Below are positions 1 to 47,698 of a stretch of 47,698 bases of DNA, in pieces; the first letter of the stretch is position 1; every line of letters begins with the position of its first letter. The position numbers and the translations under genes are program-made. Below the pieces are notes generated by a model. That model ran no database searches, was not told the origin of the DNA, and saw only the letters and a list, made by a program, of their open reading frames with translations. The DNA is taken from NCBI GenBank assembly GCA_016124795.1, contig WGNB01000026.1, positions 1 through 47,698 of the forward strand, given 5' to 3'. The stretch is from Rhodopseudomonas sp. Its GTDB lineage: Bacteria > Pseudomonadota > Alphaproteobacteria > Rhizobiales > Xanthobacteraceae.

Positions 1-478
1 CGGCGGCGACGGCCAAGTCTCGATCGGACAGACGATCATTAAATCCAATGCGAAAAAAGTCCGTAAATTGGGCAAAGGCGACGTGATCGGCGGTTTTGCC
101 GGCGCCACCGCCGATGCCTTCACCCTGTTCGAGCGGCTGGAGAGCAAACTCGAGCAATATCCCGGTCAGCTGTTGCGCGCTGCGGTTGAGCTGGCCAAGG
201 ACTGGCGCACCGACCGCTACCTGCGCCGGCTCGAGGCCATGATGATCGTTGCCGACGTCAATGTCTCGCTGGTGCTGACCGGAACCGGCGACGTGCTGGA
301 GCCGGAAATGGGCGTCGCCGGCATCGGTTCGGGTGGCAATTATGCGCTGTCGGCGGCCCGCGCCCTGCTCGACACCGATCAGGATGCCGAGGCCATCGTC
401 CGCAAATCGCTGGATATCGCCGCCGATATCTGCGTCTACACCAACCGCAACGTGACCGTCGAAAGTCTGAAGGGTTAA
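1..478 (+). CDS. hslV: ATP-dependent protease proteolytic subunit HslV (5' truncated)
   Basis: C-terminal part of HslV, the threonine-protease core that forms a double ring inside the HslVU (ClpQY) chaperone-protease in the cytoplasm. The reading frame is open from base 2, so the start codon and the N-terminal catalytic Thr lie before the window. The visible protein opens with [10 protein letters not shown] and continues with the family segments [27 protein letters not shown] and [17 protein letters not shown], ending in a [14 protein letters not shown] tail that is normal for HslV. The stop is TAA at 476-478. hslU follows on the same strand about 130 bases downstream, the usual order, so both partners of the machine are encoded together. 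Assignment is firm; only the 5' end is missing. Confidence 0.95.
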
Positions 479-610
479 ACCGTTACAATCCCCCCAAGGC
501 TCGCGGCGCTCGCGCCTCAGGATGACGGCCCGGAGCTAATTCCGTCACCTTGAAGTGCGATGGCAATGCCCGAGCCTCGAAGGGCGACGGCAGAGGTATT
601 TGAGCAGATC

Positions 611-1918
611 ATGACCGACTTCTCCCCGCGTGAAATCGTTTCCGAACTCGACCGCTTCATTGTCGGTCAGAATGACGCCAAGCGCGCTGTCGCCATCGCG
701 CTGCGCAACCGCTGGCGCCGTTTGCAACTCGACGACAAATTGCGCGAAGAAGTCCTGCCGAAGAACATCCTGATGATCGGGCCGACCGGCGTCGGCAAGA
801 CTGAAATATCGCGGCGCCTGGCCAAGCTCGCCGGCGCGCCGTTCCTCAAGATCGAAGCCACCAAATTCACCGAGGTCGGCTATGTCGGCCGCGACGTCGA
901 ACAGATCATCCGCGACCTGGTCGAAATTTCGATTGCTCTGACCCGCGACAAGAAGCGGAAGGACGTGCAGGCCCGCGCCGAACTCAACGCCGAAGAGCGC
1001 GTACTCGATGCGCTGGTCGGACCCGGCTCCGGCCCGTCGACCCGCGAGAGCTTTCGCAAAAAGCTGCGCAATGGCGAACTGAACGACAAGGAAATCGAGA
1101 TCGAAACCCAGGCCGGCGGTGGCGGGATGCCGATGTTTGAAATTCCCGGCATGCCGGGCGCACAGATGGGCGCGATCAATATCGGCGATATCTTCGGTAA
1201 AATGGGCGGCGGCCGCACTAAAACCCGGCGGATTACCGTCGCGGAATCGCACGATATTCTGATCAACGAGGAATCCGACAAGCTGCTCGACAACGAGCAG
1301 CTGATTCAGGAATCGATCCGCGTCGTCGAACAGAACGGCATCGTATTCCTCGATGAAATCGACAAGATCGCCGGCCGTGAAGGCCGCTCCGGCGCCGACG
1401 TATCGCGCGAAGGCGTGCAGCGCGACCTGTTGCCATTGATCGAAGGCACCACCGTTTCAACCAAACACGGTCCGGTCAAGACCGACCACATCCTGTTCAT
1501 CGCGTCGGGCGCATTTCACATTTCCAAGCCTTCCGACCTGCTGCCGGAATTGCAGGGCCGCCTGCCGATCCGCGTCGAATTGCAGGCGCTGACCCGCGAC
1601 GATTTCCGGCGCATCCTGACCGAGCCGGAAGCTTCGCTGATCAAGCAATATATCGCGCTGATGAACACCGAAGGCGTTACACTCAATTTCACGGAAGATG
1701 CCATCGACGCCATCGCCACTATCGCGGTGTCGGTCAATTCGTCGATCGAAAACATCGGTGCGCGACGACTCCAGACGGTAATGGAACGCGTGCTTGACGA
1801 AATCTCCTTTGCCGCCACCGACCGTGCCGGCGAGGCCATCGAAGTCGACGCCGCCTATGTCGAGAAACACATCGGCGACCTGGCCAAGAACGCCGACCTC
1901 AGCCGATTCATTCTGTGA
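611..1918 (+). CDS. hslU: HslU, ATPase subunit of the HslVU protease
   Basis: AAA+ unfoldase that feeds substrates to HslV. The 435-residue product, close to the usual 435-445, begins [20 protein letters not shown], the standard HslU N-terminus. Walker A is GPTGVGKTE (about residue 57), the inserted I-domain with a Gly/Met-rich stretch follows (about 110-230), Walker B is FLDEIDK, and the sensor-2 region reads [12 protein letters not shown]. The C-terminus ADLSRFIL is the tail that docks into HslV. I chose the ATG at 611; an in-frame ATG at 560 would add 17 residues unlike the family. The stop overlaps the next gene's GTG by four bases, suggesting translational coupling. Confidence 0.96.
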
Positions 1919-2418
1919 GGAAAGCGCTGGGGGCGATCGCCGGCGTCGTTCTATTCGGCGCGGGCTTGGTCGATCCAGGCTCAGCAACCAAGCGAGGTCC
2001 TTCCGGCGCCGTGCTGGCGCAAGCCGCGCGCGATGCACGGCTCGACCAGATCGACAGTCTCAATGAAAAGTGCGGCGATCGGCGACGGGTCGAAGACTGG
2101 TTGAAACAGCTGGTCGAAGATGCCGGGCGATCGGTACGATGGTCAGGCGGCCGATGCCAGATCGTCAACAAGCTGAACCCGATCGACGCCGGTACCGGCT
2201 GGTGCGGACGGGCCGCGATCACACCAAAGGCCGGCGGTATCGCCACGATTGAAGTATTTTTTGAGCGTGGCGAAAACGGCAAACCGGGCCGGCCCTTCGC
2301 CTTCCGGGGCACGCCAAACGGGCCCGAATTCGTCAGGCATCCGGTCGATTTCGAGCGCGCTTGGAAGGCCTTGCACGTCCCGGGCTATAGTCCGCCTGCG
2401 GATTCGGATTGCGACTGA
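1915..2418 (+). CDS. Small exported protein of unknown function, coupled to hslU
   Basis: A 167-residue protein starting at a GTG (1915) that overlaps the hslU stop by four bases (GTGA), which points to co-translation. Residues 1-25 look like a signal peptide (Arg-Lys, then [13 protein letters not shown]). The mature part has four cysteines (in EKCGDRR, GRCQIV, GWCGRA and the C-terminal DSDCD), a [13 protein letters not shown] segment and a Gly-rich [14 protein letters not shown] stretch. I do not recognise the family. The cysteines and signal peptide suggest a disulfide-bonded periplasmic protein. Position after hslVU is conserved-looking but gives no function. Confidence 0.7.
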
Positions 2419-2481
2419 CATCTGGCGCGCGGCCGCGTCGTTCAGGCCGTTACCACGCCATAGTCGTTTGTCCGGCTCAGC

Positions 2482-2550
2482 TTTCAATTTTTAGTTGAAA
2501 TAAGTAGCAGATATTTACAATGACTTGAGTAGAAATAAAAATTTGCTCAA
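2482..2550 (+). promoter_or_regulatory. Candidate autoregulatory operators upstream of the HTH-dCTP-deaminase-like gene
   Basis: An AT-rich stretch in otherwise GC-rich DNA. It holds a perfect inverted repeat TTTCAA-N7-TTGAAA (2482-2487 and 2495-2500) and a second pair TTGAG/CTCAA (2525-2529 and 2546-2550) just before the Shine-Dalgarno AAGGAG (2549-2554). Both share a TTGA/TCAA core. HigA-type antitoxins usually bind such palindromes at their own promoters, so autoregulation is a reasonable inference but is not shown. Confidence 0.4.
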
Positions 2551-2561
2551 GGAGCATGAGC

Positions 2562-3314
2562 ATGGCCGCGGGTAGCCGGCGCGAGGCGATGGCCGAAGAA
2601 GATACCGAACGCTTGAGTCCCGGTGCGCATCTTCGCAACGAATTTCAACGGATCGGTCTCGACCAGATCGCCGTCAGCAAGGCGACCGGCGTTTCGCGGC
2701 AGTCGATCAACAACATCATCAACAACCGTCAGGCCATCTCACGGACGATGGCCGGCAAGCTCGGCCGCTTGACCGGACACAGTTCGGATTACTGGCTCAG
2801 CGCTCATTTTCCCAAGTCCGGTCGCACCATCGCCAAGCCGGAGCAACCGGACCGCCCAATCGGGCCGCTGGTCAATCACCAGATCATCGCGGCGCACCGC
2901 CAAGGCCTGATCGGCATTGATCCCTTCGCGGCACAGCATGTCCGGACCGCCTCGATCGACCTCACCTTGCACGGCACCGTCAACACAGTGGATGGCGAAA
3001 TCAGAGCCATCAAACGCGGCAAAGGCTTCCTGCTCAAGCCCGGCCAGGCCATCATGGCTTCAACCCATGAACGACTTGAACTGCCGCTCGACTATCTCGG
3101 CCGCGTCGCCATTATCGGCAGCCTCGCCAGCCTCGGCATCATCGCCTCGCATGCCGTCCAGATCGAACCGGGCTATCGCGGCGCGGTCGCATTCTGTCTG
3201 CTCAACTGCGGCGGCAGCGCCTGCCGGCTGCGCGCCTACGAACCGGTCATCAACCTCGAAATCTCCCGGCTGGCGCTCGCCGCCGCCGGATCGTCGAAGG
3301 ACATGACAACCTGA
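2562..3314 (+). CDS. HigA-like HTH protein fused to a catalytically altered dCTP-deaminase-like domain
   Basis: A 250-residue two-domain protein. Residues about 20-80 are an XRE/HigA (VapI)-type helix-turn-helix: SPGAHLRNEF, then QIAVSKATGVSRQSINNII and LGRLTGHSSDYWL. Residues about 100-235 align with dCTP deaminase/dUTPase-type folds: ASIDLTL, FLLKPGQAIMASTHERLELP, GSLASLG, IEPGYRGAV and LLN. Set against E. coli Dcd, Ser111, Arg115 and Glu138 correspond here to Gly186, Ser190 and Cys212, so catalysis looks lost. Three cysteines (212, 216, 221) cluster at that site. The ATG at 2562 was chosen over 2556 because AAGGAG (2549-2554) is then seven bases away. No toxin gene lies beside it, unlike higBA. 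A nucleotide-sensing regulator is my inference. Confidence 0.75.
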   Translation: MAAGSRREAMAEEDTERLSPGAHLRNEFQRIGLDQIAVSKATGVSRQSINNIINNRQAISRTMAGKLGRLTGHSSDYWLSAHFPKSGRTIAKPEQPDRPIGPLVNHQIIAAHRQGLIGIDPFAAQHVRTASIDLTLHGTVNTVDGEIRAIKRGKGFLLKPGQAIMASTHERLELPLDYLGRVAIIGSLASLGIIASHAVQIEPGYRGAVAFCLLNCGGSACRLRAYEPVINLEISRLALAAAGSSKDMTT

Positions 3315-3343
3315 GAGGGTGATAAATTAGGTATAATATTTTC

Positions 3344-3372
3344 TTGACACGCGCCATCCCCCATAATGTATC
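3344..3372 (+). promoter_or_regulatory. Putative sigma-70-type promoter for the 86-residue gene
   Basis: TTGACA (3344-3349) is followed after 17 bases by TGTATC (3367-3372), a weak -10. Two full TATAAT hexamers occur nearby (3332-3337 and 3383-3388) without well-placed -35 boxes. The segment 3315-3405 is clearly AT-richer than its surroundings and lies just before the gene starting at 3419. Confidence 0.4.
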
Positions 3373-3418
3373 CTCAAAGTTGTATAATCGGTGCCGGGGA
3401 ACCACCTAAAAACGGGGG

Positions 3419-3679
3419 ATGTCAGTCATGCGTGAGGAAAAGCAGGCGAGCAAATCGGCCAATGATGGCGAGCTCAGCCGCGAACAATGGTGTAACGAGA
3501 TTATTGGCGATGTCTTCGAACTCTGGATCGGAATTTCCCGCCTGATGGCCCGCATCCAGGAACCACAACCGTTACGCGACCGCACAAGCCGCCCCGCCAG
3601 TCGACGGTCAAAGGGCAAAAGACCAACAGCCCGCCGAGTGGCGCGGCGCAAAACGGTCGATGATCGCTCCGCCGCTTGA
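3419..3679 (+). CDS. Small basic protein of unknown function
   Basis: An 86-residue protein. The N-terminal half is mixed-charge and then helical (REQWCNEIIGDVFELWIGISRLMARI, a possible amphipathic helix around residues 21-46 described here by its ends only: REQWC to LMARI). The C-terminal half is strongly basic, with SRRSKGKRPTARRVARRKT, as in nucleic-acid-binding tails. A promoter-like AT-rich stretch precedes it. The start is ATG 3419, with an alternative ATG at 3428. The gene ends 28 bases before the convergent Smr gene. I recognise no family; a small DNA- or RNA-binding protein is possible but unproven. Confidence 0.5.
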   Translation: MSVMREEKQASKSANDGELSREQWCNEIIGDVFELWIGISRLMARIQEPQPLRDRTSRPASRRSKGKRPTARRVARRKTVDDRSAA

Positions 3680-3707
3680 TCCGGGGCTGCGCCCCCGCGT
3701 CCGGCCC

Positions 3708-4298
3708 CTAACCGCGTCCGCGCCGGACCCGGACATAGAGCGCACCCTCACCGCCATGCGAGATCGCGGCATCCTCGAAGCCCAGCACGACAGCGCGAAA
3801 TTCCGGCAGGCCCAGCCAATGCGGCACCTGCCGCCGTAATACGCCACGCTCGCGCTCATTGTCGCCATCGATGCGCTTGCCCTTGCCGGTAATCACCAGC
3901 ACAAGCCGGGCGTCGCGGGCACTGGCGGCACGCAAAAATCGCAATAACGTATCGTGCGCCTGATGCTGGGTCAGGCCATGCAAATCGAGCCGCGCATCGA
4001 TCTGCTCCTTGCCGCGCGCCACATTGCGCTTCATGCGGCGCGTCAGTGGACTTAAGGCCGGCGGCGGCGGCGCTTGCGGAGGCGGCGCATAAGACGCAAC
4101 CGCCACGATCTTCGATGACTTCACCGGCTTTACAAAAGTCGGAGGTTTGCGCAACGGCGGCGCTTCAGCCTCACTGTCGTCGGCAAGGTCGACGGCCGCC
4201 GCCGGCGTCTCACGCAATGGCGTCATCGACTTGGTGACGGCCGTCCACAAAACGCGCTCTTCATAAGTGAGGTGGCGTCGCCGGCCGTCGCGACTCAT
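3708..4298 (-). CDS. Smr-domain protein (MutS2-type putative endonuclease)
   Basis: A 196-residue cytoplasmic protein with a C-terminal Smr domain (about residues 100-190): LDLHGLTQHQAHDTLLRFL, then LVLVITGKGKR, a loop, and GVLRRQVPHWLGLPEFRAVV, with the GGEGALYVRVRR end typical of stand-alone Smr proteins. The LDLHG and TGKG motifs mark the nicking-nuclease-like active region known in the family. The N-terminus (MSRDGRRRHLTYEERVLW) and Pro-rich linker (YAPPPQAPPPP) are usual in alphaproteobacterial members. Its ATG (4298) overlaps the mltA stop by four bases, so it is translationally coupled to mltA. In vivo substrate is unknown. Confidence 0.9.
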   Translation of the reverse strand: MSRDGRRRHLTYEERVLWTAVTKSMTPLRETPAAAVDLADDSEAEAPPLRKPPTFVKPVKSSKIVAVASYAPPPQAPPPPALSPLTRRMKRNVARGKEQIDARLDLHGLTQHQAHDTLLRFLRAASARDARLVLVITGKGKRIDGDNERERGVLRRQVPHWLGLPEFRAVVLGFEDAAISHGGEGALYVRVRRGRG

Positions 4299-5551
4299 GG
4301 CTTGACGTCGGCAACGATGGCCTTGGGGCGCGGCTTCGGCACTGGAACGGCGCCGGGGACATCCCTCGCCATCGCCACATCGGCCTTCACCGTTACATCC
4401 TTCGGCACCAGCATGACGAATTTGCCGAACTGCTTGATGCGCCCGGCGATCGACGGAATCTCCGGACCATGACCGAAATAGATATCGGCGCGGGCCGGTC
4501 CGCGAATGGCCGACCCGGTATCCTGCGCCACCATCAAACGTTGGAAGACATCCTGCGGCGCATCGCTCTTGAGCGGAAACCGGGCATCGATCCAAACCGG
4601 CGTCCCGTAAACATGAATGCCGGGATCGACCGCAATTGAACGACCGGGCGTCAACTGAATGCCTTGCGCGCCGAGACATTCATCATGCGGCTGCAGCGTC
4701 GTCTTGGAAAAGAATACGTAAGATCGGTTTTTGTCACGCAGCGCCTTGCCCAACTCCGGATTGGCCTCCATGAAGTCCCGGATCTTGTCCATCGACATTT
4801 CCTGGGGCGTGAAAACGCCATCGTCGATCAGAATCCGGCCGACCGGCGTATACGGTTTGCCGTTACTGGCGATATAATTGAGACGCAACAATTTGCCGTC
4901 GTCGAAGCGAACACGGGTCGAGCCCTGAATTTGCGCGAAGAACGCATCGACGGGATTCTTGACCCAGCAGATTTCCAAATCCCTGCCGGCCAGCGCGCCT
5001 TTTTCGATATCGACGCGATCATATTGCGCAAACACCGTACTCGTCTTGCCGGCTAGCTTTGCCGGCACGCCATAAAGCGGCACGGTATATTCCGCTGTTT
5101 TAACGCGCGAGCCCGCCACCTCGGGCTCGAAATAGCCCGTATAGAAACCGTCAGCGCCAGTGTAATAACCATAGGTATGCATCGCCGGCAGAATACGCAC
5201 CGGTTTGAAGTTATTCTCGAAGAACTTGCGCGCCGCGATCGTATCGACTTTGCCGCCGGAGGCGAGCGCCACCGCCTTGATGCAGGCGTTATAAAGTCCG
5301 CTATAAACCGGTCGCGCCTTCCGCATGGCTTCGGTGCCGTGCAGAATTGCCGAACAGCTTTTCAGATATGTTTCAAAGGCGGCCGACTGGTCGTCGGACG
5401 ACCAACCGTCAAGCGCCGCAAATGTCAAAGGCTGAGCTTCGGCGTTGCGCAGCTTCATCGGTTGCGCCGAGGCAAGTGGCGCAGCCACCGCCGTCAACAA
5501 GCAGAGCGAAAAGCCAAACTCGACCAGACCGCGAGATCGGCCTTTCGTCAT
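4295..5551 (-). CDS. mltA: Membrane-bound lytic transglycosylase A
   Basis: MltA cleaves the MurNAc-GlcNAc bond of peptidoglycan with formation of 1,6-anhydro-MurNAc in the periplasm. The 418-residue product has a signal peptide (FSLCLLTAVAAPLASAQ), an MltA barrel domain (GYYTGADGFYTGYFEPEV, VPLYGVP) and a C-terminal 3D domain (YGTPVWIDARFP, MVAQDTGSAIRGPARADIYFG), whose Asp residues form the active site in the family. No lipobox cysteine follows the signal peptide, so it may be soluble rather than a lipoprotein. The ATG at 5551 lies four bases after the Tim44-like stop; the upstream in-frame extension reads into that gene. It is the middle gene of a three-gene leftward operon. Confidence 0.93.
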   Translation of the reverse strand: MTKGRSRGLVEFGFSLCLLTAVAAPLASAQPMKLRNAEAQPLTFAALDGWSSDDQSAAFETYLKSCSAILHGTEAMRKARPVYSGLYNACIKAVALASGGKVDTIAARKFFENNFKPVRILPAMHTYGYYTGADGFYTGYFEPEVAGSRVKTAEYTVPLYGVPAKLAGKTSTVFAQYDRVDIEKGALAGRDLEICWVKNPVDAFFAQIQGSTRVRFDDGKLLRLNYIASNGKPYTPVGRILIDDGVFTPQEMSMDKIRDFMEANPELGKALRDKNRSYVFFSKTTLQPHDECLGAQGIQLTPGRSIAVDPGIHVYGTPVWIDARFPLKSDAPQDVFQRLMVAQDTGSAIRGPARADIYFGHGPEIPSIAGRIKQFGKFVMLVPKDVTVKADVAMARDVPGAVPVPKPRPKAIVADVKP

Positions 5552-5555
5552 TCGG

Positions 5556-6287
5556 TTATTGCCCGGCTTCGGTAGCGACCAGTTTCCAGTTCGGATCACG
5601 CGACCCGAGATCGCGCGCAAAGGTCCAGACATCGGTGACATCGGTCACCTTGTCCGCATTGCCGTCGATGACTTCGCCAGCCTTGTTACGGGTGACCGAT
5701 ACCAGCTTGGACAAAAACCGCACGGTCAGTTGCGCGACGCGACCACGCAATTCAGCGGCGGTAATTTCAGCGTTGTCGATTGCGACAAAACGGCTTTCGA
5801 CGACATCGCCGCGCTTTTCACGATCGACGATGGCTGCTTCGAAGCCGTCATAGACCTCGCGCGACAACAGGCTCTTGAGCGAACGGCGGTCGCCTTCGGC
5901 ATAGGCGTTGACGATCATCTCATAAGCAGCGCGCGCGCCGGCCAGAAACTGAGCCGCATCGAAATTGCGATCGACGCCGACAACGGAATCAAGCGCTGCC
6001 GCCAAAGGCGAACCGGCCTCGGCGATACCCTTCCAGCGATCGCCTGACGGTTTGGCGGTCTCGCTGTCGGCCGGCTTATCCGCCTTGGCGGCGGCCGGGT
6101 CGTTCGCGCGGTTAGGCAAGGCGACGACGTTCTCACCGGCCGGCCGGGCCGGCTCCCGCGCCGTAAACGGGTCATAAGGCGGACGCTCGCGCCCGGTCCG
6201 CTGACCGAGCACGCTGCGTAAGCGCAGGAAGATGAACACTGCGAGGGCCAGAAATATGATGGTGTAGATGTCGAACACGTCTTCCAT
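5556..6287 (-). CDS. Tim44/TimA-domain inner-membrane protein
   Basis: A 243-residue protein with one N-terminal transmembrane helix (IYTIIFLALAVFIFLRLRSV) directly after MEDVFD, a variable Pro/Ala-rich linker, and a C-terminal Tim44 domain (about 105-240: FDAAQFLAGARAAYEMIVNAY, LKSLLSREVYDGFEAAI, ELRGRVAQLTVRFLSKLVSV, DVWTFARDLGSRDPNWKLVAT). Mitochondrial Tim44 tethers the import motor; bacterial homologues are inner-membrane proteins of poorly defined role. It heads the tim44-mltA-smr operon, an arrangement common in Hyphomicrobiales. The ATG at 6287 fits family N-termini. Confidence 0.92.
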   Translation of the reverse strand: MEDVFDIYTIIFLALAVFIFLRLRSVLGQRTGRERPPYDPFTAREPARPAGENVVALPNRANDPAAAKADKPADSETAKPSGDRWKGIAEAGSPLAAALDSVVGVDRNFDAAQFLAGARAAYEMIVNAYAEGDRRSLKSLLSREVYDGFEAAIVDREKRGDVVESRFVAIDNAEITAAELRGRVAQLTVRFLSKLVSVTRNKAGEVIDGNADKVTDVTDVWTFARDLGSRDPNWKLVATEAGQ

Positions 6288-6632
6288 TCTTTCGGCTACC
6301 GTTCCGGAAGATCGGCGTCCGGTTCCGCCCCGGATAGTCCTCGGGCTAGACCGACGGTTCAATCCTGCCCGATTGTCGGCATGGCGACCGAAGCCTCCAT
6401 ACCCTATCTAAGTGACCTATGGCGCCGATCCAATGGCCGGGCGCCGTTATCGCGGCGCAATCATGCCTCATGACGAAACCTTAAACGATCACCGCCCGGA
6501 CGCCAACATGGCCGGATCGTCGACCTTCCCGAAAAACGCCTAGCGGTTATCGGAAAAACTCATGATCTTCACGTTAAACCGAACCCCGCAACAAACCTTT
6601 TACCGAGCCTCGTAGCGGACCGAGAGACGCAG
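6288..6632. other. Intergenic region between the divergent tim44-like and fxsA genes
   Basis: About 345 bases with no credible gene. It must hold the two divergent promoters. GTTAAACC near 6575 and the AT-richer 6535-6600 stretch are plausible promoter material for fxsA, but I see no clear -35/-10 pair, hairpin or repeat. Confidence 0.5.
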
Positions 6633-7091
6633 ATGAATGTGGCAAAATGGCTATTGCTGGGCCTGCTCGCGCTGCCGCTGGCGGAATTAGCGACCTTCAT
6701 CGCCGTTGCGGCGGCTTACGGTTTCCTGATGGCGCTGACTTTGGTGATTGCCGGATCCTTCGCCGGTGGTCTGGTACTGCGCTATGCCGGCAGTCACCAC
6801 ATTGCCCGCATTCGGGTCGCCATGAGCGAGGGGCTCGGCCAGGGGCGATTTACCGCGCTGCAAGCCGATCGCCACGGCGGGATCCTGCTCATTGCCGGAA
6901 TTCTCCTTGTAATCCCGGGACTTATCACGGATTTCCTCGGCCTCCTGCTGCTTCTGGCTGCTTTCTGGCAAAGCCTGACAGGACAATCAGCCAGCCGCGC
7001 GTCGCCGACACGCGATGACGGTGTGCTGGACCTCGACCCCGCGCAATGGCATCGGGTCGACGACCCGGCGCTGCCCGACCGCGACTGGTAG
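6633..7091 (+). CDS. fxsA: FxsA family membrane protein
   Basis: A 152-residue integral membrane protein. Hydrophobic segments lie at about residues 4-30 ([20 protein letters not shown]), 31-50 ([20 protein letters not shown]) and 83-112 ([20 protein letters not shown]). The [19 protein letters not shown] region is the FxsA signature. The family takes its name from suppression of F exclusion of phage T7 in E. coli; the wider role is unknown. The hydrophilic C-terminus (about 120-152) is cytoplasmic and ends in acidic DPALPDRDW. It is followed by secB on the same strand after about 170 bases, the usual neighbourhood in this order. Confidence 0.9.
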
Positions 7092-7263
7092 CCTGACCAT
7101 ACTCCAAAGGACCGCTAACCGGCGAATCGGTCGCCGCCTAACCCTGACGACGGAAAGCCGACACACCGGCAATACTCGGGGCAGCCGCGCGTCCTTGTTC
7201 GCCTCAGAACCCTATGTTAGCCAACCGCCGCATCAGATTATTTTGCGGCGCAGAGGACATACG

Positions 7264-7764
7264 ATGACAACCACCAATGGCGGCCAGCCCCAAACCACCG
7301 GGCAGGGCACGGAACAAGATCTGCCGCAACTCAATGTCGTGGCCCAGTACATCAAGGATTTCTCGTTCGAGAATCCGAACGCGCCGCGTTCGCTGACCGG
7401 CGGCCAGGAACAGCCGCAGATCAGCATCCAGATCAACGTCAACGCCGTGCCGATCTCGGATAACGACATTGAAGTCGTGCTGACGCTGGCCGGAAAGGCG
7501 GAAACCGCCGGCAATCTGATGTTCAGCTTCGAGCTGGAATTCGGCGGTGTATTCCGGATTCGCAACGTGCCACGCGAAAGCCTCGACGCCATCGTCCTGA
7601 TCGAATGCCCGCGGCTGCTGTTCCCGTTCGCCCGCGAAATCATCGCCACCACCGTGCGCAATGGCGGTTTCCCACCGCTGCTGCTCGATCCGGTCGATTT
7701 CGTTCAGCTTTACCGCCAGAAAATGGCGCAAATGTCGGCCCAGACCTCGGCTGTACCGAGCTGA
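7264..7764 (+). CDS. secB: Protein-export chaperone SecB
   Basis: SecB is a tetrameric cytoplasmic chaperone that keeps preproteins unfolded and delivers them to SecA. The 166-residue product matches the usual length: [19 protein letters not shown] near the N-terminus, then [29 protein letters not shown] and [20 protein letters not shown], and the [12 protein letters not shown] segment. The start ATG at 7264 gives the expected short polar N-terminus; the longer open frame upstream to 7015 overlaps fxsA and is unlike SecB. It is convergent with dnaQ 57 bases downstream. Confidence 0.97.
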
Positions 7765-7821
7765 GCTAACTCATTTCGGCCAGGTCCCGCGCCATTCCGG
7801 CGCAGGACCAGCCTGAAAAAC

Positions 7822-8514
7822 CTACAAATAATTCCGCCAGATCGCCTGATCGCCGAGCGTCGCGATGAATTCGCGATGCGCGGTACGTTCGGCATCGGTC
7901 AAACGCGACGGCAGCGCCGCAGGTCGGGTCCGCACCTTGACGGTGCCGTCACGGCTTACAATGCGCTCGGCAACACTTTCAGTCAGCCCTAACTGAGCCT
8001 GCCGACCGCCAAGCAATTCAAGATAGACCTCGGCAAGAATTTCGGAATCGAGCAAAGCGCCGTGCTTGGTGCGACGTGACGTATCGATGCCATATTTGGC
8101 GCAGAGCGCATCGAGATTATACGGCCCGGCCGCATGTTTGCGGCGCGCCAGGGCCAAGGTATCAACCAACCGATCGCGCGCGATCAACGGCCGGTCGATC
8201 CGCTTGAGTTCGGCACAAAGAAAGCCGTGGTCGAAGCTGGCATTGTGAATGACCAGCGGCGCTTCGTCGCCGATAAAGTTCAGAAAATCGTCGGCGACCT
8301 CGGCAAAACGCTTGTGATTTTTCAAGAAGTCAATCGACAAGCCATGAACCGCAAAAGCTTCCGCCGGCATGTCGCGTTCGGGATTGAGATAGGCATGAAA
8401 CGTCGCGCCCGTCGGAATACGATTGAGCAATTCGACGCAGCCGATTTCAACCAGCCGGTCACCTTTGTTCGGATCGAGCCCGGTGGTTTCGGTATCGAGA
8501 ACGATTTCGCGCAT
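7822..8514 (-). CDS. dnaQ: DNA polymerase III epsilon subunit (3'-5' proofreading exonuclease)
   Basis: The proofreading exonuclease of the replicative polymerase core. The 230-residue protein has the DEDDh motifs: DTETTGLD near the N-terminus (Exo I), HNASFDHGFL (Exo II) and HGALLDSEILAEVY (Exo III, with the His and Asp). VHGLS is also typical. The C-terminal tail after about residue 185 would contact the alpha subunit. It lies downstream of maf and coaE in a leftward run, the common alphaproteobacterial arrangement near the origin. Confidence 0.96.
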   Translation of the reverse strand: MREIVLDTETTGLDPNKGDRLVEIGCVELLNRIPTGATFHAYLNPERDMPAEAFAVHGLSIDFLKNHKRFAEVADDFLNFIGDEAPLVIHNASFDHGFLCAELKRIDRPLIARDRLVDTLALARRKHAAGPYNLDALCAKYGIDTSRRTKHGALLDSEILAEVYLELLGGRQAQLGLTESVAERIVSRDGTVKVRTRPAALPSRLTDAERTAHREFIATLGDQAIWRNYL

Positions 8515-8570
8515 CCGGACCTTTCGAACCTCCAGGGCATGACATTGTCACGGCCCTGAAAATAACAATG

Positions 8571-9170
8571 CTATTTGCGAGTCGTTATCTTACCGATTTT
8601 GGCCAGAATTTCACGCACCTGACCGCGGGCATGATCAAAACCCTGGGACGTATCCACCACGTAATCCGCGCGTGCCCGTTTTTCCGAATCCGGAACCTGC
8701 TTGGCCAAAATGACGGCAAATTTCTCCGCCGTCATGCCGGGACGTTCCATGACGCGCGCGCGCTGTACTTCAAGCGGAGCCGACACCACAACAACGGCAT
8801 CACACAACTTCGCACTATCGGTCTCGTACAGGAGTGGAATATCGAGCAAGGCAACCGGCGCATGAGCGCGCTGCACATGAGCGAGAAAACGCTCACGTTC
8901 CTGCGACACCAACGGATGCACCAGATGCTCCAAACGCCTTATCGCATCGGCGTTTCCAATCACGCGCTCACCGAGCTTGGCACGATCGACCTTGCCGTTC
9001 GCGGTCGTGCCCGGAAACGCTTTTTCGATCGTCGAGACCGCATCGCCCTCATAGAGCCGATGCACCACCGCGTCGGCATCATGCACCGGCACGCCTTCAT
9101 CGGCGAACATCTTCGCGGTAGCCGACTTACCCATGCCGATCGAACCGGTCAGCCCCAGGATAAATGTCAT
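8571..9170 (-). CDS. coaE: Dephospho-CoA kinase
   Basis: CoaE catalyses the last step of coenzyme A synthesis, phosphorylating the 3'-hydroxyl of dephospho-CoA with ATP. The 199-residue product carries the P-loop [11 protein letters not shown] at residues 6-16, the substrate region [23 protein letters not shown], and the [17 protein letters not shown] segment with its DIPLLYE motif. Length is normal. The stop precedes dnaQ by 56 bases. It starts 15 bases after the end of maf; many relatives carry aroE between these two genes, and it is absent here. Confidence 0.96.
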
Positions 9171-9185
9171 GTCACCACACTCGTC

Positions 9186-9794
9186 CTAGCCATCGACAAA
9201 ACCTTTGCTGCGCAAGAATGCCAGTAACGGCAACAAAGGCAGACCGAGAATGGTAAAATAATCGCCCTCAACCTTTTCAAAAAGGTGAATTCCAATTCCT
9301 TCAAGTTGGTAACCGCCAACGCTGCTCAAGGCGACGTCACCGGCCATATCGAGATAATCCTCGAGAAAACGGTCGGAAAAATCACGCATCGTCAGCCGCG
9401 CCGTATCGACCAGCTCAAACAGCACTTCGCCGTCACGAACGAGCGCCAGAGCCGAATGCAATTCATGAGTCCGGCCACGCAGACTGCGCAATTGCGCCAC
9501 CGCCTCGGCCCGGTCTTTCGGCTTGTCGAAACGAAGTTCGCCGCGCGCCAAGGTTTGATCGGCGCCCAGCACCAGATGTCCGGGCTGCAGCGCGGCCACC
9601 GCATGTGCCTTGGCCCGCGCCAATAACCGCGCTGCGGCCACCGCACTCAACGAACCGGCCTCCGCCTCGACCGCGCGTTCATCAATATGAGCCGGCCGGA
9701 TTCCAAATCTCAAACCGGCGGCAGCCAGGACCTTGCCGCGAATATCGCTTTTCGAAGCCAGCAATAACGGTTGGGCGGCAATCCATAGGGGCAT
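9186..9794 (-). CDS. Maf/YhdE-type nucleotide pyrophosphatase
   Basis: The Maf family hydrolyses non-canonical or canonical nucleoside triphosphates to monophosphates (house-cleaning). The 202-residue protein has the N-terminal loop LLASKSDIRGKVL (the ASxSxxR motif), the catalytic region VLGADQTLARG, a FDKPKDRAEAV segment (Maf K-P motif) and LSSVGGYQLEGIGIHLFEKVEGDYFTI near the C-terminus, described here in two parts: LSSVGGYQLEG and EKVEGDYFTI. The QLEG tail corresponds to the YxxEG motif. Which Maf subfamily, and so which nucleotide, cannot be settled by eye. It is second in the leftward PPSR-maf-coaE-dnaQ run. Confidence 0.92.
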   Translation of the reverse strand: MPLWIAAQPLLLASKSDIRGKVLAAAGLRFGIRPAHIDERAVEAEAGSLSAVAAARLLARAKAHAVAALQPGHLVLGADQTLARGELRFDKPKDRAEAVAQLRSLRGRTHELHSALALVRDGEVLFELVDTARLTMRDFSDRFLEDYLDMAGDVALSSVGGYQLEGIGIHLFEKVEGDYFTILGLPLLPLLAFLRSKGFVDG

Positions 9795-9846
9795 GAAAGT
9801 CTGCTCTTTTATCCCAAAACGGTCGCGATTGGCAGCAAACCCCGGA

Positions 9847-10680
9847 TCAGATTACCGGAGCGCGCCGGCGTTCGCCCAAGAGCTTCATCACCGCCGCGGC
9901 TGTTTCCTCAATGGAACGTCGGGTAACATCAATCAATGGCCAATTATGCTTGGCGCACAAACGACGCGAATAAGCAATTTCCTCAGCCACGGCCGTTTTA
10001 TCGATGTATTGATCGTCATCGCGATGCGCGTTCAACCCAAGCAGGCGATTTTCGCGAATTTGTACGATCCGCTCCGGGCTGGCGTAAAGCCCGATCACCA
10101 GCGGACGCTTGAGCCTTTCAACTTCCGGCGGTACCGGGACCCCCGGCACCAGCGGATAATTTCCGGTCTTGATGCCACGGTTAGCAAGGTAAATCGATGT
10201 CGGCGTCTTTGACGTCCGCGACACCCCGATCAATACCACGTCGGCCTCTTCCAGACCAACGACATGCTGACCGTCGTCGTGCATCATGCTGAAATTCAGG
10301 GCATCGATCCGCTGGAAATATTCAGCATTCAGAACGTGCTGGGCGCCAGCTCGCTGCATCGTCTCGGCGCCGAGATAGGATTGAAAGACGCGTAAAATCG
10401 GCCCTAGGACCGACATGCAGGGAAGACCAAGTTCACGGCATTTGGTTTCCAGCGTCTCGATCAAGTCTTCTTCGAGCAGGGTATAAAGCACCAGACCCGG
10501 TGCTTCGGTAATCTCGGCAATGGCATGATCGAGCTGCTTTTTCGACCGCACCATCGGATATAAATGCTCAACCGGCGATACATTGGCGTATTGCGCCGCA
10601 GCCGCGCGTGCGACGGTAATCAGGGTTTCACCGGTCGCATCGGAAACCAGATGAAGATGAAAATAGCCGGTGTCTGACAT
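9847..10680 (-). CDS. PEP synthase / pyruvate phosphate dikinase regulatory protein (DUF299 kinase-phosphorylase)
   Basis: A bifunctional serine/threonine kinase and pyrophosphorylase that inactivates and reactivates PEP synthase or pyruvate phosphate dikinase by (de)phosphorylating the active-site neighbourhood. The 277-residue protein opens [13 protein letters not shown] and carries the P-loop-like [16 protein letters not shown] at about residue 152, then GYPL-like [12 protein letters not shown] and [17 protein letters not shown]. Length and motifs are normal. Whether the target is PpsA or PpdK cannot be told from this window. It is the first gene left of the probable origin, equivalent to the RP001-type gene beside Cori in Caulobacter. 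Confidence 0.94.
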
Positions 10681-11032
10681 CTGTATAAGGACCGGAAGAC
10701 ATGTGGACAGACCGGGAGGAACCCCGATTTCAGGCCAGCATGTAAGCGGGCAGCCGAGGACAGGTCAATTTTTGTCCACATTGAAGCCAGCGCGACAGAA
10801 CAAAGGAACGCCAAGGACGGATCAGAACCGATTGTGGATAGCGTCCTGAGGACAAACCGGGATAACGTCGATTAACCTAGCAATCGGGGCCAATTCACGG
10901 TGGATACTTTGCAGACTGAAACCGGCGAATTCTGAACTTAACTTCGACAACCGGTGGACAGATTGTTGACCGCGAGTCATGAGTCCAATCGACAGCCTAA
11001 TAAACACTACAAAGAGAATTAAAAGAGTCTTT
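10681..11032. other. Probable chromosomal replication origin (oriC)
   Basis: The 352-base gap between the divergent PPSR gene and hemE, the same setting as the Caulobacter crescentus origin. Matches to the DnaA box TTATCCACA, read on either strand, are TGTGGACAG (10702-10710), TTGTCCACA (10772-10780, one mismatch), TGTGGATAG (10833-10841, one mismatch), GGTGGATAC (10899-10907) and GGTGGACAG (10953-10961). GANTC sites lie at 10974, 10981 and 11025. The right end (about 10990-11032) is AT-rich and could be the unwinding element. No gene fits in it. Functional proof is lacking; the claim rests on position and motifs. Confidence 0.75.
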
Positions 11033-12082
11033 ATGGAAGACCCTATCCAAGCGCCCTCCTTGGGGACAAAACCACTTATTCGTGCTCTTGAAGGTCATTC
11101 CCAGCCAACGCCACCGATCTGGTTGATGCGACAGGCCGGTCGATATTTGCCGGAATATCGCGCCGTTCGCGAAAAGGCCGGCGGATTTCTCGATCTTTGC
11201 TTTAATCCGGAGCTTGCAGCCGAAGTCACTTTGCAACCGATTCGACGGTTTGGCTTCGATGCCGCCATTCTATTCTCCGATATTCTGGTGATGCCGCTCG
11301 CGCTTGGGCGCAAGGTCGAGTTTCTGGTCGGCGAAGGTCCAAAACTGGAACCGATGGAAGACGCATCGGCATTGGCGTCAATGCATGAGCGGATCGACGC
11401 CACGGTATTTGCGCCAATTTATGAGACCGTCAGCCGGGTTAAATCACAGCTCGATCAGCAAACGACTTTAATCGGTTTTTGCGGTGCGCCGTGGACGGTT
11501 GCCACCTATATGGTCGCCGGTCATGGCACATCCGATCAGGCTCCAGCGCGATTGTTTGCTTATCGTGATCCGCAGAATTTCACCAAGATTATCGATCGTC
11601 TGGTGCAGGGATCTATCGATTATCTTGTCGGTCAATTGAAGGCCGGCGCCGACGTCGTGCAAATATTCGATACCTGGGCCGGTGTATTATCGCCGGAACA
11701 ATTCGATCGTTGGTGTATCGAGCCAACTCGGAAGATTGTCGATGGCGTGCGCGCGCAAATACCAGGCGCGAAGATTATTGGTTTTCCGCGTGGAGCCGGC
11801 GCGATGGCTTTGCCCTATGTCGAGATCACCGGTGTCGATGGCATTGGGCTTGACTGGATGTATCCGCGTAGTCTGGCGCAGGATATTCTACAATCGCGAG
11901 TAGCGGTGCAGGGCAATGTCGATCCCCTCGCGCTGCTCGCCGGTGGCGACGCTCTCGATCGTGAAGTCGATGATGTAATGACTTTGTCGGAGGGGCCCCT
12001 GATTTTCAATCTTGGCCACGGTATTTTACCGGCAACGCCTATCGCTCATGTGGAGCGCATGTTGAAACGGGTTCGTGGGTAA
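11033..12082 (+). CDS. hemE: Uroporphyrinogen decarboxylase
   Basis: HemE decarboxylates uroporphyrinogen III to coproporphyrinogen III in haem and chlorophyll synthesis. The 349-residue product carries the signature [11 protein letters not shown] near residue 30, a second signature [16 protein letters not shown], and the catalytic loop region [20 protein letters not shown] and GNVDPLALL also match. I chose ATG 11033 (MEDPIQAPS); an in-frame ATG at 10979 would start inside the origin region and add residues not typical of HemE. AAGAG precedes the start. hemJ follows after nine bases, so the two haem genes probably form an operon. Confidence 0.96.
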
Positions 12083-12091
12083 ACCGATCAC

Positions 12092-12517
12092 ATGACGTAT
12101 CTTTGGATCAAAGCCTTCCACATTATTGCCGTCATTTCCTGGATGGCGGGGATGCTTTATTTGCCGCGGTTGTTTGTTTATCACGCCGGCGTCGAGGCGG
12201 GATCGCAGCAGGCCAAGACGTTCGAGACGATGGAATATCGTTTGCTTACATACATCATGACGCCGGCCATGGCGATTGCCTGGATCCTCGGTATCGTTTT
12301 GATGTTGCAGGGCGGATTCCTCACCGCCGGCTGGCTCCATGCCAAGCTTTTAGCGGTTGTCGTCATGACGATCATGCATGGATTATTAAGTCACTGGGCG
12401 ACCGAATTCCGCCATGGTCGAAATGTCCATAATCAAAAATTCTTTCGTATAATCAATGAAATACCGACCATTCTCCTGATTTTTATCGTCATTATGGTGG
12501 TCGTGAAGCCGTTCTAG
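12092..12517 (+). CDS. hemJ: Protoporphyrinogen IX oxidase HemJ
   Basis: HemJ is a membrane protein that oxidises protoporphyrinogen IX to protoporphyrin IX, the penultimate step of haem synthesis, in bacteria lacking HemG/HemY. The 141-residue protein has four hydrophobic helices: about 6-28 (AFHIIAVISWMAGMLYL), 52-75, 82-103 and 120-140. The conserved His in KAFHIIAV, the RLFVYH motif and the Lys in WLHAKLL are all present. It is nine bases downstream of hemE, which supports the haem role. The length is normal. Confidence 0.93.
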   Translation: MTYLWIKAFHIIAVISWMAGMLYLPRLFVYHAGVEAGSQQAKTFETMEYRLLTYIMTPAMAIAWILGIVLMLQGGFLTAGWLHAKLLAVVVMTIMHGLLSHWATEFRHGRNVHNQKFFRIINEIPTILLIFIVIMVVVKPF

Positions 12518-12835
12518 TTGTCAGACTGGTGACACAATCCGAAAGTGGTCTTGCTGTCGCAGGCCGGGTTAGCCTCTTGCGCTAAACCGTACCGCGACTT
12601 ATGTTGGTTTCATCCCACCGAACGCAGGCGGATGCAGCCGCGTACAGGCGCCGAACCGTTCGGACCGGTCGCAGCATCGGGCCCCGGGACCTCTTCTCCA
12701 AGAAGTCAGTCCCAAACGCTCGTTTGAATAAAAACTCTAGTCAATCCGGACCTGCGATCCCTACCTCTCTCTTTTATCGGCTCTGGCTTCGTATTTTTCA
12801 AAAGCCGTGCCGGTACCCCACAGGACCAAACCCGC
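12518..12835 (+). promoter_or_regulatory. Intergenic region and probable long rho leader
   Basis: 318 bases without a credible coding region between hemJ and rho. rho genes are commonly autoregulated by attenuation in a long untranslated leader, so this stretch probably contains the promoter and leader. The open frames crossing it (for example 12545-12727 and 12601-12999) lack ribosome-binding sites and recognisable proteins. I see no clear -35/-10 pair, riboswitch or strong hairpin. Confidence 0.4.
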
Positions 12836-14101
<1,266 letters not shown>

Positions 14102-14129
14102 ACCGGCGTGTCCGCATCGTCGCATCGAA

Positions 14130-14161
14130 AAAACGCCCGCGTCATGCGGGCGTTTCTTTTT
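14130..14161 (+). terminator. Intrinsic terminator after rho
   Basis: Inverted repeat AACGCCCGC / GCGGGCGTT with the loop GTCAT, followed by TTCTTTTT. It begins about 30 bases after the rho stop. A stretch of A before the stem could make it weakly bidirectional for the convergent small gene at 14183. Confidence 0.9.
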
Positions 14162-14182
14162 GGCGGAACGTTCTGATTTTGT

Positions 14183-14449
14183 TTAGCGGCGGAAATTCCA
14201 GCCGTCGCCGAGCGTTCGATGATTGATTTCGCGTTCGAGGGCATCGGTCATCTTGCGGCCGTGGGTGGCGATATAGCGTTCGACATCCCGCTGCACTTGC
14301 CGGTGGCGACTTTCCGAGATGGACGCGACCAGACGTTGCAGCAGGCCGCGAAGCGTCAGGGCTTTGGGTTTGACGGCCGGCGTCGGTGCGATCCGGCGAT
14401 AAGACGCGGGCGATGACTGGAAGTCGGTTGATCGGGCGGCATAGGTCAT
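14183..14449 (-). CDS. Small basic protein of unknown function
   Basis: An 88-residue basic protein, divergent from the LysR gene and convergent with rho. Its core has helices LRGLLQRLVASISESRHRQV and RDVERYIATHGRKMTDALE, rich in Arg and Glu, with no membrane segment or cysteines. The C-terminus is GDGWNFRR. The ERYIATHGRKMTD region resembles short DUF1127-like or similar Hyphomicrobiales proteins, but I cannot name a family with confidence. The ATG at 14449 follows a purine-rich GAGGTGACC on the minus strand, a good ribosome-binding site. Confidence 0.55.
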   Translation of the reverse strand: MTYAARSTDFQSSPASYRRIAPTPAVKPKALTLRGLLQRLVASISESRHRQVQRDVERYIATHGRKMTDALEREINHRTLGDGWNFRR

Positions 14450-14571
14450 GGGTCACCTCGGGGTTGGGAGGTTCGCCGACTAATGAGCGAAACTCATCTA
14501 TGTCGCCAACATTCCTGTTTTAGTGTTTTTAGACAAAGGATAAAGTCTCAGGCGATAATTGAGGTAATCTC

Positions 14572-15528
14572 ATGCATAGTGCGATGCCCCCATTGTCGGC
14601 ATTGCGGGCTTTTGAGGCGGCGGCGCGTCATCTGAGCTTGACCAAGGCGGCGGTGGAATTGCACGTAACGGCGGGGGCCTTGAGTCACCAGATCCGTGGG
14701 CTGGAGGACCTGCTCGGCGTGAAGCTGTTCGAACGGCGGGTGCGGTCGATTGCCCTTACCACCGCCGGCAAGCAGCTTTATCCCGGTTTGCAGACCGGTT
14801 TTGGCCATATTCGTGACGCTGTCGCGAGTTTGAAGGCCGTGGGCGATCCCAATGTCCTGGTGCTCAGCACATCGCCCGGCCTGACCGCGAAGTGGCTGGC
14901 GCCGCGGCTTTACCGTTTCGGCGCCGATCATCCGTATGTCGACGTCCGGATTTCCTCGTCGCTGGCCAATGCCAATTTCACGACCGATGGTATCGATCTC
15001 GCCATCCGCAACATGGCGATTAGTCCGGCTCCTGACCTGTTATTGGAAACCGAGATTCTGGCCGAGATTTCATTCGTGCCGGTTTGCAGTCCGGGCCTGC
15101 TCGAAAAATTCGGGCCGGTGAATGATGCGCGCGATCTGGCCCGATTGCCGCTGATCCACGACGAAGTGTTGGTCGGCCGGGCCAAGGTTCCGACCTGGGC
15201 GGATTGGTTCGAGGCGGCCAAGGTCGATGGTGTCGATCTGCGACGCGGCCTGCGTTTCAACAGCGCCGATCATGCGCTCGATGCCGCCGGGGAGGGCGCC
15301 GGCGTTCTGTTATCGCACGATGTGTTGGCTTATGACGATCTGCGCACCGGGCGGCTTGTTATTCCGATTGATCTGGCTCTGCCATCCGGACGCGCGTTTC
15401 ATTTGGTGTGGGCGAAAGGCCGTCAGGCGAGTCAGGCCGCTGTTGATTTCCGCAGCTGGATCAAGCGGGAAATCGACGCTTTGGACTGGACGTTGATCAA
15501 GGGACGGAAGATGGGCGCGCGGCGATGA
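14572..15528 (+). CDS. LysR-family transcriptional regulator (GcvA-like)
   Basis: A 318-residue LysR-type regulator. The N-terminal winged helix-turn-helix (about 6-65) reads LSALRAFEAAARHLSLTKAA, then ELHVTAGALSHQIRGLEDLLG and LFERRVRSIALTTAG; the substrate-binding domain follows (about 95-300). LSLTKAAVELHVTAGALSHQI is typical of the GcvA subgroup. The effector cannot be inferred. It lies 134 bases upstream of the chemoreceptor-UrtA fusion on the same strand, but no operator or shared function is visible. Normal length, probably intact. Confidence 0.9.
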   Translation: MHSAMPPLSALRAFEAAARHLSLTKAAVELHVTAGALSHQIRGLEDLLGVKLFERRVRSIALTTAGKQLYPGLQTGFGHIRDAVASLKAVGDPNVLVLSTSPGLTAKWLAPRLYRFGADHPYVDVRISSSLANANFTTDGIDLAIRNMAISPAPDLLLETEILAEISFVPVCSPGLLEKFGPVNDARDLARLPLIHDEVLVGRAKVPTWADWFEAAKVDGVDLRRGLRFNSADHALDAAGEGAGVLLSHDVLAYDDLRTGRLVIPIDLALPSGRAFHLVWAKGRQASQAAVDFRSWIKREIDALDWTLIKGRKMGARR

Positions 15529-15662
15529 GCCGGGATTCGTCTGAGCCTAAATCTTGGGCGGAATTGCCTTTATTTATTGCGGGTTTTTCGCAATCGCGAA
15601 AGGATTTTGAAACCATATTCAGGCGACTTTGGCGGTAATATTTTCCCCAGTCTGAGTCTGAA

Positions 15663-17999
15663 ATGCCAACGTCAAACCGCCATCGTTTCCCGCGACCCGC
15701 GCTGTGGATTGCGGTGCCGGTGTTCTTTGTCGGCATGGCCGTCGTCGCCGTCGAGGCTATCGTGCCGTCGTTGCCGGTCGCGATAGTGATTAGCGCGTTG
15801 GGGGCCTTTGTTGTCGGATGTTTTGCCGAAAGCCGGCTGGCCGGGATTATCGCGTCGATCAGCGCGATCGCCGGTGGCGACCGCTACACCAGCCTGCCGG
15901 AGCTGGTCGGTGATGGTGCCATTCAGGATTTCACCAATACCGCCGGCAAGATCCGCACAGCGTTGCTGGAAGCCGATACCTTGGCGGTCGATCAGGGCCG
16001 GCGTGAAACCGAGGCGCGGTTGCACCATGCCGGTCAGCATTTCTTCACCGGCAGCTTCCGGCGGGCTGTCGACGATGTGGTCAGCACTTTTACCAGCGCC
16101 GGTGAGCGCATCCGCGGCACCGCTGCCGAACTGGCCCAAACCAATAAGCTGATGGCGCAGCAGGTGATGGCGTCTTCCGACGCCGCGGAGCAAGCGGCCG
16201 AGGATGTTGCCGATGTCGCTGCCGCTGCCCGCGACGTTCAGGCTTTGGCGATTGATTCCGGCCGTCAGGTCGACGAGGCGCGTGCCGCCACCACCCGCAC
16301 CGTCACCGAACTCGCTCGCGCCGACGAGACCATGCGCAATCTTGCCGAAGCCGCCGGGCGCATCGAGCAGGTCATCAAACTGATCCAGGCGATTGCCGGA
16401 CAGACGTCGCTGTTGGCTTTGAATGCTACTATTGAAGCCGCCCGCGCCGGCGAGTCCGGGCGCGGCTTCGCGGTGGTGGCCGCCGAGGTCAAGGAGTTGT
16501 CGCGCCGGACCGAGACGGCGACCCGGGAAATCAGCACTCAGGTTCACGGCATTCAGGATGCGGTCAAGGAAGCCGCCGAGGCGATCGTCGCGGTCGATCA
16601 AAGCGTCGCCGCGATGAGCCACGTCAACGAAAATGTGACCCGGTTGATGGAGCAGCAGGTTGCCAAGCTCGATCTGATCGGCACTGAAGCGCGCAAGGTT
16701 GCCGCCACCGTCAGTGAGGCGTTGCCAGGCATTCGTTCGGTCGTCTCCGATGTCGCCAATGCCGGCGACGCGGTGCTGACCACTGCCGACGACCTGATCG
16801 GCCGGGCGCAGTTGCTGACCTCGTCGGTCAATCGATATTTCGCCGATCTCGATCACGGCTCGATCAAGGTTGGCATCCTGCATTCGCTGTCGGGCACGCT
16901 GACCACAAGCGAGCGACCGTTGCAGCAGATGTTGGTCATGCTGATCGAGAAGCTCAACGAAGCCGGCGGCCTGCTCGGTCGTCCGGTCGAAGCCGCGATC
17001 ATGGACCCGCGTTCCGACACGGGCGCCTATGCCGCCAAGGCCGAAGCGTTGCTGCGCGATCATAAGGTGGCGGCGATATTCGGTTGCTGGACGTCCGCCT
17101 CGCGCAAGCAGGTGCTGCCGGTGCTGTCGAAATACGATGGCCTGCTGTTTTACCCGAGTCAGTACGAAGGCCAGGAGCAGTCGCCGCATGTTATCTATAC
17201 GGGCGCGACGCCGCGGCAGCAGGCGATCCCGGCGGTCGATTATTTGCTCGAGCAGGGCCGCCGCCGGTTTTTCCTGGTCGGCACCGATTACGTCTACCCG
17301 CGCACCACCAACGCCATTATTCGCAATTATCTTGGCGCGCGTGGCATCAGCGCCGACGCGGTTGACGAGCACTACACGCCGTTCGGTGAAAAAAGCTGGG
17401 GCGATATCGTTCATCGCATCCGTAAATTCGCCGGTCGCGACGGCGCGATCATCGCGACCTTGAGCGGCGACTCAAACGTGCATTTCTTCCGCGAGCGCGC
17501 CCGGCAGGGGCTCGACGCCAATATCCTGCCGGTGATGAGCCTGTCGATTGGCGAGGCTGAAATGCCGGCGCTGGCTGAGCGCAATCTGGTCGGTCACATG
17601 GTGGCGTGGAATTATCTGCAAAGCATCGACACGCCGGAGAACCACGCTTTCATTGCCGAGTGGCGACGTTTCACCGGCGACGAGAACGCGATTACCAACG
17701 ATCCGATGGAAGCGAGCTGGATTGGCTTTCACCTCTGGGTGCAAAGCGTCATGGCGGCCGGCACCACCGAGCCGCAGGCGGTGCGTCGCGCGTTGGCCGG
17801 CCGTTCGCTGCGCGCGCCGTCCGGTTTCGACGTTCGGCTCGATGCCGAGAACCAGCATCTCCACAAGCCGTCGGTGATCGGCCGTATGGACGCCAACAAC
17901 ATGATCTGGCCGGTCAAGATCAGCGACGGTCTGATTGCGCCGGAACCGTGGAGCAGCTGGCTGTCGAAAGACGGTCAGGCCTGGCGCAAGGCAGGCTAG
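15663..17999 (+). CDS. Chemoreceptor signalling domain fused to a C-terminal UrtA-like urea/amide-binding domain
   Basis: A 778-residue fusion. Two hydrophobic helices lie at about 13-33 ([20 protein letters not shown]) and 36-55 ([20 protein letters not shown]), with almost no loop between them. Residues about 120-385 are an MCP signalling coiled coil with the hairpin tip [20 protein letters not shown] (around 250-265) and [15 protein letters not shown]. From residue 401 a complete UrtA/AmiC-type domain begins: [13 protein letters not shown], then [56 protein letters not shown] and [12 protein letters not shown]. UrtA is normally the periplasmic urea-binding protein of an ABC transporter. 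With Arg-rich N-terminus inside, both MCP and UrtA-like parts should face the cytoplasm. No frameshift separates them. No che or urt genes are in the window. Confidence 0.9.
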
Positions 18000-18002
18000 G
18001 AC

Positions 18003-18263
18003 TTAACTGGCGTCGATCGCTATGTCGTCCGACCGCATCGCCATATACGGGTCGGGCATGCAGACGGCGTCCTTGCCGACGACGTTTTCCTTGCATTCGG
18101 CCGCGCTGGTGTAACCGCAGCGGACAAGCGAGCCCGATTTGTCGTGGAAACCGCACCATGCTTCGGCGCCGGCGGGCGCAGCGGTGGCGGCCATGACGTG
18201 ATTGGCGCCAACCGCGCCGGCAGTTACGAGACCCAGCAGGACAACACAGGTTTTAAGTTGCAT
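18003..18263 (-). CDS. Small exported Cys-rich protein, DUF3551 family
   Basis: An 86-residue protein with a signal peptide (residues 1-26, CVVLLGLVTAGAVGANHVMA) and a short mature part with the DUF3551 pattern: AWCGFHDKSGSLVRCGYTSA, ECKENVVGKDAVCMPDPYM. Four cysteines in the mature part probably form two disulfides. The family is abundant in Bradyrhizobiaceae and has no known function. It ends four bases after the stop of the convergent chemoreceptor fusion and its start lies just downstream of yyaL on the same strand. Confidence 0.82.
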   Translation of the reverse strand: MQLKTCVVLLGLVTAGAVGANHVMAATAAPAGAEAWCGFHDKSGSLVRCGYTSAAECKENVVGKDAVCMPDPYMAMRSDDIAIDAS

Positions 18264-18332
18264 GGCGATGCTCCGATCGCCGCCCCTGGGGCCGGATTGA
18301 GCCGCGAAGTTGGGGCGAGATCAAGGCCCTCG

Positions 18333-20369
<2,037 letters not shown>

Positions 20370-20425
20370 CCCGGAAGCCTAGCCTGCTTCACCCGCGCCG
20401 TCATGCGGCGCGGGCGGGCGAAGCG

Positions 20426-22039
20426 CTATTGCGTCAGGATCTTCGGATAGAGCGATTTCCAGAATTCGCAGCGATGTTCCCGACTGGCATCGATGGCGGC
20501 GAGCTTGCCCGGCTCAAGGCGCAAGACGCTGTTATCGCGCGTGAACCGCGCCCAGGCCACGCCGGCCTTGGCGGTTGGCTTGCCGGTGTGCACGAAGCTC
20601 GTCCAATAGGCGGTCATGATGGCGGAGAGCTTTTGTGAGCCGGGCTTGAGGTCGGGTCCGGCCAGCTTGGTGGTATTGTCGAAATGCGGAAAGTAATACG
20701 GCAGTTCCGACGAATGCACCGCGCCCATTTCGAAGCCCGGATTGTCGGTCACCGGCGGCGCATCGCGATCGGCGAAGATGCTTTCATAAACCGGTGCGAA
20801 TTTGCGGATCAGCTTTCCGGTTTCCAGATAGATGCAATTGTTGATGCCGATATTGGGGTTGAAATCGGACATGATGGTGCCGACCGCGGCCGCCGGCGAT
20901 GAAAAGCTGGCGGCCGGATATTGCTTGACGATGGCGGCGGCCTTGTCGCCATACATCGCCTTGATCGTGTCGGCGTAATTCTCGGCGGTGAATTTCTGGC
21001 CGGCCTGAATGTCATAGGCGACATAGAGCCGCATTTCGTCGCGGGTGCCGCCGTTCAGGATCGGCACATGAATGAATTGGCCGCTGGCCAGCGCCTTGGC
21101 GCCTTGCCGTGGCACGGTTTTGGCGCCGATCGCCGGCTCGAAGGCCATCAGGTCGGTCGCCGCCTTGCTTGCGGCGTCGAGCATGTCCTTGACCGACTTC
21201 TTGCGCAGGCAATCGAGCGCGGTCTTGGCGTCCGGGCAGCCGGCGGCTTCCGCGACCTTGACGCCTGTCTTGCTGGACTCCGCGACCGATGGCAGCGGCG
21301 TCGCGCAACCGGCGCTTTGCACGATGGCTTTTTCGAACAGACCGCGAGTCTCGTTCGGCGCGATCAGGTGCATGCAGACGCTGGCGCCGCCGGCCGACTC
21401 GCCGGCGATCGTGACGTTGTGCGGGTTGCCACCGAAGGCCGCGATGTTCTTCTTGACCCAGGCGAGCGCCAGCCGCTGGTCCTTGAGGCCATAGCCGCCG
21501 TTATAATCCTTGCCGAATGACGGGTGCGGCATGAAGCCGAACACGCCCAGCCGATAATTCATCGAGACGACGACCATGTCGCCGGCCTTGGCCAGTTGGC
21601 CGAGTGGATAGAGCGAACTCGATCCGCCGACAAAAGCGCCGCCGTGAATCCAGACCAGCACCGGCTTGCGGGTTTTCGCGGGCTTGCCGTCATAAGGCGC
21701 GGTGACATTGATGGTCAGGCAGTTCTCGTCATAGCTCGCCGCGGTGAGGCCATAGCGCGATACCTGCGGACAGGCGTTGCCGAACTGGCTGGCGTCGAGC
21801 GGTTCTTTCCAGGGCTTGGCCGGTTGGGGCAGTGCCCAGCGCAATGGGCCCACCGGCGGCTGGGCATAGGGGATGCCCTTGAACTCGCGCAGGCCGTCGT
21901 GAATGACGCCGCGCACCGGGCCGGCCGTTGTCTTGACCAGGGCCGGATCGGAGACCGGCGATGGTTGGGCGGACGCAGCACCGGTCAATAACAATGACAC
22001 GCTGGCGATCAGGCTCAGATAACGATGGCTTTTTGTCAT
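20426..22039 (-). CDS. Exported type B carboxylesterase
   Basis: A 537-residue serine esterase of the carboxylesterase/cholinesterase family (para-nitrobenzyl-esterase-like). Residues 1-24 are a signal peptide (YLSLIASVSLLLTGAASA). The family order is intact: FKGIPYAQPPVGPLRW, ENCLTINV, VLVWIHGGAFVGGSS (oxyanion hole), the nucleophile elbow GESAGGASV, and the His region AVHSSELPYYF. The natural substrate is unknown. I chose ATG 22039 because it gives a clean signal peptide; the frame extends to 22114. The divergent exported hydrolase at 22236 suggests a small extracytoplasmic ester-degrading pair, which is inference. Confidence 0.93.
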   Translation of the reverse strand: MTKSHRYLSLIASVSLLLTGAASAQPSPVSDPALVKTTAGPVRGVIHDGLREFKGIPYAQPPVGPLRWALPQPAKPWKEPLDASQFGNACPQVSRYGLTAASYDENCLTINVTAPYDGKPAKTRKPVLVWIHGGAFVGGSSSLYPLGQLAKAGDMVVVSMNYRLGVFGFMPHPSFGKDYNGGYGLKDQRLALAWVKKNIAAFGGNPHNVTIAGESAGGASVCMHLIAPNETRGLFEKAIVQSAGCATPLPSVAESSKTGVKVAEAAGCPDAKTALDCLRKKSVKDMLDAASKAATDLMAFEPAIGAKTVPRQGAKALASGQFIHVPILNGGTRDEMRLYVAYDIQAGQKFTAENYADTIKAMYGDKAAAIVKQYPAASFSSPAAAVGTIMSDFNPNIGINNCIYLETGKLIRKFAPVYESIFADRDAPPVTDNPGFEMGAVHSSELPYYFPHFDNTTKLAGPDLKPGSQKLSAIMTAYWTSFVHTGKPTAKAGVAWARFTRDNSVLRLEPGKLAAIDASREHRCEFWKSLYPKILTQ

Positions 22040-22235
22040 GACATCCCGCGCCTGTGGCCTGGCGAAACCGAACGCCGTTGCGCCGGCCGGCTTTGCCGAT
22101 TGTGCTCCGAACATTTGATCGGCGAATTGCTATGAATTGATTAAGCGGAATGATCGGTGGGCGATTGGCCGGCGGGTGGCTTTCTTTCGGTCGCGGCCAT
22201 GGCTAGCATCCGGCTCCATCGCGGGGAGGCGAGAC

Positions 22236-22943
22236 ATGCGACAGGGATTTCGTGAGGCCGTTATCGGCGTGGCGTTCGGGTTTGCCGTGATCGTCAGCGC
22301 GGGTGTCGTCCGCGCCGATGAAACCGTCAGTATTGGTGGGTCGCAGGCGGTGCTGCTGAAGCCGGCCGCGCCGCGCGCCAGCGTCATTTTGATGCCGGGC
22401 GGCGACGGCGAGATCAATGCCGGGCCCGGCGGTCAGATCGGTCATCTCAAGAACAATCAACTGGTCCGTACCCGCGCCGCCTATAAGGCGCACGGGCTGG
22501 CGGTGCTGGTGGTCGACGCCAACGTCAATCTCGCCGCCGCGGTCGATTACATGGCGAAGATCAAACGGCCGGTGACGGTGGTCGGCACCAGCCGGGGCAC
22601 GCTGCGGGCGGCGCAGGGCATCGCGCGCGGCGCAAGACCCGATGCGCTGGTGCTGACCTCGGGCTTCCTTAGCAACGAATCCGGTAGCGGCCAGAACGTC
22701 GAGAATATTCTCGGCTCACCGGGTCGGTTGCCGCGCACTTTGGTGATCCATCACCGGCAGGACGGCTGCAAATTCACCCAGCCGGCCGGCGTTGATCCGT
22801 TCATCAAGTGGGCCGGCGGCAAGGCGCGTGTGGTCTGGCTCAGTGGCGGCGCCGATATCGGCAATCCCTGCGCGGCCAAGGCGCATCACGGCTTCAACGG
22901 TCTCGATGGCCGGGTGGTGTCGCTGGCGGCGGGGTTTCGATGA
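22236..22943 (+). CDS. Exported alpha/beta-hydrolase-like protein
   Basis: A 235-residue protein with a signal peptide (AVIGVAFGFAVIVSAGVVRA). The mature part has an alpha/beta-hydrolase outline: SVILMPGGDGEI (oxyanion-type loop), the nucleophile elbow GTSRGT (Ser in VVGTSRGTLRAAQ), an Asp candidate in VIHHRQDGC and a His in AAKAHHGFNG. The LMPGGDG start resembles exported hydrolases near esterases in Hyphomicrobiales. ATG 22236 follows a good GGAGG (22224-22229) ribosome-binding site; the open frame to 22137 has none. Substrate unknown. Ends 48 bases before the convergent TPR gene. Confidence 0.85.
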   Translation: MRQGFREAVIGVAFGFAVIVSAGVVRADETVSIGGSQAVLLKPAAPRASVILMPGGDGEINAGPGGQIGHLKNNQLVRTRAAYKAHGLAVLVVDANVNLAAAVDYMAKIKRPVTVVGTSRGTLRAAQGIARGARPDALVLTSGFLSNESGSGQNVENILGSPGRLPRTLVIHHRQDGCKFTQPAGVDPFIKWAGGKARVVWLSGGADIGNPCAAKAHHGFNGLDGRVVSLAAGFR

Positions 22944-22990
22944 TCGTGGGGAGGGTCGGGATGCGCCCGGCCATGACGGGCGGTTGAAGG

Positions 22991-24397
22991 TTACTGTTGC
23001 GTCCGGCGCTCGGCGAGTTTCGCTTCGGCTCGCGCGAGGTTTGCCGTGGTCCCTTTAATGTAATAATCGGCCTTGGCTTCGGTGAAGACCTCAAGCGCGG
23101 CGCGATAGGCCTCGATGGCCTGTTCGAGGCGTTCGGTGCCGCTCTCGCGTTCGCCGAGCGTTTCGAGCGCAGTACCGAGATTGTTCTGGGTCGTGGCCCA
23201 GTTGAGCGGGACGCGGTCGCGGGTCCGTTCGGTGAGCGCGGCGCGATAGGCCTCGATGGCCTGTTCGAGGCGTTCGGTGCCGCTCTCGCGTTCGCCGAGG
23301 ATTTGGAGCGCATTGCCGAGATTGTTCTGTGTCATGGCCCAGTCGAGCGGGACGCGGTCGCGGGTCAATTCGATCAGCGCGGCGCGAAAAGCGTTGACGG
23401 CCTGTTCGAGGCCTTCGGTGTTGTTTTCGCGTTCGCCAAGGACTTGGAGCGCGGTGCCGAGATTGTGCTGGGTCATGGCCCAGTCGAGCGGGACGTGGTC
23501 GCGGGTGCGTTCACTGAGTGCGGCGCGATAGGCTTCAATGGCCTGTTCGAGGCGTTCGGTACCGCTTTCGCGTTCGCCCAGGGCTTGGAGCGCATTGCCG
23601 AGATTGTTCTGTGTCATGGCCCAGTCGAGCGGGACGCGGTCGCGGGTCAATTCGATCAGTGCGGTGCGATAGGTGTCTATCGCCGTGGCGAGGGCGTCGT
23701 TATCGCCGGCCTGTTCGCCGATTGTACTGAGAATGAGTGCTTGGCTGAATAAAAGTTGCCCGCGCGTATCGGCGTCGAAGTCCGTGTGGAGTTTTGCCAC
23801 CAGGGGTGCGAGGCGTTCGGCGCTCGCCCGCATCAGCGGCACCAGATAATGTCCGCTGAGATCAACCGCCGGCGCGGCGGCCATCACGACCCTTGCGGCA
23901 AGGGCGGCGCCGATATTGCCGATGAAGGCGACGGGAAGATCGAATGTTTCGGTCAGGGTGTAGGATTGCGGCTGGGCGGGATCGGCAGCCGCTGCGGTAA
24001 TGCGCAAGGACAGGACGGTGGTCGAGACACTTTTGCCCTTGACGCGGCCCGAGATCATCAGATCGCAACTTCGTTCTGTCAGCAGCTTTTGTCTTTTTGT
24101 TTGCGCCCGCTGTTCGACGTCGTATTCGTGGCCGTCGCCCAGCGTTTCGACGTCCGGCCAACTGATGAGTTCGACCGCATCGCCCAGTTCGCGGCGCAGC
24201 GTTTCCCACAAGGTCGTGCGATAGCTGTCGCCGGTGTCTTCGGCGAGACGCGCGATCAGAATCGAGATTTTCTTGCCGGAGCCGAGGCGGATGTCGCGGC
24301 GAATTTTATATTTCAGATAGTGGTCGTAAGCCCGCGCGCCGAGCATGCGCGCGAGCGGCTCGATCACCTTTAAGCCAATCGGCCCCCACTCGATCAC
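22991..24397 (-). CDS. Tetratricopeptide-repeat protein with an N-terminal domain of unknown function
   Basis: A 468-residue protein. Residues 1-230 form a domain I do not recognise (KISILIARLAEDTGDSYR, then LISWPDVETLGDGHEYD); its ILIARL and DSYRT parts resemble N-terminal domains next to TPRs in signalling proteins, for which no function is assigned. Residues 238-437 are near-identical 47-residue TPR units of the type TRDRVPLDWAMTQNNLGNAL and LGERESGTERLEQAIEAYRA, a scaffold pattern common in Bradyrhizobium and Rhodopseudomonas. GTG is the likely start at 24397. No signal peptide. Probably a protein-interaction scaffold; partner unknown. Confidence 0.85.
   Translation of the reverse strand: MIEWGPIGLKVIEPLARMLGARAYDHYLKYKIRRDIRLGSGKKISILIARLAEDTGDSYRTTLWETLRRELGDAVELISWPDVETLGDGHEYDVEQRAQTKRQKLLTERSCDLMISGRVKGKSVSTTVLSLRITAAAADPAQPQSYTLTETFDLPVAFIGNIGAALAARVVMAAAPAVDLSGHYLVPLMRASAERLAPLVAKLHTDFDADTRGQLLFSQALILSTIGEQAGDNDALATAIDTYRTALIELTRDRVPLDWAMTQNNLGNALQALGERESGTERLEQAIEAYRAALSERTRDHVPLDWAMTQHNLGTALQVLGERENNTEGLEQAVNAFRAALIELTRDRVPLDWAMTQNNLGNALQILGERESGTERLEQAIEAYRAALTERTRDRVPLNWATTQNNLGTALETLGERESGTERLEQAIEAYRAALEVFTEAKADYYIKGTTANLARAEAKLAERRTQQ
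23087..23686 (-). repeat. Tandem ~141-bp repeats encoding TPR units
   Basis: About four to five consecutive copies of a 141-base (47-codon) unit inside the TPR gene. Phrases such as the reverse complement of GTGCCGCTCGACTGGGC recur with few changes, and the amino-acid copies are nearly identical over long stretches. Units this alike can expand or contract by slippage or recombination and are hard to assemble from short reads. Confidence 0.85.
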
Positions 24398-24517
24398 GAT
24401 GTCCCCGAAGTGAAATCAGTCGCGTCGAATGATCTTAAGGGCAGTGCCGAACCGCACAACCGAAAGATGCCGGCCGATGGGATGTCGCTCTTGGACGAAC
24501 CGGGTTAAACAGCCGGC

Positions 24518-26050
24518 ATGACAGACCGCCCCACCATCTTCGCCCTGTCGTCCGGCCGGCCGCCGGTGGCGATTGCCGTCATTCGTATCTCGGGGCTGCG
24601 GGCCGGCGCGGCGCTGACCGCGCTTGGGATTAAAGTCCCTGAGCCGCGGCAGGCACGGTTTGCCCGGATTCGCGATCCGCGGTCCGGTGAGATTATCGAC
24701 GAAGGGCTGGTGCTGTGGTTCGCCGGACCGCGCAGCGAGACCGGCGAGGACGTCGCCGAGTTGCAGGTTCATGGTGGCCGGGCGGTGATCGCCGCCGTGC
24801 TCGATGCGCTCGCCAGCATTGACGGTTTGCGGATGGCCGAGCCGGGCGAGTTCACCCGGCGCGGTTTCGAGAACGGCAAGCTCGACCTGACGGCCGTCGA
24901 GGGGCTGGCCGATCTGGTCGGCGCCGAGACCGAGGGTCAGCGGCGTCAGGCGATGCGGCAGATGGCCGGCCTGCTCGGCAATCGTGCTGAAGCCTGGCGG
25001 CGCGATCTGATCAAGGCGTTGGCCCTGGTCGAAGCGCGGATTGATTTTTCCGACGAAGGCGATGTGCCGGAAGACCTGGTGACGCCGTCGCTGACGATTG
25101 TTCGTGAGCTGCGTGGCGAGATCGCCGCCGCTCTTGCCGACGGCCACCGCGGCGAGCGCTTGCGCGAGGGACTGGTGGTGGCGATCGCCGGTCCGCCGAA
25201 TGCCGGCAAGTCCACCCTGCTCAACCGGATTGCCCGGCGCGAGGTGGCGATTGTCTCGCCGCATGCCGGCACCACGCGTGACGTGATTGAAGTCCACCTC
25301 GACCTTGGCGGCTTGCCGGTGACTTTGCTCGACACCGCCGGGATTCGCGAGACCGACGATCCGGTTGAACTGGAGGGTGTTCGCCGCGCGCGGCAGAGGG
25401 CGGCGGACGCCGATCTGGTGTTATGGGTGAGCGACGCCAGCGTTCAGGAGATGGTCAGTGATGTCAATGCGCTGGAGGCGGGCCAGGGAAGCCGGCCCGA
25501 TATATGGCGGGTTCGGAACAAGATCGATCTCGTATCGGGCGTTAGCGATAGTAGTGAATCTATAATTCAAAGGATTAACCCGGGCCGGGGACGAGATGTG
25601 GTTAATATTACGTTGTCAAACGTAGTTAATCATCAGTTAACAGAAAGAAATGAATCAGGATTGCACTTTAATAATGCGTTGGAGGATGTAGCTAACAGGC
25701 CATCAACGGATGGCCTGGTGGACGATTCTGACGCAATTGGGTCGGAGTTCCTCATATCGGCGACCTCGGGTGCCGGCTTCGATGCGCTACTAGCCGCCTT
25801 GGCCAGCCATGCCGAAAGTCATCTGGCCGGCGGTGAGCAATCCCTCGTCACCCGGGCGCGGCATCGTCGGGCGCTTGAGGAAACTGTCGCGTCTCTTGAG
25901 AGCGCCCTCAGTGGTGACCTCGCCGGTCGCGAGGACTTGCTTGCCGAGGAACTGCGTGCCGCCGCCGCCGCGCTTGGGCGGTTGACCGGCCGGGTTGATA
26001 TCGAGGATGTGCTCGACGTGATCTTCCGGGATTTCTGTATCGGGAAGTGA
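24518..26050 (+). CDS. mnmE: tRNA modification GTPase MnmE (TrmE), with an unusual G-domain insertion
   Basis: MnmE, with MnmG, makes 5-carboxymethylaminomethyl-uridine at the wobble position of certain tRNAs. The 510-residue protein has the N-terminal tetrahydrofolate-binding domain ([35 protein letters not shown]), a helical domain, and the G domain: GPPNAGKS (225-232), TTRD, DTAG, NKID (334-337) and SAT (414-416), and ends in the FCIGK motif. Length is about 60 residues above the usual 440-455. The excess lies between NKID and SAT (about residues 341-409) and is AT-rich in DNA. All catalytic motifs remain and no stop interrupts the frame. mnmG follows. Confidence 0.95.
25538..25744 (+). 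other. AT-rich in-frame insertion within the MnmE G domain
   Basis: About 69 codons between the G4 (NKID) and G5 (SAT) motifs, where E. coli MnmE has about 19 residues. I count 85 G+C in 25541-25740 and 29 of 90 in 25601-25690, against roughly two-thirds G+C around it. It contains a perfect hairpin CAGGCCATC / GATGGCCTG (25696-25704 and 25709-25717, loop AACG) and TACGTT / AACGTA (25609-25614 and 25619-25624, loop GTCA). The encoded peptide is polar and Asn/Ser-rich, as for a surface loop. Consistent with a palindromic element inserted in frame, but not proven. Confidence 0.75.
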
Positions 26051-26094
26051 CCGGACCTCTATTGTGGCACGGCTTCATGCCCCCTCGTTGACAA

Positions 26095-26110
26095 TGTTTC
26101 ACGTGAAACA
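26095..26110. promoter_or_regulatory. parS centromere site
   Basis: Perfect 16-bp palindrome TGTTTCACGTGAAACA, identical to the canonical ParB-binding parS sequence. It lies between mnmE and mnmG, about 15.1 kb from the probable origin. Confidence 0.95.
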
Positions 26111-26169
26111 TGAGGCGGCCGTCAGATCTTTTGACCGGAAACGCAGCCTTCGCTACAACGCCGCTTCCG

Positions 26170-28056
26170 ATGTCAAATCATCAGCACCAGACAGACGTTG
26201 TCGTGATCGGCGGCGGTCACGCAGGTTGTGAAGCAGCAGCAGCAGCAGCACGTATGGGCGCGCGCACCGTGCTGGTCACCCACCAGTTCGCGACTGTCGG
26301 CGCCATGTCCTGCAATCCCGCGATCGGCGGCCTCGGCAAGGGACATCTGGTCCGTGAGATCGATGCGCTCGACGGCCTGATGGGGCGCGTCGCCGATCAG
26401 GGCGGCATCCAGTTCCGGGTCCTCAATCGCCGCAAGGGTCCGGCCGTCCGCGGTCCGCGCGCTCAGGCCGATCGTAAGCTCTATGCCGCCGCCATGCAGG
26501 CTGCGATCACGGCCACGCCGAACCTCAACGTCATCGAGGCCGAGGCCGACGACCTGATCCTGGCCAATGGCCGGGTCGCCGGCGTCAGACTGAAAGATGG
26601 CCGGGAGATCGCCTGTGCCGCTGTGGTCCTGACCACCGGCACCTTCCTGCGCGGCCTCATTCATATCGGTGAGCGACAGATCCCGGCCGGTCGGGTCGGC
26701 GAGGCCCCCTCTCTGGGGCTTTCCGCGACGCTGGAGCGAGCCGGCTTCACGCTGGGTCGGCTCAAGACCGGCACGCCGCCCCGTCTCGATGGCACCACCA
26801 TCGACTGGCAGAGCCTCGAGATGCAGCCCGGCGACGACGTCCCCGAGCCGTTTTCGATGCTGACGGAGCGGATCATAACGCCTCAGATCGAATGCGGCAT
26901 CACCCGCACCGTGCCGGCGACCCACGCGATCATCCGGGCGAACGTCCATCGTTCGCCGATGTATTCCGGGCAGATTGCCTCGACAGGTCCGCGCTATTGC
27001 CCCTCGATCGAAGACAAGATCGTCAAATTCGGCGAACGCGACGGCCATCAGATCTTCCTGGAGCCGGAAGGCCTCGACGATACGACGGTCTATCCTAACG
27101 GGATCTCGACCTCTCTGCCGGAAGAGGTCCAGCACGCCATCGTCGCGACTATTCCAGGGCTGGAAAAGGCGCGCTTTGTCCGCCCTGGCTACGCCATTGA
27201 ATACGATTACGTCGATCCGCGAGAGCTGGACCCGACCTTGCAGACCCGTCGGTTGCCGGGGCTCTACCTGGCCGGTCAGATCAACGGCACCACCGGCTAT
27301 GAAGAGGCCGGCGCGCAGGGGCTCTTGGCCGGGTTGAATGCGGCTTCGAAGGCTTCCGGCGGCGGCGATATCGTGTTTGACCGCGCTGAATCCTATCTTG
27401 GGGTCATGGTCGATGACCTCACCAGCCGGGGGGTCAACGAACCCTATCGGATGTTCACCTCGCGGGCCGAATATCGGCTGCGGCTGCGTGCCGATAATGC
27501 CGATCAGCGTCTCACGGAGAAGGGCATTGCGGTCGGCTGTGTCGGTTCGGTGCGGGCTCTGGCTTATGGCGAGAAGGCCAAGGCGCTTAAAGCCGCGCGG
27601 GATTTCGCCGATTCCGTCTCGCTGAGCCCGAAAGAGGCCGAGCGTCACGACATCTCGCTCAATCAGGATGGCCAGCGTCGTACGGCCTTCACGATGCTGT
27701 CCTATCCCAATATCGCGATGGCCGATCTGGCCAGGGTCTGGCCGCAGCTCGGTGAATTGCCGGAAAAGATCGCCGAGCAGATCGAGATCGACGCCAAATA
27801 CGCGGTCTATCTGGACCGTCAGGCGACGGATGTTGCCGCCTATCGTCGTGATGAGAGCTTTACCTTGCCGGAAGACCTCGACTACAGCGCTATCGTTGGC
27901 CTGTCGAATGAGGCCAAGCAGAAGCTCACCAAAGCGCGGCCAAGGACGATCGGCCATGCCGCCAAGCTCGATGGCATGACGCCGGCGGCTCTGACTCTGG
28001 TCGTGGCGGCCGTCAAACGCGGGCGCGGCAAGACCTCTGCCGCGAAGTCGGCGTGA
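26170..28056 (+). CDS. mnmG: tRNA uridine 5-carboxymethylaminomethyl modification enzyme MnmG (GidA)
   Basis: FAD- and NADH-dependent partner of MnmE in wobble-uridine modification. The 628-residue product has the N-terminal FAD-binding fold ([20 protein letters not shown]), the AFTVGA-like [20 protein letters not shown] motif with the catalytic Cys region, [19 protein letters not shown], and the YDYVDPREL and [11 protein letters not shown] segments. I start at ATG 26170 (MSNHQHQTD), which gives the usual length; an upstream in-frame ATG at 26110 would begin at the last base of parS and is unlikely. The stop overlaps rsmG by four bases. Confidence 0.96.
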
Positions 28057-28718
28057 GCGAGTCCGGCCCCGGCGGTCCCGATCTGGCCGCGGACAAAGCG
28101 CAGGCGCTCAAGCTCACCCCTGTTTCACGTGAAACATTGCGACGGTTAGAGCTCTATGTCGAACTGCTGCTGAAGTGGCAGCAGACCACCAATCTGATCT
28201 CGCCGACGACGATCCCCACCATCTGGACCCGACATGTCGCCGACTCCCTTCAGCTTCTGGCCCCGGCGCCGGACGCCAGGATCTGGGTCGACTTCGGGTC
28301 CGGTGGCGGCTTTCCGGCCATTCCGATTGCTTGCGCACTGGCCGAGCGGCCCGGCGCGATGGTTCATCTGGTGGAAAGCAACGGCAAGAAGGCCGCGTTT
28401 CTCCGCGAGGCGGCCCGCATAACCGGTGCGCCGGCGCAAGTACATGCCGAACGAGTCGAAAAATTTAATCAGATGCCTGTGAACAGCGTGGACGTTGTCA
28501 GTGCCCGCGCGCTCGCCCCATTGAAAACGCTGTGCGATCAAGCGTTTCCTCTCATCGACAGTGGCGCCATCGGGCTGTTCCCGAAGGGTCTAGATGTAGC
28601 CGCCGAATTGACCGAAGCCGCTAAATATTGGAATATCGAAGCCACGACTGTGGCGAGCAAGACCAGCCCGGAGGGCTGTATCGTTATTGTGAAAAAGCTC
28701 AGCCGTCTCGATCCCTGA
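28053..28718 (+). CDS. rsmG: 16S rRNA (guanine527-N7)-methyltransferase RsmG (GidB)
   Basis: Methylates N7 of G527 in 16S rRNA using SAM; loss gives low-level streptomycin resistance in other bacteria. The 221-residue product has a GTG start overlapping the mnmG stop (GTGA), [17 protein letters not shown], the SAM-binding [17 protein letters not shown] and [17 protein letters not shown], and [13 protein letters not shown]. The second parS site lies inside its early coding region, spelling VSRET, a conserved stretch in alphaproteobacterial GidB. Coupled to mnmG and likely co-transcribed with parAB. Confidence 0.95.
28121..28136. promoter_or_regulatory. parS centromere site inside rsmG
   Basis: A second perfect TGTTTCACGTGAAACA palindrome, in the rsmG coding sequence about 2.0 kb from the first and 0.7 kb before parA. 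Intragenic parS sites in rsmG are known in several alphaproteobacteria. Confidence 0.95.
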
Positions 28719-28821
28719 GGCCCTTGGTCCGGTCGACTGACACCGGCAGGGCTCGGAACAGACCGGGCTTTTTGATCGCAATGACGGACCGGAACGACCT
28801 GCAACCAAACGGAATAAAGCC

Positions 28822-29694
28822 ATGAGCGATCTGCCTCCCAACGATCTTCAGATCATTCCTTTCGAGAAGCTGGTGGCAAAGACGAATGGCCCGGTGGCCA
28901 GTCCCCGTGTGCTGGCGATCGCCAATCAGAAGGGTGGCGTCGGCAAGACCACCACCGCGATCAATCTCGGCACCGCCCTGGCCGCCATCGGCGAGCAGGT
29001 GCTGATCGTCGATCTCGATCCTCAGGGCAACGCCTCGACCGGGCTCGGCATTGAGCGCCGCGCACGCCGCACCTCGACCTATGACGTGATGGCCGGCACG
29101 GCGCCGCTGCGCGATGCGGTGATCCCGACCTCGGTGCCGCATCTTTTCATTGCCCCGTCGACCCTCGACCTGTCCGGTCTCGAACTGGAAATCGGTCAGC
29201 AGCGCGATCGCGCTTTCCGGCTGCGCAATGCGCTTGGCAATCTCAATGGCGGCGAACAGGGCTTCAACTTCACTTATGTGCTGGTCGATTGCCCGCCGTC
29301 GCTTAACCTCATCACCGTCAACGCGATGGCGGCCGCGCACTCGATCCTGGTGCCGTTGCAGTGCGAGTTCTTCGCGCTCGAAGGTCTGTCGCAGTTGCTC
29401 AAGACCGTCGACGAAGTGAAGAAGACCCTGAACCCCAATCTGTCGATCCACGGCGTCGTGCTGACGATGTACGACTCGCGCAACAACCTTTCCAATCAGG
29501 TTGTCGCCGACGTCCGTCAGTTCATGGGCCCCAAGGTTTACGACACCATGATCCCGCGTAACGTCCGCATTTCGGAAGCGCCGTCCTACGGCAAGCCGGT
29601 GCTGGTCTATGACCTCAAGTGCGTCGGCAGCGAAGCTTATCTGCGGCTGGCGACCGAGATCATTCAGCGCGAACGCGAGCTGAAGGCGAGCTGA
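28822..29694 (+). CDS. parA: Chromosome-partitioning ATPase ParA
   Basis: ParA/Soj-type ATPase that forms nucleoid gradients and segregates ParB-parS complexes. The 290-residue protein has the deviant Walker A QKGGVGKTTTAINLG, the Walker A' LIVDLDPQGNAS and the Walker B VLVDCPPSLN; FFALEGLSQLLKTV and IPRNVRISEAPSYGKPV are also conserved. An N-terminal extension of about 28 residues (before VLAIANQKGG) is usual in chromosomal alphaproteobacterial ParA. parB follows 138 bases downstream, and two parS sites lie upstream in the same operon. Confidence 0.97.
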   Translation: MSDLPPNDLQIIPFEKLVAKTNGPVASPRVLAIANQKGGVGKTTTAINLGTALAAIGEQVLIVDLDPQGNASTGLGIERRARRTSTYDVMAGTAPLRDAVIPTSVPHLFIAPSTLDLSGLELEIGQQRDRAFRLRNALGNLNGGEQGFNFTYVLVDCPPSLNLITVNAMAAAHSILVPLQCEFFALEGLSQLLKTVDEVKKTLNPNLSIHGVVLTMYDSRNNLSNQVVADVRQFMGPKVYDTMIPRNVRISEAPSYGKPVLVYDLKCVGSEAYLRLATEIIQRERELKAS

Positions 29695-29832
29695 CGTTCG
29701 CGTCACTCATCCGCACGATATCGCCTCGACGTTGCCGGCATAGCCGGCGCGACGGAATCGAAGGCACAATCGAAGTTGCCAACAAAGAACACTTAAGAGG
29801 CTTGCTTGACGGCACATTCAGGAGCGGCGGCA

Positions 29833-30735
29833 ATGGCGGATCATTCACGATTGGGGCGCGGCCTGGCCTCGTTGATGGGAGAAGTCGCCGAGGAATCGCC
29901 GTCGACCGAGACCGCCCGCAAGCCGCGCAAGGCGCCGATCGAGAATATCGTCGTTAACCCGCGCAATCCGCGCCGCACGTTCGTCGAGGCCGATCTCGTT
30001 GAGCTGACCGCCTCGATCAAGGAGCGCGGCATCATTCAGCCGATCGTCGTCCGCATCACCAAAGATCAGGCCGGCGGCAAGGATGACCGTTTTGAAATCA
30101 TCGCCGGCGAACGGCGTTGGCGCGCGGCGCAGCGGGCCGGCTTGCACGAAGTGCCGGTCACTGTCGTCGAAGCGACCGATGCCCAGGCGCTTGAATTCGC
30201 GATCATTGAAAACGTCCAGCGCGCTGATCTTAATCCTATCGAGGAAGCGGCCGGCTATCTGGCGCTGATGGAAGAATTTAATCATAGTCAGGACGCGGTG
30301 GCGCAGATCGTCGGCAAGAGCCGTTCGCACGTCGCCAACATGATCCGCTTGTTGAAATTGTCCGAGCCGGTCAAGGCGCTGGTTCAACAGGGCCAGATCT
30401 CGGCCGGCCACGCGCGTCAATTGGTCGGTCAGCCGAATGCGGCCGAGATCGCGCAGGATATCATCAAGCGCGGTTTGAGCGTTCGCCAGATCGAAGACGA
30501 AATGCGCAAGGACGGCAAGGCGCAGGCGAAGTCGCTGGCCGGCGGCATTGCCACCGAGGCCAAAGGCGCCGACAAGCCAAAGAAGGATCCCGACACCCGC
30601 GCGCTGGAACGCCGCGTGTCCGATGCGCTGGGGCTTGACGTCAGTGTCGACGATCGCGGCGGCAAAGGCACGCTACAGATCAAATACAAGAATCTCGACC
30701 AGCTCGACGCGGTGTTGCGCAAGCTTGAAGGCTAA
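29833..30735 (+). CDS. parB: Chromosome-partitioning protein ParB
   Basis: CTP-dependent DNA clamp that loads at parS and spreads, acting with ParA in segregation. The 300-residue protein starts MADHSRLGRGLASLMGE, the conserved ParA-contact N-terminus, followed by the N-domain (NPRNPRRTFVEADLVELTAS, IAGERRWRAAQRAGL, IENVQRADLNPIEEA) with the GERRWRA CTPase motif, the HTH (DAVAQIVGKSRSHVANMIRLLKL, given as DAVAQIVGKSRSHVANM) and the C-terminal dimerisation region (KGTLQIKYKNLDQLDAVL). I chose ATG 29833, preceded by GGAGCGG; the open frame to 29806 lacks the motif. It is convergent with the RlpA-like gene. Confidence 0.97.
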   Translation: MADHSRLGRGLASLMGEVAEESPSTETARKPRKAPIENIVVNPRNPRRTFVEADLVELTASIKERGIIQPIVVRITKDQAGGKDDRFEIIAGERRWRAAQRAGLHEVPVTVVEATDAQALEFAIIENVQRADLNPIEEAAGYLALMEEFNHSQDAVAQIVGKSRSHVANMIRLLKLSEPVKALVQQGQISAGHARQLVGQPNAAEIAQDIIKRGLSVRQIEDEMRKDGKAQAKSLAGGIATEAKGADKPKKDPDTRALERRVSDALGLDVSVDDRGGKGTLQIKYKNLDQLDAVLRKLEG

Positions 30736-30767
30736 GCGGTCGCCGGCAGGACGCGACAACGAGCGCG

Positions 30768-31676
30768 TCAATCGATGCTGGCAACATTGATGGCGAACTG
30801 GCTGTCGACCGGCCCCGGCGTCCAGTTGTTTCCGGCGAGCAACGTGACCTTCATGTTGTGCAGCAAGCCGAGCCGCATTGACGGGTCGAAATAACGCATC
30901 GCCTTTTCGTTCAGGTCGATCACGCGGCCGGGCCGCAGCGGTCCGACGTCGTTGATCTTGACGATGGCGCGTTTGTCGCCGCTCTCAAGTAGCGCGAAGG
31001 TCGGCCGGTAATTTCGGCCATAACGTACGCCGCCGAACTGTTTGCGCAGATCGATCTGGATCGCTGCCGTCCAGGCCGACGGATCATAAGGTTCGCCGGA
31101 TGCCGTCAGCGCGACATTGGTGACCGTGGCGTCGCGGAACGGATTGTAGGTCGAAGCAATGCCGACGATGGTCGCGAGCGCATGCGCGACACTGCTGTTG
31201 CCCGCCTTGCGCGCCAGCGCGGTGCCGAGTTTGACCGGCCAGGACTGATCCGGTTCGACGGCGCCGCGCAACGGCAGCGCGCTCGCGATCACGGTTTCGG
31301 AGCCGGCGGTCTTTGCCCTTTCGCTCATCGCCGGGTCACGCTTGGCCGGGTCACGCTTGGTCGACTCGCTCATGGCCAATTTGTTCATGGCCAATTCGCT
31401 TGGGGCCGGTTCTTGTCCGGCCGGCGCGGATGAAGGTGTCGGCGTGTCATCGGCGGTCTGGATGTCGGGGCGCAAGCCGACTTCCGCCAGCGACAGCACG
31501 ATGGAGACATTGGCGTCGTTCAGCGAGACGACGTAGCTGTCCTGATTGCGCTCCGGCCATAAACCGCCGATCAGCCCGATGAGCAGCAACGACGCGATCG
31601 TCAGCTTGAAAAGACCCCCGAATGTCGAGGAGGCCGGTTCCTCGCCTTCCAGCGGGAGCGTGGTTGCCAGAGCCAT
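30768..31676 (-). CDS. RlpA-like double-psi beta-barrel protein with an N-terminal membrane anchor
   Basis: A 302-residue protein. A single hydrophobic helix near residue 20 (LFKLTIASLLLIGLIGGLW) suggests a signal anchor. A polar, repetitive linker (about 90-125) with pentads such as SELAM, NKLAM, RDPAK, RDPAM and SERAK follows. The C-terminal domain (about 185-290) is RlpA-like: GIASTYNPFRDATVTNVALT, ASGEPYDPSAWTAA, AIVKINDVGPLRPGRVIDLN. The RlpA family includes septal lytic transglycosylases; activity here is not proven, and the family's catalytic Asp is offered by IKINDVGP-type context. I chose ATG 31676, as TTG 31778 gives an odd extension. Confidence 0.85.
   Translation of the reverse strand: MALATTLPLEGEEPASSTFGGLFKLTIASLLLIGLIGGLWPERNQDSYVVSLNDANVSIVLSLAEVGLRPDIQTADDTPTPSSAPAGQEPAPSELAMNKLAMSESTKRDPAKRDPAMSERAKTAGSETVIASALPLRGAVEPDQSWPVKLGTALARKAGNSSVAHALATIVGIASTYNPFRDATVTNVALTASGEPYDPSAWTAAIQIDLRKQFGGVRYGRNYRPTFALLESGDKRAIVKINDVGPLRPGRVIDLNEKAMRYFDPSMRLGLLHNMKVTLLAGNNWTPGPVDSQFAINVASID
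31331..31400 (-). repeat. 15-bp tandem repeats in the RlpA-like gene linker
   Basis: CCGGGTCACGCTTGG occurs twice in perfect tandem (31331-31345, 31346-31360), followed by CATGGCCAATTTGTT and CATGGCCAATTCGCT (31371-31385, 31386-31400; three mismatches). Each unit equals five codons, matching the pentad repeats of the protein linker. The unit length keeps the frame, so copy-number change would alter linker length only. Confidence 0.85.
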
Positions 31677-31817
31677 CGAATCCTGAGGTGCTTGAGTCGG
31701 TCCCGGGGCGATTCTCGCCCTGAAATTATCAAGAGGAAGTAAAGCGTCGGTCGCGGAAGCCGCGATAATTCGATGCAATACCCGGCCACCTCGGCCGGCG
31801 AACGAGGCTTTTCGAGG

Positions 31818-32300
31818 CTATTTCGATCGCTTTTTAGCTTTGGCTTTTCTTTTTGCGCCGGTTTTGCTTGTGCGTTTGCTGGCGGTTGCCGCTTTGGATT
31901 GGCTTTTGGCCTTGGCGCCGGATTTTACCGGCTCGGTCAAAAAGGCCGCGCACAGCGCCGGATCGAATTCGCGGTAGTCGTTGGTGATCTCGGTGCCCTT
32001 GGCGATGGTGGTCGAGGCAATGGCGTACCCGCCGCGCAGGATCGTGTTCGGTTTGTCGGCGTGGTTCATGTGATGGTCGTTGTCGACCGTGAACAGGATC
32101 TCGCCGTCGACCCGGTAAGCGTAATCCTTGAGGAACGCGCGGGCTTCCTTCGGCAATTTGGCGAACTGCTTGGGCGTGTAGCAACGGTCGAAGCCTTCGA
32201 CAAAGCGCCAGATCTTGGTGCCCTTCGGAATGCGCTCGGCGGCAAAAACGCCAAGACCGTGGATCGGGCTTCGGTCGAGATAAGTTTTGACCAGCAGCAT
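31818..32300 (-). CDS. SET-domain lysine methyltransferase-like protein
   Basis: A 160-residue protein whose residues about 3-120 form a SET domain: SPIHGLGVFAAERIPKGTKI (N-terminal SET motif), the N-H-x-x-x-P-N pocket in MNHADKPNTIL and GTEITNDY (the E-x-x-x-D-Y end). These residues bind SAM and the target lysine in eukaryotic and chlamydial members. The last 40 residues are rich in Lys/Ala (KSQSKAATASKRTSKTGAK), like a DNA- or histone-tail-like region. ATG 32300 starts right at MLLVKTYLDRSP; upstream codons are not family-like. A histone-H1-like gene lies about 0.6 kb away on the same strand. Confidence 0.9.
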   Translation of the reverse strand: MLLVKTYLDRSPIHGLGVFAAERIPKGTKIWRFVEGFDRCYTPKQFAKLPKEARAFLKDYAYRVDGEILFTVDNDHHMNHADKPNTILRGGYAIASTTIAKGTEITNDYREFDPALCAAFLTEPVKSGAKAKSQSKAATASKRTSKTGAKRKAKAKKRSK

Positions 32301-32560
32301 CGTGAAGCCTTCGTTGCAAGTCATGCGATCGGTAGGACCGCGGCGACGACACAACCGGTATCAAATTCACGGCTTTGGCGGGAGAGGCGATCGCGCCGGC
32401 GCAGGCGGCTTTCCCCAGCACCGGGCGACGGCTTTGTCCGGAGGCGCGGCGCGTTGTCGCCGGACGGTTTGCGCCGCGGAACTTTTTACCGGCATACCGG
32501 TTGAGAGCGTATCGGCTTCAAGAGGCCGGTCCCCAACCACAAGCCGGAAGGGTTCGCGCT

Positions 32561-32815
32561 ATGATGACCGCCGCCAACTCCGGTCTCAAGTTCGGTCTGT
32601 TGCAGGCCACCGCCGGTTGGCTCCGGACACTGTCGGCCACGCTGCGTCGACCGTGGTCGCGTGACGACGACGACCGGACCGCCGGGCCGGCCGTCATCGT
32701 TCACGATCCGGCGGCCGATGCCCCCCACGACCTCGACGATCCGTTTTTCGATCGCAGCGTTCAGGCGCGCATGGCCGACGTCATTGCCGGCATTCATAAG
32801 CCCGACAGAAGCTGA
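32561..32815 (+). CDS. Small conserved-looking protein of unknown function
   Basis: An 84-residue protein beginning MMTAANSGLKFGLLQATAGW. GGAAGGG (32545-32551) sits well before ATG 32561. The C-terminal part contains DLDDPFFDRSVQARMADVIA, a short acidic/aromatic motif I associate loosely with Bradyrhizobiaceae hypothetical proteins, without naming a family. There is no signal peptide or membrane helix. It is flanked by the SET gene and the H1-like gene, both on the opposite strand. The longer open frame from 32375 has no good start. Confidence 0.5.
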   Translation: MMTAANSGLKFGLLQATAGWLRTLSATLRRPWSRDDDDRTAGPAVIVHDPAADAPHDLDDPFFDRSVQARMADVIAGIHKPDRS

Positions 32816-32849
32816 CGCATTCTCGGACGACGTCTGGTCGCGCGACGCT

Positions 32850-33170
32850 CTATTGCGTTTCGGAGGTGCCCGGCAGTTCGAGCTTGTTGCGCAGTGCGTC
32901 GGTGCCCTGAACGGTATCGACGATGACACCGAAGGCGCCGCCGCTGCGCGCGCGGGCCTTTTTCGCGGGCTTCTTGACGGCCTTTTTGGCGGATTTCTTT
33001 GACCGGGTGGCTGCGGTCCGCGCCGGCTTGGCGGCGGATTTCTTTTTGGCTTTCTTCTTGCTCTTCTTCTTGCCGGCCTTCAGCGCTGACTTTTTGGTTG
33101 CCGGTTTGGTGGTCTTCTTGCCCCGGGCGGCGGGCTTCTTCTTGGATTTCTTGGAGGTCTTTTTAGCCAT
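32850..33170 (-). CDS. Histone-H1-like Lys/Ala-rich nucleoid protein
   Basis: A 106-residue protein, very basic: residues 1-75 are runs of Lys, Ala, Ser and Pro such as MAKKTSKKSKKKPAARGKK and KKAVKKPAKKARARSGG, as in the tails of histone H1 and bacterial Hc1/HctA-like proteins. The C-terminal 30 residues (GAFGVIVDTVQGTDALRNKL) are a different, neutral to acidic segment that may be a folding or recruiting motif. The basic part should bind DNA non-specifically. I chose ATG 33170 because it starts at MAKKTSKK; the frame extends to 33203 without a ribosome-binding site. Confidence 0.85.
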   Translation of the reverse strand: MAKKTSKKSKKKPAARGKKTTKPATKKSALKAGKKKSKKKAKKKSAAKPARTAATRSKKSAKKAVKKPAKKARARSGGAFGVIVDTVQGTDALRNKLELPGTSETQ

Positions 33171-33365
33171 CGTGCGCTCTGGGGTTTTAAAGCGAATCGC
33201 CATCGAATCGCTTCGCGCAGGTTAGAAGCGGGTGCTTGTCAACGCCAGTGGCGAAGCGTCGTTATCATCGTCGCCGTCGCGCGGACTGGATTGATCCGGC
33301 CGGTGCGTCTAGACAGGGTGCAAGCCGCCAACAATACGCTGTCAACAATATCAGGGAGGGCCACG

Positions 33366-34271
33366 GTGTCCGCATCACTGCAAGGCGAAACGCAGCCGAC
33401 GGTTTATCGCTTCAAGCTCGGCGGCTTCGAGGCCGCCACCATTCTCGACAGCAAGGCGATCCGCCAGCCGCTGCATCCCGCTTATGGCGCCAATGCCCCG
33501 GCGGAAGAGATCCATGCCTTGGCCCAGGCCAACAACATCGACACCGCGCGTTTCGAACATCCCAACATTCCGACCTTGGTCAATACCGGCAAGGAACTGG
33601 TGCTGTTCGATACCGGCAACGGCGCATTGCCGCGCGAATATGAAGCCCTGAAAACCCGCATGCCGCCGGGCCAACTGGCGGAGCGTCTGGCCTTGCTCGG
33701 GCACAAGCCGGAAGACATCGACGTGGTCGTCCTGACGCATGGTCACCCCGATCACATCGGCGGTCTGGTCGAAGGCGGCAAGCCGGTCTACCCGAACGCC
33801 CGTTACGTCTTCGGCGCGGCGGAATATGACTTCTGGAAAAAGAACGAGGGCGTGCGCGAGGCGCGCGTGTTTAACCAGAAGCTCTTCATGACGATCTGCG
33901 AACCTCTGGCCGACCGCGCCACGTTCATCAAGCCGGGCGATGAGGTGGTCGGCGGCATTCACGCCGTCGACGCCGCCGGTCATTCGCCGGGGCTGATGGC
34001 GTTTCACATCGAGAGTGACGGCAAGCGCTTCATGGTCACCGCCGATACCGTCACGCAATATGTGATGGCGGTGCAGCGGCCGGAATGGCACTTCGAAATG
34101 GATGACGACAAGGACAAGGCGGTCGCGACCCGCCGGCGGATGCTGGACATGCTGGCGACCGAGAAACTGTTCTTCGCCAGCTTCCACATGCCGTTTCCCG
34201 GCATCGGCTGGATCGATCGGACCTCGGCCGGTTATCGCTGGGTGCCGCACAGCTATCAGCTGAACCTGTAG
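33366..34271 (+). CDS. Metallo-beta-lactamase-fold hydrolase
   Basis: A 301-residue MBL-fold protein. The zinc-binding motif HGHPDHIGGLV is present, followed by the later His in DAAGHSPGLMAF and the Asp in MVTADTVTQY; LVNTGKELVLFDTGNG precedes the first motif. GTG 33366 has an excellent Shine-Dalgarno (AGGGAGGG, 33352-33359) eight bases upstream; an earlier in-frame ATG at 33291 does not. There is no signal peptide from this start, so I place it in the cytoplasm. The family includes lactonases, glyoxalases II and others, and the substrate is not readable. It is convergent with holA after two bases. Confidence 0.9.
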   Translation: MSASLQGETQPTVYRFKLGGFEAATILDSKAIRQPLHPAYGANAPAEEIHALAQANNIDTARFEHPNIPTLVNTGKELVLFDTGNGALPREYEALKTRMPPGQLAERLALLGHKPEDIDVVVLTHGHPDHIGGLVEGGKPVYPNARYVFGAAEYDFWKKNEGVREARVFNQKLFMTICEPLADRATFIKPGDEVVGGIHAVDAAGHSPGLMAFHIESDGKRFMVTADTVTQYVMAVQRPEWHFEMDDDKDKAVATRRRMLDMLATEKLFFASFHMPFPGIGWIDRTSAGYRWVPHSYQLNL

Positions 34272-34273
34272 GC

Positions 34274-35305
34274 TCAGGCGTTCCGCCGCCGCGCGTTCAT
34301 GGCGATCGACAGCAAGGTGCGCTGCGCGATGGCTTCGGCCAGCGGCGCGTTGCGGCGGGCGTCGAGCGAGGCTTCGGCGAGCTTTTCCATCACGCCGACC
34401 AGGCGGGCCGGTGACCAGGCCCGCAGGGCGGCGCCGACCCGCGCTTCGCGGGAGAAATGAACCGGCGGCGCGCCGCGCTTCATCGCCCATTCGATTGAAT
34501 CGCCGGCTTCGACCGCCAGCATCATCTTGTGCAGATTGGCGACCTGACGGACCGCCGCTGAAATGATGGCCGCCGGCGATGAACCGCTGGCCCGCGCCTT
34601 GCCGAATTCGGTTTCGACTTCGACGGTACGGCCGGCGAAGGCCGCGTCGATGACACCATCGAGCGCCAAGGCGGAAGCGTCGGCCACCACCGCCATCACG
34701 TCGCCGAGTTCGACCCGCTCCTGACCGCGGGCGTAAAGCGCCAGCTTGCGCACTTCGTTGCGCGAGGCCAGACGGTCGCCGCCGAGCAGCGCGACGAGAC
34801 TGGCGCGGGCATCCGGTGCGATGGTCAGTCTGGCGTCGCGCATTTCGTCATCGATCAGCCGCCCGAGCGCCGCGCCGCTGTCGACGTAACACGGTAATGC
34901 GGCGGCGACCTTGGCCTTCTCGCACATGGTCCGCAGCGGCGAAGTCTTCTTGAGATCGCCGGCTTCGATGATGACCCGGCATTCCTCGGACGGTGCGGCA
35001 ATCAGCGGTTCGACCGAACCGGCGATGTTGCGCGAACCGGCTTTGACCAGCACGGCGCGCCGGCCGCCGAACAGCGGTACGGTGTGCGCTTCCTCGACCA
35101 GTCGCGACGGATTGCCGGACAAGTCCTCGCCCTCGATCCGGACGAATGAAAAAGGGTCGTTGGGATCGTCGACCGACGCCTTGATCAGAGCGTCAACGCG
35201 TTCGCGGACCAGGCCGGCATCGGGGCCGTAAACCAGCACCACCGGCAAGCGCGGATCGGGCTTGGCGACGAAACGGTCGACGTCGGCGGCTTTGATGGCG
35301 GTCAT
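34274..35305 (-). CDS. holA: DNA polymerase III delta subunit
   Basis: The clamp-loader wrench that opens the beta clamp. The 343-residue protein begins MTAIKAADVDRFVAKPDPRL, then VVLVYGPDAGLVRERVDAL, and has the HolA core LLGGDRLASRNEVRKLALYA and the C-terminal MMLAVEAGDSIEWAMKRGAPP region. Its length is usual for alphaproteobacteria. It belongs to the leuS-lptE-holA run; one unrecognised gene (35335-36357) is inserted after lptE. Confidence 0.93.
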   Translation of the reverse strand: MTAIKAADVDRFVAKPDPRLPVVLVYGPDAGLVRERVDALIKASVDDPNDPFSFVRIEGEDLSGNPSRLVEEAHTVPLFGGRRAVLVKAGSRNIAGSVEPLIAAPSEECRVIIEAGDLKKTSPLRTMCEKAKVAAALPCYVDSGAALGRLIDDEMRDARLTIAPDARASLVALLGGDRLASRNEVRKLALYARGQERVELGDVMAVVADASALALDGVIDAAFAGRTVEVETEFGKARASGSSPAAIISAAVRQVANLHKMMLAVEAGDSIEWAMKRGAPPVHFSREARVGAALRAWSPARLVGVMEKLAEASLDARRNAPLAEAIAQRTLLSIAMNARRRNA

Positions 35306-35334
35306 ATCGTCCCGAAGCTAATGCGCGGTGGCCG

Positions 35335-36357
35335 TCAGGGCAATGCGAGCGTCGCAGATGCATTCGACAAGGGACGCAACGCGACCTGATCGCTCAGATG
35401 GGCGGCTTCGGCGGTCGCGATGGCAAAACCGCCACGTTCGGCCAGCGGTGCGAAGCCGTGCAGGCCGCGCGGCACCAGCCTGAACCGGGTGACGTTGTTC
35501 ATCCGCCGGCGTGCTTCGTCGTCTTTTGTCACCGAGCCGGCGATCAGTTTGACGCGCCCGCTCCGCAGAGCCGAAAGGTTCTCAACGATTGCATCGTCGC
35601 TGCCATATTCGAACAGACCGCCTTCGGACGAGGCCGCGACAATGGCGCCCGTTCCGGCAATCGCCTCCAGCCATTGCGATAATAACGTCGGCCGATTCCA
35701 GTCATAAGGATGATGATTGAAACGGATGTCGAGCCCGGCCAAAGGGCGGCCGCTCTCCATCATTGCCGCCAACGCATTGCCGCCGAAATAGGGGCCGGCC
35801 TCGTCGCCATCGAACACATCGATCGCTATGCGACGTTGCAAGAGATCGGGCCGATGCCGGCGCAGCAGGATTAACGCATTGAGGCTATCGACCGCCGGGC
35901 CGCCGGCAATGTTGATCAGATGCAACGGCGCGCCCGGCGCTTCGGCCAAATCCGCCAACAGACCGTCGGCCAGCAGACGCGCTGTCTGCTGGGTGCGAAG
36001 CCGCAGCAGGGTCAGTTGCGGCGACGCGGCGAACTTACGGTCGACCGGGTTATCGTAAGGCGGGACCAGATTGTCGGGGCCGAGCTTCATGACGTAAGTC
36101 GACAGGCCGTCGAGAAATGGGGCGTCCGCCGCAAACAGTGCTTTCGCCAGCAGGGACCGCCTGGTCAGCGACTTCAGCATCAACCGCATGATGAATTGGG
36201 GGACGCTGCGGTGTCTGGATTCGTCCCGGATGGCGGCGTCAATCAGAGCGCGCACGTTTTGTGGATCGTCAGGCACCGCAAAGCGCGGATCGGTGACGTC
36301 GATCACTGGCAAAGAATAGCCGGCGCGGGTCGCCGCATGGGCAAGTTCGGTGGGCAT
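35335..36357 (-). CDS. Unrecognised protein with a Rossmann-like (possible methyltransferase) glycine motif
   Basis: A 340-residue protein inserted between lptE and holA. After an all-alpha N-terminal part (SLTRRSLLAKALFAADAPFL), a Gly-rich INIAGGPAVDSLNALILLRR lies around residue 150, like motif I of class I SAM-binding folds, followed by IDVFDGDEAGPYFG where an acidic residue after the second strand would bind ribose. Later segments are ASSEGGLFEYGSDDAIVENL and MNNVTRFRLVPRGLHGFAPL. I cannot place it in a named family. A SAM- or nucleotide-dependent enzyme is a guess. Start ATG 36357 is unremarkable. Confidence 0.65.
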   Translation of the reverse strand: MPTELAHAATRAGYSLPVIDVTDPRFAVPDDPQNVRALIDAAIRDESRHRSVPQFIMRLMLKSLTRRSLLAKALFAADAPFLDGLSTYVMKLGPDNLVPPYDNPVDRKFAASPQLTLLRLRTQQTARLLADGLLADLAEAPGAPLHLINIAGGPAVDSLNALILLRRHRPDLLQRRIAIDVFDGDEAGPYFGGNALAAMMESGRPLAGLDIRFNHHPYDWNRPTLLSQWLEAIAGTGAIVAASSEGGLFEYGSDDAIVENLSALRSGRVKLIAGSVTKDDEARRRMNNVTRFRLVPRGLHGFAPLAERGGFAIATAEAAHLSDQVALRPLSNASATLALP

Positions 36358-36416
36358 GTCGGGAAGGCATCTCGCGGTGGCAATTGGGCTCGCAGCCCGC
36401 GAGGACGACGAAGCGC

Positions 36417-36974
36417 TCAGGTTCCGGCGGCGAAGTAGGACGCCACGCGCGACCGGATGTTGTCGGCGATGACCTTGGCGGCCCGGTTCTCGGCGTCGCG
36501 CAGGCCGCGGTCGCCGGCAAAGCGCTGTTGCTGGCCGGGGATATTGTACGACACGCGCGAGAAGGTCGTGCTCTTGAACACGGGCTTGCCGGTGGAGAGA
36601 TCGACCAGCGAATAGACCGCGTCGATTCCGTAGTTCTGGATGTCCGGCCGCGCCGAGTTCAGGTCGACGATGACCTGGGTCTGGCTCGAGGTCAGTCGGA
36701 TGTCGAGGCGATAGGCCGGCGACTGCGCCGCGCCGCCGCCGGTCAGGTCGAACAGCAACTGGTCGCGCATTTCGACGCCGACGCGTGACAGACGGGTGCC
36801 GTTCGGCGCGTCGATCGGCCGGACCTCGACCGAGCTCAGACGATCGCTGACGCCTGCCGGGCTGCCGACCGAAGCGTGATCGCCGTAAAGCGGCTGGAAA
36901 CAGCCGGCCGTGAGGCCCGCCAGCGCCAGCGCCAGGGTCAATCGCAGAATGCGTGGGGCGTTAGACAACGACAT
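36417..36974 (-). CDS. lptE: LPS-assembly lipoprotein LptE
   Basis: LptE plugs the LptD barrel in the outer membrane and helps insert lipopolysaccharide. The 185-residue precursor has a lipoprotein signal peptide with the lipobox L-T-A-G-C (Cys25): [27 protein letters not shown] is the typical alphaproteobacterial LptE start of the mature form. The body ([20 protein letters not shown] and [16 protein letters not shown]) fits. ATG 36974 lies within the end of leuS, overlapping by 14 bases, so translational coupling is likely. Confidence 0.9.
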
Positions 36975-39597
36975 TGACGATCCTTTGCGGGACGACAATG
37001 ACCTTTTTCGGGCTTTTGCCGTCCAGCGTTCTTTTTATCTCATCGAGGGCCAGAACGGCAGCCTCAATCTCGTCTTTTCCGGCGTCCCGGGCCACCGTGA
37101 CCTCGGCCCGCTTCTTGCCATTGACCTGAACCGGCATGGTCACGGTGTTTTCGACCAGCAATTCGGCCTCGACCTGCGGCCAGGCCTCGGTCGCGACCAG
37201 CGTTTTATGGCCGAGCACGGCCCAGCATTCCTCGGCCAGATGCGGCATCATCGGATGGAAAAGCCGAACCAGAATGTCGCCGGCTTCGCGCAAGGCCCAG
37301 GCAAAATCCGGCGATGGCGCGGTCTCGGCCGAACCGATGGCATCCGACAGCGCGTTGGCGAATTCGTAAATATGCGCCACGCAGCGGTTGAACCGTAACC
37401 GGCCGATATCGTCGGAGACGTTGTTGAGCGCGCGGTGCGCCGCCTTGCGCAGCGTCGCCGCCTGATCTCCGAAACTGGCCGGGCGCGATGCCGGCGCGTC
37501 GACGCCGGCAACCTCGCCGACCAGACGCCAGAGCCGTTGGACGAAGCGCCAGGCGCCTTGCACGCCTTCTTCGCTCCAGATCACGTCGCGTTCCGGCGGC
37601 GAATCCGACAGCATGAACCAGCGCGCGGTGTCGGCGCCGTAGGCTTCGATAATGTCGTCGGGGTCGACCGTGTTCTTTTTCGACTTCGACATTTTTTCGA
37701 TCGAGCCGATCTCGATCGCTTCGCCGCTCGAGGCCAGCGTCGCGCGTCGCGCTTCGCCCATGCCTTCGATCTTGACGTTGGCGGGCTCGACCCAGTTGCC
37801 GGCCTTGTCGCGATAAGTCTCGTGCACGACCATGCCCTGGGTGAACAGACCGGCGAAGGGCTCATCGATGCCGACATGGCCGGTCTTCTTCATCGCGCGG
37901 GTGAAGAAGCGCGAATAAAGCAGATGCAAGATCGCGTGTTCGATGCCGCCGATATATTGATCGACCGGCAGCCATCGGTTGGCGATCGCCGGACTGGTCG
38001 GCGCGTTTTCGTTCCACGGATCGGTGAAGCGCGTGAAGTACCAGGACGAGTCGACGAAAGTGTCCATGGTGTCGGTTTCGCGCCGCGCCGCGCCGCCGCA
38101 GGACGGACACTTGACGTTCTTCCAGGTCGGGTGCCGGTCGAGCGGATTGCCCGGTTTGTCGAACGTGATGTCGCCCGGCAGCACGACCGGCAGATCGGCC
38201 GTCGGCACCGGCACGACGCCGCAGGCGTCGCAATGAATGATCGGGATCGGGCAACCCCAATAGCGCTGACGCGAAATGCCCCAGTCGCGCAGGCGATAAT
38301 TGACCTGCCGCTGCGCCACCGGCCGGTTGCCGCGTGAATCCTTTTCGAGCCGGCCGGCGACCTCGTTCTTGGCTTCCTCGATGGTCATGCCATCGAGGAA
38401 CCGCGAATTGATCATGCGGCCATCACCGTCATAAGCGGTATCGGTGATGACGAAGGTCGCCGGATCCTGATTGGGCGGGCAGACCACCGGCGTATTGCCG
38501 AGGCCGTATTTATTGACGAAATCGAGGTCGCGCTGGTCGTGCGCCGGGCAGCCGAAGATCGCGCCGGTGCCGTAATCCATCAGGATGAAGTTGGCGACAT
38601 AGACCGGCAGCTTCCATTCCGGGTCGAAGGGATGCGCGGCACGGATGCCGGTGTCGAAGCCCATCTTTTCGGCGGTGTCGATCGCTTCCTGCGAGGTGCC
38701 GATGCGTTTGGCTTCCTCGATGAAAGCGGCCAGCTTCGGGTTTTTCGCGGCGGCCGACTTCGCCAGCGGATGATCGGGCGCCACCGCCAGGAATTTGGCG
38801 CCGAACAAGGTGTCGGGCCGGGTGGTGAAAATCTCAAGCTCGGTTTCGTGGGCCGGCACCGTCGCGGCGTCGAGCATGAAGCGGACCAGCAGGCCTTCCG
38901 ACCGGCCGATCCAGTTCTTTTGCATCAGCCGGACTTTGTCCGGCCAGCGGTCGAGGGTATCGAGCGCTTCCAGCAACTCTTCCGAATAGTCGCTGATCTT
39001 GAAGACCCATTGATAGAGATCGCGTTGCTCGACCAGAGCGCCGGAGCGCCAGCCGCGGCCGTCGATCACCTGCTCGTTGGCAAGCACGGTCATGTCGACC
39101 GGGTCCCAGTTCACTTTGCGATATTCGCGCGCGACCAGCCCCGCCTTGAGGAAGTCGAGGAACATGTGCTGCTGGTGCTTGTAATAGGACGGGTCGCAGG
39201 TCGCGACTTCGCGCGCCCAGTCGAGCGACAGCCCCATCGACTGAAGCTGCTTTTTCATCGCCGCGATGTTGGCGTAGGTCCATTCCTTGGGATGAACCTT
39301 GCGATCCATGGCGGCGTTCTCGGCCGGCATGCCGAAAGCGTCCCAGCCCATCGGGTGCAGAACGGCGTTGCCCATGGCCCGTTTGAACCGCGCCACCACG
39401 TCGCCCATGGTGTAATTGCGGACGTGGCCCATGTGGATGCGCCCCGACGGATAGGGGAACATCTCCAGCACGTAGTATTTCGGGCGCGGGTCGTCGTTCC
39501 GGGTGGCGTAGATGCCTTGCTCGTCCCAGATTTTCTGCCAGCGGCTCTCGGCGGCGCGGGCGGCGTAACGCTCGGTTTTGCTCGAATCGGCGGTCAT
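36961..39597 (-). CDS. leuS: Leucyl-tRNA synthetase
   Basis: Class I aminoacyl-tRNA synthetase that charges tRNA-Leu. The 878-residue enzyme has the HIGH-type motif HMGH in [15 protein letters not shown], the CP1 editing domain ([20 protein letters not shown]), zinc-binding cysteine pairs (CDACG, CPSCGG), the KMSKSKKN motif and the anticodon-binding C-terminal domain. Length is usual. It heads the leuS-lptE transcription unit on the minus strand. Confidence 0.97.
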
Positions 39598-39716
39598 TTA
39601 CGGCTCTTTTGCAGGAGCCGGGAGGTGACATGAAAGCGGCCGGGCGGTCAACGGGGACTCGCGATGTTGGCGGCTTTTCGGGCTATTTGGCGGGCGGGCC
39701 GGCCCGTCGGGCGGTG

Positions 39717-40091
39717 TCAGGCCACTGCGAGAGCCCTGCCGATCGCGGCCAGAAGCTGGTTGGCCTGATAGGGCTTTTCAACCACAGGAACCCCCGGATA
39801 GGTCCGGAAGCGGGCATCGTCGGCGGTTATGCCGGTGACGAAGACGAACGGGATGCGGCGTTGGCTGAGCGCGCCGGCGACCGTGACGCCGGTATGGGCC
39901 GCGTCGCTGAGCTTGAGATCGAGCACGGCGCAGTCAAAGCCGACGTCGTCGTCAAGGGCGGCCAGTGCATCGGTCGCATTGGCGGCGCACACGACCGCGG
40001 CGGCGCCGGCGGCTTCGAGGACGATCTGGATGTCGAGTGCGATCAGGTACTCGTTATCGAGCACCAGGCAACGCATGCCGGCCAGCGGCAT
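39717..40091 (-). CDS. Stand-alone response-regulator receiver domain
   Basis: A 124-residue receiver with no output domain. It starts MPLAGMRCLVLDNEYLIALD, with the acidic pocket Asp-Asn-Glu in place of the usual Asp-Asp. The phospho-acceptor Asp lies in CAVLDLKL, the Thr in FVTGIT and the Lys in VEKPYQANQLL. Receivers with V-L-D-N-E rather than D-D in the acidic pocket occur in alphaproteobacterial lone receivers. I chose ATG 40091; the frame extends to 40178 and a TTG start is possible. It is divergent from the FNR-like gene at 40281. Confidence 0.85.
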   Translation of the reverse strand: MPLAGMRCLVLDNEYLIALDIQIVLEAAGAAAVVCAANATDALAALDDDVGFDCAVLDLKLSDAAHTGVTVAGALSQRRIPFVFVTGITADDARFRTYPGVPVVEKPYQANQLLAAIGRALAVA

Positions 40092-40280
40092 CTCAGTTTG
40101 CAACACCAAAAGTCCTCGATTCGATGGATGTTTCGCGAAGGAACTTTTGTTTGTCCTACGAATTGGGAACCCGGACATTTAAAAAAGACATAGCGGTTGG
40201 AGATTCCCGGATCGCCATGTCTGCCGCGCGCGTTTCGCATAACGGCCGGCCGGATTGCCCCGGAGGAAAGTCGGGACAGC

Positions 40281-41039
40281 ATGATTATGGGAAATGGCCG
40301 GCCGAACGGTCACATCGTGTCATGTGACCAATGTCCGCTGCGAGCGCTGTCGTGCCTACGAGAATTTTCTCCGGATGAATTGGCTTTCGTTAAAACCTTC
40401 AAGATCGACGAATTGCACGTCGAGGCCGGCACCAGTTTCTTGCGTGAAGGTGCGCGCAGCGACCATCTTTATACGGTGCTGAGCGGCTGGGCGTTTCGCT
40501 ACAAGATGCTGGACGATGGCCGCAGGCAGATTCTCAATTTCGCGCTGCCGGCCGACATGGTCGGCTTGCAGGGCTCGCTGATGCACGAGATGCAGCATTC
40601 GGTCGAAGCGCTGACATCGCTGACCTTGTGTGTCTTTCCGCGTTCCAGGCTGTACGACCTGTACAGCCGGTTTCCGTCCCTGGCCTATGACATCACCTGG
40701 ATAGCGGCGCGCGAGGAGCAGTTGATTGACGGAAATCTGGTCAGCCTCGGCCGGCGCAGTGCACTGGAGCGGACCGCCTATCTGTTGCTGCACCTGTACG
40801 TGCGCGCGCGGGAGGCCGGGTTGGCCAAAGACGGAGTGGTTGTGTTTCCGTTCACGCAGCAACATCTCGCCGACGCGCTCGGCATGTCGCTGGTGCATAC
40901 CAACAAGACGTTGAAGCGGCTCCAGGCGACGAACGCGATCCACTGGCAGGGCCGTGCTTTCAAGTTGCGCGATAAAAATCTGCTGGCGACCATCGCCGGC
41001 GAGGATGTGCCGGCGCCGCAAGGGCGGCCGTTTATTTAG
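40281..41039 (+). CDS. Crp/Fnr-family regulator with an FNR-like cysteine pattern
   Basis: A 252-residue regulator: cNMP-type beta-barrel domain (LREGARSDHLYTVLSGWAFR, ALPADMVGLQGSL), dimer helix, and a C-terminal winged HTH (FTQQHLADALGMSLVHTNKT). N-terminal Cys15, Cys18 and Cys25 (CDQCPLRALSC) and Cys117 in the barrel (TLCVFP) match in arrangement the four [4Fe-4S]-binding cysteines of FNR, with one extra residue between the second and third. This suggests but does not show oxygen sensing. ATG 40281 follows GGAGG (40262-40266); the longer frame from TTG 40197 is less likely. Confidence 0.88.
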   Translation: MIMGNGRPNGHIVSCDQCPLRALSCLREFSPDELAFVKTFKIDELHVEAGTSFLREGARSDHLYTVLSGWAFRYKMLDDGRRQILNFALPADMVGLQGSLMHEMQHSVEALTSLTLCVFPRSRLYDLYSRFPSLAYDITWIAAREEQLIDGNLVSLGRRSALERTAYLLLHLYVRAREAGLAKDGVVVFPFTQQHLADALGMSLVHTNKTLKRLQATNAIHWQGRAFKLRDKNLLATIAGEDVPAPQGRPFI

Positions 41040-41179
41040 GTCGCTAATGCCGGCCGGACTTGACCCGGGCTCCCGCTGGGGTGTGTAAAGTGCTCCACCA
41101 GCCTCGACGCGCCTTGCGGCGATGCGCAAGATGGGCCCGCCCGTGGTGTCCAAGGCCGATTTGCCCGATTTGAAACGCG

Positions 41180-41848
41180 ATGACCGTCACCCCAGCAACG
41201 ACCAATCTTGAAGCCGTCCGTGACCGGATCGCGCGCGCCTGCAAGGACGCCGGCCGCGATCCGGCCGATGTGACGCTGGTGGCGGTGTCCAAGACTTTCG
41301 CGGCCGAGGCGGTCGAGCCGGTGATCGTGGCCGGCCAGCGCGCCTTTGGCGAAAATCGCGTCCAGGAGGCCAAAGCCAAATGGCCGCCACTGATCGAGAA
41401 GTATGACGGTATCGCCCTGCATCTGATCGGGCCGCTCCAATCCAATAAGGCGAAAGAGGCCGTCGCGCTGTTTGACGCCATTCATTCGGTCGACCGCGCC
41501 AGCCTGTGCGAAGCCCTGGCCAAGGAGATTGCCGCGCAGGGCAAAGCGCCGACATTGTTCGTGCAGATCAACACCGGCGCCGAACCGCAGAAGGCCGGCG
41601 TCTTGCCGCAGGAGGCCGATACATTTCTGGCGCTATGTCGCGATCATTATGGTCTGACGATTTCCGGCCTGATGTGCATCCCGCCGGTTGACGAGGCGCC
41701 CGGGCCGCATTTCGCGCTCACCGCCAAGATCGCCAAACGTAACGGTCTGGCTCTGTTGTCGATGGGCATGAGTGGCGATTTCACCGAGGCGATCCTGTTC
41801 GGCGCGACCCATGTCCGGGTCGGCTCGGCGATCTTTGGCGGCAGATAA
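41180..41848 (+). CDS. YggS-family PLP-binding protein
   Basis: Pyridoxal-phosphate homeostasis protein of the YggS/PROSC family. The 222-residue protein has the PLP-binding Lys38 in LVAVSKTF, then FGENRVQEAKAKWPPL, HLIGPLQSNKAKEA, NTGAEPQKAGV and the C-terminal SMGMSGDFTEAI with GATHVRVGSAIFGGR (phosphate-binding). The family has a TIM-barrel fold and no robust catalytic activity; it affects vitamin B6 and amino-acid balance. Length and motifs are normal. Lies 141 bases after the FNR-like gene and 31 bases before a methyltransferase. Confidence 0.94.
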   Translation: MTVTPATTNLEAVRDRIARACKDAGRDPADVTLVAVSKTFAAEAVEPVIVAGQRAFGENRVQEAKAKWPPLIEKYDGIALHLIGPLQSNKAKEAVALFDAIHSVDRASLCEALAKEIAAQGKAPTLFVQINTGAEPQKAGVLPQEADTFLALCRDHYGLTISGLMCIPPVDEAPGPHFALTAKIAKRNGLALLSMGMSGDFTEAILFGATHVRVGSAIFGGR

Positions 41849-41879
41849 ATCTTCGGCGGAACATGACAGGAGACCACGC

Positions 41880-42494
41880 ATGACCGGCAGTCCCGAATAT
41901 CAGCGCTGGCAGCAGCGTTTTTCCGAACCGGGTTATTTGTTCGGGACCGCGCCCAATGGTTTCCTCAAGAGTTGCGCGCCGCTATTGCCGAAAGGCGGCA
42001 AGGCATTGGCGATTGCCGACGGCGAAGGCCGCAATGGCGTGTTCCTCGCCGAGCAGGGTCTCGACGTGTTGTCGCTGGATTTCTCGCCGGTGGCACAGGA
42101 CAAAACCCGCAAGCTCGCCAGGGAGCGCGGCGTGACCTTGCGCGTCGAACAGGCTGACATCACCGATTGGACCTGGCCGGACGCTGAATTCGACGTTGTC
42201 GCCGGGATCTTCTTTCAGTTCGCGACGCCGGCCGAGCGGGAGAAAATCTTCGCCGGCATCAAGAAGACCCTGAAGCCGGGCGGTCTGCTCCTGATCGAGG
42301 GCTATGGCCCGAAGCAACTCGACTACAAGACCGGCGGGCCGTCAAAGCTCGAAAACCTTTACACCCGCGATCTGCTGCAACAGGCCTTCGCCGATTTCGC
42401 ATCGCTCGACATCAAAGAGCATGACAGCGTCATCGAGGAAGGCGCCGGTCATGGCGGGATGTCGGCTCTGGTCGACCTGATCGGCCGGAAGTAG
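41880..42494 (+). CDS. Class I SAM-dependent methyltransferase
   Basis: A 204-residue methyltransferase. The N-terminal SPEYQRWQQRFSEPGYLFGT leads into SAM motif I (ALAIADGEGRNGVFLAEQG, with D-G-E-G-R-N-G), motif II LDFSPVAQDK, motif III-like FDVVAGIFFQFA and the post-motif LKPGGLLLIEGYGP. The pattern is like UbiE/TehB-type methyltransferases that act on small molecules, but the substrate is unclear. AGGAGACC (41868-41875) precedes ATG 41880. It ends just before the convergent HerA-type gene. Confidence 0.88.
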   Translation: MTGSPEYQRWQQRFSEPGYLFGTAPNGFLKSCAPLLPKGGKALAIADGEGRNGVFLAEQGLDVLSLDFSPVAQDKTRKLARERGVTLRVEQADITDWTWPDAEFDVVAGIFFQFATPAEREKIFAGIKKTLKPGGLLLIEGYGPKQLDYKTGGPSKLENLYTRDLLQQAFADFASLDIKEHDSVIEEGAGHGGMSALVDLIGRK

Positions 42495-42508
42495 CGGCGT
42501 TAAAGCCG

Positions 42509-44455
42509 CTATCTGAATCGCGACGGCAGCATCGGCGTGCGTTGCGGTGTGTCGCCGAGGCTGGCGTCCAGCGGTTTCTTCAGAATGCTGGAGCGCAGGC
42601 CATCCGGCCGCGCCGGTGGCGGATCGTAGACCGGCGCGTTCGTTTGCGGCGGTGCATAGACCGGCGCGTGGCTTGGCGGCGGCGCGTAAGACGGGGTCGC
42701 CGGCTGCGGCTGATGATAGATCGGCGGCTGGGTCGGTTGCAGCGACGGCGCTTCGAATGGCGTGTTGAAATCGATGTCGTCGTCGCCCATGCGATGACTC
42801 ATGCTGGCATTGCGCCAGCGTTCGATCACCGAGGACAACAGGTCGCGGCCGATGCTGCTGCCGGCATCGGAGCGCGTGCTGCCGGAGGCTTCGCTGCTCG
42901 GTCGTTGCTCGTCCGGCAATGCGGCAAAGCGCATCCGCGTCGGCAAGGCGACGCCCGAGCCGAAGGCGAAAACTTCGCGGGTGCCGAGCGAAGGTACAAA
43001 GGACAGCAGGCTGGCGGCGGCGTCCGACACCGCCGAGCGGATCAGCTTCTGATCGCCTTCGTTCGACAGGCGCATACAGAACAAGGTCGAACACTGCGAA
43101 ATGATGGTCGGATCGATTTCGGCCGGCCGCTGCGTCACAAGCCCAAGGAAAACGCCGTATTTGCGGCCTTCCTTGGCGATGCGCGACAGCGCCCGCTTGG
43201 TCGGGCCGAAGCCGATCTTCTTGTCGGCCGGCGCGTAGCGGTGCGCCTCCTCGCAGACGAACAGCAAAGGCGCGATGCCGTCGCTCCACAGGCCGAAGTC
43301 GAAGGCCATGCGGCACAGCACCGACACCACCGAGTCGACGACTTCCGCCGGAAAACCGGCGAGCTGCATAATCGTCATCGGCTTGCCGTTCGGCGGCAGC
43401 CGGAACAGGCTGCTGATGATTTCAGCCATGGTGTCGCCGCCGATATTGGCGTTCTCGAACATGAAGGCGTAGCGCGGGTGGTTGCGGAAGGTTTGAATCC
43501 GCCCGATCAGCTTATGATAGACCATCGCGCGCGAACGGTTTTCCAGCTTGCCCATGCGTTCGTCGAGCAGATTGATCAAATCCCCGATGCGATAGGGTAC
43601 CGGCGTATCGGCGCTGAATCCTGAGTCTTTCGGATCGCGCTTTTTGGCGAGCAGCCGATCGTTACCGGCATTGGCGCGGTATTGCAGATAGACGCCTTTC
43701 GCCAGCGGAATGACCTCGGACAGAATCTCGACTTCTTCCTCGACGCCGGGACGGCCGCCGAAGAAGGCATCGACGGTCTCTTCAAAATTGAACAGCCAGA
43801 ACGGCAGCCGCAGATTGCGCGGGTTGAGCACGTTGGCCTTGTCGCCGAAGCAGCGGCCATATTCGTTATGCGGATCGACCAGGAAGATGCGCAGGTTCGA
43901 GCGCGTCTCGAGGATTTTCTGGAGGATGATGACGACACCGCTCGACTTGCCGACACCGGTCGCGCCAAGGATCGCGAAATGCCGGCTGATCAGATGATCG
44001 ATGTCGATGTGAACGGCGATATTCTCATTCTGCTGGAGGTCGCCGATGTGACCGTGATCGGCGTCGGCGGTGCCATAGACCAGCCGCAGTTCGGACTCGT
44101 CCAGCATGGCGGCAGCGTCGCCGATATTGGGATATTCGGTGATGCCGCGCTGGAAGCGCGCGCCGCCGGCGCCATCGGGCAGGATCTCGCCGATCAGATC
44201 GAGGCGTGCGACATTGCGATAACCCATTGCCCCGGTGGCGGTCGGTTTGGTTTGTTCCGCGACGTCGGTGATCATGCCGACGATGATCGATTTCAGCGTC
44301 GTCAGACTCATGAATTTGCCGACAGTCGGATTATCGCTGTCGGCCGGCAAGGCCTTCAGTTCGACGCTGGCTTGAGAGCCGTCGATCGCGATGACACGGC
44401 CATTTGAAGGGTTGCTGCCAGAAATTGCAGTGCCGTTCGCGCGAAAATTGATCAT
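42509..44455 (-). CDS. HerA-type ATPase with a Pro-rich C-terminal tail
   Basis: A 648-residue member of the FtsK/HerA (DUF87) superfamily. After an N-terminal beta-domain (INFRANGTAISG), the Walker A ILGATGVGKSSGVVII and Walker B PLLFVCEEAHRYAP are present; LTVTQRPAEI-like LGLVTQRPAEIDPTIISQC and the FCMRLSNEGDQKLIRSAV arginine-finger-like region follow. The last 110 residues are low-complexity Pro/Ala/Gln (YHQPQPATPSYAPPPSH). HerA proteins usually work with the nuclease NurA in DNA end resection in archaea; no nurA-like gene is visible here. ATG 44455 is chosen (MINFRANG). A CtrA-type site lies about 0.13 kb upstream. Confidence 0.9.
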   Translation of the reverse strand: MINFRANGTAISGSNPSNGRVIAIDGSQASVELKALPADSDNPTVGKFMSLTTLKSIIVGMITDVAEQTKPTATGAMGYRNVARLDLIGEILPDGAGGARFQRGITEYPNIGDAAAMLDESELRLVYGTADADHGHIGDLQQNENIAVHIDIDHLISRHFAILGATGVGKSSGVVIILQKILETRSNLRIFLVDPHNEYGRCFGDKANVLNPRNLRLPFWLFNFEETVDAFFGGRPGVEEEVEILSEVIPLAKGVYLQYRANAGNDRLLAKKRDPKDSGFSADTPVPYRIGDLINLLDERMGKLENRSRAMVYHKLIGRIQTFRNHPRYAFMFENANIGGDTMAEIISSLFRLPPNGKPMTIMQLAGFPAEVVDSVVSVLCRMAFDFGLWSDGIAPLLFVCEEAHRYAPADKKIGFGPTKRALSRIAKEGRKYGVFLGLVTQRPAEIDPTIISQCSTLFCMRLSNEGDQKLIRSAVSDAAASLLSFVPSLGTREVFAFGSGVALPTRMRFAALPDEQRPSSEASGSTRSDAGSSIGRDLLSSVIERWRNASMSHRMGDDDIDFNTPFEAPSLQPTQPPIYHQPQPATPSYAPPPSHAPVYAPPQTNAPVYDPPPARPDGLRSSILKKPLDASLGDTPQRTPMLPSRFR

Positions 44456-44588
44456 GGCTGCCCCCTTCGGCGCGGTAAGTGATGACGCGCCAACGTCACA
44501 ATTAACGCAGGGCAATCTTGGGATTGTTAATTTCGAATATGTAGGGCGGGTTATGCTTAAGAAACGGTAGTCCGGTCGGGATCGTCTC

Positions 44589-44603
44589 TTAACGCTTACT
44601 TAA
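44589..44603. promoter_or_regulatory. CtrA-type binding site
   Basis: TTAA-CGCTTAC-TTAA, an exact match to the TTAA-N7-TTAA consensus of the alphaproteobacterial cell-cycle regulator CtrA. It overlaps the end of the L,D-transpeptidase gene and lies about 134-148 bases upstream of the HerA-type start. At an assumed 38% A+T, one such match is expected about 0.08 times in the window. Confidence 0.55.
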
Positions 44604-45126
44604 TCACGATCCGGGTGTGCGGCCCGAGCCGGGCCAGAAGTCGTCGCAAAACATCGAGTTTGAGCGCAACGCAGCCGGCGGTCGGCGCGAAGCCCGGTCG
44701 CGCGCCGTGAATGAAGACGGCGCTGCCGCGCCCGGAGACCCGAGGCCGGGTGTTGTGGTCGAGCTCGACGATGAAATCGTAAAGATTGTCAGCCCGTGCC
44801 AGCCGATCGGCGTTGGCGTCGGTGGGCACTTTGACTGGCTGGTTATAGTGGCGGTCGGCCGGGTTTTCGCACCAGCCATCGTTGGCGTCGATGCGGCGGA
44901 TCGGTAGCCGGGTGGCCGGCCTCGGGTGGCGGTCGGCACGCCACCACAGGCGCCGAAGTCGAAAGCGGCCCCGCGGGGTGGCGCCATCGCCTTCCCGCTT
45001 GTTGGCCTTGATGCCGCCACGGCCAAGCGCCACCGGCAGGGCCAGCGGACCGGCGATCAGCCAGCCCTGGCTGGGTTGGCCCGGTTTCCGGCGAACTGTA
45101 ATCTGGGAGAGTGCTTTTTTCCGCAT
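44596..45126 (-). CDS. L,D-transpeptidase (YkuD) domain protein
   Basis: A 176-residue protein with an L,D-transpeptidase catalytic domain: PRGRFRLRRLWWRADRHP, the FIHGARPGFAPTAGCVAL motif with catalytic His and Cys (H-x-x...G-C), and an N-terminal RRKPGQPSQGWLIAGPLALPV strand. YkuD-type enzymes cross-link peptidoglycan or attach proteins to it. There is no clear signal peptide from ATG 45126 or the earlier ATG 45159, which is common in short alphaproteobacterial members annotated as L,D-transpeptidases. Start is uncertain. The stop lies within the CtrA-type site upstream of the HerA-type gene. Confidence 0.88.
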   Translation of the reverse strand: MRKKALSQITVRRKPGQPSQGWLIAGPLALPVALGRGGIKANKREGDGATPRGRFRLRRLWWRADRHPRPATRLPIRRIDANDGWCENPADRHYNQPVKVPTDANADRLARADNLYDFIVELDHNTRPRVSGRGSAVFIHGARPGFAPTAGCVALKLDVLRRLLARLGPHTRIVIK

Positions 45127-45400
45127 CGCCTGTGCAAATCGTCCGATGCCGTCGGGCATGGCGCTAAATACCAGTTATCGCTTGCTCTTTTAGCCCTGAA
45201 TGCTCTATTTCGCGAGCCGGCGGTGCCCGGTGTCCGGCCTTTGGCGTGATCCGGAGCCGAACCGATTTTCCGATCGCGAGCCGCGCCGTTAAGATGAATA
45301 GCCTATCTGGGGTCGATTGAGGGATAACTAAGGGTCGGCTGGCTGGCGCGTGACTGGTGCTCCGGTTTTGGCCTTTCGGTGGCTGTGAAGGGATTTTCGC

Positions 45401-46090
45401 GTGACGCCCAACAAGCGGACGATCTTGATCGTCGATGACGATACCGAGCTGCGCGAGGCGCTGGTCGAGCAATTGGCGTTGCATGAGGAGTTCGACACCG
45501 AGCAGGCCGACACCGGCGCCAAGGGTGTCCAGGTCGCCAAAGGCGGCCAGATCGATCTGGTCCTCATGGATGTCGGATTGCCGGATGTCGATGGCCGCGA
45601 GGCCGTGCGCATCCTGCGCAAGAACGGCTTCAAGGCGCCGATTATCATGCTCACCGGGCACGATACCGATTCCGACACCATTCTCGGACTGGAATCCGGC
45701 GCCAACGATTATGTCGTCAAGCCGTTCCGCTTCGCCGTGCTGTTGGCCCGCATCAGGGCGCAGTTGCGTCAGCACGAGGCCAGCGAAGATGCGGTCTTCG
45801 CGATCGGGCCTTACAGTTTCCGTCCGAGTTCGAAATTGCTGCTCAACCCGAAGGGCACCAAGGTGCGGTTGACCGAAAAGGAAACCGCGATCCTGCGTTA
45901 TCTCTATCGCGCCGGCCAGAAACCGGTGTCGCGCGAGACGCTCTTGCAGGAAGTCTGGGGCTATAATTCCGGCGTGACCACCCATACGCTGGAAACGCAT
46001 ATCTACCGGTTGCGCCAGAAGGTGGAAAAAGACGCGGCGACGCCATCGATTCTGGTGACGGAAGCCGGCGGTTATAAGCTGGTGCCGTGA
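45401..46090 (+). CDS. OmpR-family response regulator
   Basis: A 229-residue two-domain response regulator. The receiver (about 1-120) has the acidic pair LIVDDDTELREAL, the phospho-acceptor Asp in LVLMDVGLPDVDG, Thr in IIMLTGHD and Lys in YVVKPFR. The C-terminal winged HTH (about 130-229) contains RLTEKETAILRYLYRAGQKP, SRETLLQEVWGYNSGVTTHT, YRLRQKVE and GGYKLVP. GTG 45401 is the start. No histidine kinase is adjacent. A lone cyclic-nucleotide-binding protein follows on the same strand. Confidence 0.93.
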   Translation: MTPNKRTILIVDDDTELREALVEQLALHEEFDTEQADTGAKGVQVAKGGQIDLVLMDVGLPDVDGREAVRILRKNGFKAPIIMLTGHDTDSDTILGLESGANDYVVKPFRFAVLLARIRAQLRQHEASEDAVFAIGPYSFRPSSKLLLNPKGTKVRLTEKETAILRYLYRAGQKPVSRETLLQEVWGYNSGVTTHTLETHIYRLRQKVEKDAATPSILVTEAGGYKLVP

Positions 46091-46254
46091 AAGGTTCGTC
46101 CGCGCCATCCGACCGATATTTTCTGGGCGCGCCGGAGGCGCGGTCCCGGCGTTCAGCCATTCATCTTGCGTTTGCCGCGGGAACACGGGGGCCATCGCGG
46201 GTCGGGAATGAATGTCAGCGCGCTTGCCGCGCCGGTCGAGGATGACGAACAGAT

Positions 46255-46716
46255 ATGAGCCTCGACGCCGACATTGCCTTTCTTGAAAAAGTGCCGCTGT
46301 TCGCGGCGCTCGACAAGCAGGCGTTGCAAATTCTGGCCATCGGCGCCGAGACCAAACAACTGCAAAGCGGCGCGGTGTTGTTCTACGCCGGTGAATTGGC
46401 CGATGGCGGTTATGTCGTGCAGGAAGGTTCGCTGATTCTGGAGCCCGGCACTTTTGCCGAGCGTGGCGACATCACCGTCGGCCGCGGCACACTGGTCGGC
46501 GAACTGGCCTTGCTCACCGATATGGTGTGTCAGGCCACCGCGATCGCGAAAGAGCCGACGGTGGTCATCCGCATTTCACGCAGCCTGTTTCGCAAAATGC
46601 TGGAAAGTTATCCGGCCGCCGCCGTGACCTTGCGCGATATTTTAACCAAGCGCCTTGATCTCTGGCAGCGCGATTTGGTCGGCGTGAGAAAGAAATTACT
46701 CAAGAACGACGAGTAA
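46255..46716 (+). CDS. Lone cyclic-nucleotide-binding-domain protein
   Basis: A 153-residue protein that is a single Crp-type sensor barrel: LEKVPLFAALDKQALQILAI, GAVLFYAGELADGGYVVQEG, VGRGTLVGELALLTDMV. Helix and Phe/Gly loop positions match cNMP-binding folds; the usual Arg in the phosphate pocket is not clear. There is no HTH, so it should not bind DNA by itself. ATG 46255 is preceded by GATGACGAACAGAT, a weak site. Its position after the OmpR-type regulator suggests a shared pathway, by inference only. Confidence 0.88.
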   Translation: MSLDADIAFLEKVPLFAALDKQALQILAIGAETKQLQSGAVLFYAGELADGGYVVQEGSLILEPGTFAERGDITVGRGTLVGELALLTDMVCQATAIAKEPTVVIRISRSLFRKMLESYPAAAVTLRDILTKRLDLWQRDLVGVRKKLLKNDE

Positions 46717-46985
46717 ACAGGCCACGACTGACGCCGTAGCCTTCTTCGCATAAGCGTTGTTTTAAACGTGGCCGTTTAAGCGGCAATGTCGACTGAAATG
46801 TCGGTCCTGCTTGATTTTAAAATCGGTTTGCATTGCAGCAAGAATAGTCTAGTCGAAGGAAATCGTGCTTTTTTAGAACATCATATGAACAAAATGGAAT
46901 ATATCGATTGATCCGCGTCGCTTCGATCTTTAGCCTGAAAGAAAAGCCGCTCGTAGTCGGCGTCCAACCAGAGGAAACGCACCTT

Positions 46986-47498
46986 ATGCATGGAGCAAGA
47001 TTCATTCTTGCGGCGGCGACGCTGTCGGTCGGATTGTTAGCCGCCACCGGACAGATGTTTGGCGGGGGACAGGCTTTTGCCGCAGGCGAAGCCGCCGCGA
47101 CGGGTCAGGTCGTTCCGCCGCAGGACGTCAAGATCAAGGACAACGCCGTGATGGCGTCCTTGACCGGCAAGCCGGGCGATGTTGCCGCCGGTCGCAAATA
47201 TTTCGTCGACAAGAAGCTCGGCAATTGCCTGGCCTGTCACGCCGACAAGGACCTCAGCAAACAACTGTTCCACGGCAATGTCGGTCCGACACTCGACAAT
47301 GTGGCGTCGCGCTGGAAGCCCGAACAACTGCGCGCGATCCTGGTCAACGCCAAGGCGGTGTTCGGACCGCAGACCGTGATGCCGGGCTTTTATTCGCTCG
47401 AGGTCGGCAAGAATGTCCGCAAGGACCTTGTCGGCAAGACCATCCTCAGCGCCGACCAGGTCGAAGGCATCGTCGCCTATCTCAGCACCTTGAAGTGA
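46986..47498 (+). CDS. soxX: Sulfur-oxidation cytochrome c subunit SoxX
   Basis: SoxX is the small haem subunit of SoxXA, which covalently joins thiosulfate to the SoxY cysteine in periplasmic sulfur oxidation. The 170-residue precursor has a Sec signal peptide (residues 1-32, ending AFAA), and the haem motif C81-L-A-C-H85. LFHGNVGPTLDNVASRW and the axial Met in TVMPGFYSL are typical of SoxX. ATG 46986 follows GAGGAAA (46970-46976). The frame extends upstream without a signal peptide, so this start is preferred. soxY follows after 38 bases. Confidence 0.95.
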   Translation: MHGARFILAAATLSVGLLAATGQMFGGGQAFAAGEAAATGQVVPPQDVKIKDNAVMASLTGKPGDVAAGRKYFVDKKLGNCLACHADKDLSKQLFHGNVGPTLDNVASRWKPEQLRAILVNAKAVFGPQTVMPGFYSLEVGKNVRKDLVGKTILSADQVEGIVAYLSTLK

Positions 47499-47536
47499 GC
47501 GCCATCGTGAGCGCTATGTTCAACCGGAGAAATTTG

Positions 47537-47698
47537 ATGACATTGACACGACGTCAGGCGCTGGCGCTCGGCGCCGGAAGCGCGGCGCTCACCGTGATCG
47601 GCTGGAACGAAGCCGCGCTGGCGACGCCGAAGGCCGCGGCCGACGACATTGCCAAGTTCACTGGCGGCAAGACCGCCGAGGCCGGCAAGGTTTCGATC
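47537..47698 (+). CDS. soxY: Sulfur-carrier protein SoxY (3' truncated at the window edge)
   Basis: The first 54 residues of a Tat-exported protein: MTLTRRQALALGAGSAALTV, the twin-arginine signal of SoxY, followed by GWNEAALATPKAAADDIAKF and GGKTAEAGKVSI. SoxY carries sulfur intermediates on a C-terminal Cys that lies outside the window. GGAGAA (47525-47530) is correctly placed for ATG 47537; an earlier in-frame ATG at 47516 is less likely. The call relies on the N-terminus and on soxX next to it. Confidence 0.85.
   Translation, partial: MTLTRRQALALGAGSAALTVIGWNEAALATPKAAADDIAKFTGGKTAEAGKVSI

Follow-up and report, generated by a model that had tools for sequence, protein, structure and literature searches.

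Helicobacter pylori TlpB is a urea-sensing chemoreceptor whose periplasmic sensor is N-terminal to its MCP part, and AmiC of Pseudomonas aeruginosa is an amide sensor that is not exported and has the same fold as UrtA, the binding protein of the UrtABCDE urea transporter. Most of the chemoreceptor ligands that have been studied are sensed outside the cell, and few of the ~15% of bacterial chemoreceptors that are cytosolic have known ligands; H. pylori TlpD is cytosolic and carries a C-terminal CZB sensor (sections of PMC6715182). For UrtA, nine residues near the urea have been listed together with mutants, among which those of Asn246 reduce or abolish urea binding and those of Phe192 mattered little (sections of PMC10392092).

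The window analysed here (47,698 nucleotides of Rhodopseudomonas sp. contig WGNB01000026.1) contains, at positions 15663–17999 of its forward (+) strand, a gene whose 778 amino acid product (P0001) joins an MCP signalling part to an UrtA-like binding part in one open frame, with an ATG start, 778 codons and zero internal stops. We read this protein as a membrane-anchored chemoreceptor that would monitor the cell interior through a urea/amide-type clamshell, and assign a probability of about 0.6 to that reading on the strength of sequence and model comparisons. All its features lie on the + strand. Two predicted membrane helices, residues 14–33 (15702–15761) and ~37–56 (15771–15830), are indicated by hydropathy and by helices 14–33 and 37–70 of the AlphaFold model, and the loop between them is ~3 residues long, which leaves no periplasmic domain. 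Residues 57–105 (15831–15977) form a linker that is HAMP-like by its position in an alignment of 21 members, in all of which G72, R74, P79 and D105 are invariant; the Pfam HAMP profile does not match the window protein, and of seven N-terminal pieces only one gives a hit, a weak one (L108, E 0.0014, 19.3 bits against a cut-off of 25). The MCP coiled coil occupies residues 136–395 (16068–16847), as judged from the Pfam MCPsignal match at residues 204–366 (E 9.6e-30, 104.1 bits against a cut-off of 34.6), the domain matches of the 21 members and the model. Its 35-residue hairpin tip, residues 242–276 (16386–16490), is strongly conserved, with many columns within residues 241–279 invariant in the same 21 members. 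The model continues from the first two helices into a long helical hairpin, and its mean pLDDT of 68.9 covers binding-domain blocks mostly at 75–94 and coiled-coil blocks of low confidence (~36–58).

The junction between the two parts is only five residues long (396–400, 16848–16862). The modelled MCP helix ends at residue 398 and the first strand of the binding domain begins at 401. Compared by eye with two UrtA precursors (L063 and L042), the junction lies where their signal peptides end, and residues 399–411 match the mature start of the L063 UrtA, 13 residues in each. These two loci had themselves been suspected of being further fusions because of UrtA matches in long frames, and both proved to be ordinary UrtA genes with a signal-peptide-like start. 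The clamshell domain, residues 401–767 (16863–17963), matches Peripla_BP_5 over almost the whole profile (positions 1–361 of 363, E 4.7e-135). Its nearest solved structures, by sequence and by Foldseek, are the UrtA-type entries 8tg1, 7s6e, 7s6f and 8hic and the AmiC entries 1pea and 1qnl (for the latter two E 1.3e-50 by sequence and 1e-25 to 2e-26 by Foldseek). Near its start lies a family signature, S-E-R-P-L at residues 416–420 (16908–16922), seen in the member alignments and in a signature scan; UrtA rows carry Thr at place 418. The initial annotation, which had described an uninterrupted 778-codon frame in the order membrane helices, MCP, complete binding domain from residue 401, is borne out by Pfam, which finds both MCPsignal and Peripla_BP_5, by the model, and by homologues that are joined in the same way.

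The MCP–UrtA-like architecture is a conserved protein family. Among 120 relatives scanned, a near full-length match is present in 21 of 43 genomes of the same genus, the window's own included; the copy in G008 carries two stops, and the remaining joined copies, in 20 of the 43, carry none. The fusion is in two pieces in G002, and G017 and G019 have binding-part fragments only, so that carriers in the widest sense number 24 of 43. Elsewhere in the same family the fusion occurs in two of 29 genomes (G059, G065), and 48 genomes of other families in the same order gave no match better than E 5.8e-123, which is the range of plain UrtA. In scans in which two or three candidates per genome (three in the phylum scan) were scored at E 1e-100, the fusion was found in four of 385 genomes of the class (the window's own, G159, G282 and G162) and in two of 299 of the phylum (the window's own and G162). 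A scan of 84,980 species around residue 417, which required the exact pattern E[RK]PL[QK]x[LMV]L[VR]M and would therefore miss divergent fusions, gave 58 pattern hits; 30 were confirmed by tblastn, and all 30 belong to this family. Pseudolabrys, Pseudorhodoplanes, Methyloligella, Methyloceanibacter and Methylosinus are among the named carriers, as is Elstera, whose copy (L122) is split; this exact-pattern scan, two of whose bins are named to phylum only, showed no fusion outside the Alphaproteobacteria. All 21 aligned members match MCPsignal (at E 0.001), Peripla_BP_5 and Peripla_BP_6.

We give almost no credence to the idea that an assembly or sequencing error has joined two adjacent genes. 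Split or stop-bearing copies (G002, G008, L116, L117, L122) might be quoted in its favour, but both parts are joined without stops in 25 of the 30 signature-scan loci, a collection that partly overlaps the relative genomes, as well as in the 20 same-genus genomes, and the homologues share the same frame and the same junction and have low dN/dS; a frameshift between the two parts, the flaw for which the initial annotation had allowed, is thus not what the relatives show. The other five signature-scan loci comprise three that are split over two frames (L116, L117, L122) and two that are cut by contig ends (L118, L123). We note that L027, L030, L116, L117 and L122 are all split or stop-bearing copies, and that in L030, L116 and L117 the frame changes in or near the conserved MCP tip, as draft-assembly error or as real decay.

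A quickly built tree, in which some branches are long, groups the 43 rows of fusion binding domains into a single clade (SH-aLRT 100), separate from 63 rows without a fusion, which are the best matches returned rather than a random sample. Among 64 comparison binding-protein frames the MCP tip motif occurs only in the window's own copy (L003), which was then removed. The single fusion clade, together with comparison rows that have no MCP tip motif, points to one origin for the sensor part of the fusions. Neither the tree nor the pocket counts below include the broken copies L027 and L030, or L120, whose domain was not recognised by the text motif for excising it; duplicates were removed as well, and the cut L123, also absent from the tree, is gapped at the pocket positions. 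On contig C68 of the own genome the UrtA gene is spread over two frames, and its short coverage led to its exclusion from the comparison. Against seven relatives, dN/dS by a simple Nei–Gojobori calculation (with dS close to 1 or higher in some cases) is 0.14–0.23 overall, with 0.09–0.22 for the MCP part, 0.11–0.23 for the binding part and 0.18–0.35 for residues 1–135. The MCP coiled coil, its tip and the clamshell are thus shown to be maintained by selection in several alphaproteobacterial groups.

Of ten frames neighbouring the fusion gene, nine match Pfam families (hemE, UPF0093, rho, LysR, DUF255, carboxylesterase, TPR, mnmE and mnmG) and one has no match; none of the ten contains an amide, urea or transport domain (urtBCDE, amidase or AmiR type). 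Across the 30 named loci no conserved amide or urea gene neighbour of the fusion was seen. The gene for rho lies upstream in 13 of these loci and that for DUF255 downstream in 12, among others in Pseudolabrys, Pseudorhodoplanes, Methyloligella and Methyloceanibacter; in other lineages none of the window's neighbours lies within the examined flank, some flanks being short. These shared neighbours indicate vertical descent in part of the family and make no statement on function, and an attempt to derive function from gene neighbours was dropped because no conserved neighbour related to amides or urea emerged. The LysR-type regulator directly upstream of the fusion (14572–15528, +) is beside it in only four of the 30 named loci (L095–L098) and so is no general partner. 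Farther downstream, the MnmE-like frame (24518–26050, +, 510 amino acids) seems to hold additional residues between the NKID and the SA motif, matches a Pfam helical domain over residues 124–507, and is ~63% to 83% identical to mnmE of named relatives in the genus; the TPR_10 protein at 22991–24397 (−) has repeats that look nearly identical to one another in translation. Elsewhere in the own genome are the two closest UrtA-like transport genes, of which the copy on C68 (L002, L129) is in two frame pieces and that on C44 is whole.

The tip of an MCP must be cytoplasmic to contact CheA and CheW. Stretches above a Kyte–Doolittle value (KD) of 1.6 occur in the window protein only within residues 10–66, the maximum past residue 60 being 1.25, and among 26 members longer than 700 amino acids, 23 have N-terminal hydrophobic stretches and none exceeds 1.6 beyond residue 75. 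Two members from metagenome bins, L119 and L120, lack any membrane helix and are apparently soluble; a hydrophobic stretch is missing from L117 too, but its N-terminal frame is broken. The window protein has no signal peptide at the junction between its MCP and binding parts, whereas in 63 of the 64 comparison binding-protein frames a hydrophobic stretch immediately precedes the domain. Because the MCP part must reach CheA and CheW, no later hydrophobic stretch exists and some members are free of membrane helices, the clamshell is very probably cytoplasmic, as the initial annotation had proposed for both parts behind its two N-terminal membrane helices; hydropathy places nothing C-terminal outside the membrane. 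Export of the C-terminal domain to sample the periplasm, which could be argued because its closest relatives of known structure, AmiC aside, are by name ABC-transporter or periplasmic urea-binding proteins, is highly improbable in the face of this hydropathy profile, the lack of a signal peptide at the junction and the two members without membrane helices. Attached to the end of the C-terminal helix, the cytoplasmic clamshell would, we infer, lie close to the part of the coiled coil that is nearest the membrane.

The standard methylation motif of MCPs follows the pattern [ASTG]2-x2-[EQ]2-x2-[ASTG]2. No strict match to it is present in the window protein or in 23 of 26 relatives longer than 700 amino acids (among these, the first part of L117 is not in frame), and two high-scoring MCPs of the own genome, the controls of this comparison, have three motifs each (the third control frame, L126, is a cut-short duplicate of one of them). 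This suggests weak or no methylation-based adaptation in the receptor itself. It is also one of the points in favour of an MCP part that works outside the chemotaxis pathway, serving as a scaffold or within some other Che-like pathway; others are that the fusion ranks only 21st of 30 MCPsignal places in its own genome, at 108.8 bits, and that no CheA dimerisation domain was found in the own assembly, which is 95% complete. We consider such a role unlikely. Nine of the 30 places score lower still, so that a weak score carries little information when taken alone, and CheW is encoded at two places in the own genome and in 23 of the 24 genus carriers (G007 is the exception). Since CheW is present in 40 of all 43 same-genus genomes, and in 17 of the 19 non-carriers, it is uninformative as a link to the fusion. 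A CheW/MCP cluster (L127, G000:C57:165000-171135) runs into a contig end, which makes an assembly gap plausible and a fair guess for the missing CheA. The conservation of the hairpin tip is best explained by contact with CheA and CheW, and we retain a chemoreceptor as the preferred reading.

The ligand of this receptor was approached through the nine UrtA residues, with 43 fusions that have residues at the pocket places (window included) set against 61 UrtA rows of at least 43% identity, from which the window was removed and in which one own-genome gene is counted twice; two binding-protein rows below 43% (one gene fetched twice) lie outside these counts. W120, S122, Y141, Q144, E146 and S274 (UrtA numbering) are unchanged in all 43 fusions, and the Phe192 place is Tyr in all 43, as it is in the UrtA rows used. 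At the Asn246 place, which is Asn in 61 of 61 UrtA rows, 37 fusions, among them that of the window, have Ser, 4 have Asn and 2 have Gly; in the window protein this is Ser601, with its codon at 17463–17465, where UrtA has a urea contact (alignment, and the contact list in sections of PMC10392092). The Tyr190 place, also invariant in the 61 rows, is Tyr in 34 fusions (window included), Thr in 5, Ser in 2, Phe in 1 and Asp in 1, and at residue 143, 40 of the 43 fusions carry Ser and 60 of the 61 UrtA rows Val. The window protein is identical to UrtA at seven of the nine residues, the exceptions being Phe192 to Tyr and Asn246 to Ser. Thus one half of the urea cage is kept strictly and the other has drifted, from which a ligand of the small-amide type is likely and plain urea is uncertain. 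Of the urea or short-amide pocket that had been proposed for this protein, the pocket type therefore stands and urea itself becomes uncertain. The strict label UrtA does not survive: the NCBIfam UrtA model TIGR03407 gives 443.4 bits, under its cut-off of 492.75, the Asn246 contact is Ser, and by these tested features the fusion binding domain is not UrtA proper.

Those same drifted places would accord with a domain that senses some other small metabolite within the cell, such as a ureido compound or an amide of larger size, with architecture and signalling unchanged. Asn246 has become Ser or Gly in 39 of the 43 fusions, Tyr190 is replaced in nine, residue 143 is mostly Ser, the UrtA cut-off is missed, and Val stands at the Asn246 place in AmiC, whose structures contain acetamide and butyramide according to their entry titles. 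We regard this alternative as somewhat unlikely, since it must be set against six of nine urea-proximal residues that never change, the four fusions that keep Asn246, and an association with urease within the genus. Urease alpha scores above its cut-off in 24 of 24 genus carriers and in 11 of 19 non-carriers (Fisher p 0.0005, post hoc and ignoring kinship), and in 16 of 16 carriers and 7 of 12 others among the 28 better assemblies (p 0.008, likewise post hoc and ignoring kinship); the association counts the binding-fragment genomes G017 and G019 as carriers, and related genomes are not independent. Matches to the formamidase FmdA (E below 1e-100) occur in 5 of 24 carriers and in 1 of the 19 other genus genomes and are uninformative.

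For the preferred reading, an intracellular receptor with a urea/amide clamshell, the following course of events can be proposed. The clamshell would bind, and be closed by, a small amide such as urea, formamide, acetamide or one closely related to them, which the cell would either import through UrtABCDE or make itself. As the first strand of the binding domain comes two residues after the MCP C-terminal helix, closure would move that helix and so shift CheA activity, and the outcome would be a metabolic-type taxis toward the internal urea or amide pool, by which soil and methanol-using carriers may steer by an internal small amide and not by their surroundings. A more specific account, in which an alphaproteobacterial ancestor turned a binding protein inside out by swapping its signal peptide for the MCP tail helix, and the resulting receptor gauges the cytoplasmic pool of amide or urea that has been taken up and not hydrolysed, with closure acting on the membrane-proximal C-terminal helix and no receptor methylation, is tentative and has in our judgement slightly less than an even chance. 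If it is true, it would provide a clamshell that acts on the C-terminal MCP helix and a route from transport protein to intracellular sensor. Since structures with bound urea or amide have been solved for the sensor family and its pocket has been mapped by mutation, ligand, binding change and kinase control are open to direct experiment.

The fusion protein resembles TlpB as a chemoreceptor tied to urea, and differs from it in that the TlpB sensor is periplasmic and N-terminal. It shares with UrtA (8hic, 7s6e, 8tg1) the whole domain, at 38–45% identity by fold alignment, and the pocket residues W120, S122, Y141, Q144, E146, Y190 and S274, and differs in having no signal peptide, in its place behind an MCP part, in the Asn246 to Ser change, in the SERPL signature and in its lack of transport neighbours. 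AmiC (1pea, 1qnl, 1qo0) has the same fold at 31–32% identity and shares E-R at residues 417–418; it is a free protein that holds AmiR, whereas the sensor of the fusion is covalently joined to an MCP and has no AmiR-type or amidase neighbour, and besides its Val at the Asn246 place AmiC has Pro where the window protein keeps Gln144. As in TlpD (sections of PMC6715182), the sensor is C-terminal to the MCP coiled coil and inside the cell, with no membrane helix between them in the fusion; the CZB domain of TlpD is an HOCl-reactive zinc domain, and the sensor of the fusion is a transporter-type clamshell of ~370 residues, in a protein that has a membrane anchor in most members. TlpD and the ~15% of receptors that are cytosolic according to that source contradict the premise of the initial annotation that known chemoreceptors have a periplasmic ligand domain which precedes the MCP part. 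A census of 82,277 chemoreceptors (PMC8547431, 2021) has one Peripla_BP_5 sequence in its Table 3, which covers only clusters with a plant-association score of at least 50%, so that the census may hold more; the text around that table does not discuss this sequence. That entry combines MCPsignal and Peripla_BP_5 in one protein, its organism, domain order and topology not being given there, and may well belong to this fusion family. Among the matches listed in the open-licence literature, PMC8547431 is, of three texts that contain the term Peripla_BP_5, the sole one with a chemoreceptor topic by title, and none is a paper on an MCP–UrtA or MCP–Peripla_BP_5 protein. The "new design" proposed initially is accordingly narrowed, as C-terminal cytoplasmic sensors are known from TlpD and the domain combination has been catalogued at least once: the order alone is not new, and what sets this chemoreceptor apart is a transporter-type clamshell as its probable cytoplasmic sensor.
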